Shown here piece after piece: positions 1 through 64,000 of a stretch of 64,000 nucleotides of DNA. The notes below the pieces were generated by a model. That model saw only the letters and a program-made list of their open reading frames with translations. It had not been told where the DNA came from and did not search any database. Source of the DNA: Pseudonocardiales bacterium. Lineage in GTDB: Bacteria > Actinomycetota > Actinomycetes > Mycobacteriales > Pseudonocardiaceae. Location: the NCBI GenBank assembly GCA_023252195.1, contig JAHEXI010000001.1, positions 186,001 through 250,000 on the forward strand, in the 5' to 3' direction. The position numbers and the translations under genes were made by a program. Numbering within the stretch: the stretch's first letter is position 1; the number at the start of each line of letters is the position of its first letter.

Positions 1-559
1 CGTGGCGCCCCCAGATGATGCTCTTTCGGTCGTCCTCATTACGCGCGAAAGCGAGGCAAGCAACGCCGTAGCATTCCGCGGCGATGGGCCGGTTGAGAGC
101 GTAGAAGATGAGGATCAATTCATGGAGACGATAGTTGTTGGCCAAATCAAGGAGCGGCCCACTGCCTCCCACGATGAGGATCGCATCGTACTCGCGCTCG
201 ATTTGGCTTTTGATCTCGTCTAAGCGGTTGTTATAGCTCTCCATCTCCCGTAAGTAGTTTGCCGAGCTGCGGTAGGGTCGCTCGGGTAGCCATCCGGAGA
301 GGTCGAGTGGGTTGTCGAGCCGGCCTGACTCGCTGATTTCACAAGTCCTATGAGCGGTTTCCTCCGACGTCACGGTGCGGCCGAGTGGCGGGTCGATGAA
401 GCTCGGATCCATGCTCGGCGGCAGCGGTAGCGGCCGCCTTCCTTTGTTCGTCGCGAAGATGACCTCATAGCCCTGTTTGTCCATGGCATCGAGGGGACCC
501 ACCAACTCCTCGCCCCAGAAGCCCCATTCCGAGAGAATGCAGAGGATCTTGCGTGACAT
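1..559 (-). CDS. DJ-1/PfpI-type protein, partial (C-terminus beyond window)
   Basis: The reading frame is open from an ATG at 559 to the left edge, giving the first 186 residues. A strong ribosome binding site (GGAGGAAGG) precedes the ATG. The N-terminus MSRKILCILSEWGFWGEEL is a beta-strand/loop start typical of the DJ-1/PfpI (class I glutamine amidotransferase-like) fold. The stretch IAAECYGVACL looks like the nucleophile elbow, with Cys163 as candidate catalytic residue. The long segment between them (about residues 45-120) resembles the larger Hsp31/chaperone-glyoxalase type. Family members are glyoxalases/deglycases, chaperones, amidases or isocyanide hydratases; the substrate cannot be told. 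The histidine that would follow the nucleophile lies outside the window. Confidence 0.8.
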   Translation of the reverse strand, partial: MSRKILCILSEWGFWGEELVGPLDAMDKQGYEVIFATNKGRRPLPLPPSMDPSFIDPPLGRTVTSEETAHRTCEISESGRLDNPLDLSGWLPERPYRSSANYLREMESYNNRLDEIKSQIEREYDAILIVGGSGPLLDLANNYRLHELILIFYALNRPIAAECYGVACLAFARNEDDRKSIIWGRH

Positions 560-1058
560 GGATATCTGTCCTTCCTCCGATCGTGGCTTAATGTCACGCG
601 GTTAACACGAGTGATCTAGCCACGGATTCCGGTAGGACAGCCGCAGACGTCATCGCATCAGAAGGTCAGTGGCTGTCATGCGATACAACTGCACGTTAGG
701 TGCCGCGAACGGTCCCGAACACCGGGATTTCCCCTGGGTTTTAGGGTCGCAAACGAGGAAGCCGGCGCGAAGATCGGCCCACTGCTGTCGTCGACTCACC
801 TGCAGGGCTGGACGCGGGTGGCGTCAGGGCCGGTCAGCCGTCCGGCACCACCTAGCGTCACCTCAGCGGTCCGGCACGCGGCGTCTTATTACCTGGGGGA
901 AACCCTAGTGTTGGGCTCCGTATACACGCCTACAGTCCAGATGCTTGTCCGGCGTTACAGCTCCGTCGACCCGCGGATGGCAGTAGGTCTGGATCAATGG
1001 TCACTGCAGCGGCCTGATCGAAGCGGCTTCCTCCGCAGGAGGAGCGAGGGAGATCTCG
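560..1058. other. Intergenic region without a supported gene
   Basis: This 500-base gap separates the divergent DJ-1/PfpI gene and the DUF4239 gene. Open frames crossing it have no convincing ribosome binding site or family resemblance. It should hold both promoters. Two short GC-rich segments near 735-760 and 895-915 carry CCCTGGGTTTTAGGG-like and GGGGAAACCCTAG-like sequence that could be operator half-sites, but I cannot assign them to a regulator. Confidence 0.4.
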
Positions 1059-1844
1059 ATGGAACGGTTCCTCCTCGTGCACGTTCCTGGGATTCTCCTC
1101 GGATTTCTGATCGTGGGCGTTGTGGTTGCCGCGAGCCTCGCCGGTCTGTTCCTTGTCCGCAGAAGGGTCGCACTCGCCACGCTGGAGCAGCACAATGACG
1201 TGGCCGGCTTCATCATCGCCGTCATCGGCGGCCTCTACGCAGTGCTCCTTGCCTTCGTCGTGATCAGCGTCTGGGATCAGTTTGAGGCTGCGAGGGCCGA
1301 CGCTTCCCGCGAGGCGGATCTTGTCGGACTCCTCTATGCGGATGCAATCTTCTTCCCTGGCCACGCAGTATCCATAAGAACAGATCTGCGGGCGTACGCG
1401 CAGAGCGTTATCGACGATGACTGGAAGGAGATGTCGTCTCATCAGTCGGATAGCTCCAGGACCGATCGTCAGCTCCGCGTTCTTCTCGAAGATTTCCGAG
1501 CCATCCCCGTCGAGACAACCGAGGAAGGAGCCTTCTACACAGAATCAGTGAAACAGCTCTATGGCTTGGCGGACTCCAGGCGCCTTCGAGTGGATGCGAG
1601 CGGCAACGAGCTGCCAATCATCCTGTGGACCGTCTTGGCCGTGGGCGGCGTCATCACCGTCGGGTTCAGCTGCTTCTTCGGCATCTCCCACTTCGGTGCG
1701 CACGTCCTCATGGTCGCCGCCCTCGCAACCATGATCGCGCTCACGCTGTTCGTGATACTGTCGCTCGACCTACCGTTCACCGGAGATCTTCAGGTGACCT
1801 CCGACGCCATGCAACAGGCGATACGTGAGTTCTCGCACCCTTAG
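1059..1844 (+). CDS. DUF4239 (bestrophin-like domain) membrane protein
   Basis: This 261-aa integral membrane protein has two N-terminal hydrophobic helices (about residues 8-35 and 48-70), a soluble central part (about 75-185) rich in charged residues, and two C-terminal helices (about 187-210 and 214-236). This two-plus-two layout, with the conserved segment following the second helix (VWDQFEAARADASREADLV), matches the DUF4239 family, often annotated as bestrophin-like. Its function is not established. The start is supported by GGAGGAGCGAGGG upstream. It stands alone, with no obvious operon partner. Confidence 0.75.
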   Translation: MERFLLVHVPGILLGFLIVGVVVAASLAGLFLVRRRVALATLEQHNDVAGFIIAVIGGLYAVLLAFVVISVWDQFEAARADASREADLVGLLYADAIFFPGHAVSIRTDLRAYAQSVIDDDWKEMSSHQSDSSRTDRQLRVLLEDFRAIPVETTEEGAFYTESVKQLYGLADSRRLRVDASGNELPIILWTVLAVGGVITVGFSCFFGISHFGAHVLMVAALATMIALTLFVILSLDLPFTGDLQVTSDAMQQAIREFSHP

Positions 1845-1971
1845 CCTTGATGTTTCCGGCTGCTCCGCAGGCCTCTCAGCCGGGCGGTACCTGCTGTTCC
1901 GTTGCCGTGACTGGATCTAGCTACTGGCCGGATCTGGTATCTCTAACGGATTAACTAGACATCTCTAATAG

Positions 1972-4900
1972 GTGAAAAGTTGGCGACGGAGGTACGTTCA
2001 GTGGGTGGCAACCGCCAACCGTCCCCCGGTCGGGGCGCCCCGGCTAGTGCCGCCCGCCGAGCTGTACCTGCCTGCGCCGGCACAGGACCACGTCGAGCGT
2101 GTGTCAGTTGACGAACTGCTGGACCGCGCTGCCAGCCGACGGATTTGTGTGGTGATCGGTGCGGCCGGTTGGGGCAAGACCACCGCGGTGGCGACCTGGT
2201 CACGTGGCCGTCCGACCGCGTGGTTGCGGTATGAGGACCACGACGGGGATCCCGAACGCCTACTGGCTGCCCTGCTCCGGGCATTGCAGGCGCACGTGCC
2301 GGTGCCTGCGCCCGGCCTCGGTGCGTACGACACACCCCAGGTGGGATCATCAGCAGCGGCCATGTGCTTGTGGTTGCACAGTGCCCTGAGTAAAGACCTC
2401 GTTCTAGTTCTGGACGACCTGCACGGGTTGCAGCCGGATAGCGACGCGGCTTGTATCGTTCAAAGTCTGTGCCGGCGAGCGCCGGACCGGCTGCATCTGG
2501 TCCTGATATCCCGACGTGAACTGCCTTTCTCCGTGCAGCGGCTACGGGGTCACGGTCTTGTCGCGGAGATCCACGCGCCAGACCTTGCCTTTGACGTCGC
2601 CGATGTTGAGGCACTCCTGCGCAAGACCTTGGGCAAAGGTCCTCCTGGCCTATCCAGACGGGTGTGGGAGCACACCGATGGCTGGCCTACCGCCGTGCAC
2701 TGCGCTGTGGAGGTCTTGCGCGGGGTCCAGGCCGATCAACGCCTCGACGCGGTGGGGCGGCTATCCCAGCCGGGTGAGCGCTTCCATGGCTATCTGACCG
2801 AGGAGGTTCTCGGCGTCGCACCCGAGTGGGTTCAGCAGCTGCTGCGCAGGTTAGCGGTCTACGGCGAGGTCAGATCCCCGTTAGAGGTCGCACGCGGGCT
2901 CAATCATCCGACGACGGTACTTGCTGAACTGAGCCGCCAGGGACTCGTGCGCCGCAGCGGAGGGGGCAGCACCAGCTGGTTGCTCGTCCGCCCATTGCGG
3001 GAATACTTCCAGCATGAGGCGGCGCCATCAGCCGCTGAGCGGACAGCACTGCTCGTGGCGGCGGCCACCGACTGTATCGGGCGGGGGGCACCAGCCGACG
3101 CCTTGCGACATCTGCTAGCGGCGGGCGATTATGCCGCATGCGCCGCGCTCCTGGCCGATCATGGCGTGGTGATGGTGCAAAGCGGCCAACTCGATGCCGT
3201 GTTGCAGGCCGCCGAGTTGCCGGCGGAGTACCTCGACGACCCGCGCATCCAACGAGTTCTCGGACAGGCACACCAGGTGCGGGGACAATGGGTGGACGCG
3301 CTGCAGCACTTTCAGCGCGCCGGCCATGACCGGGACGAGCTAGAGCCGGCGCTCTCGTGGCGGGTCGGCCTCATCGCCTTCGCCCAGGGCGAGTTCGACG
3401 AAGTCCAAGCGAGGATCCAACGGGCCCGGCTGGACCGGGAGGACACCGTCGACGAGACCTGTGTGTTCGCGCTATCGGCGAGCGCCTACCGGATGACCGG
3501 TGATCTCGTGGGCCTCCGAAAGACGGCTGCGCTAGCACGTGCTGCGGCGCGGCGGTGCGGCGAGCCCCGCGCGTGGTCCAGTGTCCATCACCTCTTCGCG
3601 CTACGGGCTGCTGCCGAGGGGGACTGGCGACAAGCCGATGCCCACTGGACCGACGCCCTCCGCGGTGCGGAGGTGAGCAACGACCTGCTCCAGCTCATGT
3701 GGATTCGGGCATCCCGTGCGTTCCACCACTACGAAATGGGTGCACCGCGCCAAGCATTGGCCGAGGCTACGCTCGTGTTGAGCCTCGGCGAGCAATGCGA
3801 GGATCCTTTCGTCGTCGCGCACGCGCTGACCACCCGCGGCCGGGCCTGCGGGCGCGTCGGGATGTTGGACGAGGCGGCGGCCGACTTCGCCACTGCTATC
3901 GACCTCTTTCAGCGCATCGGCTCGCGGTTTCTCGCGTGGCCGCTGTGTGGTCTGGGTGATTTGCATCGGACCCGGGGTCAGCTGGTGCGATCCCGGGCTG
4001 CATACGAGGAGGCGTTAGCCCTCGCCGAGCCCTACCACGACGTGTTCGGTCTCAGCTCGGCGCTGATCGGTCTCGCGCGCATCGGCGCGACTGATGACCT
4101 GACCCTCGCCAGGGAACGCGCGGTCGAGGCTGTGGAGTTGGGCGAGGGACTCCGTAAGGTTCCGGCGCTCCTGGCACGCGGCTGGGTCGAGTTGATGGGT
4201 GGTGACCGGCCGCGCGCCTCGGCGGATGCCAATCGCGCGGCCGCGGCCGCGCGGCAACGGCGAGACAACCCAGGACTGGCCGAGGCAATCACCCTGAGCG
4301 TGCTGGCTGCCGATGACCCCGCTGCGGGCGCCCTCTTGCTACGGGAGGCGATCGGCATCTGGCAAGAAACGGGCTGCCTCCTGGAGGAAGCCGCGACCAG
4401 ACTCGTGGCCGCGCATATCGGTGCACCGCTGGCCAGCAGCGACGCCGAGCGAGCACACCAGACGCTTCAGGACTACGGCGTTGACGTCGAGTCGCGGCGG
4501 GCCGCCGGACCGCTAGGGGTGCTGATGCGTTCCGCGCCCGCAGTATCCATCCAGACGCTTGGCGGTTTCCGGGTGACCCGCGACGGGGTCGCAGTTCCGA
4601 CTACCGAATGGAAATCGAAGAAAGCCCGGGACCTGCTGAAGATCCTCGTTGCACGGCGCCGGCCGACGCCCCGTGAGCAACTGATGGAACTGCTGTGGCC
4701 GGAAGTGGACCCCGCCGTGGCCAGCAACCGGCTCTCCGTGCTGCTTTCCGCGCTGCGCGATGTGTTGCAGCCGCGGCCGTCAGGTGAGGATCCATTGATC
4801 AGTACCGGCGGGGCGGTGTCGTTGAACCGTGCGCAGGTCAGCATCGACGTCGATAAATTCCTCACGCAAGCCACCGCTGCCCTCAGCGCGGAGCGGTCCA

Positions 4901-5280
4901 AAGAGCCGGATGTCACCGCGCGACTCGTCGCCGCCGTGGCTGCTTATACCGGAGACTTCCTCGAAGATGACCCTTACCATGAGTGGGCTGGCGGGCTGGC
5001 CGAAGAGGTCCGAGCTACCCACATGGCCCTGCTCCGGGCATTGGCTGCGCGGCTGCGCGACGCGGGCGATACCGACGCGGTCGTGCGGTACACGCTGCGC
5101 CTGCTCGAGCAGGACTGCTATGACGAGGAGGCGCACCTCAATCTCGTCGGAGTCCTACTCAACGCAGGACGGCTCGGCGAGGCACGGCGCCACTATGAGA
5201 GCTACGTCCGCCGGATGACGGAGATGGGTGTATCACCGCGCCCACTATCGGCGATGACGTCGCGACGACAACCAGGCTAA
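1972..5280 (+). CDS. Large MalT-like ATPase transcription regulator with C-terminal OmpR-type wHTH and BTAD domain
   Basis: This 1102-aa cytoplasmic regulator starts at GTG. Residues about 40-260 form a STAND/MalT-type NTPase, with Walker A GAAGWGKTT near residue 63 and Walker B LVLVLDDLHGL near residue 145. A helical, TPR-like middle follows (about 350-840). At about 860-950 there is a winged-helix DNA-binding domain of the Trans_reg_C type (IQTLGGFRVTRDGVAVP, then KARDLLKILVARRR), and the end is a BTAD bacterial transcriptional activation domain. SARP regulators usually carry the DNA-binding and BTAD domains at the N-terminus; here they follow the ATPase and TPR parts, an order known in some large actinobacterial regulators. 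The target genes are unknown. It converges on the YVTN gene with a 3-bp gap. Confidence 0.85.
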   Translation: MKSWRRRYVQWVATANRPPVGAPRLVPPAELYLPAPAQDHVERVSVDELLDRAASRRICVVIGAAGWGKTTAVATWSRGRPTAWLRYEDHDGDPERLLAALLRALQAHVPVPAPGLGAYDTPQVGSSAAAMCLWLHSALSKDLVLVLDDLHGLQPDSDAACIVQSLCRRAPDRLHLVLISRRELPFSVQRLRGHGLVAEIHAPDLAFDVADVEALLRKTLGKGPPGLSRRVWEHTDGWPTAVHCAVEVLRGVQADQRLDAVGRLSQPGERFHGYLTEEVLGVAPEWVQQLLRRLAVYGEVRSPLEVARGLNHPTTVLAELSRQGLVRRSGGGSTSWLLVRPLREYFQHEAAPSAAERTALLVAAATDCIGRGAPADALRHLLAAGDYAACAALLADHGVVMVQSGQLDAVLQAAELPAEYLDDPRIQRVLGQAHQVRGQWVDALQHFQRAGHDRDELEPALSWRVGLIAFAQGEFDEVQARIQRARLDREDTVDETCVFALSASAYRMTGDLVGLRKTAALARAAARRCGEPRAWSSVHHLFALRAAAEGDWRQADAHWTDALRGAEVSNDLLQLMWIRASRAFHHYEMGAPRQALAEATLVLSLGEQCEDPFVVAHALTTRGRACGRVGMLDEAAADFATAIDLFQRIGSRFLAWPLCGLGDLHRTRGQLVRSRAAYEEALALAEPYHDVFGLSSALIGLARIGATDDLTLARERAVEAVELGEGLRKVPALLARGWVELMGGDRPRASADANRAAAAARQRRDNPGLAEAITLSVLAADDPAAGALLLREAIGIWQETGCLLEEAATRLVAAHIGAPLASSDAERAHQTLQDYGVDVESRRAAGPLGVLMRSAPAVSIQTLGGFRVTRDGVAVPTTEWKSKKARDLLKILVARRRPTPREQLMELLWPEVDPAVASNRLSVLLSALRDVLQPRPSGEDPLISTGGAVSLNRAQVSIDVDKFLTQATAALSAERSKEPDVTARLVAAVAAYTGDFLEDDPYHEWAGGLAEEVRATHMALLRALAARLRDAGDTDAVVRYTLRLLEQDCYDEEAHLNLVGVLLNAGRLGEARRHYESYVRRMTEMGVSPRPLSAMTSRRQPG

Positions 5281-5283
5281 CGC

Positions 5284-6363
5284 CTAGGACGGGTGGATCA
5301 CTGTGACGGTGCCGTCGCCTCTGGCGGTGACGTAAGCGGTGCTGTCGGGAGCGATGGCAACCTCGTCAGGGTCGAAACCGACGAACGACGAGCCGAGCAC
5401 TGTTTCCTTGGCGGTGTCGATCACGGTCAGGGTGCCCTCGGCGACGTTGACCACAAAGGCGTGGTGGCTATCGGAGTCGACCGCCAGACCACGCGGGTTG
5501 ATGCCCACTGGAATGGTGCTATTGACCTTCAGCAGGGTGTTGTCCTTCAGCAGGCTGTTGTACAGGTCCAAACCGACCTTGTTGGGAAGGTTGATCACGC
5601 TCACGTTGTTGTCCCCGAAGTTCGTCACGTAAGCATGCTTACCGTCACGGTCGATCGCGATCTTCTGCGGCGCCCGACCGACCAGAATGGTGCGGACCAG
5701 CTTCTGGGTGTGGACGTCGATCACGCTGACCGAGTTGCTGCCGCTGTTGGTCACGTAGGCCAACTGGCCTTTGGGATCGATCGCGACCCCGTCCGGGTGG
5801 ACTCCGACCGGCACGGTACCGACCAGCTTGAAGTTCGCAAGATTGATCACGCTGAGGGTGTTGCCGTAGTAATCGGTGACGAAGGCGTAATGGTCTTTGG
5901 GGAAGACCGCGACCGCGGTGGGGTTCACGCCGACAGCGATAGTTTTGATCACTTTCCCAGTGGCGGTGTCGACCACGCTCACCGAGTTCTCGGAGAAGTT
6001 CGTCACCAAGGCGTGCCGGCTGTCTGGGTCGACCGCAACTCCGCGGGGATTGGCGCCGACGCGGATGCTCCCGACCACTTGCCGACTCGCGGTGTCGATC
6101 ACTCGCAGGGAGTTGTCCGCGTAGCTGGCCACGTAGGCGTGCTTGCCATCGGGGTCGACCGCGACCCCCTGAGGGTCGCCACCGACGAGCACGGTCGGGT
6201 TCGGGTTATCTGCCGCAACGGCTGTGCTGACCCCGCCGACCACCGTGGCGGCGGTGACGATCGCCAGCACCGGCACGAGTGCCGCTACCCACCGTCGAGA
6301 CCCGAGCGGGACCGGGCTGGCAGGTCTGCTCAAACGGTGCTTCGCTGCGGATCGGATCGTCAT
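5284..6363 (-). CDS. Exported YVTN-family beta-propeller repeat protein
   Basis: This 359-aa protein has an N-terminal signal sequence (basic MTIRSAAKHRLSRP, then a hydrophobic run about residues 24-52 ending in AVAA). About seven 40-42-residue repeats follow, each with the pattern G.NP.GVAVDPDG.HAYVTN...NSVSVIDT.T. This is the YVTN/NHL-like seven-bladed propeller, expected outside the membrane. The ATG at 6363 is chosen because GGGGAGACGTGC precedes it and the signal peptide begins there; the frame is open further upstream but that part is low complexity and Arg/Pro rich. It lies 103 bp downstream of the histidine kinase on the same strand, so it may be the last gene of that operon. A ligand or partner is not known. 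Confidence 0.85.
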   Translation of the reverse strand: MTIRSAAKHRLSRPASPVPLGSRRWVAALVPVLAIVTAATVVGGVSTAVAADNPNPTVLVGGDPQGVAVDPDGKHAYVASYADNSLRVIDTASRQVVGSIRVGANPRGVAVDPDSRHALVTNFSENSVSVVDTATGKVIKTIAVGVNPTAVAVFPKDHYAFVTDYYGNTLSVINLANFKLVGTVPVGVHPDGVAIDPKGQLAYVTNSGSNSVSVIDVHTQKLVRTILVGRAPQKIAIDRDGKHAYVTNFGDNNVSVINLPNKVGLDLYNSLLKDNTLLKVNSTIPVGINPRGLAVDSDSHHAFVVNVAEGTLTVIDTAKETVLGSSFVGFDPDEVAIAPDSTAYVTARGDGTVTVIHPS

Positions 6364-6466
6364 GCACGTCTCCCCTTGCTCGCCGATGTACGGCCACGCC
6401 ACAGGGAGTAACGACAGTGTGGCTCTCACGTTTCGCCCCGCGCCGCAGTCCGTCACTTCGGGGCGG

Positions 6467-7912
6467 TCAAGCCAACGGCAACAGGGCCCTGAAGGTGGTG
6501 CCGTGTCGGGCGGCGGTATGCAGCTCGATGCGGCCGTTGTGGGCCTCCAGAATGGCCGCGGTGATCGCCAGGCCGAGACCCGAGCCACCACGGTGCTGGG
6601 TGCGGCGGGGATCGAAGCTGTGGAACCGGTCGAACACATGCGAAGCCTGGTCAGGTGGGATACCGGGACCCTCGTCGTGAACCTCCAGCACACCGAGCGG
6701 CGCGGGCGGCAGCTTCTGCATCCCCGCCTGCGCCACTGGCGGTTCGTCCTGCGCGGACGGCACATGCTGTCGCACCGTCAGCCGCACCGCAGTGCCCGCC
6801 GGGGTGTGGACCAGGGCGTTGGTGACCAGGTTGGTCACCACCTGACGGAGTTTGTGCTCATCGCCCAGGACGTGCACCGAGTCGGTGCCTGGGGCCAGCG
6901 TCACCCGGCGGTCTGGTTCCCGGGCTTTCGCATCGTGCACTGCGTCGGCGGCCAGCACGAGCAGGTCGACGTCGGTGATGTCCAGGGCCCGCTGTTGATC
7001 CAGCCGGGCCAGCAGCAGCAGATCTTCTACCAGGACGCCCATCCGGGTCGCCTCGGCCTCGATCCGGCCGGTGAGCAGCTCGACCTCAGCGGGCGTGCGG
7101 GCACCACCGCGGCGATACAGCTCCGCGAACCCTCGGATCGACGTCAACGGAGTGCGCAGCTCGTGGGATGCGTCGGCCACAAACTGGCGTAGCCGGTCCT
7201 CGGAGCGCTCACGCTCGTGCAGTGCGTCGGCGAGCCTGCCCAACATGACGTTGAGCGCCGCGCCCAGCCGGCCGGTCTCGGTGCGCGGATCGCTGTCGGG
7301 CACCCGACGATCCAGTTCACCACCGGCGATCGCCTCAGCGGTGCGCTCGATCCTGGTCAACGGTCGTAGCCCCAGCCGGACCACGATCGTCGCGACCCCC
7401 CCGACCAGGAACAGCACGATCCCGCCCACGATGGCCTCGATGATCAGAAGCTCCCGCAGTATGACGTCGACCGATCCCAGCGACAGCGCGACGGCCACGA
7501 TCCCGTTGTTCGGGAGTTCTACCGCTTCAACCCGCCATGCGCTGCCGCCGGCGCGATCGGACACCGTGAACGGCGTGCCGCCTCGGCGTCGCACCGCGGC
7601 CTGGTCCAAGCTGGGCAGCGCGGGGCCGCCAAGCTGACCCGGCTGTTGACCCAACTCGTACGCGGTGGTGCCGTCCGGCGCCAGCACAGTGAGCCGGTAG
7701 TCGCTGGGCAGCCGCTGAGGGTTCGGCCGCTCCGCTGCTGCGATCCGGTGCAGCGGGAAGTGGTGCAGCTGCTGGTCCGCCCGGCTCAGCAGGGAGTGCC
7801 GCAGCAGTAACTCGCTCGCTCCGGCGAACATCGCCAGCCCGACAGCGGAGAACACCAGCAGGGCGGCGATCAACCGGCCGCGCAGGGTGAGCGGTCGAGG
7901 CGGCATCCTCAT
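6467..7912 (-). CDS. Membrane sensor histidine kinase (HAMP, HisKA, HATPase_c)
   Basis: This 481-aa kinase has a transmembrane helix at about residues 12-34, an extracytoplasmic sensor loop (35-155), a second helix (about 157-180), a HAMP linker (about 180-232), a HisKA domain with the H-box FVADASHELRTPL (His250), and an ATPase domain with N, G1 (VHDEGPGIPP) and G2 (GGSGLGLAI) boxes. The start codon overlaps the stop of the upstream OmpR regulator as ATGA, so the two are translationally coupled and almost certainly cognate. The arrangement resembles the mycobacterial TcrX/TcrY and TrcR/S type pairs, but orthology is not claimed. The YVTN propeller gene follows on the same strand. Confidence 0.92.
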   Translation of the reverse strand: MRMPPRPLTLRGRLIAALLVFSAVGLAMFAGASELLLRHSLLSRADQQLHHFPLHRIAAAERPNPQRLPSDYRLTVLAPDGTTAYELGQQPGQLGGPALPSLDQAAVRRRGGTPFTVSDRAGGSAWRVEAVELPNNGIVAVALSLGSVDVILRELLIIEAIVGGIVLFLVGGVATIVVRLGLRPLTRIERTAEAIAGGELDRRVPDSDPRTETGRLGAALNVMLGRLADALHERERSEDRLRQFVADASHELRTPLTSIRGFAELYRRGGARTPAEVELLTGRIEAEATRMGVLVEDLLLLARLDQQRALDITDVDLLVLAADAVHDAKAREPDRRVTLAPGTDSVHVLGDEHKLRQVVTNLVTNALVHTPAGTAVRLTVRQHVPSAQDEPPVAQAGMQKLPPAPLGVLEVHDEGPGIPPDQASHVFDRFHSFDPRRTQHRGGSGLGLAITAAILEAHNGRIELHTAARHGTTFRALLPLA

Positions 7913-8649
7913 GAGGCACCGATATTGAGCGCATCGCGGGGCAGCCGCAGCGTGTACCCGACACCGCGGATCGTGTGGATCAGCGGTGGGTTCTGTCGAT
8001 CGATCTTGCGGCGTAGGTAGCTGATATAGGACTCGACGATCCGGCTGTCACCGCCGAAGTCGTAGTTCCACACCCGATCCAAGATCTGGGTCTTGCTGAC
8101 GACCTTTCCCGCGTTGACCATGAGGTAGCGAAGCAGGTTGAACTCGGTCGGCGAGAGCGCCACGAGCGTCCCGGCGCGACGAACCTCGTGGGCTTCCTCG
8201 TCCAGCTCAAGATCGGCGTAGGTCACCAACGCGCCACCGGCATCCCCGCCACCGTTGCCGTTGCGGGTGGGTTGGGTGCGCCGCAGGATCGCTTTCAGCC
8301 GCAGCACCAACTCCTCGAGGCTGAACGGTTTGGTCACGTAATCGTCGCCACCCGCGGTGAGGCCGGCGATCCGGTCGTCAACGCCGTCCCGGGCGGTCAG
8401 GAACAGCACCGGGACCTGACCGTGCGCCGCCCGCAACTGGCGGGCCAGGGTGAACCCGTCGCAGTCCGGCAGCATCACATCCAGCACGATGATGTCCGGC
8501 ACGGTCTGCGCGATGGTGCTCAGCGCTCGGGCGCCGCTGTCCGCGGCGTGCACCTCGAAGCCAGACAACCGCAGCGAGGCGCACAGCAACGCCAAGATGT
8601 TCGGCTCGTCGTCGACGACGAGCACACTGGCACAACTCTGGTCGTCCAC
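7909..8649 (-). CDS. OmpR-family response regulator
   Basis: This 246-aa regulator has a complete receiver domain: acidic pair in VVDDEPN (residues 13-14), phospho-acceptor Asp57 in IVLDVMLP, the Thr in FLTARD and Lys107 in YVTKPF. A Gly/Asn-rich linker (about 120-138) leads to an OmpR winged helix ending in SYLRRKIDR and the typical IHTIRGVGYTLR. It is coupled by a four-base overlap to the histidine kinase downstream and probably controls its own operon. It lies 67 bp after the atypical regulator gene on the same strand. Confidence 0.93.
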   Translation of the reverse strand: MDDQSCASVLVVDDEPNILALLCASLRLSGFEVHAADSGARALSTIAQTVPDIIVLDVMLPDCDGFTLARQLRAAHGQVPVLFLTARDGVDDRIAGLTAGGDDYVTKPFSLEELVLRLKAILRRTQPTRNGNGGGDAGGALVTYADLELDEEAHEVRRAGTLVALSPTEFNLLRYLMVNAGKVVSKTQILDRVWNYDFGGDSRIVESYISYLRRKIDRQNPPLIHTIRGVGYTLRLPRDALNIGAS

Positions 8650-8716
8650 GGCCGCCAGCTTCCCCCACCAGCCTGAGCCGAAGCTATGCTGGGGTTGAGA
8701 ATTCGCTATCGCAAGC

Positions 8717-9424
8717 TCACCCGTCGAGCACGTAGCCGGCGCCGCGCACCGTGCGGATCCGGTCGGCGCCCAACTTGCGACGCAGGTATCCCACGTAGAC
8801 TTCCACGATGTTGGACGACTTCGGCTGGCCCCAGACCTCGGTGGTGAGCCGGTCCTGCGACACCGGCTGACCTGCCCGGCTGGCCAACGCGATAAGCAGC
8901 GCGTATTCGGTCGGCGACAGGGTCACAAGCCGGCCGGCGACGCTGACCAGTCCGAGGGTGGTATCGACGGTGACCATCCCCGCGCGCAGCACGGTCCGGT
9001 CCACCGGCATCCGATCGGAGACCCGCAGTCGCAGCCGGCTGACCAGCTCCTCCACCGGAAACGGCGTGGTCAGGTAGTCATCCAAGGTGCCCCGCAGCAG
9101 TGACACCGTCTGTTCCCGTTGCTCGCGCGAGGTCAGTGCGATCACCGGCAGCTGCGGAGCCACCCGGCGCAGCTCGTCGAGGAAGTTTCGGGGATCGGAG
9201 CCGGCCAGCGCGACGTCGAGGACGATGGCCGCGAGGGAGTGTGCGCGGGCCGCATCCAGCACTTCCGGCACGGTGTCCAAGATCCGGGTCTCGAATCCCG
9301 TGGATCGTAACGCCTGCAGCACCCGGCTCGTTGTCTGTCGCAAGGGCACCATGAGAAGTACAGGTTGCCGCAAGCTGGCGGCAGGCCCAGTGGCGGACGC
9401 CGTTGACCGCTGATCGGATTGCAT
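8717..9424 (-). CDS. Atypical OmpR-family response regulator with degenerate receiver
   Basis: Counting from the ATG at 9424 this protein has 235 residues. A TTG at 9475 in frame would add 17; the ATG has the better, though weak, upstream GGAAG. The C-terminal OmpR winged helix is intact (LSPTEYALLIALASRAG, VEVYVGYLRRKL, IRTVRGAGYVL). The receiver is not canonical: the acidic pair is replaced by hydrophobic/basic residues (LLMVPLRQT), the Asp of IVLDVAL is retained (Asp70), and the invariant Lys before Pro is Thr (DDYLTTPF). Such regulators often work without phosphorylation or bind other ligands. It is the first gene of a probable operon with the OmpR regulator, kinase and propeller. Confidence 0.87.
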   Translation of the reverse strand: MQSDQRSTASATGPAASLRQPVLLMVPLRQTTSRVLQALRSTGFETRILDTVPEVLDAARAHSLAAIVLDVALAGSDPRNFLDELRRVAPQLPVIALTSREQREQTVSLLRGTLDDYLTTPFPVEELVSRLRLRVSDRMPVDRTVLRAGMVTVDTTLGLVSVAGRLVTLSPTEYALLIALASRAGQPVSQDRLTTEVWGQPKSSNIVEVYVGYLRRKLGADRIRTVRGAGYVLDG

Positions 9425-9666
9425 CGGCGGCAAGGCTTCCGCGCCGTGCGGTGTGGGGCAATCGATGAGCGGCAAGATTACCCATCTGGTCCAACGTATT
9501 ACCGAACGCGGTTGAGTGCGTCACGGGGCGTTCGACGTAATGCTTACCGCCATTTGGCCTAACGGGCGGGCGCTCGTCGCGTCTCACGGCCGTGTGGGCG
9601 ACCCCGGGTGGGTAACACTCTCAGGTTGCGCCGGGTAGGTACCTACTTCTCCATACGGTTCGTGCC

Positions 9667-11016
9667 GTGCGACGCCAGTTGGAACGAACGCTGTGGGCAA
9701 CGGCCTTCCTCGCCGTGCTCCTGGCGCCTGTGCTGCTGGCGCCTGTGCTGCACGGCCCGGGTCCGAGAGACGGTTCGTCGCTGCTGTCCCAACTCTCCGT
9801 CGGGATGGGCCTGCTGGCCACTTCGATGCTGGTCTGTGTAGTCGTGCTGCCGTCTCGGCTGCGCTCGCTGACCCGCACTTTAGGGATCGACGGCGTGCTG
9901 GGGATCCACCGCTTCGTCGGGTTGGCCGTCACCCTGCTGGTGGGATTGCACATCATCCTGGTGGTGGCGGCGAAGCCGGCAAACGTGGCGCTGTTCGACA
10001 TCGTGCATGCACCTAATCGCGCTCGTACAGCCGTCGGCGCCACCGTGGCGCTGGGTGCACTGGTCGCGCTGACGGTACTGCGCAGGCGACTGCAGCAGCG
10101 CTACGAGGTGTGGCGTTGGGTGCATGTGGCGCTGACCGGCTCGGTGCTGGTGCTCAGCGCACTGCACATCTGGTGGCTCAACCACCTGGTTCGAGACACC
10201 GCGATGCGGGCCTTGTTCACCGTCCTCGCGGTGGCCGCGCTGGGGGTGCTCGGATACCGGTGGCTATGGCTGCCGTTGCGCGGGCCTCGCCGCGAATATG
10301 TGGTCCGCGAGCTCCGGCCGGAGACCAGCACGGTGAGCACGCTGGTCCTCGAGCCCCGCCGCCGTGACGGACACCGGCGTGGCTACCGGACCTTGGAGTT
10401 CGCCCCCGGCCAGTTCGCCTGGATACGCCTGAATCCCTCGATCGGGGCGCAGGAGCATCCGTTCACCATCGCCTCCAGCGCTCACGTGGGATTGTGGACC
10501 GAGTTCACGATCCGGCACAGCGGTGATTTCACCAGCGAGCTGCGCCAGCTGCGACCGGGTAGCCCGGTATGGGTCGACGGCCCGCACGGCGCCTTCACCC
10601 TCGACCTGCGGCGCTGCACTGGATTGGTGATGATCGCCGGCGGCGTCGGCATCACCCCGATGATGAGCATGTTGCGAACGCTGGCGCACCGACGGGACCG
10701 GCGCCCGCACCGGCTGGTGGTAGTGGCCCGGACCCTCGACGATCTGCTGTTTCGCACCGAACTCAGCCAACTTCAGCAGAAGCTGGACCTCACGGTTATT
10801 GAGCTGCTCCGCCAGCCGCCACCGAGCTGGACCGGCGCATCCGGAGCTGTCGATGAGGACCTCCTGACGGCGCTGCTGCCCGGCACGTTCCGGCGCAACC
10901 AGCTCGACTATTACCTGTGCGGTCCTCCCGCGATGGTCACCGACGTGCTGACCGTGCTCGACGGGCTGGACGTCCCGCAGCCGCGGATTCACACCGAGCA
11001 GTTCGACCTCGTCTAG
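9667..11016 (+). CDS. Ferric reductase-like transmembrane FAD/NAD(P) oxidoreductase
   Basis: This 449-aa membrane flavoprotein has an N-terminal ferric-reductase/NOX-like region with about six helices (residues 8-215), with spaced histidines in GIHRFVGLAV/GLHIILV and WVHVALTG/ALHIWWLNH suited to bis-heme binding. An FAD-binding barrel follows (EHPFTIASS near residue 265) and then a ferredoxin-reductase-type NAD(P) domain (GGVGITPMMSMLRTL near 325; YYLCGPPAMV near 417). It should move electrons from NAD(P)H through FAD and heme across the membrane; the final acceptor (ferric iron, oxygen or quinone) is not shown by sequence. The start is GTG. It is divergent from the two-component operon and followed by the DUF4142 gene 35 bp away. 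Confidence 0.87.
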   Translation: MRRQLERTLWATAFLAVLLAPVLLAPVLHGPGPRDGSSLLSQLSVGMGLLATSMLVCVVVLPSRLRSLTRTLGIDGVLGIHRFVGLAVTLLVGLHIILVVAAKPANVALFDIVHAPNRARTAVGATVALGALVALTVLRRRLQQRYEVWRWVHVALTGSVLVLSALHIWWLNHLVRDTAMRALFTVLAVAALGVLGYRWLWLPLRGPRREYVVRELRPETSTVSTLVLEPRRRDGHRRGYRTLEFAPGQFAWIRLNPSIGAQEHPFTIASSAHVGLWTEFTIRHSGDFTSELRQLRPGSPVWVDGPHGAFTLDLRRCTGLVMIAGGVGITPMMSMLRTLAHRRDRRPHRLVVVARTLDDLLFRTELSQLQQKLDLTVIELLRQPPPSWTGASGAVDEDLLTALLPGTFRRNQLDYYLCGPPAMVTDVLTVLDGLDVPQPRIHTEQFDLV

Positions 11017-11051
11017 CACCCTGACTGACCCCGAGCTGAGAGGTTTCATCT

Positions 11052-11978
11052 GTGCGCCCCCCGGTACCCCGATTCGTCCGATGGGTTGTCTCCCTGGCCG
11101 TGATCGCCGCGCTGACAGTTGTGGTGTTCCAGTACTGGGCCACCTCGCAGTACGGGGTAGCAACCGTGTCGGAGAACGGGCCGGCTACGACAGCAGACTC
11201 CCGATGGACGCAAACGCAATGGGGTCCGTTGAGCCCCGCGGATCGAGATCTGCTGGTGATGGTCCGGCAGGCCGGCCTGTGCGGCGGATCGAGCGGGCAG
11301 CAGGCCCAGCAACAGGGCGCCACCGTGGGAGTCCGCACCGTCGCCAAGCGCGTCTGGGTCGACTACGGCGACCTCGGCAATCAGGCTCGCACGGTCGCCG
11401 ACAAGCTTGGCGTGGTGTTGCCCGACCAACCTGATGCGCAGCAGCAGAGCTGGATGCGGGAGCTATCCGGGCGCTCTGGCCCGGACTTCGACCGCATGTT
11501 CGCCCAAGGGCTGCGAATCACCGACGGTGCGGTGCTGCCGGCCATCACCAGCGTGCGGTCCGGCACCCGTAACGAGCTGATCCGGTCGTTCGCGGCCAAC
11601 GCTGCGGTCCTGCTCAACCGGCAGATGGAGTACTTGGAGCACACCGGACTGGTCGACTATTCCCGACTGCCCGCGCCACAGCCTCCCGCCGCCGTGCTCC
11701 CCGCCGCAGCGACTCCCTCGGCAGATATCCCACCCATGGGCCGGGAACAGCACATCGACCAGGTCGTCAACGCCAGGCAGGTTCCGCCAACCGTCCCCGT
11801 GGCAGGTAACGACGCGAAGGCCATGATCGCCGCGCTGGTGTCGATCGCTGTGCTGCTGGCCGCGCTCGGCTTGCTGGGGACCCCCGGCCGCCGCGCCCGC
11901 CCGGCCCGTCGGGCCGACACCCGTCCCCACCACCGCAGCGTCTCTCACACCCGACGACACGCCGCCCAGCGTTGGTGA
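11052..11978 (+). CDS. DUF4142 domain membrane-anchored protein
   Basis: This 308-aa protein begins with GTG after GAGCTGAGAGG. An N-terminal signal-anchor helix spans about residues 8-30. The extracytoplasmic region (about 55-215) matches the DUF4142 four-helix pattern (LSPADRDLLVMVRQAG, then repeated helical segments with Gln/Arg-rich turns). A Pro/Ala-rich linker (about 215-255) leads to a second hydrophobic helix (about 256-275) and an Arg/His-rich cytoplasmic tail. Family members are secreted or envelope proteins of unknown role, with a ferritin-like helical appearance. It follows the ferric-reductase-like gene closely and may share its transcript. Confidence 0.75.
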   Translation: MRPPVPRFVRWVVSLAVIAALTVVVFQYWATSQYGVATVSENGPATTADSRWTQTQWGPLSPADRDLLVMVRQAGLCGGSSGQQAQQQGATVGVRTVAKRVWVDYGDLGNQARTVADKLGVVLPDQPDAQQQSWMRELSGRSGPDFDRMFAQGLRITDGAVLPAITSVRSGTRNELIRSFAANAAVLLNRQMEYLEHTGLVDYSRLPAPQPPAAVLPAAATPSADIPPMGREQHIDQVVNARQVPPTVPVAGNDAKAMIAALVSIAVLLAALGLLGTPGRRARPARRADTRPHHRSVSHTRRHAAQRW

Positions 11979-12040
11979 CCGGCGACTACTTCACGGCACG
12001 CCCCAAAACGGTGCGTAGTTGAAATGCTAAACGTGGCTTC

Positions 12041-12130
12041 CTGAGGTGACGGACGTTGCGCGCCCGTCTCGATCTTCGATACTCGCGGTTGCGGCCAACC
12101 GATGTGAGCCGCGAACTGGTTCGGTGATCG
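12041..12130 (-). pseudogene. Relic of an XRE helix-turn-helix gene
   Basis: On the minus strand these 90 bases match 13816-13905, inside the DUF5753-type regulator, with about nine mismatches. They encode NQFAAHIGWPQPRVSKIETG followed by AQRPS, the DNA-recognition part of the HTH. Similarity stops on both sides, there is no start codon or remaining gene, and the flanks (11979-12297, 319 bases) hold no other gene I can support. It is read as the decayed remainder of a second copy of the regulator. The strand is inferred from the intact copy. Confidence 0.75.
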
Positions 12131-12297
12131 CCCCCGGCGGTGACGCCCGGGCCTACCGCGCTGCCCTCGAGCAGGCCTACTAGCCTGAAGGCTGGCCTCG
12201 CCGAGGCTGGCTGAACCAACGAACCGAGTCTCCGGACTTGCCGGGGCGATTCAAACCCCCCGCACCCCCGAGTCCCTGAACCCACGCGAGCCGAGCC

Positions 12298-13137
12298 ATG
12301 GGAGACCGTGAGCGCCGCGGCCGGGATCCGGCCTCGATGACCCGCGGGTGTGATGTGCGCCCGGCGTTCACCGGCGACGACGAGCGCCTGGCTCTGCTGG
12401 AGAGCGAGGGCGCCCTGTTCGTCGCGACCGCGCGGGTGCACGACCTGGCGGCGCCCGTCCCGGGATGCCCGGGCTGGAAGCTGCGTGAGCTGGTCGCGCA
12501 CCTGGGCCTGGTCTACCGCTGGGTCACCCGGGTCGTGCGGGACGGGCGTCCCGGGCCGCCCGACCGGGCGGAGCGATGCTCGCTGGAGGACCCCGACCCT
12601 GGCGACGGTCCCGCCCTAGTCGAGCGTGCCCAGGTGGCGCACGCGGACCTCGTGGACGCGCTTCGGGCGGCGCCATCGGACCTCGACTGTTGGACGGTGT
12701 GGCCGGCGGCCTCCGCGCGGAGCTTCTGGATCCGCCGCCAGCTGTTCGAGACCCTCGTGCACCGGGTCGACGCGCAGAACAGCGCGGCGGCGCGGGTCGC
12801 CGACGGGACCGACCTGGTCCCTCGCGTCGCGGCCGACGGGGTCGATGAGATGGTCTGCGGATTCCTGCACCGCTATGCCGGGCAGCTGCGAACCGACACC
12901 GGTGTCACTCTCGCCCTGCACGCCACCGACACCGACGGGCGGTGGTGGATCCGGCTCGGCCCGGACGCCCCGACGTCCGGGCGGGGCGCGGTCGACACCG
13001 GACCCCGGGACGCGCAGGTCGAGGCTACGGCGGGGGAGCTCCTGCTGATGCTCTGGAACCGCCGGGTGTCCTGGGACCTGCGCGTGCGGGGCGATCGGGG
13101 CGCCCTGGAGCACTGGCAACGCGGCGCCCACAGGTAG
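12298..13137 (+). CDS. Maleylpyruvate isomerase-family mycothiol-dependent enzyme
   Basis: The 279-aa frame has an N-terminal DinB/MDMPI_N four-helix domain, with metal-ligand motifs PGWKLRELVAHLG (His) and FETLVHRVDAQ (Glu and His), and a C-terminal SCP2-like MDMPI_C domain ending in LLLMLWNRRVSWDLRVRGD. Such proteins are zinc-dependent thiol transferases that use mycothiol; the substrate is unknown. The first ATG (12298) lacks a ribosome binding site; the ATG at 12337 (MTRGCDVRP) is a good alternative start and does not touch the domain. It sits between two remnants of WhiJ-like genes, so it may have arrived with that patch. A second member of the family lies at 55635. Confidence 0.82.
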   Translation: MGDRERRGRDPASMTRGCDVRPAFTGDDERLALLESEGALFVATARVHDLAAPVPGCPGWKLRELVAHLGLVYRWVTRVVRDGRPGPPDRAERCSLEDPDPGDGPALVERAQVAHADLVDALRAAPSDLDCWTVWPAASARSFWIRRQLFETLVHRVDAQNSAAARVADGTDLVPRVAADGVDEMVCGFLHRYAGQLRTDTGVTLALHATDTDGRWWIRLGPDAPTSGRGAVDTGPRDAQVEATAGELLLMLWNRRVSWDLRVRGDRGALEHWQRGAHR

Positions 13138-13197
13138 CTGACTCTCCATCAGGATGCGCGGCGGTGTTCAGCTCCCGTCCGCTGAGAGGCGCCGGCC

Positions 13198-13974
13198 TCA
13201 GTCGGTGGTCGGGGACAGCCCCGCGTCCCTACATCTATCACCGACCCAGGAGTGCAGACGACTTCGGACATCCGTGCAGGCGACCTCGGACATCGACAAT
13301 ATCCTGTCGGGCTGGCCGGTGATCGCATCTAGAATCGGCATCGGCGTGCCAGTCCGAAGCACGGCGAGGTGCACGGCCGGCAGTCCACTGACGGCTACCA
13401 ACCGGTCCAACTGACCTACCAGCGTCTCGATCGTTCCCGGTGGGTCGTGCAGCGTGGTCTCGCCGATCACGATGTCGATGCGTTTGTCCGGTTGGTACAG
13501 GATCTGCTGGCGCTTGATTCGTGTGGCTATCAGCGTCTCAACATCCACGGCGGACGCCCCGGATGTCACCGGGCCGCCGTGGAGTGTCAGCAACTCCAGC
13601 GGTCTGGACGATCCAGGGATGAATGCTGGCTGGAACTCGGCGATCTGTGTCGCTTGAGCTTCTAGCGCGGCGAAGAATGCTAACGACGCTGTTAAACCGC
13701 CGTCGACGTTTTCGCAGTGTGTAACATAGCTGAATCGGGTGGCCGCCAGCATGGCCAGAAGTTCCGCTTCAACCTCAGGCCCTTCATCAACAGCGTTCAC
13801 CCACGTGCTGATGTCCTGAGCCGACGGACGTTGTGCGCCTGTCTCGATCTTCGATACTCGCGGTTGCGGCCAACCGACGTGAGCCGCGAACTGGTTACCG
13901 GATCGGAACTTGCCAGCGCGAAGCTCTTTCAGGCGCGCGGCGAGGCGAGTGCGTTGCGGAATCGGTGGGGTCAC
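13198..13974 (-). CDS. XRE-type HTH regulator with DUF5753 domain
   Basis: This 258-aa protein has an N-terminal XRE helix-turn-helix (about residues 10-70; NQFAAHVGWPQPRVSKIETG) followed by a DUF5753 domain. In that domain TRIKRQQILY and LVGQLDRLVAVSGLPAV are the recognisable blocks. This is the architecture of WhiJ-like regulators, usually paired with small DUF397 or DUF6879 genes. The last 35 residues (after ILSMSEVACTDV) do not look like the usual end of DUF5753 and may be altered or frameshifted. A DUF6879-containing gene lies 124 bp upstream on the same strand. Part of its HTH is duplicated as a relic at 12041-12130. Confidence 0.82.
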   Translation of the reverse strand: MTPPIPQRTRLAARLKELRAGKFRSGNQFAAHVGWPQPRVSKIETGAQRPSAQDISTWVNAVDEGPEVEAELLAMLAATRFSYVTHCENVDGGLTASLAFFAALEAQATQIAEFQPAFIPGSSRPLELLTLHGGPVTSGASAVDVETLIATRIKRQQILYQPDKRIDIVIGETTLHDPPGTIETLVGQLDRLVAVSGLPAVHLAVLRTGTPMPILDAITGQPDRILSMSEVACTDVRSRLHSWVGDRCRDAGLSPTTD

Positions 13975-14098
13975 CAGCTGCGTCCAATCAGGACACGAGC
14001 AGTTCCGTGCTCACTCGCGCGGCCAGTTCCGCGTGACCCGTGATGTACCGCTGCCACGGCAGCGCACGCGCAAGCGCAGTATCCCGCCACGACCTGGC

Positions 14099-14773
14099 TT
14101 ACTTGATACGGCTCGGGTCGGTGACCGGTTCCGCACCCAGCCACGTCCCGTCCAATGTGTAGTGCATGTCGTAAAGCTCGATGTCGTCGAACATGGCTGC
14201 AAGAAGTCGGTCTAGCTGCCCGATCATCACGCTACTGTCGCCGACGGTTGTTAGAAGTGCCTGTTGGGTGACGATGAAGTGAAACTTATGATTGCTTCGG
14301 TACAAGATCTGTCGGCGTTCCATGCGCGCCGATACCCCGGCGTCAAGGTCGTCAGGGATTTCATAGAATTCGATGACCCGGCGCATGACAGCCTCGGCAT
14401 ATTCGGCAGTGTGGAGGATGCCGGGTACTAGCAGTGGTTCATACCAGCGGATGAGGTGCCGAGGAAGCCAACGAATATCTTCCCCAGCCGCGATGTTGTG
14501 CGGTGCTATGGTGAGGCCCCAGCGGGTGTAGTCAACATGAGGAACGGTGACCACCCGCACGCGCTGGATGTTCTTACCTGCTGCGGTGATATTCCGAACT
14601 AGATTCAGCCAAGGCTGATGCCAAGCCAAATCGTCATCCTGTTGGGTTAAGAAGAGCTCAAACGGTCCGGCCTCATCTGGAGTGTGGTAACTGTCCTGCC
14701 CCTCCACATGGAAAGCAGTACCGGTGAACGAATGAAACAAGGCAAAGAACGCCTCATCCTGTACCAACTCCAC
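14099..14773 (-). CDS. DUF6879 protein with an internal DUF5753-like segment
   Basis: This 224-aa protein starts at GTG after GGAGG. Residues 1-108 follow DUF6879 (LFHSFTGTAFHVEGQDSY, then RVRVVTVPHVDYTRWGLTIA and AAGEDIRWLPRHL). Residues about 109-194 read as DUF5753 instead (EPLLVPGILHTAEYAEAVM, RMERRQILYR, IGQLDRLLAA). Residues about 195-224 return to a DUF6879-like end (IELYDMHYTLDGTWLGAEPV, TDP). There is no HTH. DUF6879 proteins usually accompany a DUF5753 regulator; here the two seem merged, perhaps by recombination between neighbours. The function is unknown. It is possibly transcribed with the regulator at 13198. Confidence 0.7.
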   Translation of the reverse strand: MELVQDEAFFALFHSFTGTAFHVEGQDSYHTPDEAGPFELFLTQQDDDLAWHQPWLNLVRNITAAGKNIQRVRVVTVPHVDYTRWGLTIAPHNIAAGEDIRWLPRHLIRWYEPLLVPGILHTAEYAEAVMRRVIEFYEIPDDLDAGVSARMERRQILYRSNHKFHFIVTQQALLTTVGDSSVMIGQLDRLLAAMFDDIELYDMHYTLDGTWLGAEPVTDPSRIK

Positions 14774-14922
14774 CGAACCAAACCTCCTCTTTCTTGGGAA
14801 CTTCCACGCACGTTTCGTGCCCAGGAGATTGCGCGCACGGTGGCGGCACTGCGGGCACTCGGCATCGCCGTCGACGAGCCGTTGTGGCCGCTCTCATTAG
14901 GTTCCACTTGGCGGGGCCGGAA

Positions 14923-15243
14923 CTAGCGTGGGTCGGGGACTGGGCGGCCGAATAGGGCTAGGAGCGCCTCGCGGTCGTCGTTGGGTGCGGTGCGGTTGCG
15001 GCGGGTGTGGCCGCAGGCCACGCATCGCTGAACTACGACGATCTCGCCGCCCTCGGACAGCGCTCCGACCGGCTCCATCGCTGCGCCACACTCGGCGGCC
15101 CGGTCGCCCGGGTTGATGTCGACGTGCCGCGACCACAGGCACCGTGGGCAGTGGTTGGTGTAGCCGCTGCCGCGCACCGGCGTCCCACAGCGCAGGCAGG
15201 TGAAGTCCTCCCGGCGGCGAGTGAACGACGGTGGTTGGGTCAT
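14923..15243 (-). CDS. RNHCP domain zinc-ribbon protein
   Basis: This small 106-aa cytoplasmic protein carries paired cysteine knuckles: FTCLRCG, then NHCPRCLWSRHVD, ECG and later RCVACGH followed by RRNR. The NHCP core and the DINPGDRAAECG block identify the RNHCP family, small putative zinc-binding proteins of unknown role. Its length is normal for the family. The gap to the DUF6879 chimera downstream (about 150 bp) holds nothing I can support. Confidence 0.85.
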   Translation of the reverse strand: MTQPPSFTRRREDFTCLRCGTPVRGSGYTNHCPRCLWSRHVDINPGDRAAECGAAMEPVGALSEGGEIVVVQRCVACGHTRRNRTAPNDDREALLALFGRPVPDPR

Positions 15244-15367
15244 AGTCAGTCAGCATCGCACCCGCGTCGACTGGGGTCAGTTCAACGTTACGCTAAGTGT
15301 GTCCACGCGGCGGGTGTCCCGCAGGATGCCGGGCGGCGGGTGTCCCCGCAAGATACGGAGGCGGATC

Positions 15368-15826
15368 ATGATTCGGAGGGTGCGGACCGACGATGGGCGC
15401 ACCTGGTGGGTCCGGAGCAGCATCAGCTGGACCAGACGGGCCATGACCGACGAGTTCGAGCATGACATGACCGATTTCGGCCACGGCATCATCATGCTGG
15501 TCATCCTCGTCGCGCTGACGCTGTTCGTGGTGTTCTGGACCCCGGCCGAGGTGGTCAGACCGGCCTGGTTCGTCCTGCTGGTGTTGCTGATTTTGCTGAT
15601 GCTGCCGGTGTCGTGGGCGCTGCAACGGCCCTGGCTCATCAGGGTGCACACAAGTGGTCCGGTGGGGACCGACGGTGAGCACTTGGAAGAGGTCGTACGC
15701 GGCATGATCCCGGCCCGGGAGACGGTTTACCAGATCGTTGATGACCTCAAAAGAACAGGCACCCCAGGTGATGGCAACGGGTCGCTTATGCGGGTCGGGT
15801 CCCCCCCACCGTTACGCGATTCTTGA
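15368..15826 (+). CDS. Small membrane protein, two transmembrane helices
   Basis: The start ATG at 15368 follows GGAGG with good spacing and gives 152 residues; the longer upstream frame is not used. The N-terminus (RTDDGRTWWVRSSISW) is followed by an acidic stretch (DEFEHDMTD), two hydrophobic helices (about residues 39-57 and 65-85) and a soluble tail containing VRGMIPARETV. It resembles a short actinobacterial membrane family sometimes labelled DUF983, but I am not certain of that name. It precedes the DNA glycosylase gene by 65 bp, and co-transcription is possible. Confidence 0.6.
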   Translation: MIRRVRTDDGRTWWVRSSISWTRRAMTDEFEHDMTDFGHGIIMLVILVALTLFVVFWTPAEVVRPAWFVLLVLLILLMLPVSWALQRPWLIRVHTSGPVGTDGEHLEEVVRGMIPARETVYQIVDDLKRTGTPGDGNGSLMRVGSPPPLRDS

Positions 15827-15891
15827 GTCCCTGCGCCTAGGTCCGATCGGATCCGTCGTACATTCGATCGGATTGCCGCACACTGGGACGT

Positions 15892-16755
15892 ATGCCGGAG
15901 CTGCCCGAGGTCGAGGCGCTGGCGCATCATCTGCGCGAGCACGCTGTCGGCGCGATCGTGACCCGCGTCGACGTCGCTTCCCTCACGGTGCTCAAGACCG
16001 TGCAACCGCCGGTGAGCGCACTGCACGAACGGCCAGTGACCGCCGCGACCAGACACGGAAAGTTCCTCGCGGTGCATACCGACGGTGCCGCGCTGGTCTT
16101 CCACCTGGCGCGGGCCGGCTGGCTGCGCTGGTCGGACGCGCTGGCCGCCGCCGCGCCGCGCCCGGGCAAGGGACCGATCGCACTGCGGGTGCATCTCAGC
16201 GGGGGGATGGGCTTCGACCTCACCGAGGCGGGCACCCAGAAGCGGCTCGCGGCGTACGTGGTAGCTGACGCGGCCGGCATCTCTGATCTACCCGGGATCG
16301 CCCGGCTCGGCCCGGACGCTCTGACGCTGTCCCGTGACGGACTCGCCGAGGTGCTTCGTGGGCGCACCGAGCGGCTTAAAACGGTGCTGACCGACCAGAC
16401 GATGATGGCTGGAGTCGGCAACGCCTACTCCGACGAAGTGCTGCATGTCGCTCGGCTGTCGCCCTATGCCACCGCTGGGAGATTGACCGACGACGCCGTA
16501 GACCGGCTGCACGAGGCGCTGCAGCGGGTGCTACGCGATGCGGTAGCCCGCTCGGTCGGTCAGGGTGCCGCCCGGCTCAAGGGGGAGAAGCGGGCTGGTC
16601 TGGCCGTGCATGCCCGCGCCGGTCTGCCCTGCCCGGTATGCGGCGACACCGTCCGGGAGGTGTCCTTCGCTGACCGCGCCTTCCAGTACTGCCCGACCTG
16701 CCAGACCGGCGGCAAGCCGCTGGCCGATCGCCGGCTGTCTCGGCTCATTCGCTGA
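15892..16755 (+). CDS. Fpg/Nei-family DNA glycosylase/AP lyase
   Basis: This 287-aa enzyme begins with MPELPEVEALAHHL, where Pro2 is the family's catalytic Schiff-base residue and Glu3 the second catalytic residue after Met removal. RHGKFLAV supplies the conserved Lys. The helix-two-turn-helix region includes TDQTMMAGVGNAYSDEVL. A C-terminal zinc finger has two Cys pairs, CPVCG and CPTCQ, and ends in LADRRLSRLIR. It removes oxidised bases such as 8-oxoguanine (Fpg) or oxidised pyrimidines (Nei); the sequence does not let me choose between them with confidence. Confidence 0.87.
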   Translation: MPELPEVEALAHHLREHAVGAIVTRVDVASLTVLKTVQPPVSALHERPVTAATRHGKFLAVHTDGAALVFHLARAGWLRWSDALAAAAPRPGKGPIALRVHLSGGMGFDLTEAGTQKRLAAYVVADAAGISDLPGIARLGPDALTLSRDGLAEVLRGRTERLKTVLTDQTMMAGVGNAYSDEVLHVARLSPYATAGRLTDDAVDRLHEALQRVLRDAVARSVGQGAARLKGEKRAGLAVHARAGLPCPVCGDTVREVSFADRAFQYCPTCQTGGKPLADRRLSRLIR

Positions 16756-16906
16756 TGGCGCCATCAGAGTGAACAGAGTCGGTTCACCCATGCTGCGGTG
16801 GCGCGCGCGGTTCGGTAGGGGTTCGCTTGCCCCTGTGGTTCGATCTGCCCCCCCAACTCATCCTGCCGGCTCGCCACCTGAACGGAGAGCCTCGGGTAAG
16901 TGCGTG

Positions 16907-17347
16907 ATGACAGCGTCGTGGTGCCGCTCGGTAGGAACGACGTGGACGGTGGAGCTCCGGTCGGCCGACGAAGGGGTGCTGGGGCGCCCGGTGGAGTGGA
17001 TCTGCTCCGGAGTGCCGACCCAGCAGCCGGCTCCGGAACGCCATACCGCCGACCTGCTCGGCGAGCGTGACCTGCTGCTGTTCCCCGCCGAGCCTGGCGA
17101 ACCAGCGCCGCGGACCCGCAGCCGACGGCTGATCGGCTACGTCACTCGTGACCCCGAGGTGATGCGGCTGGCGCTGCTGCTTGCCGATGTCGTCGAGTCG
17201 GGGTGGGACCATCCCATGGTGGTGGCCGCTCGGTGGGTTCAGGCTGGCCACTCGGCCGATGCGGCGATGCCGTGGATCACCGCTGGGATGAACTGGCCGA
17301 AGGCGGCCGAGACCGTCATGCGGAAATCCTGCGCGCGGCCTGGCTGA
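16907..17347 (+). CDS. Conserved hypothetical protein
   Basis: The most likely start is the ATG at 16907, giving 146 residues; the frame is open further upstream across the glycosylase end and the gap but without coding character. The protein is soluble, with a Trp-rich N-terminus and a helical C-terminus (RLALLLADVVESGWDHPMVV, then AARWVQAGHSADAAMPWITA). I do not recognise the family. It lies just upstream of the LytS-like kinase on the same strand, 53 bp apart, but a functional link is not shown. Confidence 0.55.
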   Translation: MTASWCRSVGTTWTVELRSADEGVLGRPVEWICSGVPTQQPAPERHTADLLGERDLLLFPAEPGEPAPRTRSRRLIGYVTRDPEVMRLALLLADVVESGWDHPMVVAARWVQAGHSADAAMPWITAGMNWPKAAETVMRKSCARPG

Positions 17348-17400
17348 CGGCGGGCTGACCCGCCGTTGTCACCTGAGGTCGAGACCGCGACTATGGATTC

Positions 17401-18645
17401 GTGAACCAGCTCGGCCACCTCGCGATGGTGGGTGCCGTCGTCCTCGCCGTGGTGATCGCTGCCGGGTTGATACTCCGGAGGCGACGGCGCCAGCCATTCG
17501 GCAGCGACGCCGATCGCGCCACGTACACCGCGCTGCACACCATGGCGCAGGCTTCACCACCGCTGCGGGATCGGTTGTCAGCCGCCTCGGCGACTGCCGC
17601 GGCACCGCATCTGCGGGCCTTGTTGAACTGCTCAGCCGTCGCGCTGACCAACGAGGAAAGCGTGATGCTGGCCTGGGACGGGGACGCTCAGCATCATGCC
17701 GAATGGGTCGCTGAGGCGGCGCTGGAGGTGCTGAGCACCGGACGTCAGCAGGTCCGAAGCCAGCGTGAGATGGACTGTGGGCGCGCCGACTGCCCGATTC
17801 GCGCTGTCGTCGTCTGCCCGCTGGAGGTCGACGGCGGCGTCGTCGGGACCTTCGGTGTGGTCAGCCAGCGGCCCGCCGCGGCGGGCGTGATGAAGGCTGC
17901 CGCGGAGGTCGCGCGGTACGTCTCCAGCCAGCTGGAGCTCGCTGAGCTCGATGAGTCCCGATCCCGATTGGCTCATGCCGAGGTGCGGGCGCTACGCGCG
18001 CAGATTTCGCCGCATTTCATTTACAACGCGCTCACCACGATCTCCTCGACCGTCCGCACCGACCCGGAGGAGGCCCGTGAGCTGCTGATGGAGTTCGCCG
18101 AGTTCACCCGGTACTCCTTCCGCTCCGCTGGAGAGTTCACCACGCTTGCCGAGGAGCTCAACAACATCGACCGCTACCTGATCCTGGAGAAGGCCCGGTA
18201 TGGGGAGCGGTTGCAAGTGCGGTTGCAGATCGCGCCCGAGGTGCTACCGGTGGTATTGCCGTTCCTGGCGTTGCAGCCGCTGGTGGAGAACGCGGTACGG
18301 CACGGCTTGGCGGGCAAGCCCGGCGGCGGCACCGTGTCGGTCGTCGCCGAGGACGCCGGATCCGATTGCCTCATCAGCGTCGAGGACGACGGCATCGGGA
18401 TGGATCCGGACCGGCTGCGTGACGAGATGACCGACTCACACGTCACGGGTGCGCATGTCGGGCTGGGCAACGTTCATGATCGGTTACGCGGAGCCTTCGG
18501 CGAGGAATGCGGGCTCGTGGTCGAAACCGGACCGGGGATGGGCACCAAGGTCAGCATGCGGGTACCCAAGTTCAGCCGCGGCGTGCGCGCCATCGCCCCA
18601 CCAACACCAACCGCATCCCGAACCCAACCCCCCGTAACCGCCTAG
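17401..18645 (+). CDS. LytS-type sensor histidine kinase (GAF-like, His_kinase, HATPase_c)
   Basis: This 414-aa protein starts at GTG. There is one N-terminal transmembrane helix (about residues 8-25), a GAF-like sensor region (about 45-180, including ADCPIRAVVVCPL), and the LytS-family His_kinase domain with QISPHFIYNALTTISS (His205). The ATPase domain has LQPLVENAVRHGL and EDDGIGM boxes and a final G-rich loop. It is the sensor half of a pair with the LytTR regulator at 19776; an S49 peptidase gene lies between them. In related bacteria LytS/LytTR pairs (BtsSR, YpdAB) sense pyruvate and control monocarboxylate carriers, which fits the symporters downstream. Confidence 0.88.
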   Translation: MNQLGHLAMVGAVVLAVVIAAGLILRRRRRQPFGSDADRATYTALHTMAQASPPLRDRLSAASATAAAPHLRALLNCSAVALTNEESVMLAWDGDAQHHAEWVAEAALEVLSTGRQQVRSQREMDCGRADCPIRAVVVCPLEVDGGVVGTFGVVSQRPAAAGVMKAAAEVARYVSSQLELAELDESRSRLAHAEVRALRAQISPHFIYNALTTISSTVRTDPEEARELLMEFAEFTRYSFRSAGEFTTLAEELNNIDRYLILEKARYGERLQVRLQIAPEVLPVVLPFLALQPLVENAVRHGLAGKPGGGTVSVVAEDAGSDCLISVEDDGIGMDPDRLRDEMTDSHVTGAHVGLGNVHDRLRGAFGEECGLVVETGPGMGTKVSMRVPKFSRGVRAIAPPTPTASRTQPPVTA

Positions 18646-18660
18646 TCAGCCCGGCTGGCT

Positions 18661-18724
18661 CGCGTTCTGAATGCGGACTGCGGTTATTGGGCCCACTTTT
18701 GCCGCGGTCCGCATCCAGAACGCG
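18661..18724. repeat. Long imperfect inverted repeat
   Basis: Arms of 23 bases (CGCGTTCTGAATGCGGACTG... and its near-perfect complement ending in CCGCATCCAGAACGCG) flank an 18-base loop, 15 bp after the kinase stop. It could act as a terminator or attenuator before the S49 peptidase gene. The outer stem CGCGTTCTGGA recurs in the hairpin at 61966-62030. Confidence 0.7.
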
Positions 18725-18771
18725 GTTGCCTGCGGCCGATCGATGTCGGTCAGCCGCCGTAGGGTGGCCTG

Positions 18772-19647
18772 ATGGATGTCAAGGACCTGACGTCGCGGCT
18801 GCCGCTGCCCGGCACGCTGCGCGAGCGCGGCCCGGTGGTGGCTGCGGTGAAACTGCACGGCGTGATCACACCGACGGCGGCACCGCTGGGTCGTGGAGTG
18901 ATCAACCTGTCCGTCTTGGAGTCGGTGCTGACCCGGGCCTTCGGCTTCGACCGGCTGCGGGCGGTGGCGTTGTTGATCAACTCACCGGGCGGTTCGCCCA
19001 CCCAGTCGGCTCTGGTGGCGGACCGGATCCGCGGTCTCGCCGATCTTAAGGACGTGCCGGTGCTGGCGTTCTGCGAGGACGTCGCCGCATCCGGTGGGTA
19101 CTGGCTCGCCTGTGCCGCCGATGAGATCGTCGCCCACCCGACGTCACTAGTCGGCTCCATCGGGGTGGTCAGCCAGGGCTTCGGGCTGCATGGTCTGCTC
19201 GAGCGCTTCGGGGTCGAGCGGCGGCTGTACACCGCGGGGGCCAACAAATCCCGGCTCGACCCGTTCCTGCCTGAGCGGGAGGACGACGTGGTGTGGTTGC
19301 GTAGCATGCAAACCGAACTGCACGGTATGTTTCGCGACTGGGTGTGTTCGCGCCGCGGCGATCGGCTGGTGACCGGTCAGCAGGACCTGTTCACCGGTGA
19401 GGTGTGGAGCGGTCGCCGGGCCCTGGAATTGGGTTTGGTCGACCGGCTCGGCACAATGCGTGGGGAGATCGCCACGCGCTACCCGGACGCGGAGATCATC
19501 ACGGTGGAGGCACGCCGGCCGTTGCTGGCTAGGCTGGGGATAGCACCCGCAGCGGCCGCGCTGAGCGGGCGTGGCGGTCCGGAATCCGCGTTGGCGGTGC
19601 TCGAAGCGCTTGAGCACCGCGCCACCTGGTCCCGCTTCGGGCTGTAG
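18772..19647 (+). CDS. S49-family signal peptide peptidase-like serine protease
   Basis: This 291-aa protein has the SppA-type Ser/Lys dyad: Ser107 in AASGGYWLACAADE and Lys159 in AGANKSRLDPF. The strand LLINSPGGSPTQSA and the SLVGSIGVVSQ block are also present. There is no clear N-terminal transmembrane helix, so it resembles the soluble or peripheral S49 proteins rather than full SppA. It should cleave signal-peptide remnants or membrane-protein fragments. Its position inside a LytS/LytTR-symporter locus is notable but may be simple co-location. Confidence 0.87.
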   Translation: MDVKDLTSRLPLPGTLRERGPVVAAVKLHGVITPTAAPLGRGVINLSVLESVLTRAFGFDRLRAVALLINSPGGSPTQSALVADRIRGLADLKDVPVLAFCEDVAASGGYWLACAADEIVAHPTSLVGSIGVVSQGFGLHGLLERFGVERRLYTAGANKSRLDPFLPEREDDVVWLRSMQTELHGMFRDWVCSRRGDRLVTGQQDLFTGEVWSGRRALELGLVDRLGTMRGEIATRYPDAEIITVEARRPLLARLGIAPAAAALSGRGGPESALAVLEALEHRATWSRFGL

Positions 19648-19775
19648 CTCTGGCCGATCACACTGAGTACCAGGGATGGCACTAGTCCGCCAACCGTGGA
19701 CAGCGATACCGGCCATGTGCAGGATTGATGGTCCGGGGTTGGTGGGGGCACACTGGTCTGGCGGAAAGGCGGTCG

Positions 19776-20621
19776 ATGAGCGGCAACGACGACAACCCGG
19801 GTCTTGTCGTGCTCGCCGTCGACGACGAGCCGGGTCCGCTGTCCATGTTGGTGGAAGTACTCGAAGCCGAGCCGCGGATCGGCACCGTGCTGACGGCCAC
19901 CAACGCCACCGAGGCATTGTCGGTCTTGCGTCCTGACAACCGGGGCACCAACGGAACGTCGTCGCTGCCCCAGATCGACGTCGTGTTCCTCGACATCCGG
20001 ATGCCGGGGTTGGACGGGCTGGAGTTGGCCCGCCTGCTCGGCGCGATTCCCAACCCACCGGTGGTCGTGTTCGCCACCGCCTACGATGAGAAGGCTCTCG
20101 ACGCCTTCGAGATCGGCGCGGCCGACTACCTGATGAAGCCGGTGAGTCGAGAGCGACTGGCCAACACCATGCGGCGGATCGTGGCCTCCCGGCGCGACGC
20201 GTCTGCCCCGGGACCGGATCCCGGCAGCGAGGACGAGGTCATCCCGGTGGAGCTCGCCGGGACCACCAAGCTGGTGCCGCGCTCGTCGGTACGCTGGGTG
20301 GAGGCGCATGGGGACTACGCACGGCTGCACACCGGAGAGGGCACCAGCCACCTGGTCCGTATCCCGCTTTCCCAGTTGGAAGATCGCTGGTCGGACGCCG
20401 GGTTCGTGCGGATCCACCGCTCCTTTCTGGTCGCCCTGCCGCTGGTCACCGAGCTGCGCATGTCGGCGTCGGGTTACGTGGTGCGGGTGGGTAACGGAGG
20501 TGACGCCACCGAGTTACCGGTCAGCCGAAGGCACACTCGAGAGCTGAAGGACCGCTTGGTCCGTGCGGCCAAACAGGGCTGGACCTCCCGAGCAGCTCCG
20601 ATGAACCCCGATGAGTTGTGA
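19776..20621 (+). CDS. LytTR-family response regulator
   Basis: The start ATG at 19776 follows GGAAAGG and gives 281 residues; a TTG further upstream is less likely. The receiver has the acidic pair (AVDDEPG), Asp73 in VVFLDIRMPG and Lys121 in YLMKPVS. After a linker (about 145-160) comes a LytTR DNA-binding domain with VRWVEAHGDYARLH, HLVRIPLSQLEDRW and FVRIHRSFLVAL. It pairs with the LytS-like kinase at 17401. It overlaps the next gene's first candidate start, implying an operon with the membrane protein and symporters. Confidence 0.92.
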   Translation: MSGNDDNPGLVVLAVDDEPGPLSMLVEVLEAEPRIGTVLTATNATEALSVLRPDNRGTNGTSSLPQIDVVFLDIRMPGLDGLELARLLGAIPNPPVVVFATAYDEKALDAFEIGAADYLMKPVSRERLANTMRRIVASRRDASAPGPDPGSEDEVIPVELAGTTKLVPRSSVRWVEAHGDYARLHTGEGTSHLVRIPLSQLEDRWSDAGFVRIHRSFLVALPLVTELRMSASGYVVRVGNGGDATELPVSRRHTRELKDRLVRAAKQGWTSRAAPMNPDEL

Positions 20622-21144
20622 TGAGTCCGCCCATGCGTCGGCGATGAGTCTCCATGAGTCCCCCATGAGTACTGACGCGACTGGACCGGATGACGACCCG
20701 TGGGAGGCTCTGACGCGGGCGGCCGAGGACGCGGCGGCCGCAGAAAAAGCCCGGGAGGCCAACGGCTACCCGGTCGCGGCCAAGGTCAAGCTCGGCAAGC
20801 GGGAACGGATCGTGCTCGCCAAGCGGCGCAGCAGTCGCCGGGTGATACGAACGCTCGCCGAGTTGGAGGATCAGACCAGCGTCGGTGAGGTACTGGTTCG
20901 CCAGTTGGTGCGGGTGCAGCTGATTTTGTCGATCCGGCTGATGCTGCTCACGGTGCTGGTGCTAGCGGGTATCCCGCTGTTGTTCCTGATGCCGTCGCTG
21001 GGCACCATCACCGTCGTGGGCATACGGCTGCCGTGGCTCCTGCTCGGGTTCGCGGTTTACCCGTTCTTCGTCGCGGTGGCCTGGTCCTACAATCGCAGCG
21101 CGGATCGTAACGAGCAGGACTTCGCCGATATGGTCGAGAACTGA
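20611..21144 (+). CDS. Membrane protein preceding the first symporter
   Basis: This 177-aa protein (159 if it begins at the ATG at 20665, MSTDATG) has an acidic Ala-rich N-terminus, a basic central part (VKLGKRERIVLAKRRSSRRV) and two C-terminal helices (about residues 108-130 and 135-158). I do not recognise a named family. The place of the gene directly before a sodium:solute symporter resembles that of DUF485 proteins, small two-helix partners of acetate carriers, so it may be a divergent partner; this is inference. It overlaps the LytTR gene by 11 bases and ends 8 bp before the symporter. Confidence 0.7.
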   Translation: MSCDESAHASAMSLHESPMSTDATGPDDDPWEALTRAAEDAAAAEKAREANGYPVAAKVKLGKRERIVLAKRRSSRRVIRTLAELEDQTSVGEVLVRQLVRVQLILSIRLMLLTVLVLAGIPLLFLMPSLGTITVVGIRLPWLLLGFAVYPFFVAVAWSYNRSADRNEQDFADMVEN

Positions 21145-21152
21145 ACGCCAGC

Positions 21153-22946
21153 GTGCCTGGGCAGGCGGTGTTCTACGTCACCATCGGTGCGATGGTCGTG
21201 ATTGCCGCGGCGACCATGCTCACCGGGCTCTACGGGTCGAAGGTCAGGTCGACCTCGGACTTCCTGGTCGCGTCTCGAACGCTGGGGTCCCGCTGGAATG
21301 CCGCGGCGATCTCCGGCGAGTACCTGTCCGCGGCCTCCTTCCTGGGAATCGCCGGTCTGGTACTCAAGGGAGGGGTGGACGCGCTGTGGTACCCGGTCGG
21401 GTTCACGGCAGGATATCTCGCCCTACTGCTTTTCGTGGCGGCGCCGCTGCGCAGATCGGGTGTCTACACGCTGCCCGACTTCGCCGAGGCACGTTTGGGC
21501 TCGGTAGGTCTGCGCCGGGTCTGCACCATTTTCGTGATCGTCATCGGCTGGCTTTACCTGGTACCGCAGATGCAGGGCGCAGGGCTGACCCTCCATGCTG
21601 TGACCGGAGAGCCGAAGTGGGTCGGCGCGGCGGTGGTCATGGTGATCGTGACGTTGAACATCTACACCGGCTGGATGCGCTCGATCACCATCGTGCAGGC
21701 CTTCCAGTATTGGATAAAGCTGACCGCGCTCGCCATCCCGGTCTTCGTGCTGCTGATTCACAATGCCGGCGAGAAACCGGGTGTGCGGGGCTCGCTGGGT
21801 GCCTCGGCGCTGCCGCATTTCTCCCATGCCGCCGATATCACTCTTGATCACGATGTGGTGCTGGAAGTCGCTGCGCCGATGGTGGTCAACGCAGTGGGAA
21901 ACGAGGACGGGCGATTCGCGAACGGGACGGTGTACTGGGCACCAGGGGAGCACCGGGTCGCCAAGAACACCAGACTGCACTTCGACGCGGGCAGCCGGAC
22001 TCCGGTGATCCGAGGTGCCGTGTTGGACAACGACAAATGGCTTCGTCCACTGGGCAGCGGCAGCCATCCGTTGCTGGCCACGTACTCGCTCATCGTGGCG
22101 CTGCTGCTGGGCACCATGGGGTTGCCGCACGTACTGGGGCGGTACTACACCGACCCCGACGGCCGAGCGGCGCGCCGGACCACGTTGCTGGTGCTGTCCC
22201 TGCTCGGAGTTTTCTACCTGTTCCCGATGGTGTCCGGATGGCTCGCTCGGCTGTACGTCCCGGAGCTGCTGGTCAACGGCAACACCGACGCCGCGCTGCT
22301 GCTGCTGCCACGCGCCGCGTTGGGCGGATGGCCAGGGCTGCTACTCGGTGGCCTGATCGCTGCCGGGGCGTTCGCCGCCTTTGTCTCCGCCGCCACTGGG
22401 CTGGTGGTCAGCATCGCCGGAGTGTTGTCCACTGACGTGCTTCCCAGTCGGTTGCGGGACTTCCGGGCGGCCACTGCGGCTGCCTGGACAGTGCCGTTGG
22501 CGTTCGTGCTCGCCGTGTCATCGTTGGACCTGGCGCAAGGTGTGGGACTGGCTTTCGCGGTGGCCGCCTCGTCGTTCTGCCCGCTGCTCGTGCTGGGCAT
22601 CTGGTGGCGCGGGCTGACCGACGTCGGCGCGGCGGCCGGCATTCTGGCCGGCGGCGGGCTCGCGTTCGCCACGGTGCTGCCGGCCGCGGCCGGCGTACTC
22701 CCGCCAGGGTGGCAGACACTGTTGGCCCAGCCCGCTGTGTTCACCGTGCCGCTGGCCTTCCTGACCATGGTGGTGGTCAGCAAGCGCACCACTGATCGCA
22801 TCCCGGTCGACGTATCTCGCATCCTGCTGCGGTTGCATGCACCAGACCGGTTGGGCCTGTCGGAGGATCGGGACTTGGACCAGATGGCCCCCCGCTCCGG
22901 GATGGTAGCGCTGCCCAGGATGCGCGGTGGCCGGCACCGTCGGTAA
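21153..22946 (+). CDS. Sodium:solute symporter (SSS family), acetate-permease-like
   Basis: This 597-aa integral membrane protein starts at GTG and has about 13 helices. The block SGEYLSAASFLGIAG near residue 50 and GLPHVLGRYYTDPD near 325 are typical of the ActP/MctC branch of the SSS family, which imports short monocarboxylates (acetate, propionate, pyruvate) with sodium or protons. Residues about 215-300, between helices, form an extra soluble loop (ITLDHDVVLEVAAPMVVNAV and following) larger than usual for ActP. A second symporter lies downstream, so the locus has two carriers. Substrate is inferred from family only. Confidence 0.87.
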   Translation: MPGQAVFYVTIGAMVVIAAATMLTGLYGSKVRSTSDFLVASRTLGSRWNAAAISGEYLSAASFLGIAGLVLKGGVDALWYPVGFTAGYLALLLFVAAPLRRSGVYTLPDFAEARLGSVGLRRVCTIFVIVIGWLYLVPQMQGAGLTLHAVTGEPKWVGAAVVMVIVTLNIYTGWMRSITIVQAFQYWIKLTALAIPVFVLLIHNAGEKPGVRGSLGASALPHFSHAADITLDHDVVLEVAAPMVVNAVGNEDGRFANGTVYWAPGEHRVAKNTRLHFDAGSRTPVIRGAVLDNDKWLRPLGSGSHPLLATYSLIVALLLGTMGLPHVLGRYYTDPDGRAARRTTLLVLSLLGVFYLFPMVSGWLARLYVPELLVNGNTDAALLLLPRAALGGWPGLLLGGLIAAGAFAAFVSAATGLVVSIAGVLSTDVLPSRLRDFRAATAAAWTVPLAFVLAVSSLDLAQGVGLAFAVAASSFCPLLVLGIWWRGLTDVGAAAGILAGGGLAFATVLPAAAGVLPPGWQTLLAQPAVFTVPLAFLTMVVVSKRTTDRIPVDVSRILLRLHAPDRLGLSEDRDLDQMAPRSGMVALPRMRGGRHRR

Positions 22947-23071
22947 TCACCGCTGCATACCGAGCGGTTCGCGATGCGGTGCACGCTGGTGAAAGTCCGG
23001 CCACTAGGGTGTGCCGGTCTTCGCGACGCACGTCACATCAGCATGATCATCACTGCCCTGGAGGTGTCTGC

Positions 23072-23425
23072 ATGAGCACCACCGAGCGCGTCGGCGGTGT
23101 GGGCACGCCGCCACCGGTGGACCCTTGGGCCGCCGCCCACACCAGCACGGATTTCGCCATGCTGCGACAGCGGTTCCGCGGCTTCGTCTTCCCGATGACC
23201 GCGTTCTTCCTGTCCTGGTACCTCTTGTATGTCGTGCTGGCAGCCTTCGCGCCGCACTACATGGCCATCAAGATAGTCGGCAACGTCAACATCGGATTGA
23301 TCTTCGGCTTGCTCCAGTTCGTCTCCACCTTCGCCATCACAACGGTGTATGTCCAGTTCGCAAGCCGCAATCTCGACCCGCTCAGCAGCCAGATCTGTAA
23401 GCGGGTCGAAGGAGGAGTCTGGTGA
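23072..23425 (+). CDS. DUF485 membrane protein
   Basis: Starting at the ATG at 23072 after CTGGAGGTG, this 117-aa protein has the DUF485 pattern: a soluble N-terminus, LRQRFRGFVFPMTAFFLSWY leading into the first helix, a short loop with APHYMAIK, and a second helix ending in FASRNLDP. DUF485 proteins are encoded next to acetate/pyruvate SSS carriers (as with C. glutamicum mctC and E. coli actP) and are probably their partners. Its stop overlaps the GTG of the next symporter as GTGA, so the two are translationally coupled. Confidence 0.9.
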   Translation: MSTTERVGGVGTPPPVDPWAAAHTSTDFAMLRQRFRGFVFPMTAFFLSWYLLYVVLAAFAPHYMAIKIVGNVNIGLIFGLLQFVSTFAITTVYVQFASRNLDPLSSQICKRVEGGVW

Positions 23426-26253
23426 TTGCAGCGTTAGTCCAGCACGCCGTCGGGGCGCCGCTGCTCAACGGCGGGATCTTCGTTTTCTTCGTGCTGGTCA
23501 CCTTGGTGATCGTGTTCCGGGCCTCGCACCGCACCAAGACCGCCGCTGACTACTACGCGGCGGGTCGATCGTTCACCGGGCCGCAGAACGGGGTAGCGAT
23601 CTCCGGCGACTACCTGTCCGCGGCCTCGTTCCTGGGTATCGCCGGGGCCATCGCGGTCTACGGTTACGACGGTTTTCTCTACTCCATCGGCTTCCTGGTC
23701 GCCTGGCTGGTGGCCCTGCTGCTGGTCGCCGAGCTGCTGCGAAATACCGGCAAATTCACCATGGGTGATGTGCTGAGCTTCCGAATGCGCAGGCGGCCGG
23801 TACGGGCCGCCGCGGCGGTATCGACGCTGGTGGTGTCGTTCTTCTACCTGCTGGCGCAGATGGCCGGCGCTGGTGGTCTGGTCGCCCTCCTGCTCAACGT
23901 CAGCAGCAAGGCGGGTCAGGCCTTGGTGGTCGCGGTCGTCGGCCTCCTGATGATCTTCTATGTGCTGGTCGGTGGGATGCGTGGCACCACCTGGGTTCAG
24001 ATCGTCAAAGCCACCCTGCTGATCATCGGTGCGGGCATGTTGACCGCCTGGGTGCTGGGCTCGTTCGGGCTCAACCTGTCCGCCCTGCTGGGTGAAGCGG
24101 CGGCGAAGTCGTCGCACGGCCAGGCCGTCCTTGCGCCGGGTCTGCAATACGGCAAGAACACCACGACGAAGCTCGACTTCGTCTCGCTGGGGCTCGCGCT
24201 GGTGCTGGGTACCGCAGGTCTGCCGCACATCCTGATGCGTTTCTACACGGTGCCATCGGCAAAAGAGGCGCGCCGCACCGTCGTGTGGGCGATCTGGCTG
24301 ATCGGCATCTTCTACCTGTTCTCACTGGTGATCGGCTATGGCGCCGCGGCTCTGGTCGACGGTGGTCCGCAGCGGATCGCCAGCATGCCCGGTCAGGAGA
24401 ACTCGGCGGCGCCGCTGCTGGCCTACCAGCTGGGTGGGGAAGTGCTGCTGGGCTTCATCTCGGCGGTTGCCTTCGCCACCATCCTCGCGGTGGTGGCTGG
24501 TCTGACGATCACTGCGTCGGCGTCATTCGCGCACGATGTCTACGCCAACGTGATCAAGCGCGGAAACCTCGATCCCGACCGCGAGGTGCGCGTCGCCCGG
24601 ATCACCGCCGTGGTCATCGGCGCGCTGGCGGTCCTCGGTGGTATTGCCGCGCTCGGCCAGAACGTCGCGTTCCTGGTGGCACTGGCCTTCGCGGTAGCGG
24701 CTTCGGCGAACCTTCCGACGATCCTGTATTCGCTTTTCTGGAAGCGGTTCAACACCAGTGGTGTGCTGTGGAGCATGTATGGCGGCCTGATCAGCTCGGT
24801 GCTACTGATCATCTTGTCTCCGGCCGTGTCGGGTACGCCGAAGTCGATGTTCCCGAGTCTGGATTTCGCGATCTTCCCGCTGAAGAACCCGGCGCTGGTC
24901 TCGGTACCGATAGCGTTTGCGCTCGGATACCTCGCCACGGTGCTCAGCAAGAACGACATCGCCGACCCGGCCAAATACGCCGAGATGGAGGTGCGGGCGC
25001 TGACCGGGGCCTTTGCTGAGCGATCGCTGGAATCGCCGGTCGACATCCCGTCGCAGCCCAGGCCGCCGCTGCGCCCGATGCCCGCCGCGACTGCCTACAG
25101 CATCCCGTTCGGCTCGACTGGTGACTCCCCTGCTGAACTCACCGCCAAGCCCCCGGAGTTGACGCCAGCCGCACCGATCGACCGGGTTTTACGACGGCGG
25201 GTACTGATGGCCACCGGGGTGCTGGTCGTGGTGGTCGTCCTCGGAGTTTCTGTTTCGATGACCCGGGTCCTGGCGGCGCCACCGCAGGGCGCGAACACCA
25301 CACCTCAGCTCGGACCCAACACCGCGGCGGACGTCGGACCGGAGGTAGCAATACCCGCGCTCGGCGGGATTATCCAGGTCGGCAAGACTCCCGCCTTCGT
25401 CGCGGTCTCCCCGAATGGTCGGCACGCCTACATCGCGAACGGGAAAGCTCAGGTCGTCACCGTGGTGGACACGGCGGTCAACCAGGTAACCGCGACCATC
25501 CCCATTCCTGCGGGTCCGCCGCAGTTCCTCGCCTTCGCGCCGGATGGCCGGACGCTGTACGTCAGCATCTTCAACGATCAGCGGACGATCCACGCGATCG
25601 ATGTGCTCGACACCGCGTCGAACACTGTGGTCGCAACGATTCCACAGCCCGCGCGCCCATATCTCGCGGCGGTCACCCGGGACGGCAAACGGATCTACGT
25701 GCCTAACCACGACACCGCGTCGGTGTCGGTGATCGGTACCGACACCAACACCGTGATCGCAGAGGTTAAGGTCGCGCCGAACCCGCACTGGGTCACCTTC
25801 TCCCACGACGGCACCCGCGCCTATACGGCCAACCACGAGTCCAACGTTGTCTCGGTGATCGACACCACCACCCTGGAGGTGCTGGCGACCATCCCAGTCG
25901 GGGCCAGCCCGCACAGCATCTCGGTACACCCCAGCCTGCCGTTGGTAGCCAATGTCAACTACGACGGTGGCACCATGTCGGTGATCGACACCAACACCAA
26001 CAAGGTGGTGGCGACCATCCCGGTCGGGCAGCATCCGCAAGACATCGCCTGGGCTCCGGACGGACGGTTCGCCTACGTGGTCAATGAGGGCAGCAACAGT
26101 GTCACCGTGATCAACGCCCGGACCAACCAGGTCACCGCGACCATCCCGACCGGGGCCAATCCGACCAGCATTGCGGTGCTGCCCAACGGCCGGCAGGCAT
26201 TTGTGAGCAACGTCGACAGCGGAACGCTGACGGTCCTGGAACTCACCGGCTGA
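23422..26253 (+). CDS. ActP/MctC-like sodium:solute symporter fused to a membrane-anchored YVTN beta-propeller
   Basis: This is one uninterrupted 943-aa frame. Residues 1 to about 533 are a complete SSS carrier of the acetate/pyruvate type (DYYAAGRSFTGPQNGVAISG, GDYLSAASFLGIAG, AGLPHILMRFYTVP). A Pro-rich cytoplasmic or linker segment follows (about 534-592), then an extra transmembrane helix (about 594-614, VLVVVVVLGVSVSM). From about residue 648 to the end there are about seven 42-residue YVTN repeats with the pattern VSVIDT.T..V.ATIPVG..P. Ordinary ActP/MctC proteins end near 550 residues, so the propeller adds about 300 residues, presumably outside the membrane. It is coupled to DUF485 by a GTGA overlap. 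The carrier role is strong by family; the propeller role is unknown, perhaps substrate capture, gating or surface interaction. Confidence 0.9.
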   Translation: MIAALVQHAVGAPLLNGGIFVFFVLVTLVIVFRASHRTKTAADYYAAGRSFTGPQNGVAISGDYLSAASFLGIAGAIAVYGYDGFLYSIGFLVAWLVALLLVAELLRNTGKFTMGDVLSFRMRRRPVRAAAAVSTLVVSFFYLLAQMAGAGGLVALLLNVSSKAGQALVVAVVGLLMIFYVLVGGMRGTTWVQIVKATLLIIGAGMLTAWVLGSFGLNLSALLGEAAAKSSHGQAVLAPGLQYGKNTTTKLDFVSLGLALVLGTAGLPHILMRFYTVPSAKEARRTVVWAIWLIGIFYLFSLVIGYGAAALVDGGPQRIASMPGQENSAAPLLAYQLGGEVLLGFISAVAFATILAVVAGLTITASASFAHDVYANVIKRGNLDPDREVRVARITAVVIGALAVLGGIAALGQNVAFLVALAFAVAASANLPTILYSLFWKRFNTSGVLWSMYGGLISSVLLIILSPAVSGTPKSMFPSLDFAIFPLKNPALVSVPIAFALGYLATVLSKNDIADPAKYAEMEVRALTGAFAERSLESPVDIPSQPRPPLRPMPAATAYSIPFGSTGDSPAELTAKPPELTPAAPIDRVLRRRVLMATGVLVVVVVLGVSVSMTRVLAAPPQGANTTPQLGPNTAADVGPEVAIPALGGIIQVGKTPAFVAVSPNGRHAYIANGKAQVVTVVDTAVNQVTATIPIPAGPPQFLAFAPDGRTLYVSIFNDQRTIHAIDVLDTASNTVVATIPQPARPYLAAVTRDGKRIYVPNHDTASVSVIGTDTNTVIAEVKVAPNPHWVTFSHDGTRAYTANHESNVVSVIDTTTLEVLATIPVGASPHSISVHPSLPLVANVNYDGGTMSVIDTNTNKVVATIPVGQHPQDIAWAPDGRFAYVVNEGSNSVTVINARTNQVTATIPTGANPTSIAVLPNGRQAFVSNVDSGTLTVLELTG

Positions 26254-26299
26254 CTCCTCCTGGATCCACCGGGTGGCCGACTATGGCACCATTGGCGCC

Positions 26300-26638
26300 A
26301 TGACCACCCCGGTTCCGGCCATCGTGGTGGCCGACTTGCTTGGTAGTGCGGTACTGCTCGACGTCCGTGAAAACGACGAGTGGGCCGCCGGGCATGCGCC
26401 GGCGGCGGTGCACGTCCCGATGGGGCAGGTGGCGCAGCGGCTCGACGAGCTGGCCACTGTGTTGCCTGATCGCCCGGTGCACGTGGTGTGCCGCTCAGGA
26501 GGGCGGTCGGCGCGGGTCACGGCCTACCTCAAGCAGGCGGGTTGGGAAGCGGTGAACGTCGAGGGCGGGATGCGCGCCTGGGCCGCTGCGGGTCGTCCTA
26601 TGGTGGCCGACTCGAACGTGGCGCCGCGGGTTCTGTAG
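26300..26638 (+). CDS. Rhodanese-like domain protein
   Basis: This 112-aa single-domain rhodanese starts at the ATG at 26300 (MTTPVPAIVVADLL). The conserved LLDVRENDEWAAGHAPAAVH leads to the active-site loop VVCRSGGRSARV with Cys64. It would transfer sulfane sulfur in the cytoplasm; the acceptor is unknown. No clear ribosome binding site precedes the start. It lies 46 bp after the symporter fusion and 5 bp before the DUF4328 gene. Confidence 0.88.
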   Translation: MTTPVPAIVVADLLGSAVLLDVRENDEWAAGHAPAAVHVPMGQVAQRLDELATVLPDRPVHVVCRSGGRSARVTAYLKQAGWEAVNVEGGMRAWAAAGRPMVADSNVAPRVL

Positions 26639-26643
26639 TTGCG

Positions 26644-27342
26644 GTGGTAGCGGTGGTGGCCACCCCGGCGGATGAGCAGATGCGCACACTGGCCGCGGTG
26701 GCGGTCCCGCTGCTCGGGCTGACGGCCATGCTGGCGCTGGTCACCGCGGGGGCAGAGGCGTGGCGTTACGCGCTACTGCTGGCCAGCCGCAGCGATGCGG
26801 TGCCCGCTGGTCCGCTGCATGCCAGCGATGCGCTGGTGGTCACCGGCGGCGTCGTATCGCTGCTGTCCGCTGCGTTGGCCGGCGCGGTCACACTGGGTTG
26901 GCTGGTGCAGGCGCACGCGACCGCAGCCCGGGCCGCTGCCGTCAGACCAGCCCGGCCGGGTTGGCAGTTGGTGGTCGGAGCCCTGGTGCCAGGACTGAAC
27001 CTGGTGGTGCCGGGCGCGGCGCTGGCGGAGCTGGAACACACCACACTGGGTCATCATCCGGACCATCGACCGCGCCCCTCTCGCATGGTCATCGGGTGGT
27101 GGCTGATCTGGGTGATCGGGCTGGTGCTGGCCGGTACCGCCATGCTGTGGAACCTGCGCGGTGGTGTGCAGGCCCGCGCCGATGGAGTGCTGCTGCACGT
27201 TGCCACTGACCTGGTGGCGGGGGCTGTCGCGATCACCACGATTGTCGTGGTACGACGGCTGACCCGGTTGCTCAGTCCTGCCGCGCTGACCCGTGCGCGG
27301 CGGCTGGTGGTGGTGCGGGTGCCTGGCGGCACCCGCTCGTGA
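26644..27342 (+). CDS. DUF4328 membrane protein
   Basis: I place the start at GTG 26644 (232 residues); ATG 26680 (MRTLAAVAVPLLGL) is an alternative. The protein has four to five helices: about residues 14-36, 58-84, 108-122, 147-165 and 176-196. Blocks such as RPARPGWQLVVGALVPGLNL and SRMVIGWWLIWVIGLVL fit DUF4328, an actinobacterial membrane family of unknown function. Its last codons, TCG TGA, lie inside a copy of the long palindromic repeat (27336-27381). Confidence 0.75.
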   Translation: MVAVVATPADEQMRTLAAVAVPLLGLTAMLALVTAGAEAWRYALLLASRSDAVPAGPLHASDALVVTGGVVSLLSAALAGAVTLGWLVQAHATAARAAAVRPARPGWQLVVGALVPGLNLVVPGAALAELEHTTLGHHPDHRPRPSRMVIGWWLIWVIGLVLAGTAMLWNLRGGVQARADGVLLHVATDLVAGAVAITTIVVVRRLTRLLSPAALTRARRLVVVRVPGGTRS

Positions 27343-27381
27343 GTGGCATTCAGTGCTGGAACACTGTTACGCACTCACGAG
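27336..27381. repeat. Long palindromic repeat, copy 1 (imperfect)
   Basis: The 46-bp element begins CTCGTGAGTGGCATTCAGTG and ends CACTGTTACGCACTCACGAG. It is a diverged copy of the palindromes at 37385, 45969 and 54142. The upstream DUF4328 gene uses the TGA in CTCGTGAG as its stop codon. Confidence 0.85.
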
Positions 27382-27410
27382 GTCACTCGGCCACGCGATA
27401 GCGTGCCCGC

Positions 27411-28355
27411 GTGACCAAAACGAAGTCCCGTCGGCCCACCGACGGCCAAACCAACCCCCGCCAGGCTTGCCCCTGCGGCTCGGGCAAGAGATACAAGGCG
27501 TGTCACGGCGCCCCAGGCGGCGCCCAGGACGTCGTCGTCCGCCGTCCCTTCGCCGGCCTCGCAGCAGAGTGCCAACTCATCGCGCTGCGCGAGTTCGTGC
27601 CATCGGCGACTGCACCACTGCCGCTGGCACAGCCCGTTGGGCGCGACGTCACGCTGGCTACGGTGCTGCCGACGGCGGCTGCCGCGATCGTCCGACCCGA
27701 TAACATGGCGCTGGTCGGCTTACAGGTGCTCAGCAGCTCCGCGGACCTGTCCCGGGATCTCGGTCGGGCGGTGAGCTGGGCGCTGGCCGCGGAGCCCGGC
27801 TCGGTGCTGCCGACGGTCAGCACCACCAGTGACGGTGAGCAGATCCGGCTACAAGATCTGCTGACCCCCGAGGCACCGCTCGACATCACAGTGCACCCCG
27901 ACTTCGCCTGGTGGATCCCCGGTGAGGAACCTCCGTCCGGCGAGGCGGCGGCCTCGTTGCAGCAGGCCAACGCCGCGATCATGCCGACCGAGGCGGTGAC
28001 TGGGACCGGGATCGAGGCGGCCTACTGGGTCGATGCCGGCGATAAGGCGCACCTGCGATGGGTTCGCCCGGAGCCGGAGGAGCAGCTGCTTGCCGCGCTG
28101 GCTCGGCTGGCCGCCCGTAATGAGCTCGACCTCGGCGGAGACTCCCGGTTCGCTGGCTCGTTTCGTGCCCACGGCGTGCTGGTGCCGGTCTGGGACCTCG
28201 ACCGCGAGCAGCACGCTCGGGAGTGGGCAGCGCCCGCGGAGGCTTTCGCGCCTCGGCTGGCCGACGCCCTGGACTCGTTGGACGCCACGCCGCTCACCGA
28301 CCCCGAACGCCGCGCCCTCCGCGGCCTCCGCGGCCGCCAAATCACCATCCGCTGA
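27411..28355 (+). CDS. DUF5926 protein with N-terminal SEC-C motif
   Basis: This 314-aa protein starts at GTG (MTKTKSRRPTDG). Near the N-terminus is a SEC-C zinc motif, CPCGSGKRYKACHG (residues 20-33), as at the end of SecA. The rest follows the actinobacterial DUF5926 family (FAGLAAECQLIALREFVPSA near 48; HLRWVRPEPEEQLLAALARL near 215). It is cytoplasmic and its function is unknown; SEC-C motifs bind zinc and often ribosomes or SecB. It converges with a CPBP protease gene across a hairpin. Confidence 0.85.
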   Translation: MTKTKSRRPTDGQTNPRQACPCGSGKRYKACHGAPGGAQDVVVRRPFAGLAAECQLIALREFVPSATAPLPLAQPVGRDVTLATVLPTAAAAIVRPDNMALVGLQVLSSSADLSRDLGRAVSWALAAEPGSVLPTVSTTSDGEQIRLQDLLTPEAPLDITVHPDFAWWIPGEEPPSGEAAASLQQANAAIMPTEAVTGTGIEAAYWVDAGDKAHLRWVRPEPEEQLLAALARLAARNELDLGGDSRFAGSFRAHGVLVPVWDLDREQHAREWAAPAEAFAPRLADALDSLDATPLTDPERRALRGLRGRQITIR

Positions 28356-28364
28356 CCCAGTCTC

Positions 28365-28430
28365 CGCATTCAGCGGGCTCAGCGGGGTTTTGCCCGCCTC
28401 GAATAGCCCCGCTGAGCCCCACTGAATGCG
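28365..28430. terminator. Hairpin between convergent genes
   Basis: The arms CGCATTCAGCGGGCTCAGCG... and ...CCCCGCTGAGCCCCACTGAATGCG pair over about 23 bases with few mismatches around a loop of about 19 bases. It lies between the stop codons of the DUF5926 and CPBP genes and can serve as a two-way terminator, although no poly-T tract follows. Confidence 0.7.
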
Positions 28431-28441
28431 AGTTGGCGGGG

Positions 28442-29263
28442 TTACGGGAGCCAAGTGACGTGGCCGTGTAACAGGGCGTAGCCGACGAAGGCTACGGTGT
28501 CGATCAGCGCGTGCGCGATCACCAGCGGCCAGAGGCGGTTTGTTCGTTGCCAGACCCGGCCGAAGATCACGCCCATCACCAGGTTCCCGACGAATCCGCC
28601 GAAGCCCTGATAGAGGTGGTAGCTGCCGCGCAGTGCCGCGCTGGCCAGCGTAGCGCCGACGCCACCCCGTCCGAGCTGGCGCAGCCGGGTGATCAGGTAC
28701 CCGACCACCAGTAGTTCCTCGGCCAGCGCATTGGCTACCGCAGCGGCGACGAGCACCGGGACCCGCCACCAGGTGTCGGCGAGCGCGGAGGGCGCCACGG
28801 TGAGGTTGAGGCCGGCCGCGCGGGCCAGCAGGTACAGGCCCAACCCCGGCCCGCCGATCAGGGCGGCGAGCCCGATGCCAACTCCCGCGTCCCGACCGGC
28901 CGACCGGCGGTCGAGGCCCACAAGGCGCAGCGAGATGCCGCTGCGCCACAGCAGGTAGGCGCCCAGCCCTGCCCAGGCCAGCAACTGAATCACCCCGGTG
29001 AGCTGGTAGCCGAGGTCCAGCAGCTCGTTCCTACGCACCGGCGCATTGATCGCCACATGCTGGTTGGCCAGGGAACCGGGAGCCACCAGCGCGTCCAGCA
29101 GCGCCAGCAGGCTGCGCAGGCCGGACAGCCCCAGCGTGACCGCCAGCACCAGGACGACCTCGATGATCAGTGCACGGCGTTGCCCTGGATCGGTGACCAC
29201 CACGGGCTGTGCCGGCCGCGACGGCACAAGCCACCGCTGGATCGCTCCGGTCCGCTCGCTCAC
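28442..29263 (-). CDS. CPBP-family intramembrane metalloprotease
   Basis: This 273-aa polytopic protein has about seven or eight helices. CPBP (Abi/CAAX-protease-like) motifs are present: motif 1 NALAEELLVVGYLITRL with the Glu-Glu pair, motif 2 SYHLYQGFGGFVGN with His, and a final HALIDT with His and Asp. The family cleaves or binds substrates in the membrane; the bacterial targets are mostly unknown. The Arg usually four residues after the Glu pair is replaced (EELLVVGY), which is tolerated in some members. It is convergent with DUF5926. Confidence 0.85.
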   Translation of the reverse strand: MSERTGAIQRWLVPSRPAQPVVVTDPGQRRALIIEVVLVLAVTLGLSGLRSLLALLDALVAPGSLANQHVAINAPVRRNELLDLGYQLTGVIQLLAWAGLGAYLLWRSGISLRLVGLDRRSAGRDAGVGIGLAALIGGPGLGLYLLARAAGLNLTVAPSALADTWWRVPVLVAAAVANALAEELLVVGYLITRLRQLGRGGVGATLASAALRGSYHLYQGFGGFVGNLVMGVIFGRVWQRTNRLWPLVIAHALIDTVAFVGYALLHGHVTWLP

Positions 29264-29316
29264 CCCCCGACGTTATCCGTCCCCACCACGCGCCCGCGCA
29301 TCCCCCACAGCGACGA

Positions 29317-29396
29317 CTCTGCGGCTCCCGAACTCCACGCGAGTGCTGTGCGCAGTGCCCCGGACAGCTCTGTAGTGGAGCTCGGGAGCCGCAGAG
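29317..29396. repeat. Inverted repeat, CCCGAACTCCAC family, copy 1
   Basis: Arms of 22 bases (CTCTGCGGCTCCCGAACTCC and its complement, one mismatch) flank a 36-base loop between the divergent CPBP gene and the next plus-strand gene. The core TCCCGAACTCCAC recurs in the inverted repeat at 43709-43779, so this seems to be a dispersed repeat. Confidence 0.7.
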
Positions 29397-29431
29397 CGCT
29401 CGGCGTACTCGGCGGCGCGTATCGTGGCGGC

Positions 29432-29830
29432 GTGTGGCGGTTCGCCTTATCCCGGCGGTGGTGGGTTGGACACGTGCTCGTGGTGACCTTCTGCGCGGTG
29501 TTCGTCCGGTTGGGGCGTTGGCAGTGGGACCGCGCGCAGTCATCGACCGGCGATTGGCAGAATCTGGGCTACGCGCTGCAATGGCCGTTGTTCGCGGTCG
29601 TGCTGGTCGCGGCGTGGGCCCGGTTCCTATGGCTGGAGCAGTATCGCGGTCCCGAGACCGAATCCCCCCAAGCCGAGACCGTGGAGCCCGAGACGATGCT
29701 GAGCAGTCCCACACCGCCGCCGGTTCCTCGGCGCCCCGCTTACCCGCCGATCCGGGAGGACGATCCCGACGATGAGCTCGCCGCGTACAACGCCTACCTC
29801 GCCCGGCTCGCCGAGCAGGACCGGTGCTAA
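29432..29830 (+). CDS. Membrane protein of unknown function
   Basis: The start is GTG 29432, giving 132 residues; the much longer upstream frame overlaps the opposite-strand protease gene and is rejected. Two helices (about residues 10-28 and 47-67) hold the blocks FVRLGRWQWDRAQSS and WQNLGYALQWPLFA, reminiscent of the start of SURF1-like proteins, but the rest does not match. The C-terminal half is acidic and Pro-rich, ending in DDELAAYNAYLARLAEQDRC. It overlaps the DUF3817 gene by 59 bases, so the two are probably co-translated. Confidence 0.75.
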   Translation: MWRFALSRRWWVGHVLVVTFCAVFVRLGRWQWDRAQSSTGDWQNLGYALQWPLFAVVLVAAWARFLWLEQYRGPETESPQAETVEPETMLSSPTPPPVPRRPAYPPIREDDPDDELAAYNAYLARLAEQDRC

Positions 29831-30146
29831 AGCCGACCAGATCCGCACCCGGCTGATCGGGTACCGGATCACTGCCTATGCCACCGGTGTGATGCTCCTC
29901 GTGTTGACGACGTCGGTGGTGCTGCACTACGGCTTCGGGGACCAGCGGCTGGCGTGGAGCGGGCCCGTGCACGGATTTCTCTATATGTGCTACCTCGTCA
30001 CCACGGTGTTGTTGGGTACCTCAGTGCGGTGGCGGCCTGGCCGGATGGTGCTAATAGCGCTGGCCGGCACGATTCCGTTGATGTCTTTCGTGGCCGAGCG
30101 CAGCGTCACCCGGGAGGTTCGCAGCCGGAAATCGGGTGAGCGCTGA
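29772..30146 (+). CDS. DUF3817 membrane protein
   Basis: This 124-aa protein has three helices. The blocks IRTRLIGYRITAYATGVMLL, WSGPVHGFLYMCYLVT and LIALAGTIPLMSFVAER are characteristic of DUF3817, a small actinobacterial membrane family of unknown function. The only near start is the ATG at 29772, inside the preceding gene, with GGGAGG 12 bases upstream; the first 20 residues are low-complexity Ser/Pro and precede the domain. Confidence 0.82.
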   Translation: MSSPRTTPTSPGSPSRTGAKADQIRTRLIGYRITAYATGVMLLVLTTSVVLHYGFGDQRLAWSGPVHGFLYMCYLVTTVLLGTSVRWRPGRMVLIALAGTIPLMSFVAERSVTREVRSRKSGER

Positions 30147-30172
30147 CGGGCGCCGGTTGGACCCCGACTAAG

Positions 30173-31078
30173 GTGCCTCGGGTGTCGACCGTGCTGAATC
30201 TGCATCCTCCGGGTCCGTCCTCTGTCCCACCGCTGCTGGCCCGGCTGGTCGATGACGCAGCGCTGTTCGCCCCGTCCGGGGTCAGCGTGGTCGACGCCGT
30301 CAAGGAGCACCTCACTGCCTGCCGTGCGCCTTACGGCGGGGTGATCGGTTTCCTGCTGTGTCCGATCTCCCGATTCGGTGCACTGGTCGGCGCGCTGCGC
30401 AAGGTGCGCCTGACCCTGCCGGTGTCATTGTCGCTGGTCGCAGACACCGGTCTGGGTGGGCTGCCCAAGGCGATCTCCACCGCGCTGGACAACCCGAAGC
30501 TCGTGGATCTGCGGATGATCGAAGTGCCGGCACCATCGGACGTGGACTCCAATTGGCTGGTGCAGCTCACCGAGTTCGTGCCGGACGACGTGGTGCGGGT
30601 GGTCGAGCCGCGCCGCGGCCGGCCCGATTGGTTGGCGGGCGTGCGCCGGGTCGCCGAGGCCGGCTGCTGGCCCAAGCTGCGCTGCGGTGGCAGGTCCGTG
30701 GAATCATTTCCCAGCGTCGAGGAGGTGGCCGATTTTCTGGCCATCGCGACCAGCACCGGCCAGCCGTTCAAGGCGACCGCCGGGCTGCACTATGCGGTCC
30801 GCCACCACGAAGAGAGCAGCGGGCTGACTCACCATGGGCTGCTCAACATGCTGGTAGCAACCGCACGCGCGGTATCCGGTGCCAACGCGGACGAGGCGTT
30901 GCGGTGCACCGACGCGGCAGCGTTGGCCGCCGAGGCTGGTGCGCTGTCCGCCGATACCTCCCGCTTCGCCCGCGAGGTGTTCGCCTGCTACGGATCGATG
31001 TCGCTGACCGAACCGGTCGCCGACCTGATCCGGCTGGGGCTGCTGCCCGACGCCGAGCCGCTGCGGGCCACGCCATGA
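30173..31078 (+). CDS. Conserved hypothetical protein upstream of pheA
   Basis: This 301-aa soluble protein probably starts at GTG 30173 or GTG 30182. Recognisable features are LRCGGRSVESFPSVEEVADF near residue 165, KATAGLHYAVRHHEES near 202 and FACYGSMSLTEPVADLIRLG near the end. The alternating strand/helix pattern suggests a TIM-barrel-like fold, but I do not recognise a named family. Its stop overlaps the pheA start as ATGA, so it is translationally coupled to prephenate dehydratase. That context alone does not define its function. Confidence 0.75.
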   Translation: MPRVSTVLNLHPPGPSSVPPLLARLVDDAALFAPSGVSVVDAVKEHLTACRAPYGGVIGFLLCPISRFGALVGALRKVRLTLPVSLSLVADTGLGGLPKAISTALDNPKLVDLRMIEVPAPSDVDSNWLVQLTEFVPDDVVRVVEPRRGRPDWLAGVRRVAEAGCWPKLRCGGRSVESFPSVEEVADFLAIATSTGQPFKATAGLHYAVRHHEESSGLTHHGLLNMLVATARAVSGANADEALRCTDAAALAAEAGALSADTSRFAREVFACYGSMSLTEPVADLIRLGLLPDAEPLRATP

Positions 31079-31977
31079 CCGGCACCGCTTACCTTGGACC
31101 GCAGGGAACCTTCGCCGAGCAGGCGGCTCGCGTGCTGGTGCCCGGCGACGAGCTACATCCAGCGGTGTCGGTTCACGCGGCGATCGCCGCACTGCGGGCC
31201 CGCCAGGTGGACGCGGCGTGCGTACCGGTGGAGAACTCGGTGGAGGGTTCGGTGCCGGCCACCCTCGACGCGATGGTCGAGGGCGAGCCGGTGCTGGCGG
31301 TCGCCGAAGCCGTGCTACCGGTCCGGTTCAGCGTGCTGGTCCGTCCGGGGACCGGCGCGACTGATGTCCGCACTGTGGTCACCCATCCGCACGCCGCGGC
31401 TCAGGTCCGGGGTTGGCTTGCCACGCACCTGCCCGAAGCGACGACGCTGCTCGCCGATTCGACGTCGGCAGGTGCGGTCGCGGTAGTCGATGGCCACGCC
31501 GATGCGGCGGTGTGTGCCCCGGTCGCACTGCAGCACTACCCGCTGGCCGAGCTGGCCAGCGGGGTGCACGACAAAGATGACGCCCAGACCCGCTTCCTGC
31601 TGTTGCGTCGCCCCGATGTGTTGCCGCCCCCCACCGGCACCGATCGCACCTCACTGGTGGCGGTTGCCGTCGATCGACCTGGGGCACTGTTAGAGCTCCT
31701 TGCCGAGTTCGCCCTGCGCGGAATAAACCTCACCCGGATCGAGTCCCGGCCGATGAAGGCCCGGCTGGGTGAATACCAGTTCTTCCTCGACTGTGAGGGC
31801 CACGTGGCCTCCGACGCGGTCGGCGACGCCCTGGCCGAACTGCACCGGCGGTGTACCTGGGTGCGCTTCCTGGGCTCCTATCCCCGGACTGGCGAGCCCC
31901 GCTCCGGTCCGGACCAGACCGGGTTCACCGGCGCGCGGGAGTGGCTCAGCGCGGTGCGCGCCGGGCGCAGTGCGTGA
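31075..31977 (+). CDS. pheA: Prephenate dehydratase
   Basis: This 300-aa enzyme converts prephenate to phenylpyruvate in phenylalanine synthesis. Residues 1-180 are the dehydratase domain (AYLGPQGTFAEQAARVL; PVENSVEGSVPATLDAM; DAQTRFLLL, with the Thr-Arg-Phe active-site triad). Residues about 195-275 are an ACT domain with GALLELLAEFALRGINLTRI followed by ESRP, the phenylalanine-binding motif, so feedback inhibition is expected. The start at 31075 overlaps the preceding stop. Its own stop overlaps the phosphatase start as GTGA. The pheA-phosphatase pair is also adjacent in Mycobacterium tuberculosis (Rv3838c-Rv3837c). Confidence 0.95.
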   Translation: MTGTAYLGPQGTFAEQAARVLVPGDELHPAVSVHAAIAALRARQVDAACVPVENSVEGSVPATLDAMVEGEPVLAVAEAVLPVRFSVLVRPGTGATDVRTVVTHPHAAAQVRGWLATHLPEATTLLADSTSAGAVAVVDGHADAAVCAPVALQHYPLAELASGVHDKDDAQTRFLLLRRPDVLPPPTGTDRTSLVAVAVDRPGALLELLAEFALRGINLTRIESRPMKARLGEYQFFLDCEGHVASDAVGDALAELHRRCTWVRFLGSYPRTGEPRSGPDQTGFTGAREWLSAVRAGRSA

Positions 31978-32591
31978 CGCCGCTGCGACTTGTGCTAGCC
32001 CGGCACGGGCAGTCCACCGCCAACTCGCAGGGCATTCTGGACACTCTCTTGCCGGGGCACCCGCTGACCGAGGCCGGTCACCAGCAAGCCGCCGACCTGG
32101 CGCAGAAACTGGCCGATGATCCCGTGGTCGCGGTCTATGCCAGCCGCGCGTTGCGCGCCCGGCAGACCGCCCAACCCATCGCGGTCAGGCACCAGCTGAC
32201 CGTTCAGATCCTCGACGGGGTGCACGAGGTGTTCATCGGTGATCTGGAGGGATGTCAAACTCCCGAGGACCACCACACCCTGCATGCGCTGTACCGCACC
32301 TGGCATTACGGTGACCTTGAGGCTTCCCGACCGGGTGGCGAGTCGGGTAAGCAAGTGCTCGAGCGCTACCTCGCCGGCGTCGCGGCGATCCGTCGCGCGC
32401 ATCGGGGCGGCGGTACCGCCGTGCTGGTCAGCCACGGCGCCGCGACCCGGCTGGCCGTCGTTGCGCTAGCAGCCAACGTCGAGGGCTCGTTCGCCGCGCC
32501 GCGGCTGCTGCCCAACGCCGCAACCGTACTGCTGGAAGCCGACGGGACCGGTTGGCGCTGCCAGCGCTGGGACGGTATCGAGCTGGGTTGA
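31974..32591 (+). CDS. Histidine phosphatase (phosphoglycerate mutase-like)
   Basis: This 205-aa protein starts at GTG, overlapping pheA by four bases. The catalytic motif LARHGQSTAN lies near residue 8-17, followed by LTEAGHQQAADLA, SRALRARQTAQPI, VHEVFIGDLEG and VLVSHGAATRLAV with the second histidine. It belongs to the broad histidine phosphatase branch. The neighbour of pheA in mycobacteria (Rv3837c) was annotated as phosphoglycerate mutase, but the substrate here is uncertain. Confidence 0.9.
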   Translation: MTPLRLVLARHGQSTANSQGILDTLLPGHPLTEAGHQQAADLAQKLADDPVVAVYASRALRARQTAQPIAVRHQLTVQILDGVHEVFIGDLEGCQTPEDHHTLHALYRTWHYGDLEASRPGGESGKQVLERYLAGVAAIRRAHRGGGTAVLVSHGAATRLAVVALAANVEGSFAAPRLLPNAATVLLEADGTGWRCQRWDGIELG

Positions 32592-32599
32592 GCCGCCCC

Positions 32600-32665
32600 G
32601 TGATCACCGGTTGTGTGACTAGGACGACAGATCTTGTCGCCACCGTCACCCCAAACGGTGATCAC
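32600..32665. repeat. Inverted repeat after the histidine phosphatase gene
   Basis: GTGATCACCG at 32600-32609 pairs perfectly with CGGTGATCAC at 32656-32665. The 46-base spacing makes it a weak terminator candidate or a pair of operator sites. The rest of the 289-base gap up to 32880 holds no gene I can support. Confidence 0.5.
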
Positions 32666-32880
32666 CGCATCCGGCCGCGACCGATGCAGCATGGATCGGG
32701 CCGGTTGTCGGGGGATGTTTGAACCGATGTGATGCGGGCGCCGCCAACGCGGACGGCTGCGCCGGACGGCTGATCAACCATGAGCTTGCCGGCAGAACGA
32801 CCACACCCTATCCGGCAAAACAACCATCATATCGACGGCAAATCGACCACAGACCACCTGTGACATGCTATGTTCCGCAG

Positions 32881-34152
32881 ATGTCTGGGCTCAGCGAACT
32901 TCTACCGAGACGCGCCAATGAGAACGTCCGGGCAGCGCTGGCTGACACCAGGGTCGTCGTGATCAATGGTGCCCGTCAGACCGGGAAGAGCACCCTAGCG
33001 CGGCTCATCATGGAAGGTTTTCCTGGTGCCGAGCTGCGTTATCTCGACGAAGCAGCGGTCCGATCCGCCGCACAAGCCGATCCGGCCTTGTTCGTCCGCC
33101 ACGACGGTCTGTTGGTCTTGGACGAGGTACAACGGGTACCGGAACTCCTCCTCGCGATCAAGCATGCGGTCGACGTGGAGCCCCGTCCGGGTCGTTTCTT
33201 GCTTACCGGCTCGGCGCGGCTATTAGCCCTGCGGGATATTCCCGACCTGTTGCCGGGCCGCTTAGAGACTATCGAGCTGTGGCCGCTATCTCAGGGCGAG
33301 ATCGATCGAACCGCTGAATGCTTCGTCGACGCGCTGTTCGAGCATGGCGCCGAGCAAATGGTGGCCCAGACGGTGACCCACTCGGTGCTGCACCGAGAGG
33401 ACTATCTCGAACGGGCATTGCGGGGTGGCTATCCCGAGGCCGTGCGTCGCACGGATCTTGGTCGACGCGCGCGCTTCTTCGAGTCCTACGTGTCAGATCT
33501 GATCAGCCGGGATGTCCGGCAGGTGGCGGAGATCGAGCGACCAGCAGACATGCGAAGGTTGCTCAACCTCATCTCCGCCTCGATGGCGACTCTCTCCGTT
33601 CCTGCAGCATTCGCCAACCGCCTGCGGCTTCCGGCCAGCACGGTCAAGCGCTACCTCGATCTGCTGGAGTTGCTGTACGTGGTGCGCCGAATCCCCGCGT
33701 GGTCGACCAACCTGACCACCCGAGCCGTGGCGACACCTAAGCTGACGGTAGTCGACACTGGACTCGCCGGTCACCTTGCCGGCATGACCCTGAAGCGGGC
33801 GAAGCATCCCACCGCGCCAGTGGGCCCGATCATGGAGAACTTTGTGCTGGGAGAGTTGGCCCGCCAACTCAGCTGGGCCGACTACCCAGTTCGCCTCTAC
33901 CACTACCGGGATAGAGACCAGAACGAAGTCGATGCGATCCTCGAGCGATCCTCGGGCGAGGTGGTCGCAGTGGAAGTGAAAGCTGCCGAGACCGTGCGAA
34001 GTGAGGACTTCCGCGCAATCCGACATCTAGCGCGTCGGCTTGGGGACCAGCTGCTTGCAGGCATTGTACTATACGCTGGCCGACAAGCGCTGCCCTTCGG
34101 CGAGCGCCTGTATGCCCTCCCGATATCCGTCCTGTGGACCACCTCGTTGTAA
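32881..34152 (+). CDS. DUF4143-type AAA ATPase (AAA_14) with nuclease-like C-terminal domain
   Basis: The ATG at 32881 gives 423 residues; the longer upstream frame lacks coding character. Walker A NGARQTGKST (residues 29-38), Walker B LLVLDEVQRVPELL, sensor FLLTGSARLL and RLETIELWPLSQGE are the AAA_14 signature. The DUF4143 part has RFFESYVSDLISRDV and LPASTVKRYLDLLELLYVVR. The end carries NEVDAILERSSGEVVAVEVK, a PD-(D/E)XK-like motif. The family is common and scattered by horizontal transfer; roles are unclear, with suggestions in DNA processing or toxin-like systems. It has no evident partner gene. It lies inside a block that is continuous in mycobacteria, which suggests insertion. Confidence 0.87.
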   Translation: MSGLSELLPRRANENVRAALADTRVVVINGARQTGKSTLARLIMEGFPGAELRYLDEAAVRSAAQADPALFVRHDGLLVLDEVQRVPELLLAIKHAVDVEPRPGRFLLTGSARLLALRDIPDLLPGRLETIELWPLSQGEIDRTAECFVDALFEHGAEQMVAQTVTHSVLHREDYLERALRGGYPEAVRRTDLGRRARFFESYVSDLISRDVRQVAEIERPADMRRLLNLISASMATLSVPAAFANRLRLPASTVKRYLDLLELLYVVRRIPAWSTNLTTRAVATPKLTVVDTGLAGHLAGMTLKRAKHPTAPVGPIMENFVLGELARQLSWADYPVRLYHYRDRDQNEVDAILERSSGEVVAVEVKAAETVRSEDFRAIRHLARRLGDQLLAGIVLYAGRQALPFGERLYALPISVLWTTSL

Positions 34153-34285
34153 GGCATTGTAATCTCGGATTTCCAGTCGTTTTCGACACCAGCGGGCCGC
34201 GGGCTATTTGACGGCGCGAAGCGTCGGGATCTCCATATAGGATCCGCCTATGGGAACGGGTTGTTCCTCGGGCTGGCTGATTGGG

Positions 34286-34942
34286 TCACTGGTGGAGGGG
34301 CGCCCGCCGAGCCCAGAAAAGGCTGTGTCCGCTGCTGCCCTCCGGGACGAACTCCTCGGTGACAACCTGGAAGCCAGCCTCTCCGAGCCAACGCCGGTAG
34401 GTCGCCACGTCGGCGTGGCTCCACCACATGGTGGCGTCTCCGCCGAGCCAACCGGTCTCTGAACCCGTCCATGCATCCCAACCGGCGGACAGCAGGAGCA
34501 GACCATCGACGACGAGCCAGCCCGCAATAGCTCGCAGTAGAGCTGGCTGAGCCGACAGCGGCAGATGGATCAGCGAGTAGAGCGCGACGGCGGCGTCGTA
34601 GGACCCCGATGGCAGCCGCACGGTGGTGGCGTCCGCGCAGATGAAAGTCGCGTCGGGCACCAGCTGGCGGGCACGGCGTATCTGCACCTCACTCACGTCG
34701 ACGCCGGTCACCAGATGGCCAGCGGTGGTGACGTCCCGGGCGACGGGGACACCGCAACCGCAGCCGAGATCGACGACCTGGCTCCCGGGATCCAGAGCGT
34801 CGAGCAGCGCAGCGATCCAGGGTTTGTACTGCTCGGCGTCCGCGTCGTCATCCCGGTAGCGCCATGACAAGGCGTCATAGCCGCTCCGGACCACCTCGAC
34901 GGGCGCATCCTGGGTGTAGTGATCAAGCGCGTCGTCATGCAC
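34286..34942 (-). CDS. Class I SAM-dependent methyltransferase
   Basis: This 218-aa protein has SAM-binding motif I VVDLGCGCGVPVARDV (near residue 56), an acidic residue after the second strand (VTGVDVSEVQIRRAR), motif II FICADATTVRLPSGSYDAAV and motif III LLRAIAGWLVVDGLLLLSAG. The substrate is unknown. It is a small-molecule type by layout and converges on the DUF4143 ATPase gene. The gap between them (34153-34285) shows nothing. Confidence 0.88.
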   Translation of the reverse strand: MHDDALDHYTQDAPVEVVRSGYDALSWRYRDDDADAEQYKPWIAALLDALDPGSQVVDLGCGCGVPVARDVTTAGHLVTGVDVSEVQIRRARQLVPDATFICADATTVRLPSGSYDAAVALYSLIHLPLSAQPALLRAIAGWLVVDGLLLLSAGWDAWTGSETGWLGGDATMWWSHADVATYRRWLGEAGFQVVTEEFVPEGSSGHSLFWARRAPLHQ

Positions 34943-35026
34943 TCGCCCATCTTGCGGCTCGCCAACTTGAGTTCCAGGAGAACCTGGCCAGGATGCAGCC
35001 CAGGCTCGGCCGAACGCCGCCGAGAG

Positions 35027-35377
35027 CTAACCCCAGCCGAGTTCGTGCAGCCGGTGTTCGGGAATGCCGAAGTGATGGGCCACCTCGTGCACCACGGTGA
35101 TCGCGACCTCTTCCACCACCTGCTGCTCGTCGCTGCAGACGTCGAGCAGGGCGTCGCGGTAGATGGTGATGCGGTCGGGCAGGACCCCGCTGTACTGCGA
35201 GTCCCGCATGGTCAGCGCGACCCCCTCATAGAGCCCTAACAACTCGGGATTCTCCGGATTGCGCGGCTCCACCAGCACCACCACGTTGTCCATCGCCTCG
35301 GCGAGCTTGCCCGGGATCAGATCCAACGCGTCGGCCACCAGTTCGTCGAACCGGTCCGCGGGCAGCCAGGTGGCCAT
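35027..35377 (-). CDS. Small zinc metallopeptidase (zincin-like)
   Basis: This 116-aa cytoplasmic protein has the motif VVHEVAHHFGIPEHRLHELG, an HExxH zinc site with a third ligand region following, typical of the short metallopeptidase family (zincin_1/DUF1025-like). The ATG at 35377 overlaps the stop of the upstream septum-formation gene as TGATG; a GTG at 35380 would add one residue. Its pairing with that gene matches the mycobacterial neighbours Rv3836-Rv3835. The peptide substrate is unknown. Confidence 0.85.
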   Translation of the reverse strand: MATWLPADRFDELVADALDLIPGKLAEAMDNVVVLVEPRNPENPELLGLYEGVALTMRDSQYSGVLPDRITIYRDALLDVCSDEQQVVEEVAITVVHEVAHHFGIPEHRLHELGWG

Positions 35378-36411
35378 CACGGCGGTGGGGCAGCTGGAGT
35401 GTCGACCGCGGTTACCGGAGGCGCCGCTACGGGCGCTGGTCCGGGGTTGCGCGGGGCAGCCGGGGCAGGCTGTTTGCTCACCTCAACCGGCCCCTTCACA
35501 CTGCCGGTCACCGGGGCGAACCCGGAGCGGTCGGGTAGGAAAGCGCCGAGCCGGCAGTCCACCCGGGTGCTCCCGGCTTGCCAGCTCTGCATCCGCAGCG
35601 TCTCCCAGAACAGTGTGAGCCCTTTGTTGCCGACCACCGCGGGACCCCCCGCAAAATCCTTCGCCAGCCCGGTGCATTCGGTGTTCAGCACCCGATCCTG
35701 CGCGGCTTCGTCCGGGTAGCCCTTGGTGAAGGCGCCCTTGAGGTCGACGATCCCGACGATCTCGATGGCGTGGGGTAACGCGCAGTCGACCGGGTCACCC
35801 ACCGCTTTGCCATCGTTGCCGAGACAGGTGCCGGGCGGATGCACGTCGGACTGGTCCTGCGCTTGCGCGTTTCCGGTGGTGGCGAACAGCGTTCCGGTGC
35901 GGCCGGCCGACTGGACCCCGCAGCGCAGCGTCCGGTCTCCGCGCAGCCAGCCGGCCTCGCTGGGTTTGATCGCTCCCACGGTGAACCGGCCGAACGGGTC
36001 GAAGTGGTCGGCCAGCGCCTGGGTGGTGAGCTCGGTGCAGCGCTGCGCCACCAGCTGCTGCCAGCGTGCCGGGTCGGGGAAAGCGGCTCCGGCGTCAAAG
36101 TCCTGGAGGTCCAGCGTCCCGGTGACCTCGAAGAGGTGCGGGGCAGAACAGTTCACCACGGCGACATCGGCGGCGTCTGGTAGTTGCCAGGTCAGGCAGG
36201 TGTGTGCGGGCGCGCGCAGCGACTGCGCACTCGGGGTGGGGGACAGGGTGGGCTCGATGGCGAGCAGCGCTGCCTTACCCGTCGGCACGCCGACCACGAC
36301 CAGCGTTACCAGCGCGCCTAGCACGGCCCCAGCGGTGATTCGCCGGATCCGGCGACTGGCGCGGTGCCCGTCGGGTTTCACCGGCGCGTCGTGAGGTCGC
36401 ATCGACGCCAT
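35377..36411 (-). CDS. Septum formation family membrane-anchored protein
   Basis: This 344-aa protein has a short basic cytoplasmic N-terminus, a transmembrane anchor at about residues 27-48 and an extracytoplasmic part. That part holds two similar cysteine-containing blocks, HTCLTWQLPDAADVAVVNCS then HLFEVTG, and GTCLGNDGKAVGDPVDC then HAIEIVG. They identify the Septum_form domain in duplicate. A Pro/Ala-rich tail follows (about 305-344). The family is tied to division-septum or envelope functions in actinobacteria by annotation; direct evidence is limited. Translation of the metallopeptidase is coupled to it. Confidence 0.85.
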   Translation of the reverse strand: MASMRPHDAPVKPDGHRASRRIRRITAGAVLGALVTLVVVGVPTGKAALLAIEPTLSPTPSAQSLRAPAHTCLTWQLPDAADVAVVNCSAPHLFEVTGTLDLQDFDAGAAFPDPARWQQLVAQRCTELTTQALADHFDPFGRFTVGAIKPSEAGWLRGDRTLRCGVQSAGRTGTLFATTGNAQAQDQSDVHPPGTCLGNDGKAVGDPVDCALPHAIEIVGIVDLKGAFTKGYPDEAAQDRVLNTECTGLAKDFAGGPAVVGNKGLTLFWETLRMQSWQAGSTRVDCRLGAFLPDRSGFAPVTGSVKGPVEVSKQPAPAAPRNPGPAPVAAPPVTAVDTPAAPPP

Positions 36412-36415
36412 CTTG

Positions 36416-37087
36416 CTACCTGGAGGAGCGCGCTGTCCGCTGGCTCAGCGCGCGTGCCCTGAGCGCCTCGATGAGGATCGGCACCAACGACAGCGCGACG
36501 ATGCCGATCAGAATCAGCTCCACGTGATTCCGGACGAACGTGATCCCGCCTAGCCAGAAGCCAAGCAGAGTTACTCCAGTGGCCCAGCCGACGCCACCGA
36601 GAATCGAGTAGGTGAAGTACTTGCGGCGATCCATCCGGCCGACTCCAGCAACCGCCGTGATGAAGGTCCGCACGATCGGGACGAACCGGCCCAGCACGAT
36701 CGCCCGTGCCCCGTACTTGTCGAAGAAGGCGTGCGTCTTGTCCACGTACTCCCGTTTGAACAGCCGGGAATCCGGGCGGTTGAACAGCGCTGGCCCGGCC
36801 CGGTAGCCCAGGTAGTAGCCAACCACGTTGCCCAGCACCGCACTCCCCGTGAGCAGCAGGCAGACCAGCCAGATCGGCGTGCCGATGAGGCCGTTGGCGA
36901 CGAACAGCCCGGCGGTGAACAGCAACGAATCGCCGGGCATGAAGAATCCGACCAGCAGTCCGCATTCCGCGAAAATGATCAAACACAGGCCCACCAGCAC
37001 GTAGGGGCCCAGCATCCGCAGCAGCTGACCGGGATCAAGCCAGGACGGGCCGAGAGCCACCGACATTCCGGCATAGAAGGGCGTCAC
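36416..37087 (-). CDS. DedA family membrane protein
   Basis: This 223-aa polytopic protein has DedA/SNARE-associated motifs: ECGLLVGFFMPGDSLLFTAG near residue 41, LGNVVGYYLGYRAG, FFDKYGARAIVLGRFVPIVR with the conserved Gly-Arg-Phe-Pro-x-x-Arg, and FITAVAGVGRM. DedA proteins are flippases for lipid carriers such as undecaprenyl phosphate or phosphatidylethanolamine, and affect membrane potential. A DedA gene near fba is also seen in mycobacteria (Rv0364-Rv0363c). Confidence 0.92.
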   Translation of the reverse strand: MTPFYAGMSVALGPSWLDPGQLLRMLGPYVLVGLCLIIFAECGLLVGFFMPGDSLLFTAGLFVANGLIGTPIWLVCLLLTGSAVLGNVVGYYLGYRAGPALFNRPDSRLFKREYVDKTHAFFDKYGARAIVLGRFVPIVRTFITAVAGVGRMDRRKYFTYSILGGVGWATGVTLLGFWLGGITFVRNHVELILIGIVALSLVPILIEALRARALSQRTARSSR

Positions 37088-37134
37088 GGTGTCACGGTAT
37101 CGGGCGTGCTCGTATGCCGCCGTCGCACCCGTCG

Positions 37135-37371
37135 CTACCAGGCGCTGATCAGGCCGGCCAGGCCTCCGGCCAGCAGTCCGAGTAGCACCGCCAAAGCGAG
37201 CACGGTCGAGGCTGACAATCTGGGTTTGGCGTGCGCCGGCTTACGGCCGGACGATCCTGCGGCCGGCGCAGGTACGGGAGGGCTCGGTGACCCGGTGCCC
37301 AGCCCTGATGCCTGGGCCCGCAGCGCGGCCGACAACCGCCGATGCACCTCGTCGGTCACGATGCTCCGCAT
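37135..37371 (-). CDS. Small single-pass membrane protein next to an ECF sigma gene
   Basis: This 78-aa protein has a cytoplasmic N-terminus (VTDEVHRRLSAALRAQASG), a Pro/Ser/Ala linker and a C-terminal transmembrane helix (about residues 54-76). It lies 55 bp downstream of the sigma factor gene on the same strand. The place and topology are those of a mini anti-sigma or accessory protein, but no zinc-binding anti-sigma motif is present, so the role is unknown. The start ATG lies inside the inverted repeat at 37347-37385. Confidence 0.65.
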   Translation of the reverse strand: MRSIVTDEVHRRLSAALRAQASGLGTGSPSPPVPAPAAGSSGRKPAHAKPRLSASTVLALAVLLGLLAGGLAGLISAW

Positions 37372-37385
37372 CGTGACCGACGAGG
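37347..37385. repeat. Perfect 18-bp inverted repeat overlapping a start codon
   Basis: CCTCGTCGGTCACGATGC (37347-37364) and its exact complement (37368-37385) flank a 3-base loop. The hairpin covers the ATG and first codons of the small membrane protein and shares its last base with the next palindrome at 37385. In mRNA it would hide the start region. Confidence 0.8.
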
Positions 37386-37436
37386 AGCTCGTGAGTGGGA
37401 AACAGTGTTATAACACTGTTTCCCACTCACGAGCTC
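37385..37436. repeat. Long palindromic repeat, copy 2 (perfect, 52 bp)
   Basis: The half GAGCTC plus GTGAGTGGGAAACAGTGTTA is followed without a gap by its exact complement. The minus-strand sigma factor gene ends inside it: the last codons AGC TCG TGA are part of the palindrome. The structure can form a long stem or cruciform and may act as a terminator. Confidence 0.95.
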
Positions 37437-38026
37437 TCCAGCATTCGCTGGAGAGCATCCAGAGCGCGGCTGGCGCTGGACTTTACGGTGCCCCGGCTGA
37501 CTCCGGTGGCGGCGGCGATCTCGGCCTCGCTCATCCCCCCGTAGTAGCGCAGCACCAGGACCTCGCGCTGCCGGGGCGGCAGCTGACCCAGCGCGACGAC
37601 CACCGCCTGATGCTCGGTGGTGAGCATCGCCAGCGACTCCGCGGAGCGCGCGTTGGCCTGGTGCGGGGGGACGTAGCCGCGAGCGGTCTTGCGGCGACGC
37701 AGCACCGAACGGGATCCGTTGACCACCGCGGTGCGCAGATAGCCCAACGCGGCCGCTTCGTCGCGCAACCCCGACCAGTGCCGGTGCAACCCGGTGAACG
37801 CTTCCTGCACGACGTCTTCGGCGGTGGGCGCCTCGTCGACCAGCAGGATCGCTAGCCGCACCAGCCGCATCCGGTGCTGGCGGTACAGATCCTCCAGGGT
37901 CAGCGGCGCATCAACAGGGTCGACCGATGGAGGTTCCGGTGGGGCGTCGAGCACCCGCAGGTGGCCGAGGGTCATCTCGACCGACTGCTGCACGGTCACG
38001 CGGTCCATCGGTTCGTCGGGGGCCAC
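37427..38026 (-). CDS. ECF-type RNA polymerase sigma factor (SigE-like subgroup)
   Basis: This 199-aa protein has a sigma-2 region (LEDLYRQHRMRLVRLAILLV, then DEAPTAEDVVQEAFTGLHRH) and a sigma-4 region (ALGQLPPRQREVLVLRYYGG, then MSEAEIAAATGVSRGTVKSS). The first 40 residues are a loose extension; the ATG at 38008 (MDRVTVQQ) is an alternative start. It should direct RNA polymerase to a small set of promoters. No classical zinc-binding anti-sigma gene follows, only the 78-aa membrane protein. Its stop is supplied by the 52-bp palindrome. Confidence 0.9.
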   Translation of the reverse strand: MAPDEPMDRVTVQQSVEMTLGHLRVLDAPPEPPSVDPVDAPLTLEDLYRQHRMRLVRLAILLVDEAPTAEDVVQEAFTGLHRHWSGLRDEAAALGYLRTAVVNGSRSVLRRRKTARGYVPPHQANARSAESLAMLTTEHQAVVVALGQLPPRQREVLVLRYYGGMSEAEIAAATGVSRGTVKSSASRALDALQRMLESS

Positions 38027-38175
38027 GGCGGAAACGTACTGCGGCCGCGTGGCGCCCGTCCGATCGCGTCTCGTCGGGCGGGTGGGCCATACTGCGGTCT
38101 GATCGCCGGCTGTGCCGGCCGCGAATCAGGTGTGCAACCCGAAAGCCAACACCGAATACTCGGAGGTCACCCACA

Positions 38176-39210
38176 ATGCCCATCGCGACGCCCGAGGTCT
38201 ACAGCGAGATGCTGGACCGCGCGAAGGCCAACGAGTTCGCCTACCCGGCGATCAACGTGACTTCGTCGGAGACGCTCAACGCGGCGTTGCGCGGGTTCGC
38301 CGAGGCCGAGAGTGACGGCATCGTGCAGCTGTCCACCGGAGGCTCGGAGTTCGCCTCCGGCAGCAAGGTCAAGGACATGGTCACCGGATCGGTGGCGATG
38401 GCCGAGTTCGCCCGGGTGGTGGCCGCGAAGTACCCGGTCAACGTCGTGCTGCACACCGATCACTGCCCGGAGAACAAGCTCGACACCTTCGTCCGGCCGC
38501 TGATCGCGATCTCCCAGGAGCGGGTGGCCCGGGGGGAGAACCCGCTGTTCCAGTCGCATATGTGGGACGGATCGGCCACCGAGTTGCATCTCAACCTGGC
38601 CATCGCCGCAGAGCTGTTCGAAGCCTGCGCCAAGGCGAAGATCGTCCTTGAGGTGGAGATCGGGGTGGTGGGTGGCGAGGAGGACGGCGTCGCGAACGAG
38701 ATCAACGAAAAGCTCTACACCACGGCTGGGGACTTCGAGCGCACCGTTGACGCCCTCGGTGGTGGCGAGCGGGGCCGCTACCTGCTGGCCGCGACGTTCG
38801 GCAACGTGCATGGGGTGTACAAGCCCGGCAACGTGACGCTTCGCCCGGAGATCCTGCAGATGGGCCAGGAGGTGGCGGCCCGACGACTGGGTCTGCCGGC
38901 CGGTTCCAAGCCGCTGGACCTGGTGTTCCATGGTGGGTCTGGCTCGCAACTGGCGGAGATCCACCAGTCGTTGTCGTACGGAGTGGTCAAGATGAATGTC
39001 GACACCGACACCCAGTACGCCTTCACCCGCCCGATCGCCGACCACATGTTCGGTCATTACGCGGGGGTGCTCAAGGTTGACGGCGAGGTCGGCAACAAGA
39101 AGCTTTACGACCCGCGGTCCTATCTCAAGCGAGCCGAGCAGTCGATGGCCGACCGGGTCACGCAGGCCTGCCAGGACCTCCGCAGCGCGAGCCGCACGCT
39201 GGCTCGTTAG
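38176..39210 (+). CDS. fba: Class II fructose-bisphosphate aldolase
   Basis: This 344-aa zinc-dependent glycolytic enzyme splits fructose 1,6-bisphosphate. The start at 38176 follows CGGAGGTCAC. The signatures are YPAINVTSSETLNAALRGF, VVLHTDHCPENKLDTFV with the zinc His and Asp, VEIGVVGGEEDGV, LAATFGNVHGVYKPGNV and DLVFHGGSGSQLAEI. The length and motifs match the actinobacterial class II, Rv0363c-like type. It is monocistronic or read with DUF3151 54 bp downstream. Confidence 0.95.
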   Translation: MPIATPEVYSEMLDRAKANEFAYPAINVTSSETLNAALRGFAEAESDGIVQLSTGGSEFASGSKVKDMVTGSVAMAEFARVVAAKYPVNVVLHTDHCPENKLDTFVRPLIAISQERVARGENPLFQSHMWDGSATELHLNLAIAAELFEACAKAKIVLEVEIGVVGGEEDGVANEINEKLYTTAGDFERTVDALGGGERGRYLLAATFGNVHGVYKPGNVTLRPEILQMGQEVAARRLGLPAGSKPLDLVFHGGSGSQLAEIHQSLSYGVVKMNVDTDTQYAFTRPIADHMFGHYAGVLKVDGEVGNKKLYDPRSYLKRAEQSMADRVTQACQDLRSASRTLAR

Positions 39211-39264
39211 GGCTCTTCAAGAGTCACCGATACCCGGCACCACGGACCACGCCAGGATGGAGCG

Positions 39265-39681
39265 ATGAACGTGCACGGCAACCTGCTGGGGCCCAACCCG
39301 ACGCTGCTGCCCGAGCAGCCCGACGCTGAAGCGGCCCTGGCCGCGGCGAACGATCCGGCCACGGTGGCCGCCGCGTACCCGGGGTTCTCCGCCGCATGGG
39401 CGGCGCTCGCGCAGCGGGCGCTCGACGAGGGCGACGCCGTCGCCGGCTACGCCTTCGCCCGCACCGGCTACCACCGCGGGCTGGACCATCTACGGCACGC
39501 CGGCTGGAAGGGTCATGGGCCGGTGCCGTGGTCACACGCCCCCAACCGGGGTTTTCTGCGCGCACTTGCCGCACTGGCCCGGGCGGCGGCCGAGATCGGC
39601 GAGGATCCCGAGGCTCGGCGGTGCCGGGACTTCCTCGACGAATGCGATCCCGCCGCGGCCGGGGTCCTCGGGCTGGAGTGA
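39265..39681 (+). CDS. DUF3151 protein
   Basis: This 138-aa cytoplasmic protein has the conserved start NLLGPNPTLLPEQPDAEAAL and the central ARTGYHRGLDHLRHAGWKG followed by GPVPWSHAPNRGFLRAL. These identify DUF3151, an actinobacterial family found near fba and purA (Rv0360c in M. tuberculosis). The function is unknown. Confidence 0.9.
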   Translation: MNVHGNLLGPNPTLLPEQPDAEAALAAANDPATVAAAYPGFSAAWAALAQRALDEGDAVAGYAFARTGYHRGLDHLRHAGWKGHGPVPWSHAPNRGFLRALAALARAAAEIGEDPEARRCRDFLDECDPAAAGVLGLE

Positions 39682-41712
<2,031 letters not shown>

Positions 41713-41727
41713 TCCTGCCGGCCCCGA

Positions 41728-41792
41728 CCGCTATCCGGCTCCGAATAGCGGCGCAGCGGGCGTCCGAAACCGCCATTCGGTTCCGAATGGCG
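41728..41792. terminator. Two tandem hairpins between convergent genes
   Basis: CCGCTATCCGG pairs with CCGAATAGCGG (one mismatch, 41728-41751), and CGCCATTCGG pairs perfectly with CCGAATGGCG (41771-41792), each around a two-base loop. They lie between the ends of purA and the antiporter gene and probably stop transcription from both sides. The two hairpins resemble each other. Confidence 0.75.
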
Positions 41793-41808
41793 CGGAGGGC
41801 GGCGCGGG

Positions 41809-43380
41809 TTAGCGGTTGAGGATGGCTTCTTCTAGGTCTAGGTCGTGGAGGGTGCGGGACAGGATGTCGTCGTTGATGCGGCCGGTGTCGCGTAGGGACA
41901 CCAGGGTCTCGCGTTCCGCCGATAGCATTTCCAGGCGCAGCCGTCGGTAGATGACGCTGGGGGCTTCGCCGAGCTCGGTTTCTGGGCGGCCGAGCCGCTC
42001 CCAGACGCTGTTGCTGCGGTGCTCGGCTGCCTTGCGCAACCGGGTGGTCACCGACTCCGGGGCGCCGGCCGAGGCGTTCTCCAACCGCTCCAGGGCGGCC
42101 AGCGTCACCGCGTGCATCGCGTCGGCCTCAGCCAGCGCATCCTGGAAGGACTCGCGGCCCTCGACGCCGAGGCGCCGAATCACCCAAGGCAGTGTGAGGC
42201 CGTGCAGTAGCAGGGTTGCGACGGTGACGCAGAACGCCAGGAAGACGATCTCGGATCGGCCCGGGAACGGGGCGCCGGAATTGGTGACCCGCGGGATCGC
42301 CGACGCCGCGGCCAGGGTGACCACCCCGCGCATCCCAGCCCAGGACAGCACTGCGGGAACCTGCCACCGCGGCGCTGGATCCCGGGCGCTGACTCGACTG
42401 GACAGCAACCGGGGCAGGTAGGTCGCCGGAAACACCCACACCACCCTGGCCAGCACCGCCGTCGCGATCACCGCCGCAGCGGCGACCAGCAGTGGACGGA
42501 TGTCACCTGATACTCCGCGCACCACGGCGGGCAGTTGCAGCCCGATCAGCGCGAAGACGAACGCTTCCAGCACGGTGTCCGCGGCCTGCCACACCGCCTG
42601 GTCCTGCAGCCGGGTGGCGTAACCCGCTTGGGGGGCGTGGTGGCCGAGGTACAGCGCGGCCACTACCACCGCGAGCACCCCGGACACGCGCAACTCCTCG
42701 GCCAGGGCGTACGCCGCGAACGGAATCACCAGGCCCAGCGCACTTTCCAGTCTGGCATCTCGTAGCCGCAGCCGGACCTGATGCACCACCCGGCCGAGCA
42801 CCGCACCCAGCACCACGCCGCCGGCCGCGATGAGCACGAAACCGCCCAGCCCGGACCACAGCGAGAAGCCGGTTCCGACGGTGGCGGCGACCGCGACCCG
42901 CAACGCGGTGAGCGCGGTGGCGTCGTTGAACAGGCTCTCCCCGGTCAGCAGCGTCATCATCCGCCGAGGCAATCCCAGCCGGCGCCCGATCGTCACCGCA
43001 GCCACCGCATCCGGCGGGGCCACCACGGCCGCCAGTGCCAGCGCGGCGCCCAACGGTAGCCCGGGCACCAACCACCAGGCGACCAACCCGACGCAGCCTG
43101 TGCTGAACAGCACCAACCCGACGGCGAGCAGCGCGATCGGCCGGATGTTCGCCCTGATCTGGATAGCCGAGCTGTCCAGCGCGGCGGAGTACAGCAGCGG
43201 GGGCAGGATCCCGTAAAGGATCAGGTTAGGGTCGAGCTGGTAGTTCGGGACTCCGGGAATCGCGGAGATGGCCAATCCGGCGACGACTAGCGTAAGCGGC
43301 GCGGGTAGGCGCAACCGGCGACTCACCGCGGTCACCGCGAGCGCGCTGAGCACGAGCAGGATCAGCGGCATACCGTCCAT
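41809..43380 (-). CDS. CPA1-family sodium/proton antiporter
   Basis: This 523-aa protein has about 12 helices in residues 1-400 and a charged cytoplasmic tail (about 405-523). Typical CPA1 blocks are LILYGILPPLLYSAALDSSA, AVVAPPDAVAAVTIGRRLGL, LLTGESLFNDATALTALRVA with the ion-binding Asn-Asp, and SWAGMRGVVTLAAASAIP. It should export sodium (or potassium) for protons. The tail is helical, with NSVWERLGRPETELGEAPSV, as in other actinobacterial homologues. Confidence 0.92.
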   Translation of the reverse strand: MDGMPLILLVLSALAVTAVSRRLRLPAPLTLVVAGLAISAIPGVPNYQLDPNLILYGILPPLLYSAALDSSAIQIRANIRPIALLAVGLVLFSTGCVGLVAWWLVPGLPLGAALALAAVVAPPDAVAAVTIGRRLGLPRRMMTLLTGESLFNDATALTALRVAVAATVGTGFSLWSGLGGFVLIAAGGVVLGAVLGRVVHQVRLRLRDARLESALGLVIPFAAYALAEELRVSGVLAVVVAALYLGHHAPQAGYATRLQDQAVWQAADTVLEAFVFALIGLQLPAVVRGVSGDIRPLLVAAAAVIATAVLARVVWVFPATYLPRLLSSRVSARDPAPRWQVPAVLSWAGMRGVVTLAAASAIPRVTNSGAPFPGRSEIVFLAFCVTVATLLLHGLTLPWVIRRLGVEGRESFQDALAEADAMHAVTLAALERLENASAGAPESVTTRLRKAAEHRSNSVWERLGRPETELGEAPSVIYRRLRLEMLSAERETLVSLRDTGRINDDILSRTLHDLDLEEAILNR

Positions 43381-43423
43381 GACGCCAGGATGCCCTGGCT
43401 GATACCCCTGAGGGGACTATCAC

Positions 43424-43687
43424 ATGACCTGTGAACACGTGGCGCAGATACCCGACCCGATGCCCGAGCCGCTGGCGCCGGCGGCCTGCGCTGACTGCGT
43501 CGAGATGGGATTTACGGTGTGGGCCCATCTGCGGATGTGCCTGAGCTGCGGGCACGTGGCCTGCTGCGATTCCAGCCCGCACCGGCACGCCACTATACAT
43601 TACTACCGAACTGACCACCCGGTGATGCGCTCCGCCGAGCCCGGCGAGGCCTGGCGCTGGTGCTACAACGACCACCAATTGGTCTGA
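43424..43687 (+). CDS. UBP-type zinc finger protein
   Basis: This 87-aa protein is essentially one zf-UBP domain, with paired Cys/His ligands: CEH near the start, CADC, MCLSCGHVACCD, HRHATIHYYRTDHPV and WRWCYNDHQ. In eukaryotes the domain binds ubiquitin C-termini. In actinobacteria these small proteins are widespread, often near ion antiporters, and their role is unknown. It is divergent from the antiporter gene, with a 43-bp gap. Confidence 0.9.
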   Translation: MTCEHVAQIPDPMPEPLAPAACADCVEMGFTVWAHLRMCLSCGHVACCDSSPHRHATIHYYRTDHPVMRSAEPGEAWRWCYNDHQLV

Positions 43688-43708
43688 GCCTCCTGGCGGA
43701 CTGCGCTA

Positions 43709-43779
43709 GACGTCCCGAACTCCACAGCAGAGCTGTTCATGGGGAGCAGGAGAACTCCTCTGTGGAGTTCGGGAACGTC
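43709..43779. repeat. Inverted repeat, CCCGAACTCCAC family, copy 2
   Basis: GACGTCCCGAACTCCACAG (43709-43727) pairs with CTGTGGAGTTCGGGAACGTC (43760-43779) with one bulge. The loop is about 32 bases. It sits between the zf-UBP gene and the end of a minus-strand small gene and can terminate both. It shares its core with the inverted repeat at 29317. Confidence 0.7.
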
Positions 43780-43787
43780 AGCGCGGA

Positions 43788-43997
43788 TCAGATGATGGTG
43801 TCCAGGGCTCCGTTCTTGGCTTGGGCGAGCAGATCGCCGAACTGCCCGGCGCTCATCCGCACCTGCGAGCCGAAGTCGTCGGTGAGCACGACACGCTGCT
43901 CGGGCGGCGCGGATTCGTCGAGGAACAGCTGCGGGCACCCGCAGCTGCACTCCTCGCAGAACGTGGCGAGCGGTTGCGCTGTGGTGATATCGAACAT
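43788..43997 (-). CDS. Small cysteine-rich protein divergent from the broken XRE gene
   Basis: This 69-aa protein starts at the ATG 43997 after GGGAGG; the long frame reading in from further upstream is not needed. It has a cysteine cluster ATFCEECSCGCPQLFLDES, followed by VVLTDDFGSQVRMSAGQFGD and a short tail. I do not recognise a named family. Being divergent from an XRE/TPR-type regulator (now a pseudogene), it could be the regulated partner, as small proteins often are next to such regulators. Four cysteines in eight residues could bind metal. Confidence 0.65.
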   Translation of the reverse strand: MFDITTAQPLATFCEECSCGCPQLFLDESAPPEQRVVLTDDFGSQVRMSAGQFGDLLAQAKNGALDTII

Positions 43998-44118
43998 GGA
44001 TAACCTCCCGGTGTCGTTGCCTGACCACCCGAACGTACTTGCCCGGCTACGATTCGCGAGACTCCCTGATCGGATGGCAACCGCAAGTAATCGCTGATCA
44101 CAGGTTCGGAGGACGCCG

Positions 44119-45410
44119 ATGACTGAGCTGGCTGACTTGCTGGCCGGCGCAACCGCAAGGCACGCGCTCGCCCACCGCGACATCACAACGGTGTTCCGCA
44201 TCCTGCGCGACGCCGGGGTGAGCCAGACCCGCCTTGCGCAGGCCACCGGACAACAGCAGTCCGAAATCTCTGAGATCATCTCCGGTCGCCAGGTCCAATC
44301 CGTCGCTCTCCTGGAACGGATAGCAGACGGGCTCCGAGTACGGCGAGGCTGGATGGGCCTGGCGTAGACTCCGACCTCGAACCGGAGCCGGCAGCCCCGG
44401 GGGACAAGCCGACTGAGGACGAGAGCACCGCCAACTTGTTCCGGCACGCTGCCACGGTGCTGTGGGGAAGGCCGGTCTTCGGCCCTGCGGACCCGATCAG
44501 CGTCAACGACACCCCGACGCCGGTGCCGCACCGGATCGGGGCCGCAGACGTCGCTCACGTCGTGGCGACCAACGAGCGGCTCGGTCAGCTCCTCGGTGAT
44601 CTCGGCGGCATCCCGATGACCGACGCACTCACCGCGCACGCCAGGGCCAGCGAGACGTTGCTCGGTGCCGTCATGCGCGAGCCGGTCCGGCCGCGTCTAC
44701 TGCTCGCGCTATCCGATGCACACCGTGCCGCGGGTAGCGCGGCTGCAGGCGCGGGGTTACCTGACCTTGCCCGCCAGCATTTCTCCCGAGCCATGGACTG
44801 CGCCGGGGCGGGGGACGACCTGCGGCGGGCAGTGGCGAATCTGGACAGCTTGGGACGGATAGAGCTGGACGCCGGGCTGCCGAACGAGGGCCTGAAGTTC
44901 TTCCAGCTCGGCGTGGCGACCGCCCCGAGCCCACTGCTCCGCGCGAAGCTAGAGTACGACTGTGCCTGGGCGCTCGGACTGCTCGGGCTGGCTGCGGAGG
45001 CCGTGGCCGCGCTTTGACGTGCCCGCGAGACTTACCAAGCGGCCAACGACGAGCCGAGGCTCTGGAAGTATTTCGCGACGACGCTGCCGCATGTCGAGGG
45101 CTGCACTTATCTTGCGCTCGGCCGTTTCGACTGCGCCGCAGCTGCCCTGTCCGCCGCGGTGGATGGGGCGAGCCACGCGGTGGGGTGCGCGATGTACAAC
45201 TATGGTCATCTCGCCGCCGCGCAGCTGCGATGTGGCGAGCTGCGATCCGGGCTGTATACCGCCGAGCGGGCGATCGGCCTGGCGAGGCGCCTGCGCTCGG
45301 TGTCGGTACGCGATGGTCTTGCGCCGCTGCAGGAGGCAGCTGCGGCTCGGCGGGACTCGGCGTGTCAGGACCTGGCTCGCGAGCTGGCGACGCTGCGCAG
45401 CGCGGCGTGA
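44119..45410 (+). pseudogene. Broken XRE-HTH/TPR-type transcription regulator
   Basis: The first 82 codons encode an HTH protein (DLLAGATARHALAHRDITTV; GVSQTRLAQATGQQQSEISE, then IISGRQVQSVALLERIADGL, ending RRGWMGLA). The frame then stops at TAG 44365. Shifting by one base at that point continues directly as DSDLEPEPAAPGDKPTEDES and a TPR-like region through 45014, where TGA (45015-45017, probably from CGA) interrupts; the same frame continues as RARETYQAANDEPRLWKYFA to the true stop at 45408-45410. Intact relatives in actinobacteria are single proteins of about 430 residues. One base deletion plus one nonsense change therefore inactivates it, unless the sequence has errors there. Confidence 0.85.
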
Positions 45411-45425
45411 CCCAGGACGAGCGCC

Positions 45426-45974
45426 GTGCCGCCACGGCCGCGCACCGGGCCCGGCGTGACGTGGGTCGAGGCCGACGTCGAGGAACTGCCGCTGCCCGAC
45501 GCCACCGTCGACGTTGCCCTCTCCGCCTTCGGCCTGATCTTCGCCCCGCGGCCGGAGGTGGCCCTGGCGCAGCTACGCCGGGTGCTGGTGCCCGGCGGCC
45601 GGTTGGCCCTCACCGCGTGGACCGCCGACGGGTGTGTAGCCGAGCGGGCCCGCATCGTCAAAGAATTCGTGCCCGCCGACCCAGCCGCTCCCGACACGCG
45701 GAGCTGGGGTGATCCAGACATCCTGGCGCGCAGGCTGGCCACCGAGTTTACCGACGTGCGGATCGAGCTCCGGTTGCTACCGTGGCATTTCGACTCCGGC
45801 CCCACGCTGATCGCGTTCCTCCAAGCGCACTCGCCGGCGTACGTCGCCGCAGAGCAGGCCGCCGGTGAGTGCGCCGGTGAGATGTTCGCCGCGATCGAGC
45901 GGCACGCATCGCCCGACGGCGGCCCAGTGCGGCAAGAAGCGCAGTACCTGCTCGCGCAGGTACTGCGCTCGTGA
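45426..45974 (+). pseudogene. Truncated class I SAM-dependent methyltransferase
   Basis: The open frame of 182 residues begins abruptly at GVTWVEADVEELPLPDATVD, which corresponds to motif II of a methyltransferase. LRRVLVPGGRLALTAWT is motif III. The SAM-binding N-terminal half with the glycine-rich motif I is missing, and upstream sequence belongs to the broken XRE gene in the same frame. The GTG at 45426 has no ribosome binding site. An intact homologue would be about 270 residues. It cannot bind SAM as it stands. Its stop TGA is part of the palindrome at 45969-46012. Confidence 0.75.
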
Positions 45975-46012
45975 GTGGGAAACAGTGTTATAACACTGTT
46001 TCCCACTCACGA
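45969..46012. repeat. Long palindromic repeat, copy 3 (perfect, 44 bp)
   Basis: TC plus GTGAGTGGGAAACAGTGTTA and C in between forms a half followed by its exact complement. The truncated methyltransferase ends with its TGA (45972-45974), and the minus-strand GGDEF/EAL gene ends with TAA at 45988-45990, at the centre of the palindrome. Its core is identical to copy 2. Confidence 0.95.
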
Positions 46013-48042
46013 CCCGCCACAGCCGGGCCGAACACCGCGCCGCGCGCGACGTCAGCACCGGCGTCCCGCCACCAGTCTGCTTGCGCGGCGTCATCGACTC
46101 CTGCCACGGCAACAGCGGTGCCGGTGCGGCGGATCAGCGGCACCAGCCCGGCCAGTGCGGAGCGAATCATCGAGTCGGGCTGCTGTGCGGCGGCGCGAAC
46201 CAGCGAACCGGCCAGCTCCACCCCGTACACCGGAAGGGACTCCAACAGGACCAGGTTCCCCACTGCCTGGCCGTACCGGGTGAGCACGGTGCGCACCCCG
46301 ATGTCCGCCAGGGTGTCCAGGTTATCGAGCACATCGCCATGCCCAGCGATGATCACCTCGACCGGCATCCCGAGCTGGATGTCCTCCGGTCGTAGTCGGG
46401 CCGCCTGCAGAGCATCGCGAACCACCGCAACGAGGTCCGGGTCTCCGGTCAGATGGGTGGCCAGATCGACACGGATCGGCGGCACCGCCGGTCCCAGCTG
46501 GTCGCGCCAGCCGCGAAGCCGCTCGCAGGCGTGCCGAAGCATCCACGGACCGATCGTCAGGACCAGGCCAGTCTGCTCGGCGAGCGCAAGACAGTCCTCG
46601 TGCGCCGCGATATCACGCTCCGGATGCTCCCAGCGGAGCAACGTCGCGAGCGCCACCATCCGGCCGGTGTCCCCGGCCGCCGGATCGAGCCGCACCAGCG
46701 GCTGGTAGCGCAGCGTGACCTCCCCGTTCTCCCATGCCTCGGGCATCGCGGTGGCCAATGCGTACCTGGTCCGCTGCTCGGCGTCGGCAACTGGGTCGAA
46801 CAGATCCCACTGGCCGCGGCCGGTTCGCTGGGCGCGGTGCAGCGTCGCCTCCGCGGCGCGGATCAGCTCCTTGGGGTCGGTCTCCCCGGCAGTGCGCCGT
46901 GCGATGCCGACACACGCGGACACGGCCAGCCCGCGGCCGGCGAGGTATACCGGTTCGGACAGCTCGGCGTTGATGCGTGCGGCGAGGGTGGCGGCGTTGG
47001 GTGTGCTCGGCGATTCCTCGATGAGGATCGCGAACTCGTCGGCGTCGAAGCGGGCGACGAAGGCGCGCTCCTCGGCGACCAGCGATCCGAGCCGCTCGGC
47101 GACCGATCGCAGCAGGAGGTCACCGATGCCGATGCCGAGGCCGTCACTGATGATGCCGAAGCCATCTAGGTCGATCTTGCAGAGCATCACGGCGGCGGTG
47201 GGTTCCCGCTCGAGCACTGCTTCGGTGTGGATTGCGAAGGCCAGCCGGTTGGGCAGCCCGGTCAGCAGGTCATGCAGTGACTGATACCGCACCCGCTGCT
47301 CGAGGAGCTGCTGATCGGCGACGTCCTCGACGATCGTGACGTGGTGCGTCGGAATACCCACCGGGTCGCGCAGCAACGAGACGGTCAGGGCGACCCCGGT
47401 GGTGTCCCCGCGCGCGGTCGGCGCGGTGACTCTGCGCTGGAAACGTCGCCGCTTGCCGTCGGTAACCGCCTGATAAGCGGCTCGCAGCACTGCAGCGTCA
47501 TCGGGCTGGAACAGTTCGGCGACGTTGCGCCCAACGAGGTCAGCGGGCGGGAGGTGCAGGATCTCGGTCAGCGCGCCGTTGGTCTCGGTGACCGTGCCGT
47601 CCAGCCGGCTGATCACCATTCCCACCGGCGCGGAGTCGAACACCTCCCGGAACCACGCCATCTGCTGCGCGAGGGTGCGACGGCGCAGCGCGGTGACATA
47701 TCCGGAGGCCAATGCACCGAGCAGGGACATGACCTTGCCGGGCCGTCCGTCGACGGTATTCAGATCACGCTGCCCGAGCAGGGCATTGCCGAGGATTTCC
47801 ACAGTGCGGCCCAAGCACTGCTCGCCGGTGAAGCCCCGAGCCACCAGCTTCGCGCCGACTTCGGTCCCGGCCTCCGGGCAGAAGTGCTCCTGCCGCAGCG
47901 CATCGATCAGCCGATCGAGCTGTTCAAACAGGCATTCCTCGATCCGCTCACCCGGTAGCGGCACCTCGGCGGTCGGGCTCAGCGCGTCCGACCAGGTACG
48001 AGCCAGTCCCGCCAGCGAACTATGCTGGTCGGGGCTGTCCAT
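45988..48042 (-). CDS. PAS-GGDEF-EAL protein with degenerate catalytic motifs
   Basis: Counting from the ATG 48042 (MDSPDQHSSLAGLARTW) the protein has 684 residues; a GTG at 48093 would add 17. Order: helical N-terminus (1-125), PAS (about 128-245), GGDEF (about 250-415), EAL (about 425-675). There is no transmembrane helix. The GGDEF signature reads FDADEF (residues 332-337), and the EAL signature reads ALATLLRWEH (ATL in place of EAL, 466-468), so neither cyclase nor phosphodiesterase activity is expected; it may be a c-di-GMP receptor or scaffold. The last ten residues (AGREWETVL) are encoded by the palindrome. Confidence 0.88.
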   Translation of the reverse strand: MDSPDQHSSLAGLARTWSDALSPTAEVPLPGERIEECLFEQLDRLIDALRQEHFCPEAGTEVGAKLVARGFTGEQCLGRTVEILGNALLGQRDLNTVDGRPGKVMSLLGALASGYVTALRRRTLAQQMAWFREVFDSAPVGMVISRLDGTVTETNGALTEILHLPPADLVGRNVAELFQPDDAAVLRAAYQAVTDGKRRRFQRRVTAPTARGDTTGVALTVSLLRDPVGIPTHHVTIVEDVADQQLLEQRVRYQSLHDLLTGLPNRLAFAIHTEAVLEREPTAAVMLCKIDLDGFGIISDGLGIGIGDLLLRSVAERLGSLVAEERAFVARFDADEFAILIEESPSTPNAATLAARINAELSEPVYLAGRGLAVSACVGIARRTAGETDPKELIRAAEATLHRAQRTGRGQWDLFDPVADAEQRTRYALATAMPEAWENGEVTLRYQPLVRLDPAAGDTGRMVALATLLRWEHPERDIAAHEDCLALAEQTGLVLTIGPWMLRHACERLRGWRDQLGPAVPPIRVDLATHLTGDPDLVAVVRDALQAARLRPEDIQLGMPVEVIIAGHGDVLDNLDTLADIGVRTVLTRYGQAVGNLVLLESLPVYGVELAGSLVRAAAQQPDSMIRSALAGLVPLIRRTGTAVAVAGVDDAAQADWWRDAGADVARGAVFGPAVAGREWETVL

Positions 48043-48183
48043 CTGGCTTTGTCCACCACCCAGCGTGCGTCGCGGGGCTGATCGGCCCAGCACAGCCGAT
48101 AGTGTACCGATGCAATCGCGCTGAACTGGTCATTTTCCCCTAACCGGGGGGTCGGGTGTTTCGCGACCAGTATCCTGCGCACC

Positions 48184-49449
48184 GTGCGAGTTCTCGTGAT
48201 CGGTGCCGGTGCCCGCGAGCACGCCTTGGTGCTGGCGCTGGCCAACGACCTGGCGGTCACCGCGTTAGCCTGTGCGCCCGGTAATGCCGGCACCGCGGCG
48301 CTGGCCGAACAGCTCGCGGTGGACGTCACCCATCCGGACGCGATCGCGAAGCTGGCCACCTCGTGGTCGGCGGATCTGGTGGTGGTCGGTCCCGAGCTCC
48401 CGTTGGTGGCCGGGGCGGCCGACGCCGTGCGGGCCGCCGGCATCGCGTGCTTCGGACCGTCGGCCGGTGCCGCGCGGATCGAGGGGTCCAAGGCCTTCGC
48501 CAAGGACGTGATGACCGCCGCCGGGGTACCCACCGCGCGCAGCGAGCTGGTGGACAACCCCGGTCGGCTCGATGCGGCGCTGAACCACTTCGGACCACCG
48601 TGGGTGGTCAAGGACGACCGGCTGGCGGCCGGTAAGGGAGTCGTGGTCACCGAAGATCTGGAAGTGGCCAGGGTGCACGCGCTGACGCTGCTCGACGACG
48701 GCCACCCAGTGCTGCTGGAGTCCTACCTCGACGGTCCGGAGATCTCGCTGTTCTGCCTGGTCGACGCCAACGCCACGGTGGTGCCGCTGCTACCCGCCCA
48801 GGATTTCAAGCGAGTCGGCGACGGCGACGCCGGCCCGAACACCGGCGGGATGGGCGCCTACGCCCCACTGCGGTGGGCGCCGGAGTCGCTCACCGCAGTG
48901 GGGCGCCAGATCGTGGCGCCGGTGGTGGCCGAGCTGGCCCGGCGCGGCGTGCCGTTCACCGGGTTGCTGTACGCCGGCCTCGCGCTGACCACCGCAGGCC
49001 CGCAGGTGATCGAGTTCAACTGCCGTTTCGGTGATCCGGAGACCCAGGTAGTGCTGGCCCTGCTGCGGACGCCGCTGGCCGGATTGCTGATGGCCACCGC
49101 CATCGGTGCGCTGGCCCAGCAGCCGCCACTGCAGTGGGACTCCGGCGCCGCGGTCGTGGTCGTGCTGGCCGCCGAGGGTTATCCCGGCACTCCGCGAATC
49201 GGGGATGTGATCACCGGGGCGGAGGGCCCCGGAGTACTGCACGCCGGCACCCGCCGTCGGGACGACGGAGTCGTGGTGTCGGCCGGTGGGCGGGTGCTCT
49301 CGGTGATCGGAACCGGCGCCGACCTCGCGGCCGCGCGCGAGCACGCCTACCAGCGCGTCCAGCAGGTTCGCCTACCGGGGGGGCACTACCGCAGCGATAT
49401 CGGATTGCCCGCGACGCGCCGCGAGAATGGCCGGTTCGTGGCTCGTTGA
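48184..49449 (+). CDS. purD: Phosphoribosylamine-glycine ligase (GAR synthetase)
   Basis: This 421-aa ATP-grasp enzyme makes glycinamide ribonucleotide, step two of purine synthesis. It starts at GTG ([19 protein letters not shown]). Further blocks are [74 protein letters not shown] then AYAP, and [15 protein letters not shown]. The length is normal. purA and purB lie in the same direction on either side. Confidence 0.96.
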
Positions 49450-49499
49450 CGCGATAGCCTCCCGTCGATCATTTGCGGGAGTGGAGGCTGAGCAAGACG

Positions 49500-50078
49500 A
49501 TGGTCATATGCGACCGCCAAGGCGAGCTACTGCTGCTGACGCTGTCGCCGGAAGGAGTTCGCTTCCTCCGCGAACAGTGGTCTTGGCTGCGCGAGCTGGT
49601 GCGCTGGCAGCTAGCCGGTTGCACCGATGATCCGCTGGCTCAGGTCACTGGACTGCCGGTACCCATCGGCACTATCGACGGTCGGCTCGCCTACGTCGTG
49701 GACTACTGGTGCGGCACGAAGGAAACCGGTCCGGTCCGTCAGCTCTGGGAGGGCTGGGTCTTACACGACCTCGAGCACAGCCTGACCCGGGTGCTGGGAA
49801 CGTTACCCAGGCATGGCGGCGTGGTTCAGCTGCCCGGCCACGGTTACCCGTCCGCCGCTGAGTGGGGGTGGATGCTGGAGACCCTGCACGTGGTGCTGGA
49901 CGTCTCCGGTCGGGTCAGTATCGAGGGTTCGCCGGACCGCATCCTGCCACCGGCGCCGTCGGCTCAGGACACCGAAAGCTATCGCCGCAGCCTGCGCTGG
50001 CTGGAGCTGGTGATCGACGCGCTGGCGCAGGCCCAGCGATCCACCCCAGCCGACAGCCCGACGGACAACACGTGTTGA
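49500..50078 (+). CDS. Conserved hypothetical protein
   Basis: I prefer the ATG at 49500 (MVICDRQGELLLLTLSPEGV), which follows GGAGG by 12 bases, giving 192 residues; a TTG at 49473 would add nine. The protein is soluble, with an aromatic-rich middle (YVVDYWCGTKETGPVRQLWE, GYPSAAEWGWMLETLHVVLD) and a Ser/Pro tail. I do not recognise the family. Its stop overlaps the start of the SGNH hydrolase gene, so they are probably co-translated. Confidence 0.65.
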   Translation: MVICDRQGELLLLTLSPEGVRFLREQWSWLRELVRWQLAGCTDDPLAQVTGLPVPIGTIDGRLAYVVDYWCGTKETGPVRQLWEGWVLHDLEHSLTRVLGTLPRHGGVVQLPGHGYPSAAEWGWMLETLHVVLDVSGRVSIEGSPDRILPPAPSAQDTESYRRSLRWLELVIDALAQAQRSTPADSPTDNTC

Positions 50079-51628
50079 GCACTCCAGACGAAGTCGACAT
50101 CACCGGGGAAGCCCGAGAGCCGGTGTGGGACCCGACGCTGGGCATCCCCGTCGACGTCTCCTGGCAGGGCACCGCGACGCACCGGCTGGTCACCATCGGT
50201 GACTCGCTGACCCATGGGTTCGCCAGCGGTGCGGTGTATCAGACCGATCTGTCCTACTCAGCGATCATCGCTGACGAGTTGGGCTGGGATGGGCTGCGTT
50301 ACCCGCGCTACGGCGGCCCGGGCGGGCTTCCACTGAATTTCGAGCTGCTGATGCGCGAGCTCGATCAGCATTTCGGCGCCACGCTGGAGTGGTGGGAGCT
50401 GCCGATGGCACTGTTTCGCGGCCGGCAGTTCATGGATCAGGTGGAGGACTACTGGGAGCGGGGGCCCGGTGCGGTGCTGCCCGAGCAGCTAGCCACCAAC
50501 CATGTGCTCGCGGTCTACGGCTGGGGCCTGCGCGACGCTCTGGATCGCACCGCGCAGAGTTGCGCGGCCGAGATAGGCGCGCCCAGCGACGACCTCGTGC
50601 ACCAGGTCGTGCAGAACCATGGCGCTCGGGCGGCGCTGCGCGTGCTGCCCCGAGCCACCGAAGCCGATTACCGTCGCACGGTCTTCGACGCCGCCGCTGC
50701 GCTCGGCGCCGAACAAGGAGATGATCCGGACCACGGGATCGAGACGCTCGTGGTGTTCCTCGGCGCGAACAATGCGCTGGGGGCGGTGACTGACCTGAAG
50801 GTGGTGTGGAGCGGACCAGGCTATGACGACCTGGCGCGCAACACTGCGTTCACGGTGTGGCGGCCCAGTGACTTCATCGCCGAGCTCGGCCACGTCGTGA
50901 CCAAGGTGCAGGCCATCCGCGCCCGGCACGTCATCTGGTGCACGGTCCCGCACGTGACCATCGCGCCGCTCGCCCGCGGGGTGGCCGGCAAGGTAACGCC
51001 GGGCTCGCGGTACTTCCCGTACTACACCCGTCCGTGGATCTCGGACGGTGATTTCGACGCCGCCCGTGATCCGGCGATCACCGAAGAGCAGGCCCGGGCC
51101 GTCGACAGCGCCATCGACCAGTACAACGACGCGATCACCGCGGCGGTCGCCGACGCCCGTCGACAGGGCCGGGACTGGTACCTGCTGGACATCGCAGGCC
51201 TGCTTGACCGGCTGGCCTGCCGCCGTTATCTGGACGACCCGCAGGCGCGTCCATCCTGGTGGCGGCCCTACCCGCTGCCGCCCGAGCTGGCGGCGCTGTC
51301 CCCAGTACCGGATTCGCGGTTTCTCACCAGCGACGGCACCGGGCGGCGCAGCGGCGGCCTGTTCTCGCTGGACGGGGTCCACCCGACCACGGTTGGATAC
51401 GGAATCATCGCCCAAGAGATGATCGACATCATGGTGCGCGCCGGGGTCACGTTCTATCAGCCCGACGGCCAGACGCCGCGAATCGGACCGATCCGGGTCG
51501 ACTTCACCCGGCTGATCCGCCGGGACACCCTGCTCACTCACCCCCCAGCCAACCTGACCAGCGGCCTGCGCGTACTCGGCTGGGCCGACGAGGCTCTCGA
51601 CGCGTTCCGGCGCGTCATCCCCTTCTAG
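50072..51628 (+). CDS. SGNH/GDSL hydrolase-like protein
   Basis: This 518-aa protein starts at GTG 50072 (or TTG 50075), overlapping the upstream gene. The block LVTIGDSLTHGFASGAVYQT near residue 36 carries the GDSL serine. LVVFLGANNALGAV supplies the Gly-x-Asn block, and LDGVHPTTVGYGIIAQ the Asp-x-x-His pair. There is no signal peptide, so it should act inside the cell. It is larger than common esterases, with an extended middle (residues about 85-220). Substrates could be lipids or acyl esters; none is indicated. It ends 4 bases into the convergent aminotransferase gene. Confidence 0.87.
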   Translation: MLSTPDEVDITGEAREPVWDPTLGIPVDVSWQGTATHRLVTIGDSLTHGFASGAVYQTDLSYSAIIADELGWDGLRYPRYGGPGGLPLNFELLMRELDQHFGATLEWWELPMALFRGRQFMDQVEDYWERGPGAVLPEQLATNHVLAVYGWGLRDALDRTAQSCAAEIGAPSDDLVHQVVQNHGARAALRVLPRATEADYRRTVFDAAAALGAEQGDDPDHGIETLVVFLGANNALGAVTDLKVVWSGPGYDDLARNTAFTVWRPSDFIAELGHVVTKVQAIRARHVIWCTVPHVTIAPLARGVAGKVTPGSRYFPYYTRPWISDGDFDAARDPAITEEQARAVDSAIDQYNDAITAAVADARRQGRDWYLLDIAGLLDRLACRRYLDDPQARPSWWRPYPLPPELAALSPVPDSRFLTSDGTGRRSGGLFSLDGVHPTTVGYGIIAQEMIDIMVRAGVTFYQPDGQTPRIGPIRVDFTRLIRRDTLLTHPPANLTSGLRVLGWADEALDAFRRVIPF

Positions 51629-52809
51629 CGCCGCGCAGTCGCTTGCCCGGAGCTGGCTCGCTCGATGGCCCGAGCGAAGACCGGCAGCGACTGTCCCACC
51701 ATCTCGTCGGTCGCCGTCAACGAGATGCGGAAGTAGCCCGGCAGCTCGACGACATGACCGGGCAGGACGAGGACTCCCTCGTTGGCCAGATGCGCGCAAA
51801 AGGCTCGGTCATCGGCTAGTGGCGCCCTCGGTAGCAGATAGAAGGTGCCTTCCGGAACCTGTACCACGTAGCCCTGCTCCCGCAATACCGACACCATGTG
51901 GTCGCGACGGCGTTCGATCGCGGCGACGTCGATGAGCAGGCCATCGATGTCAGGCAGGGCGTACTGCATGACCGCGTCCGGCGTCGTCCCGAAGATAAAG
52001 TTGAGCAGCGCGCGACGGACCACGTCGGCCTCTGGCAGGCCAGGCACCAGAGCCAGGAAGCCGAGCCGTTGCCCCGGCGCCAGCGCGCTCTTGCTGTAGG
52101 TGTGGGCGAGCATCGAATACGGGTGGAACAGCCCAGGACTGGGGAAGCTGCGACCGTCAAAGAGGATGCGGCTGTACGCTTCATCGGAAATCACCCAAAT
52201 GGGACGTCCATATTTTTCGGCCGCGCCTGCCAAACCTTCCGCCAGGCGCTCAAGGACGGCGGCCGGGTAGATCCGCCCCGTGGGGTTGTGCGGGGTGTTG
52301 ACGATGACGGCTCGGGTCCGTGGGCCCAGCGCTGCGACGATGGCTTCGACGTCAAGGTCGAAAGCTGGCGGTTCGAGCCGGACGCGGATCGGTGTTGCGC
52401 CGCTGGCGAGGATCATCGCCTCGTAAAAGAACCACGGTGGGCTCAAGAAGACGACCTCGTCACCGGGGTCGACCACGGTACTGAGAGCCAGTGCGATGGC
52501 GCCGCCGGCACCGCGGGTCAGGAACACGTCCTGGGCAGCGAATTCCACGCCCAGCTCGATTGTCAGCGAGGCTGCCGCCGCCTGCCGGGCGGGCTCGTGC
52601 ATCGGACGGTAGGCGAACGAGTCGGTCGAGGTCGGAACGCTCCATCGCCGCAGTGCTTCGACGAAGCCAGGCAGGGTCGGCTCCTGCGGGTTGCCCGCCA
52701 TGAAGTCGGCAATCACCGGCCGCGCACCCCGCACCGGTGGCTGCATCACCACCTCGAAGAAGGGACCCAGGGCCCGTTGCACCGCTTCGACCTGCCTTGC
52801 GACGACCAT
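51625..52809 (-). CDS. PLP-dependent aminotransferase class I/II
   Basis: This 394-aa fold-type I enzyme starts after GCAGGAGG. Features include VIVNTPHNPTGRIYP (substrate/PLP region), WVISDEAYSRILFDG with the PLP-contacting Asp and Tyr, HTYSKSALAPGQRLGF with the PLP Lys, and FRISLTATDEMV with the carboxylate-binding Arg. The closest general type is aspartate/aromatic aminotransferase. An amidohydrolase gene lies just upstream on the same strand (47 bp), so they may form a small catabolic operon. Confidence 0.9.
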   Translation of the reverse strand: MVVARQVEAVQRALGPFFEVVMQPPVRGARPVIADFMAGNPQEPTLPGFVEALRRWSVPTSTDSFAYRPMHEPARQAAAASLTIELGVEFAAQDVFLTRGAGGAIALALSTVVDPGDEVVFLSPPWFFYEAMILASGATPIRVRLEPPAFDLDVEAIVAALGPRTRAVIVNTPHNPTGRIYPAAVLERLAEGLAGAAEKYGRPIWVISDEAYSRILFDGRSFPSPGLFHPYSMLAHTYSKSALAPGQRLGFLALVPGLPEADVVRRALLNFIFGTTPDAVMQYALPDIDGLLIDVAAIERRRDHMVSVLREQGYVVQVPEGTFYLLPRAPLADDRAFCAHLANEGVLVLPGHVVELPGYFRISLTATDEMVGQSLPVFARAIERASSGQATARR

Positions 52810-52856
52810 AACGACCTCCTGCCGGTACTCGCGGACACCAAGACCATCCTTACCGA

Positions 52857-54050
52857 TCAGCGCACCCGGCGTCCGGCGCGGATGACTGCGACGACGTTGT
52901 GAATCGCGCCGATATCGTCGAGCGGGTCGCCGGTGACTGCGAGCAGGTCGGCATCGGCCCCGGGGATCAGTCGACCCTTGCGACCGGTGAGCCCGCAGGC
53001 GTCCGCGGCAACCGAGGTGGTCGCGCGCAACGCCTCGACGTTGGTCATCCCGAGTTTGGTGAGGTCGCCGAGCGCGTAGGGCAGCACGTCATGTGGCTTG
53101 ATTGGACCCAGCCCGGCGTCGGTGCCCGCAACGATGCGGGCACCGCAACGGTGCAGCTGAGTCCAGTTCTCGATCACAGCGTTGAGCCGGCGCGTGACGA
53201 ATGGTGGCGGTTCCCCCTTGCCGGGTACCTGACCGACCGTGGCGCTCACCACGACACCGGACTCGACGATGGCGTCCATGGTCGCGGGGTCGGCTGCTAC
53301 GCCGTCCTCGGTGATGAAAGTGACGTGTTCGAGGGTGTCGAAACCCGCCGTGACGGCGTCGGCGATCGAACAGGGAGCGTGCACGTGCGCCGCAGCCCTC
53401 AACCCCAGGCCGTGCGCCTCGGCCACGATCAGGCGCAAGTCGGTGAGGTCGTACTGCGACTCGTGGACAGCGCTGCCCGGCGTGAGGACACCGCCGCTGA
53501 CCATCACCTTCACCACATCGCAACCACGTTCGGCCCGCTCGCGAACCGCTGCGCGGAGGGCTTGCTGCCCGCTGGCCACTCCACCGAAAAAATGGCAGTG
53601 CCCACCGGGGATAGTGATCGGTGGTCCTGACGCGACAATCTCTGGCCCCGGATCGCCCGAGGCGTCGAGTTGCTCGCGCAACGCTAGCGCCAGGAAGCCG
53701 CGATCTCCCAGGTCCCGTACGGTCGTGATCCCAGCCCGCAACGCCCGACTCGCGGCCTGCGCCATCTGCGTCAACAGCTGCCCGTCATCGACGGCACCGA
53801 TACCGGCCACGACGTCGGTGCTGGCGTCGAAGGCGAGATGGACGTGCGCGTCGATGAGCCCGGGGAGCAGGCAGACGTCACTGCCCAGATCGACCACCTC
53901 AGCCCGCGCCGGCGGCGTCGCACCGGTGGTGTCGATGTCGACGATGTGACCAGCGTCGATCAGCACCGTGACCGGTCCGAAGCACCGCTGCCCATCGAAC
54001 ATCCGGCCCGCCCGCACCGCGAGCACCGTGTCCGTATTGACCGCTTGCAC
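52857..54050 (-). CDS. Amidohydrolase-family metal-dependent hydrolase
   Basis: This 397-aa enzyme starts at GTG after AGGAG. It has the imidazolonepropionase/prolidase-like layout: LLPGLIDAHVHLAFD near residue 60 (His-x-His), VVKVMVSGG with the Lys ligand, LRAAAHVHAP, DTLEHVTFITEDG, and IVAGTDAGLGPIKPHDV with the catalytic Asp. The end PGADADLLAVTGDPLDDIGA is the usual beta-sandwich. It should hydrolyse a cyclic amide or dipeptide-like bond; the substrate is unknown. It is probably co-transcribed with the aminotransferase. Confidence 0.9.
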   Translation of the reverse strand: MQAVNTDTVLAVRAGRMFDGQRCFGPVTVLIDAGHIVDIDTTGATPPARAEVVDLGSDVCLLPGLIDAHVHLAFDASTDVVAGIGAVDDGQLLTQMAQAASRALRAGITTVRDLGDRGFLALALREQLDASGDPGPEIVASGPPITIPGGHCHFFGGVASGQQALRAAVRERAERGCDVVKVMVSGGVLTPGSAVHESQYDLTDLRLIVAEAHGLGLRAAAHVHAPCSIADAVTAGFDTLEHVTFITEDGVAADPATMDAIVESGVVVSATVGQVPGKGEPPPFVTRRLNAVIENWTQLHRCGARIVAGTDAGLGPIKPHDVLPYALGDLTKLGMTNVEALRATTSVAADACGLTGRKGRLIPGADADLLAVTGDPLDDIGAIHNVVAVIRAGRRVR

Positions 54051-54141
54051 GCTGGCTCCTTCGCACCGGACAACGTGCCCACCACCACGGGCGATCGGCG
54101 GGCGCTAGCTGATAAGAGTGCTGTCGGTTCCGGCGAGATAC

Positions 54142-54187
54142 CTCGTGAGTGGCATTGAGTGCTATAACACTGTTTGCCACTCACGAG
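54142..54187. repeat. Long palindromic repeat, copy 4 (imperfect)
   Basis: CTCGTGAGTGGCATTGAGTG ... CACTGTTTGCCACTCACGAG, with TATAACA in the middle, matches copies 1-3. Unlike those, it does not supply a stop codon: it sits in the divergent promoter region between the amidohydrolase and purB starts, 14 bp before purB. Confidence 0.9.
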
Positions 54188-54200
54188 CTCGTAGGCTGCC

Positions 54201-55619
54201 GTGATGATCCCTGACGTGTTGGCGGCGCGGTATGCCTCGGCTGAGCTGGTCCGGCTGTGGTCTCCGGAGCACAAGGTGGTGCTGGAGCGAGAGCTGTGGC
54301 TGGCGGTCCTGCGCGCCCAGGCCGATCTGGGCGTGCCGGTCGGGCAGCATGTGCTCGACGACTACCAGCGAGTCGCGTCCACCGTCGACCTCGCGTCGAT
54401 TGCCCAGCGGGAACGGGAGACGCGCCATGACGTCAAGGCGCGGATCGAGGAGTTCAACGCGCTGGCAGGGCACCAGGAGATCCACAAGGGGTTGACGTCG
54501 CGGGACATCACCGAGAACGTCGAGCAGCTTCAGGTGCGGCGGTCGCTGGTGCATGTACGAGACCGCTGTGTCGCGCTGCTCGCGAGGTTGGCGGGACGCG
54601 CCGCCGAGTACGCCGATCTGGTGATGGTGGGGCGCAGCCATAACGTCGCGGCTCAGGCCACCACGCTGGGCAAGCGGTTCGCCAGCGCCGCCGACGAGCT
54701 GCTGGTGGCCTTCGCCCGGCTCGAGGAGCTGCTCGCTCGCTACCCGCTGCGCGGGATCAAAGGTCCGATGGGTACTGCCCAAGACATGCTGGATCTCTTC
54801 GGTGGTGATCCGTCCGCACTGGCGCGGCTGGAACAGCAAGTGGCGCAGCACCTGGGCTTCGGACGGGTGCTCACCAGTGTCGGGCAGGTATATCCGCGAT
54901 CCTTGGACCACGAGGTACTCGGCGCGCTGGTACAGCTGGCTGCCGCGCCGTCGTCGCTGGCGACCACGATCCGGTTGATGGCCGGTCACGAGTTGGTGAC
55001 TGAGGGTTTCCAGCCTGGTCAGGTCGGCTCCAGCGCCATGCCGCACAAGATGAACACCCGCTCCTGCGAGCGTGTCAACGGCCTGGCGGTGGTGCTGCGC
55101 GGCTACGCCTCGATGGTGGCTGAGCTATCCGGCTCGCAGTGGAATGAAGGCGACGTGTCGGATTCGGTGGTGCGCCGGGTCGCGCTGCCCGACGGGTTCT
55201 TCGCCTTCGACGGGCTGGTCGAGACGTTCCTGACGGTGCTCGACGAGTTCGGTGCCTACCCGGCGATGATCGAGCGGGAGCTGGAGCGCTATGTGCCGTT
55301 CCTGGTTACCACGAAGGTGCTGATCGCCGCGGTGCGCGCCGGGATGGGTCGGGAGGCGGCGCATGCGGTCATCAGCGAGCACGCTGTCGCAGTCGCGCTG
55401 GCGATGCGGGACAAGGGTGCCGGCAACGACCTGCTCGACCGGCTGGCCGAGGACAGCAGGCTGCCGCTGAACCGGACCGATCTCGATGGACTGCTCGCCG
55501 ACCGCGCACCGTTGAGTGGGGCCGCCGCCGAGCAGACCGCCGCGATCGTCGCCGAGGTCGCGACGCTGGTGTCGCGGCACCCGGACGCCGCCATCTACCG
55601 ACCTCACGCGATCCTGTGA
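54201..55619 (+). CDS. purB: Adenylosuccinate lyase
   Basis: This 472-aa enzyme of the fumarase/aspartase superfamily cleaves adenylosuccinate and SAICAR. It starts at GTG 54201 (ATG 54204 also possible). Signatures are RYASAELVRLWSPEHKVVLE, TSRDITENVEQLQ, MVGRSHNVAAQATTLGKRF with the catalytic His, and the family motif GSSAMPHKMNTRSCERV. The length is typical. Copy 4 of the palindrome lies directly upstream and may affect expression. Confidence 0.96.
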   Translation: MMIPDVLAARYASAELVRLWSPEHKVVLERELWLAVLRAQADLGVPVGQHVLDDYQRVASTVDLASIAQRERETRHDVKARIEEFNALAGHQEIHKGLTSRDITENVEQLQVRRSLVHVRDRCVALLARLAGRAAEYADLVMVGRSHNVAAQATTLGKRFASAADELLVAFARLEELLARYPLRGIKGPMGTAQDMLDLFGGDPSALARLEQQVAQHLGFGRVLTSVGQVYPRSLDHEVLGALVQLAAAPSSLATTIRLMAGHELVTEGFQPGQVGSSAMPHKMNTRSCERVNGLAVVLRGYASMVAELSGSQWNEGDVSDSVVRRVALPDGFFAFDGLVETFLTVLDEFGAYPAMIERELERYVPFLVTTKVLIAAVRAGMGREAAHAVISEHAVAVALAMRDKGAGNDLLDRLAEDSRLPLNRTDLDGLLADRAPLSGAAAEQTAAIVAEVATLVSRHPDAAIYRPHAIL

Positions 55620-55634
55620 CGTTGAGGAGACAGG

Positions 55635-56345
55635 ATGCGTCGACCAGATAGAGAGCTGTCCTGGGTCGCCGACGGGCAGGCGCTGTTCGAGCACACCGTC
55701 ATGCGGCTCGACGACCTGCGCGGGCCGTCCCGGTTGCCTGGCTGGACCCGCGGCCACGTAGTCACCCATGTGGCGCGCAACGCGGAGGGTCTGGGCCGCC
55801 TGCTGGCTTGGGCGCGGACCGGGATCGAGACACCGATGTATCCCTCCGCCCAGGCGCGGGACGCGGCGATCGAGGCCGGCGCCTGGCGGGCGAAGACTGA
55901 GCAGCTCGATGACCTCCACCACACCGGAGCCGCGTTCGCGGCGAGCGCGCAGGAGCTGTCACCGAATCAGTGGGTGGCGACCGTCGCCACCAGGCATGGA
56001 CCGATGCCGGCCGCCAGGGTTCCGTGGGCGCGAGTGCGCGAACTCTGGCTGCACCTGGTGGATCTGGACGCCGGTGTGGTGATCGACGAGATGCCGAACG
56101 ACATCGCCTCGATGCTGGTGCGAGACGTCGCAGCGTGGATGCACACCCGGGTGCTCGCTGAAATCCAGTTACAGCTTCCCGATGGCGAGCTGGTCGCCTT
56201 CGGACCCGAGGCCACCGCGGTGAGGCCCGGCACTGGGCCGGTATCCGGCCCAGTGCAGCAGCTGGCCGGCTGGCTGACCGGCCGGTCCAGCGGAAGCGCT
56301 CTCAGTGCACCCGGTGGGATTCCCGAACTGCCGTCCTGGATCTGA
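55635..56345 (+). CDS. Maleylpyruvate isomerase-family mycothiol-dependent enzyme
   Basis: This 236-aa protein begins with ATG 15 bp after purB. The DinB-like MDMPI_N domain has LPGWTRGHVVTHVARNAEGL and VRELWLHLVDLDAG, which hold the zinc-binding His and Glu/His. A C-terminal SCP2-like part follows (AEIQLQLPDGELVAFGPEAT, then PVQQLAGWLTGRSSG). It is close in style to true maleylpyruvate isomerases (aromatic catabolism), but aromatic genes are absent nearby. It converges end to end with the next gene without a gap. Confidence 0.87.
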   Translation: MRRPDRELSWVADGQALFEHTVMRLDDLRGPSRLPGWTRGHVVTHVARNAEGLGRLLAWARTGIETPMYPSAQARDAAIEAGAWRAKTEQLDDLHHTGAAFAASAQELSPNQWVATVATRHGPMPAARVPWARVRELWLHLVDLDAGVVIDEMPNDIASMLVRDVAAWMHTRVLAEIQLQLPDGELVAFGPEATAVRPGTGPVSGPVQQLAGWLTGRSSGSALSAPGGIPELPSWI

Positions 56346-56996
56346 TCACTTCTTGATCGCATGCAGCGAGTTGGCGATCTTGTCAAAGGTCTTGGCGGAC
56401 TCGGTGAAGTGCTCCTTGGGCAGGCTCTGGAACACCATACTGATCATCGTCTTGCCATTGAACAGGAAGAAGTGGGAGTGCGAACCCTGTTGGCCAGTGG
56501 CCGGGTCGGTGAAATTGTAGAAGTAGTAGTAACCGGGCAACCCGCCCAGCTGAATCTGATTCGGTCCCGCGACCATCTGGACCGACTTGTTCGACGTGAC
56601 GAGCTTGTCGGTGACCTGCTTGAGAGCTGGAAGCTGTTGCGGCCCCACCGCTTCCTGCAGCTCGCTGACGCGCACCAGCATCGAGTCCTGCGGTCCCTGC
56701 GACAGCAGTAGCAGAACCTGTGGGTCCTTGGTGCTCAGCTTCGTCCAGTCGGAGGGGTAGGCAATCTCGAAACCGGCCTGCTCACTCCGGAACTCACTGA
56801 AGCCGACCGGCTTGGCGGTCGTCGCGACGTCCGATTTGTTCGTCGCATTCGTCGCATTCGTCGCTTGCGCCGGCTGCTTGCTGGTGAAGAGCCGGGGACC
56901 AAAGATCGCAGCGGACGTTCCCAAGCCCACCGCTAGCAGCAGCCCGATGATGACTATCACCCGGCGTTTGCGTATGGCGTTCCACAGATTATTCAT
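56346..56996 (-). CDS. Membrane-anchored exported protein (PsbP/DUF1795-like)
   Basis: The ATG at 56996, with GGAAGTGGG upstream, gives 216 residues. A basic N-terminus (NAIRKRRVIVI) and one transmembrane helix (about residues 13-33) lead to a Thr/Asn/Ala linker with the triplet repeat NATNATNK, encoded by a 9-base tandem repeat. The outer domain (about 65-216) contains FEIAYPSDWTKLSTKDPQVL and YYYFYNFTDPATGQQGSHSH, then FFLFNGKTMISMVFQSLP. This looks like the PsbP/DUF1795 fold, common in actinobacterial envelope proteins of unknown role. Confidence 0.72.
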   Translation of the reverse strand: MNNLWNAIRKRRVIVIIGLLLAVGLGTSAAIFGPRLFTSKQPAQATNATNATNKSDVATTAKPVGFSEFRSEQAGFEIAYPSDWTKLSTKDPQVLLLLSQGPQDSMLVRVSELQEAVGPQQLPALKQVTDKLVTSNKSVQMVAGPNQIQLGGLPGYYYFYNFTDPATGQQGSHSHFFLFNGKTMISMVFQSLPKEHFTESAKTFDKIANSLHAIKK

Positions 56997-57369
56997 CGCG
57001 CCCACTTCCAGATCGTAAGCTTGTGGCCACTGCGTGTGACCAGTTCTTCCGCGTCAGATCAGTGTCCGCAGGGTCTTTCGTCACGGAGGGCAGCATCCTA
57101 CTCGCGGGGCGTGACGGGTAGCCGACCACCCCGGCAGGGCTCGGCGGACGGCGCGTCGATGAGCCGACACGCCGACGGTGACGCACGGCATACCCTCTGG
57201 GCCCGTTTCATGCATCCGTTAGGGTGGATCGTCGGCCAGCAGGTGAACCGTGGGCTGCATCGAGCCGAAGTGCGTACCAGTGACATGAGTTGGTGACGAG
57301 ACGCGGGCCCGCGCACCACACCGGTTGAGTCTTTCGACGCCGAGCGGAGTCGACGTCGAGCGGAAGGGG
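56997..57369. other. Intergenic region, possible 46-aa frame
   Basis: This 373-base region separates divergent genes and should contain both promoters. One short plus-strand frame at 57159-57296 (MSRHADGDARHTLWARFMHP...) has no clear ribosome binding site and I do not call it a gene. Near 57338-57366 the motif CGACG[CT]CGAGCGGA occurs twice in tandem just before the DUF4383 start. Confidence 0.4.
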
Positions 57370-57843
57370 ATGGAAATGGCGTTTGCTAGTCCAGAGGACA
57401 AGTTCGGAATCAAGCTACGGAGCAGGAAGACCCTGTCGCTTGAGCAGAACACCGCGATGATCATGGGCAGTATCTACATGGTCGGTGGGATCATCGGGTT
57501 CTTCTACACAGGCTTCAGTCACATCACCGAGCGGACGACCACGTCGGTGTTCGGGATCTTCATGGTGAACCCCTACCATAACATCGTGCACATTGCGGTC
57601 GGCGCGTTGTGGTTGATGGGGGCGTTCGCGCTCACTCAGGCCGGTACCGAGGGCCTGAACATCGCTATCGGTGGCGTCTACATCCTGGCGACCGTGCTCG
57701 GCTTCCTCGGTTACCTATACTTGCTGAACATCCCCACCTACGGCGGGGACAACTACCTGCACCTGGTGAGTGGCACGATACCGCTGATCTTCGGTAGTGG
57801 GCTGCTCAGAGCGTTCAGCGGGCGCGAAACCGCCACCGCGTAA
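57370..57843 (+). CDS. DUF4383 membrane protein
   Basis: Starting at the ATG 57370 ([20 protein letters not shown]) after GGAAGGGG, this 157-aa protein has four helices: about residues 31-48, 66-90, 94-118 and 128-146. [20 protein letters not shown] and [20 protein letters not shown] are the DUF4383 signatures. The function is unknown. A collapsed second copy of this gene follows asd at 60314. It is followed by a strong hairpin. Confidence 0.88.
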
Positions 57844-57857
57844 GCGGCAAGGCTCTA

Positions 57858-57891
57858 GGGCCGTGTCCCCTGATCTCAGGGGACACGGCCC
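57858..57891 (+). terminator. Perfect 16-bp stem hairpin
   Basis: GGGCCGTGTCCCCTGA pairs exactly with its complement across a two-base loop, 15 bp after the DUF4383 stop and 23 bp before the ask start. There is no strong poly-T tract, only CCTATTGTG. It is likely a terminator, or an attenuating hairpin in the ask leader. Confidence 0.8.
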
Positions 57892-57914
57892 CTATTGTGT
57901 GTCTGGAGGTCGGC

Positions 57915-59180
57915 GTGGCGCTCGTCGTCCAGAAGTACGGCGGCTCATCGGTGGACAGCGCCGAGCAGATCAAGAAGGTGGCTGCCCGGATCGTCGAGAC
58001 CCGCAATGGCGGTAACGAGGTCGTCGTGGTGGTGTCGGCGATGGGTGACACTTCTGACGATCTGCTCGACCTGGCCAGCCAGGTGTCATCGCAACCCCAT
58101 CAGCGTGAGCTTGACATGCTGCTCACCGCGGGTGAGCGAATCTCGAACGCGCTGGTCGCGATGGCGGTACACGCGCTGGGTGTCGACGCCCGTTCGTTCA
58201 CCGGCTCGCAAGCCGGAGTGATCACCACCGCCGCGCACGGCAGAGCCCGGATCATCGATGTGACGCCGAGCAGGGTGCGTGATGCGCTGGACCAGGGCGC
58301 GGTGGCGCTGGTAGCCGGGTTTCAGGGGGTGGCCCAAGACACCAAGGACGTCACCACGTTGGGTCGCGGCGGCTCTGATGTGACCGCGATCGCGCTCGCC
58401 GCAGCGCTACATGCGGATGTGTGCGAGATATACACCGACGTCGACGGGGTGTATTCGGCCGACCCGCGGATCGTGCCCGATGCCCGCAAGCTCGACACCA
58501 TCACTTACGAAGAGATGTTGGAGATGGCGGCGTGTGGGGCACGCGTGCTCATGCTGCGGTGCGTCGAGTACGCCAGACGCAATCAGATCGCAGTACACGT
58601 CCGCTCGTCCTATAGCCGCAACTGCGGCACCATGGTGTCTGGATCACTGGAGGATCGCACCGTGGAACAGGCCATGCTTACCGGCGTCGCACACGACCGG
58701 TCCGAGTCGAAGATCACCGTCCTCGGGGTACCCGACGAGCTCGGCAAGGCCGCCCACATCTTCCGCGTGATCGCCGACGCCGAGCTCAACATAGACATGG
58801 TGCTGCAGAACATCTCGCACGTCGACACCGGCCGCACGGACATCACCTTCACGCTGCCCAAACTCGACGCGTCGGACGCGGTCAAGGCGTTGCGCGCGAT
58901 GCAGCCGCAGATCGGTTTCGACGACGTGCTGTGCGATGGCTTTGTCGGCAAGGTATCCCTGATCGGCGCGGGCATGCGTTCGCACCCTGGGGTCACCGCG
59001 CGCTTCTGCGAGGCGCTCGCGGAGGCTGGGGTGAACATCGAGACGATTAACACTTCGGAGATCCGGATCTCGGTGCTGGTCCGCGCCGAGCAGCTGGATG
59101 CCGCGGTGCGGGCGATCCACAATGCGTTCGATCTGGGCAGCGGCGAGCAGGCCGTCGTCTACGCCGGGACCGGACGATGA
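57915..59180 (+). CDS. ask: Aspartokinase
   Basis: This 421-aa enzyme phosphorylates aspartate at the head of the lysine/threonine/methionine/diaminopimelate pathways. It starts at GTG 57915 after CTGGAGGTCGGC. The kinase domain has [54 protein letters not shown] and [19 protein letters not shown]. Two ACT domains follow from about residue 265 ([40 protein letters not shown]), so feedback control by lysine plus threonine is expected as in Corynebacterium LysC. Its stop overlaps the asd start as ATGA. Confidence 0.96.
58649..58664 (+). promoter_or_regulatory. Probable internal translation start for the aspartokinase beta subunit
   Basis: GGAGG at 58649-58653 lies 8 bases before an in-frame GTG at 58662. 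Translation from there gives a 172-aa protein with both ACT domains ([20 protein letters not shown]...). In Corynebacterium and other Gram-positives the aspartokinase beta subunit is made from just such an in-frame GTG at this point, forming an alpha2beta2 enzyme. This is seen in sequence plus family knowledge. Confidence 0.75.
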
Positions 59181-60310
59181 TCGGGCCCACCCTTGCCATC
59201 GTCGGTGCCACCGGCGCAGTGGGTACCGTCATGATCGACATCATCAACTCGCGACGGTCGGTGTCCTGGGCCGAGATCCGGTTGATCGCCTCGGTCCGGT
59301 CGGCCGGCAAGAAGATCAGTGTTCGAGGCGAGCAGTACGTCGTCGTTGAGCTCACCGCCGAAGCCTTCGACGGCGTCGACATTGCGATGTTCGACGTTCC
59401 CGACGAGATCTCCGAGCGGTGGGCTCCGGCCGCCGTGGCGCGGGGCGCGATCGTGGTGGACAATTCTGGTGCGTTCCGGATGGACCCCGACGTTCCCCTG
59501 GTGGTCCCCGAGGTCAACGCTGCGGCGCTGCGCCACAGACCCAAGGGCATCATCTCCAACCCCAACTGCACCACGCTGTCGATGATGGCTGCGGTGGGTG
59601 CCCTGCACGCCGAGTTCGGTCTTACCGAACTGGTGGTGGCCAGCTACCAGGCTGCTTCCGGCGCGGGGCGCCCCGGCGTGGAACGGTTGTACGCCGAGCT
59701 TGCCGCGGTGGCCGGCAAGGGCGTCGGGGTGCGCGGCGGGGACATCGCCCAGGCCTTGGCGGCGGCGGGGTTGCCTGCGCAGTCACCGTTCCCGGCACCG
59801 CTGGCGATGAACGTGGTGCCCTGGGCCGGGTCGCTGCGACCGGATGGCTGGAGCTCCGAGGAGCTCAAGGTCCGCAACGAGTCGCGCAAGATCCTCGGCA
59901 TCCCGGATCTGAAGGTATCGGCCACCTGCGTGCGGGTCCCGGTGGTCACCACGCACGCGCTCGCGGTGCATGCAGTGTTCGCTACGCCGGTCACTGTGGA
60001 GCAGGCCCGGAAGGTTTTCGCCGCGGCGCCGAGCGTCGTGCTGGCCGATGATCCGGCGGCGGGGGTGTGGCCGACCCCGGCTGCGGTGGTGGGCGCGGAC
60101 CCGACCTACGTCGGCCGGCTCCGCCAGGCCCTGGACTTCGTCAACACGCTGGACTTCTTCGTCTGCGGGGACAACCTGCGCAAGGGTGCGGCGCTGAACA
60201 CCTACGAGATCGCCGAGACACTCGCTGCGCAATGGCAGCCGGTGAGCGCTCGAAGTTTGGCTCCCGCGAAGGCGGTGTCGGGAAGGAGTGAAACTCTGAG
60301 GAGGGAGTAG
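59177..60310 (+). CDS. asd: Aspartate-semialdehyde dehydrogenase
   Basis: This 377-aa NADPH-dependent enzyme makes aspartate semialdehyde from aspartyl phosphate. The N-terminus [18 protein letters not shown] is the nucleotide-binding loop. The catalytic Cys is in [17 protein letters not shown], and [19 protein letters not shown] and [17 protein letters not shown] follow the family. Its start overlaps the ask stop. The last 27 residues (after [11 protein letters not shown]) form a basic tail longer than usual, ending 3 bp before the DUF4383 relic, so the original 3' end may have been disturbed there. Confidence 0.95.
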
Positions 60311-60313
60311 CAC

Positions 60314-60451
60314 ATGACGTTTGCCGGTCCAGAGCAGAAGTTCGGGATACAGGTCCAGTCTAGGAAGGCACCCCGGACATTCGAGCAGAACGTATCGATG
60401 ATCCTGGCAGCATCTACTTCGTCGGCGGAGCCGGCCCCGGCTACCGCGTAG
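60314..60451 (+). pseudogene. Collapsed second DUF4383 gene
   Basis: A 45-codon frame starts at ATG with a strong GAGGAGGGAG ribosome binding site. MTFAGPEQKFGIQVQSRK and FEQNVSMIL match the first 34 residues of the DUF4383 protein at 57370 ([18 protein letters not shown]...LEQNTAMIM). One base is then missing (CTGGCAGC versus ATGGGCAGT), shifting GSIYFVGG out of frame, and about 380 bp of the gene are deleted, the final ATA-stop being retained. No membrane helix remains, so a functional product is unlikely. Confidence 0.85.
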
Positions 60452-60521
60452 GCGTTCGGGACAGACGGCCCGATTCTTGGGCGGCCGCATGAATCGCCGA
60501 CAATGGTGGTAACACATCGAC

Positions 60522-61634
60522 GTGACTAGCACAGCAACGAACCCGGTCCCGATCGCGCGCCTGAATGTCTCGGCTTACGCGATTCCCACTGACGCTCCGG
60601 AATCCGACGGCACCCTGGCGTGGGATTCCACCACGATGGTGTTGGTGACCGCACATGCCGCCGGATGCACGGGCACCGGCTACACCTACGCCGGCCAGGC
60701 TGCCGCCACGGTGGTCAACAGCAAGCTTGCCGGCGTGGTGACCGGACAGGATGCACTGACCCCGACCGCGTCGTGGGCGGCGATGCAGCACGCGGTCCGC
60801 AACCTCGGCAAGCCCGGCGTGGTGGCGCAAGCGATCTCGGCCGTCGACATCGCGCTGTGGGACCTGCAGGCGCGGCTACTGGACGTGCCACTGGTGGTCA
60901 CGATCGGCGCCGTTCACGAGGCCACGCCGATCTACGGCAGCGGCGGGTTCACCTCCTACGACAACGACACCCTCGCCGGTCAGCTCGCTGGTTGGGTTCA
61001 GGCGGGCATCCCGCGGGTGAAGATGAAGGTCGGCCGCGATCCCGATGCCGACCCGAAGCGGCTGCGCGCAGCACGCCGAGCTATCGGGGACGCCGCGGAG
61101 CTGTTCGTGGACGCGAACGGCGCCTTCCAGCGCAAAGACGCGTTGCTGTGGGCGCAGCGGTTCAGCGAGCACGGGGTGCGCTGGTTCGAAGAACCGGTGA
61201 GCTCCGACGACCTTGCGGGACTGCGAGTACTGCGTGATCGCGGACCGGCCGGGATGGACATCGCCGCCGGCGAATACGGCTACCACCTGCCCTACTTCCA
61301 GCAGATGCTCGACGCCGGCGCGGTCGACTGCCTGCAGGCCGACGTCACGCGGGCCCTGGGCATCTCCGGCGTGCTGCGAGTCGCCGCCTTGTGCGACGCA
61401 CGCAGCATCGAGCTGTCGCTGCATTGCGCGCCGCAGGTCAGCGCGCACGTCGGCACCGCCATCTGGCACCTTCGTCACTTAGAGTACTTCCACGATCACG
61501 TACGGATCGAACGCATCGCCTTTGATGGGGTGCTCGAGCCGCAGCCCGGTGGCGTGCTGCGGCCAGACCGGTCCAGTCCCGGCCTCGGGCTGGAGGTCAA
61601 GCAGGCCGACCTGGAGCCCTACCGCATCGGGTAA
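60522..61634 (+). CDS. Enolase-superfamily enzyme (mandelate racemase/muconate lactonizing type)
   Basis: This 370-aa protein starts at GTG 60522. The N-terminal capping domain (residues 1-130) leads to the barrel with GIPRVKMKVGRDPDADP (Lys-x-Lys), ELFVDANGAF (metal Asp), VRWFEEPVSSDDL (metal Glu), DIAAGEYGYHLPYF (metal Glu) and IELSLHCAPQVSAHVGTAIW (His). It would abstract a proton next to a carboxylate and dehydrate, epimerise or cycloisomerise an acid sugar or related acid. The substrate is not indicated. It may act with the FAD/Fe-S oxidoreductase convergent to it, but that is speculation. Confidence 0.88.
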   Translation: MTSTATNPVPIARLNVSAYAIPTDAPESDGTLAWDSTTMVLVTAHAAGCTGTGYTYAGQAAATVVNSKLAGVVTGQDALTPTASWAAMQHAVRNLGKPGVVAQAISAVDIALWDLQARLLDVPLVVTIGAVHEATPIYGSGGFTSYDNDTLAGQLAGWVQAGIPRVKMKVGRDPDADPKRLRAARRAIGDAAELFVDANGAFQRKDALLWAQRFSEHGVRWFEEPVSSDDLAGLRVLRDRGPAGMDIAAGEYGYHLPYFQQMLDAGAVDCLQADVTRALGISGVLRVAALCDARSIELSLHCAPQVSAHVGTAIWHLRHLEYFHDHVRIERIAFDGVLEPQPGGVLRPDRSSPGLGLEVKQADLEPYRIG

Positions 61635-61988
61635 GCCACCACAGCTCGGAGCGCCGCGCTGCGCCAGTCGGTGCGGCCTGCCGACGCTGACCGGCTAGCC
61701 GGCCGGTCCGTTCATGATCGCGGTTCTGGAAGAATCAGCCGCGGTGAGCGCGGTTGATTCTTCCCAAACTCTGATCATGTTCTGGAGCGCGGCATGACGC
61801 GGTCGTTTCTCACGTTGGTGCCGCGGGTAGCTGCTAAGGGAAACGTCAACGGACCGGGGGCGCGTCCACCCGCAGCGCAACGACAGTGCCCGCCGGACCG
61901 CCCGCTCCCCCAGCCGCCGAGCACCCAGCCAGCACCGCCACCCCATGATCGCCCCGCCCAGCCGTCGCGTTTCTGGAGACAGACCGCA
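61635..61988. other. Intergenic region with an inverted repeat (61714-61778)
   Basis: About 350 bases separate two convergent genes. At 61714-61778 ATGATCGCGGTTCTGGAAGA... and its imperfect complement ...AATCTTCCCAAACTCTGATCAT form a stem of about 30 bases with a short loop, probably a terminator. The rest (61790-61960) is Pro/Arg-coding in all frames and I see no gene. Confidence 0.6.
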
Positions 61989-62030
61989 CTAATCAGCCCT
62001 CGAATTACCGCTGTCTGTCTCCAGAACGCG
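61966..62030. repeat. Inverted repeat spanning the 3' end of the oxidoreductase gene
   Basis: CGCGTTTCTGGAGACAGACC pairs with GCTGTCTGTCTCCAGAACGCG with one bulge and a loop of about 24 bases. The minus-strand gene stops inside it (TAG at 61989-61991), so one arm encodes the last residues LETDSG. Its outer stem resembles the inverted repeat at 18661. Confidence 0.75.
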
Positions 62031-64000
62031 CCACACGACGGCGCCGAGCGCGGCGAGGCCGGCGCCGATGGTGGCCAGGCGGCGGGCGCGGCGGCCGCGT
62101 CCCGGCACCGGGCGGACGTGGTTGTAGGGCTGTTCCGGGAACTCGCCGCGGTAGCCGTCCGCGCCGTGCTCACGGGCCATCTTCATCACCTGCGCCACGT
62201 GTAGCGCGCCGCGCCCGGTACCGGCCTGCTCGATCTGTGTCTTGCAGGAGAAGCCGTCGGCGACGATCACGGTGTCCAACTCCGCGGCGCGCACCGCGGG
62301 CAACAGTGCCTGCTCCCCGCACTGCAAGGAGATGTCGTACTTGCCGTTCTCGAAGCCCCACGATCCGGCCAGGCCGCAGCAGCCGCCTTGCAGCGGTTGC
62401 ACGGTCACCCCCATCCGTTTGAGCAGCTGATGCTCCGCGCTCATGCCGCCGGTGGCGCGGTGGTGGCAGTGCCCCCACACCAGCGCGTCGCGGTCCAGGT
62501 GCGGTGGCTCGATGTCGAAGGTGGTGAAGAACTCCCCGAAGTGGTAGGCGTTGCGGGCCAGCCGCTGGGCGTCGTCGTCGTGCGGCAGCAGCTTGCCCAG
62601 TTCGTCTTTGAAGACGGCCAGGCAGCTCGGCTCCATCCCGACCACCGGGGTGCCGGCGCGGATGTCGTCGCGCAGCACATCGAGCAACCGGTGCAGGTAG
62701 CGCCGGGCGGTGTCCAGGAAGCCGTAGTCGTAGAGTGGGCGGCCACAGCACACGTGCACCTCAGGCATGACGACCTGCCAGCCGGCCGCTTCGATGGCTT
62801 CCACGCACGCCACCCCGACGTCGGTGTGCAGGTGGTTGTTGAAAGTGTCCGGGAACAGCACGACCCGGCGCCCGGAGGGATTGGCCGACCGGCCGCGGTC
62901 GGCGAACCACTGCTGCAAGGTGACTGGCGCGAACGTCGGTAGCGGTCGGCGGCGGTCGATCCCGGCGGCGAGCTTGGCCAACCGGGACAGCCCCGGGCTC
63001 TGGGTGACCGCATTGACCACCTCCGGCATCAGGGCGGCGAGGCGGGACGCCTGGTCGATGAAGCCGAACGCGTAGGCGTACCGCGGCCGCCACCGTCGCC
63101 AGGAGCGGTAATGGTGGTGCAGGAACTCCGCCTTGTAGGTCGGCATGTCCACGTCCACCGGGCAGTCGCTGGTGCAGCCCTTGCAGGCCAGGCACAGATC
63201 CAGCGCCTCAGCGACCTCCCGGGACTCCCACCCATCGGTGATCACTTCGCCGCGCAGCATCTCGAACAGCAACCGGGCCCGCCCGCGGGTGGAGTGCTTC
63301 TCCTCCCGGGTGACCTGGTAGCTGGGGCACATCGTGTTCTGCGCGTCGGGCACCCGGCACTTACCGACGCCGACGCAACGCAGCGTGGCGTGCGCGAAGT
63401 CCCCGCCGTCCTGCGGGTAGGAGAAGGCGACGTCCGGCCGGGCCGGGTTGTAGTCGGTACCCAGCCGCAGGTTCTCGTCGAAGCGGTACGCATCGACGAC
63501 CTTGCCCGGGTTCATCTTCCAGTCCGGGTCCCAGATCGCCTTGAACTCCCGCATCGCGGCGAGCAGCCGCGGACCGTACTGCTTGCCGAGCAGCTCGGCG
63601 CGCTGCTGCCCGTCACCGTGCTCGCCGGACATCGAGCCCCCGTAGGAGGCCACGAGGTCGGCAGCCTCGTCCAGAAACACCCGGTAACGCGCGATGCCCT
63701 CGACGGTGCGCAGGTCGAAGTTGATCCGGGAATGGATGCAGCCCTCACCGAGGTGGCCATACATCGCACCGCGCAGGCCGTGCTTGTCGTAGAGCGCGAG
63801 CAAATCGGCCAGGTAGTCACCGACCTTTGCCGGGGGTACCGCTGAGTCCTCCCAGCCCGGCCAGTAGTCACCCCCGTCGGGAGGGAACGCGGCGGAGCTC
63901 AGGCCAGCCTCCCGCACCTCCCACAGATCCTCGCTATTACCGCCCTCCTGCCGGCTCTTGGAGACGACGATCCGGTCGTCGGCGTAGTGCTTGTCCTCCC
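61989..64000 (-). CDS. FAD-binding and Fe-S oxidoreductase, partial (N-terminus beyond window)
   Basis: The frame is open to the right edge, so at least 670 residues are present and the FAD-binding N-terminal part is missing. What is seen: the FAD-oxidase C-terminal domain (HLGEGCIHSRINFDLRTVEG; SMSGEHGDGQQRAELLGKQY), a ferredoxin-type domain with two Cys clusters (CVGVGKCR...CPSYQVTREE and CLACKGCTSDCPVDVD), and a CCG-domain region (HVCCGRPLYDYGFL and GGCCGLAGSWGFENG). A C-terminal hydrophobic stretch (ATIGAGLAALGAVVWRVLE) is added. This is the GlpC/glycolate- or D-lactate-dehydrogenase-like family. Complete members are about 950-1000 residues. Confidence 0.9.
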   Translation of the reverse strand, partial: EDKHYADDRIVVSKSRQEGGNSEDLWEVREAGLSSAAFPPDGGDYWPGWEDSAVPPAKVGDYLADLLALYDKHGLRGAMYGHLGEGCIHSRINFDLRTVEGIARYRVFLDEAADLVASYGGSMSGEHGDGQQRAELLGKQYGPRLLAAMREFKAIWDPDWKMNPGKVVDAYRFDENLRLGTDYNPARPDVAFSYPQDGGDFAHATLRCVGVGKCRVPDAQNTMCPSYQVTREEKHSTRGRARLLFEMLRGEVITDGWESREVAEALDLCLACKGCTSDCPVDVDMPTYKAEFLHHHYRSWRRWRPRYAYAFGFIDQASRLAALMPEVVNAVTQSPGLSRLAKLAAGIDRRRPLPTFAPVTLQQWFADRGRSANPSGRRVVLFPDTFNNHLHTDVGVACVEAIEAAGWQVVMPEVHVCCGRPLYDYGFLDTARRYLHRLLDVLRDDIRAGTPVVGMEPSCLAVFKDELGKLLPHDDDAQRLARNAYHFGEFFTTFDIEPPHLDRDALVWGHCHHRATGGMSAEHQLLKRMGVTVQPLQGGCCGLAGSWGFENGKYDISLQCGEQALLPAVRAAELDTVIVADGFSCKTQIEQAGTGRGALHVAQVMKMAREHGADGYRGEFPEQPYNHVRPVPGRGRRARRLATIGAGLAALGAVVWRVLETDSGNSRAD

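Follow-up and report, generated by a model that had tools for sequence, protein, structure and literature searches.

An MctC-type carrier joined to a seven-bladed YVTN beta-propeller in a genus of the Pseudonocardiaceae

In the window, the whole 64,000-nucleotide stretch of a Pseudonocardiales contig analysed here, a single uninterrupted frame of 943 codons encodes an MctC-type carrier followed by a linker, one extra transmembrane helix and a YVTN beta-propeller. We propose with moderate confidence that the gene product is one polypeptide, a carrier which gained its extension once, in the genus ancestor, and which the propeller anchors, from outside the cell, through a ligand or a partner. The gene and its parts are the following.

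23422..26253, plus strand: fusion gene (MctC-type carrier, linker, transmembrane helix, seven-bladed YVTN propeller), 943 aa
23449..25029, plus strand: MctC/ActP-type SSF carrier, aa 10-536 (NF058657, PF00474)
25036..25203, plus strand: proline-rich variable linker, aa 539-594, past the original C-terminus; predicted to be disordered and to lie inside
25204..25272, plus strand: extra transmembrane helix, about aa 595-617, by hydropathy and charge count; predicted N-in/C-out
25357..26250, plus strand: seven-bladed YVTN beta-propeller, aa 646-943, predicted extracytoplasmic
25705..25962, plus strand: conserved His-rich loops of blades 3-5 (NHD 762-764, NPHW 787-790, NHE 804-806, PHS 830-832, NY 846-847)

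The fusion is present in all 11 genomes examined from the genus, and in ten of them the frame is unbroken and full-length. In the eleventh (G001) a contig edge divides the gene between two contigs, and the first part of the gene contains a run of X in the translation that corresponds to N in the DNA; this unread stretch thus reflects an assembly gap and demonstrates no frameshift. An assembly chimera or annotation artefact might be suspected, the genomes of the genus being mostly fragmented drafts (about 90 to 610 contigs in each of the ten besides that of the window), but this explanation is already refuted, since the same junction recurs in 11 separate genomes with linkers of differing length. 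Between two conserved anchors the junction spans 93-124 codons, in frame and stop-free throughout, so that the continuous frame claimed in the preliminary description holds, with neither a missed stop nor a frameshift at residues 535-600.

The carrier half resembles MctC of Corynebacterium glutamicum and the ActP acetate permeases. Residues 10-536 score 848.9 bits against the MctC model NF058657, above the curated cut-off of 670, and residues 44-455 score 318 bits against the SSF family PF00474 (cut-off 22.8), which agrees with the full-length ActP/MctC-like carrier first read from the sequence. The fused copy is the sole MctC above cut-off in ten of the 11 genomes (that of the window and nine further), the broken copy of G001 scoring below it. 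In a weak alignment (44.7 bits) the SiaT residues S342/S343/S345/S346/D182 correspond to A356/V357/A359/G360/Q193 of the carrier, and by this alignment the Na2/Na3 side-chain ligands of SiaT are missing in each of the 29 MctC proteins checked, 3 fused and 26 unfused. Their absence agrees with the proton drive reported for MctC (PMC3552994). The carrier is probably a proton-driven monocarboxylate transporter of the MctC type and, to judge from its family, should still take up acetate, propionate or pyruvate. The preliminary description has carriers of this branch end near residue 550; an end at about 540-550 holds for all four unfused relatives examined, which stop 3-4 residues beyond aa 535, whereas the fusion continues for about 400 residues with linker, helix and propeller. 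The ends of these relatives coincide with the fusion point, and the module was therefore attached to the former C-terminus.

Beyond the carrier, the linker sequence drifts almost neutrally and yet the frame is kept: dN/dS for aa 546-594 ranges from 0.38 to 1.16 over 12 pairs and is near 1 in several of them. Hydropathy and AF2 agree on a single extra helix before the propeller, as in the preliminary description, AF2 placing it at 589-610; its dN/dS varies from 0 to 1.25 (12 pairs). The AlphaFold model of the full chain is good for the propeller and poor for the carrier half (mean pLDDT 64.1, pTM 0.41; pLDDT below 50 at aa 511-642), so that the topology depends on the positive charges and on helix limits set by hand. 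The 25 residues that precede the extra helix include five K/R and the 25 that follow it none, and the presumed inner loops contain 21 K/R in 114 residues vs 6 in 140 for the presumed outer ones. From these charges the propeller probably lies outside the cell, as had been suggested. When aa 500-719 were scanned for start codons shared by at least eight of the 11 genomes, these were found in the carrier tail (507 and 522 in 11 genomes, 524 in nine), within the extra helix (604 in nine, 613 in 11) and in the propeller (681 and 682 in 11, 689 in eight); none fell in the linker at 546-594, just ahead of the helix, and a conserved internal start at that place was rejected.

The outer end of the extra helix deserves attention, because the motif R615-V616-L617-A618 is invariant in 10/10 rows of alignment A2 and also in L024, although the rest of the helix varies. 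A V-x-A sequence suits signal peptidase, and the conserved V-L-A would allow cleavage at this point. The helix might then serve as a signal anchor and the propeller be cut off outside the cell near V616-L617-A618, one gene yielding two proteins. The motif is not kept in the Hsp70- and caspase-type rows of alignment A3 that reach the site (L068, L070, L078 and L081), which adds to this case; the stretch 621-652 after the helix is likewise conserved, however, so that the motif may be structural, and we regard cleavage as unlikely.

The propeller itself is well defined. The YVTN repeat model TIGR02276 scores 192.1 bits (cut-off 27.85), and AlphaFold lists 27 strands, with a weak 28th in blade 3, which fit seven blades at aa 646-943 and match the roughly seven repeats counted at the outset; ten-residue means of pLDDT are at least 90 across aa 651 to 940. 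By fold comparison, informative for aa 639-943, the identity with 1l0q_A is 38-40%. Among 59 related rows the histidines H763, H789, H805 and H831 are retained in 55, 58, 57 and 57, respectively; all four are intact in the 11 carrier fusions, and in 29 Hsp70 rows they are found in 27, 29, 29 and 28. Such residues could belong to an enzyme, a metal- or histidine-dependent hydrolase of lactonase type producing the substrate of the carrier. The lactonase family PF10282 indeed matches above its gathering cut-off (76.9 vs 21.7 bits), and the residues of NHD, NPHW, NHE and PHS are invariant and lie in adjoining loops. The match is nevertheless unspecific, PF10282 being found in 12/12 other propeller proteins scanned (one of them counted twice), and the histidines persist where the partner is no carrier, which leaves an enzymatic role improbable. 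Two further models stay below their cut-offs, NF048007 (MmpL3/TtfA complex stabilizer, 65.1 vs 600) and NF052460 (lactonase-type nitrous-oxide reductase L-NosZ, 90.8 vs 700).

The propeller is under purifying selection, with dN/dS of 0.04-0.29 in 12/12 pairs; this exceeds the value of the carrier (0.03-0.12) in 11 of the 12. A chance fusion whose passenger is tolerated by the carrier would suit the near-neutral linker, but the constraint on the propeller in every pair and the integrity of the four histidines in all 11 fusions speak against it, and we consider a neutral passenger very improbable.

Related propeller modules occur on Hsp70-like ATPases, on Ser/Thr kinases and on one caspase-like protein, the last seen in one genome, and unrelated proteins of the same genome also bear relatives of the propeller. 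In a tree of 59 modules, rooted at midpoint only and with long branches flagged, the 11 carrier-fused rows form one clade (100/97), which is nested in a genus-only clade of 27 (100/99) together with 14 Hsp70, one caspase and one solo module; the nearest row is L144 (87/76). The helix and propeller were borrowed once from membrane proteins of quite a different kind, and the tree places the donor at the level of the genus clade and no finer. No full-length fusion appeared among the matches listed for 189 other genomes from the family, 297 from the order and 295 from the phylum, in a search that scored two to four candidates per genome and could therefore miss a diverged fusion. The architecture of an SSF carrier with a YVTN propeller was not found in the open-licence literature searched, where matches for Hsp70 with YVTN were unrelated by title and nothing was found for CbrA/STAC. 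Among known YVTN propellers, 1l0q of an archaeal surface layer and YncE of E. coli are not named as transporter fusions.

Besides MctC and ActP, several other known systems come close to the fusion. The Hsp70-like YVTN proteins of Pseudonocardia, Actinomycetospora and the same genus (L002, L003, L071-L078) have propellers 62-78% identical to that of the fusion and, in most rows, the same four histidines, but where the fusion has the carrier they have an Hsp70-like ATPase at the N-terminus (PF00012 in L002 and L071). The PknD-type receptor Ser/Thr kinases (L129 and L132-L137; Pfam scans covered L129 and L132, and BLAST placed the others by match to the kinase portion of the same gene, L097) consist of an inner N-terminal domain, one helix and a C-terminal outer propeller, which in L129 is of the same family with 58% identity. 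The fusion shares the single helix followed by a propeller and, to judge from its charges, probably the outer position as well. They differ in possessing a kinase domain, whereas the Pfam scan of the fusion polypeptide found no protein kinase family and the partner is a many-helix carrier. CbrA-type proteins also combine an SSF carrier with a C-terminal addition, there an inner signalling part (a sensor kinase fusion) and here a propeller. Since Hsp70-like, kinase and caspase-like proteins, which are no carriers, bear propellers of this family with these histidines, the propeller ligand is unlikely to be the substrate of the carrier. Of the three roles offered in the preliminary description, namely substrate capture, gating and coupling of uptake to a surface partner, the first is thus disfavoured and the last is the likeliest.

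The likeness to receptor kinases raises the question of signalling, for which the neighbouring genes have to be considered.

17401..18645, plus strand: LytS-type histidine kinase (PF06580, PF02518)
18772..19647, plus strand: S49 (SppA-like) peptidase (PF01343, 103.9 bits)
19725..20621, plus strand: LytTR-type response regulator (nearest NCBIfam model BtsR with 129.5 bits, short of the cut-off of 246)
20611..21144, plus strand: small protein, no family match, hydrophobic helices by eye, synteny kept
21153..22946, plus strand: second SSF carrier, a distant paralogue (PF00474, 122.8 bits)
22979..23425, plus strand: DUF485 gene (PF04341, 106.2 bits)
26273..26638, plus strand: rhodanese-domain gene, 19 bases 3' of the fusion

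The fusion starts with a GTG codon, a short way behind the stretch AAGGAGGAG, and overlaps by four bases with the stop of the DUF485 gene. The order second SSF carrier, DUF485, fusion and rhodanese is found in all eight genus loci that reach far enough upstream (10 searched), and rhodanese follows the fusion in 10/10; it lies downstream of the unfused mctC in four of 17 loci, and a DUF485 gene adjoins the unfused mctC in 17/17, as it does the fusion. No propeller match occurs beside MctC in these 17 unfused loci, most of which reach only about 1.5 kb downstream; a merger of two neighbouring genes is unlikely on this account, and it is also disfavoured by the nearest relatives of the propeller lying elsewhere in the genome.

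A sensor or transceptor might be envisaged here, in which the carrier is gated by ligand binding to the propeller or signals to the LytS/LytTR two-component system. Signalling has been proposed for receptor kinases that bear propeller ectodomains, related modules sit on Ser/Thr kinases and Hsp70-like ATPases, and the two-component genes belong to the same cluster. The outer propeller of PknD, which has six blades vs seven in the fusion, has been suggested to bind regulatory ligands (PMC3601408). A near-neutral linker with 93-124 codons between the anchors would, however, make a poor rod for gating, and kinase and regulator matches are also found upstream of an unfused MctC (L089), so that two-component genes need no propeller. 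We consider such a sensor possible but rather unlikely.

The anchored carrier remains the reading that we prefer. The histidines are kept irrespective of the partner, which suggests that the propeller acts as an anchoring ectodomain binding a partner or ligand and not as a scoop for substrate. We envisage a single event in the genus ancestor, by which the old C-terminus of the carrier gained a linker-helix-propeller module of the type found on the Hsp70-like and caspase-like proteins of the genus. The extra helix would lead the chain outward and expose the propeller, whose conserved His-rich face may bind an envelope ligand or a protein partner, and this binding would keep the carrier at a given site or in a given complex. 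The least certain element of the proposal is the purpose of the binding, taken here as anchoring and not as regulation or catalysis. More tentatively, the Hsp70-like ATPases, a caspase-like protein and the MctC-type carrier of the genus may have one outer recognition propeller in common and all recognise the same envelope ligand via the His-rich loops. In that case the uptake of carbon acids would sit in the surface complex that serves stress or death signalling, or be regulated along with it, and the protein would be a receptor-carrier created by swapping on a receptor ectodomain.

Receptor kinases are known to bear propeller ectodomains. Here such a module has been added, once, to the end of a metabolic carrier; it is present in all 11 genomes examined from the genus and has been kept under selection, with no unfused MctC above cut-off alongside. 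The histidines common to the Hsp70-, kinase- and caspase-type proteins give a search for the ligand a definite target. The fusion provides a clean natural case in which to ask what a secondary carrier gains from an outer domain.

The carrier and the propeller are encoded by a single gene:

23422-26253, forward strand: MctC-type SSF carrier, linker, extra helix and YVTN propeller, 943 aa in one frame

Its start codon is a GTG, preceded by the stretch AAGGAGGAG and overlapping by 4 bases with the stop of the DUF485 gene. Residues 10-536 exceed the curated MctC cut-off (NF058657), with the SSF match at residues 44-455, and the YVTN repeats score 192.1 bits with TIGR02276. In the AlphaFold model from 30 rows, whose carrier half is poorly modelled, a helix lies at residues 589-610 and the 27 strands listed at residues 646-943 fit seven blades; one more strand in blade 3, weak in the model, was placed by hand.

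End-to-end matches of 83-96% to the fusion protein are present in nine of the ten other genomes of the genus, and in the tenth (G001) the fusion is divided between two contigs, its first part containing an unread stretch. The spacing between two conserved anchors is 93-124 codons, in frame and free of stops in all 11 sequences of the genus, which bears out the preliminary description of carrier and propeller in one frame. Range searches, with 2 to 4 candidates scored per genome and only best rows considered, showed a carrier running into a propeller, among the matches listed, only in the 11 genus genomes at the family level (200 genomes), and only in the window's own genome among 298 genomes of the order and 296 of the phylum. 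The fusion is real and lineage-specific. Nei-Gojobori dN/dS for 12 pairs from 11 sequences (one of them the partial fusion L024) ranges over 0.03-0.12 in the carrier (residues 20-500), 0.04-1.09 in its tail (501-545), 0.38-1.16 in the linker (546-594), 0-1.25 in the extra helix (595-620), 0.08-0.29 in the post-helix stretch (621-652) and 0.04-0.29 in the propeller (653-943), and therefore indicates a free tether with a constrained domain on either side. Eleven of the 12 pairs give a higher ratio for the propeller than for the carrier; compared with the window protein, the carriers are 90-99% identical and the propellers 82-98%.

The 17 unfused loci searched all have DUF485 before MctC and gave no propeller match. 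A rhodanese gene follows MctC in four of them, from four other genera, and follows the fusion in 10/10 genus loci; no rhodanese match was seen in the other 13, mostly with short flanks. The unfused MctC of those four loci stops 3-4 residues beyond query residue 535, where the fusion chain carries on, and the gap to the rhodanese gene is 32 to 459 bases versus 19 after the fusion.

ActP and MctC form one monocarboxylate cluster according to PMC7746861, and PMC3552994 gives the proton potential as the driving force of C. glutamicum MctC. At the SiaT Na2/Na3 side-chain positions, with Na+ ligands as named in PMC5931594, the fusion carries A356, V357, A359, G360 and Q193, and all 29 MctC checked (3 fused, 26 unfused) agree there, the alignment to SiaT being weak. 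In 10 of the 11 genomes of the genus the fusion is the one MctC above the cut-off; the broken copy in G001 scores below it. Two more SSF genes are present in the window's genome: the neighbouring gene at 21153 and another on contig C46. The window also holds a peptidase gene, and no S49 match was seen between kinase and regulator in Pseudonocardia acaciae (L089):

18772-19647, forward strand: S49/SppA-like peptidase, between a LytS-type kinase and a LytTR regulator

The closest relatives of the added part lie in the same genome (66% and 62% identity, extending back to residues 544 and 534), both being C-terminal halves of Hsp70-like proteins (Pfam on L002). A related part stands behind a caspase domain in G003, of the same genus (L046; L081 with the same Pfam hits), and behind protein kinases or Hsp70-like domains in other Pseudonocardiaceae; at E up to 1e-60 the module is present in 20 of 150 genomes of the family, and in 6 of its 46 genera. 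A midpoint-rooted tree of 59 distinct propellers (at least 40% identical, at least 230 residues spanned) comprised 29 Hsp70, 11 carrier, 11 kinase, 1 caspase and 7 unassigned rows, some of them truncated by contig ends. All 11 carrier-fused rows group together in a clade (100/97; recovered by 100% of the 200 bootstrap trees) nested in a genus-only clade of 27 (100/99), and this nesting supports a single fusion with vertical descent thereafter, provided that the root falls outside. Related or more distant propeller genes are:

L046:361-2580 and L081:4867-7086, forward, G003: PF00656 caspase-domain protein, 740 aa, C-terminal helix-propeller module, propeller 78% identical to the carrier's
L002:199-2730 (forward), L003:1492-3927 (reverse), L071-L078: Hsp70-like ATPase plus YVTN propeller, in this genus (two of them from the window's genome) and in Pseudonocardia and Actinomycetospora
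L129, L132-L137, L148-L150: Ser/Thr kinases with same-family propellers, other Pseudonocardiaceae genera, same histidines mostly kept
L004:1378-2553, forward, own genome: same-family propeller alone, 391 aa, without N-terminal partner
Window 5284-6765, reverse: YVTN propeller, probably secreted as judged by eye, its best-matching stretch 37% identical to the propeller of the fusion, listed ORF start likely too far upstream
L110:873-2591, forward, G009: more distant YVTN propeller (38%) behind a part that by eye is serine protease-like, with a helix after it and no Pfam match

The Hsp70-like proteins with propellers may be more informative than the carrier fusion itself.

The charge count used 13 carrier helices from low-confidence AlphaFold helices, a long one being divided by hand, and an outside N-terminus. 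It gave 21 K/R among the 114 residues of the presumed inner loops versus 6 among the 140 of the outer ones; next to the extra helix, 5 of the 25 preceding residues are K/R and 0 of the 25 following ones. By these positive charges the propeller is therefore predicted to lie outside. At the outer end of this helix R-V-L-A is kept in all ten rows of an alignment of carrier-fused proteins and is missing in all four non-carrier rows that reach that place in an alignment of 24 propeller modules, a pattern compatible with cleavage of the propeller, one of the main rival explanations. Invariant positions of the 24 modules include N762 H763 D764, N787 P788 H789 W790, N804 H805 E806, P830 H831 S832 and N846 Y847, W790 and others not being constant in a wider module set. 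They map to the D-A and B-C inter-strand loops of blades 3-5, which in propellers belong to one face. H763, H789, H805 and H831 are retained in 55, 58, 57 and 57 of the 59 tree rows, across all partner types. Conservation of the same loops whatever the partner suggests a shared ligand or partner, and speaks against the special substrate-catching role considered earlier for the propeller. Sensing and catalysis by the propeller are the other main rivals. The best reading is an outer propeller anchoring the carrier: a recognition domain, held outside by a single helix and a flexible linker on the inner side, would bind a ligand or partner in the envelope.

Bacterial kinases with propellers are already known (PMC1262709, PMC3601408, PMC7159879), and searches of one open-licence library found no published SSF-propeller protein. 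The fusion is a new variant within a known carrier family, one that reuses a receptor ectodomain of a known kind.
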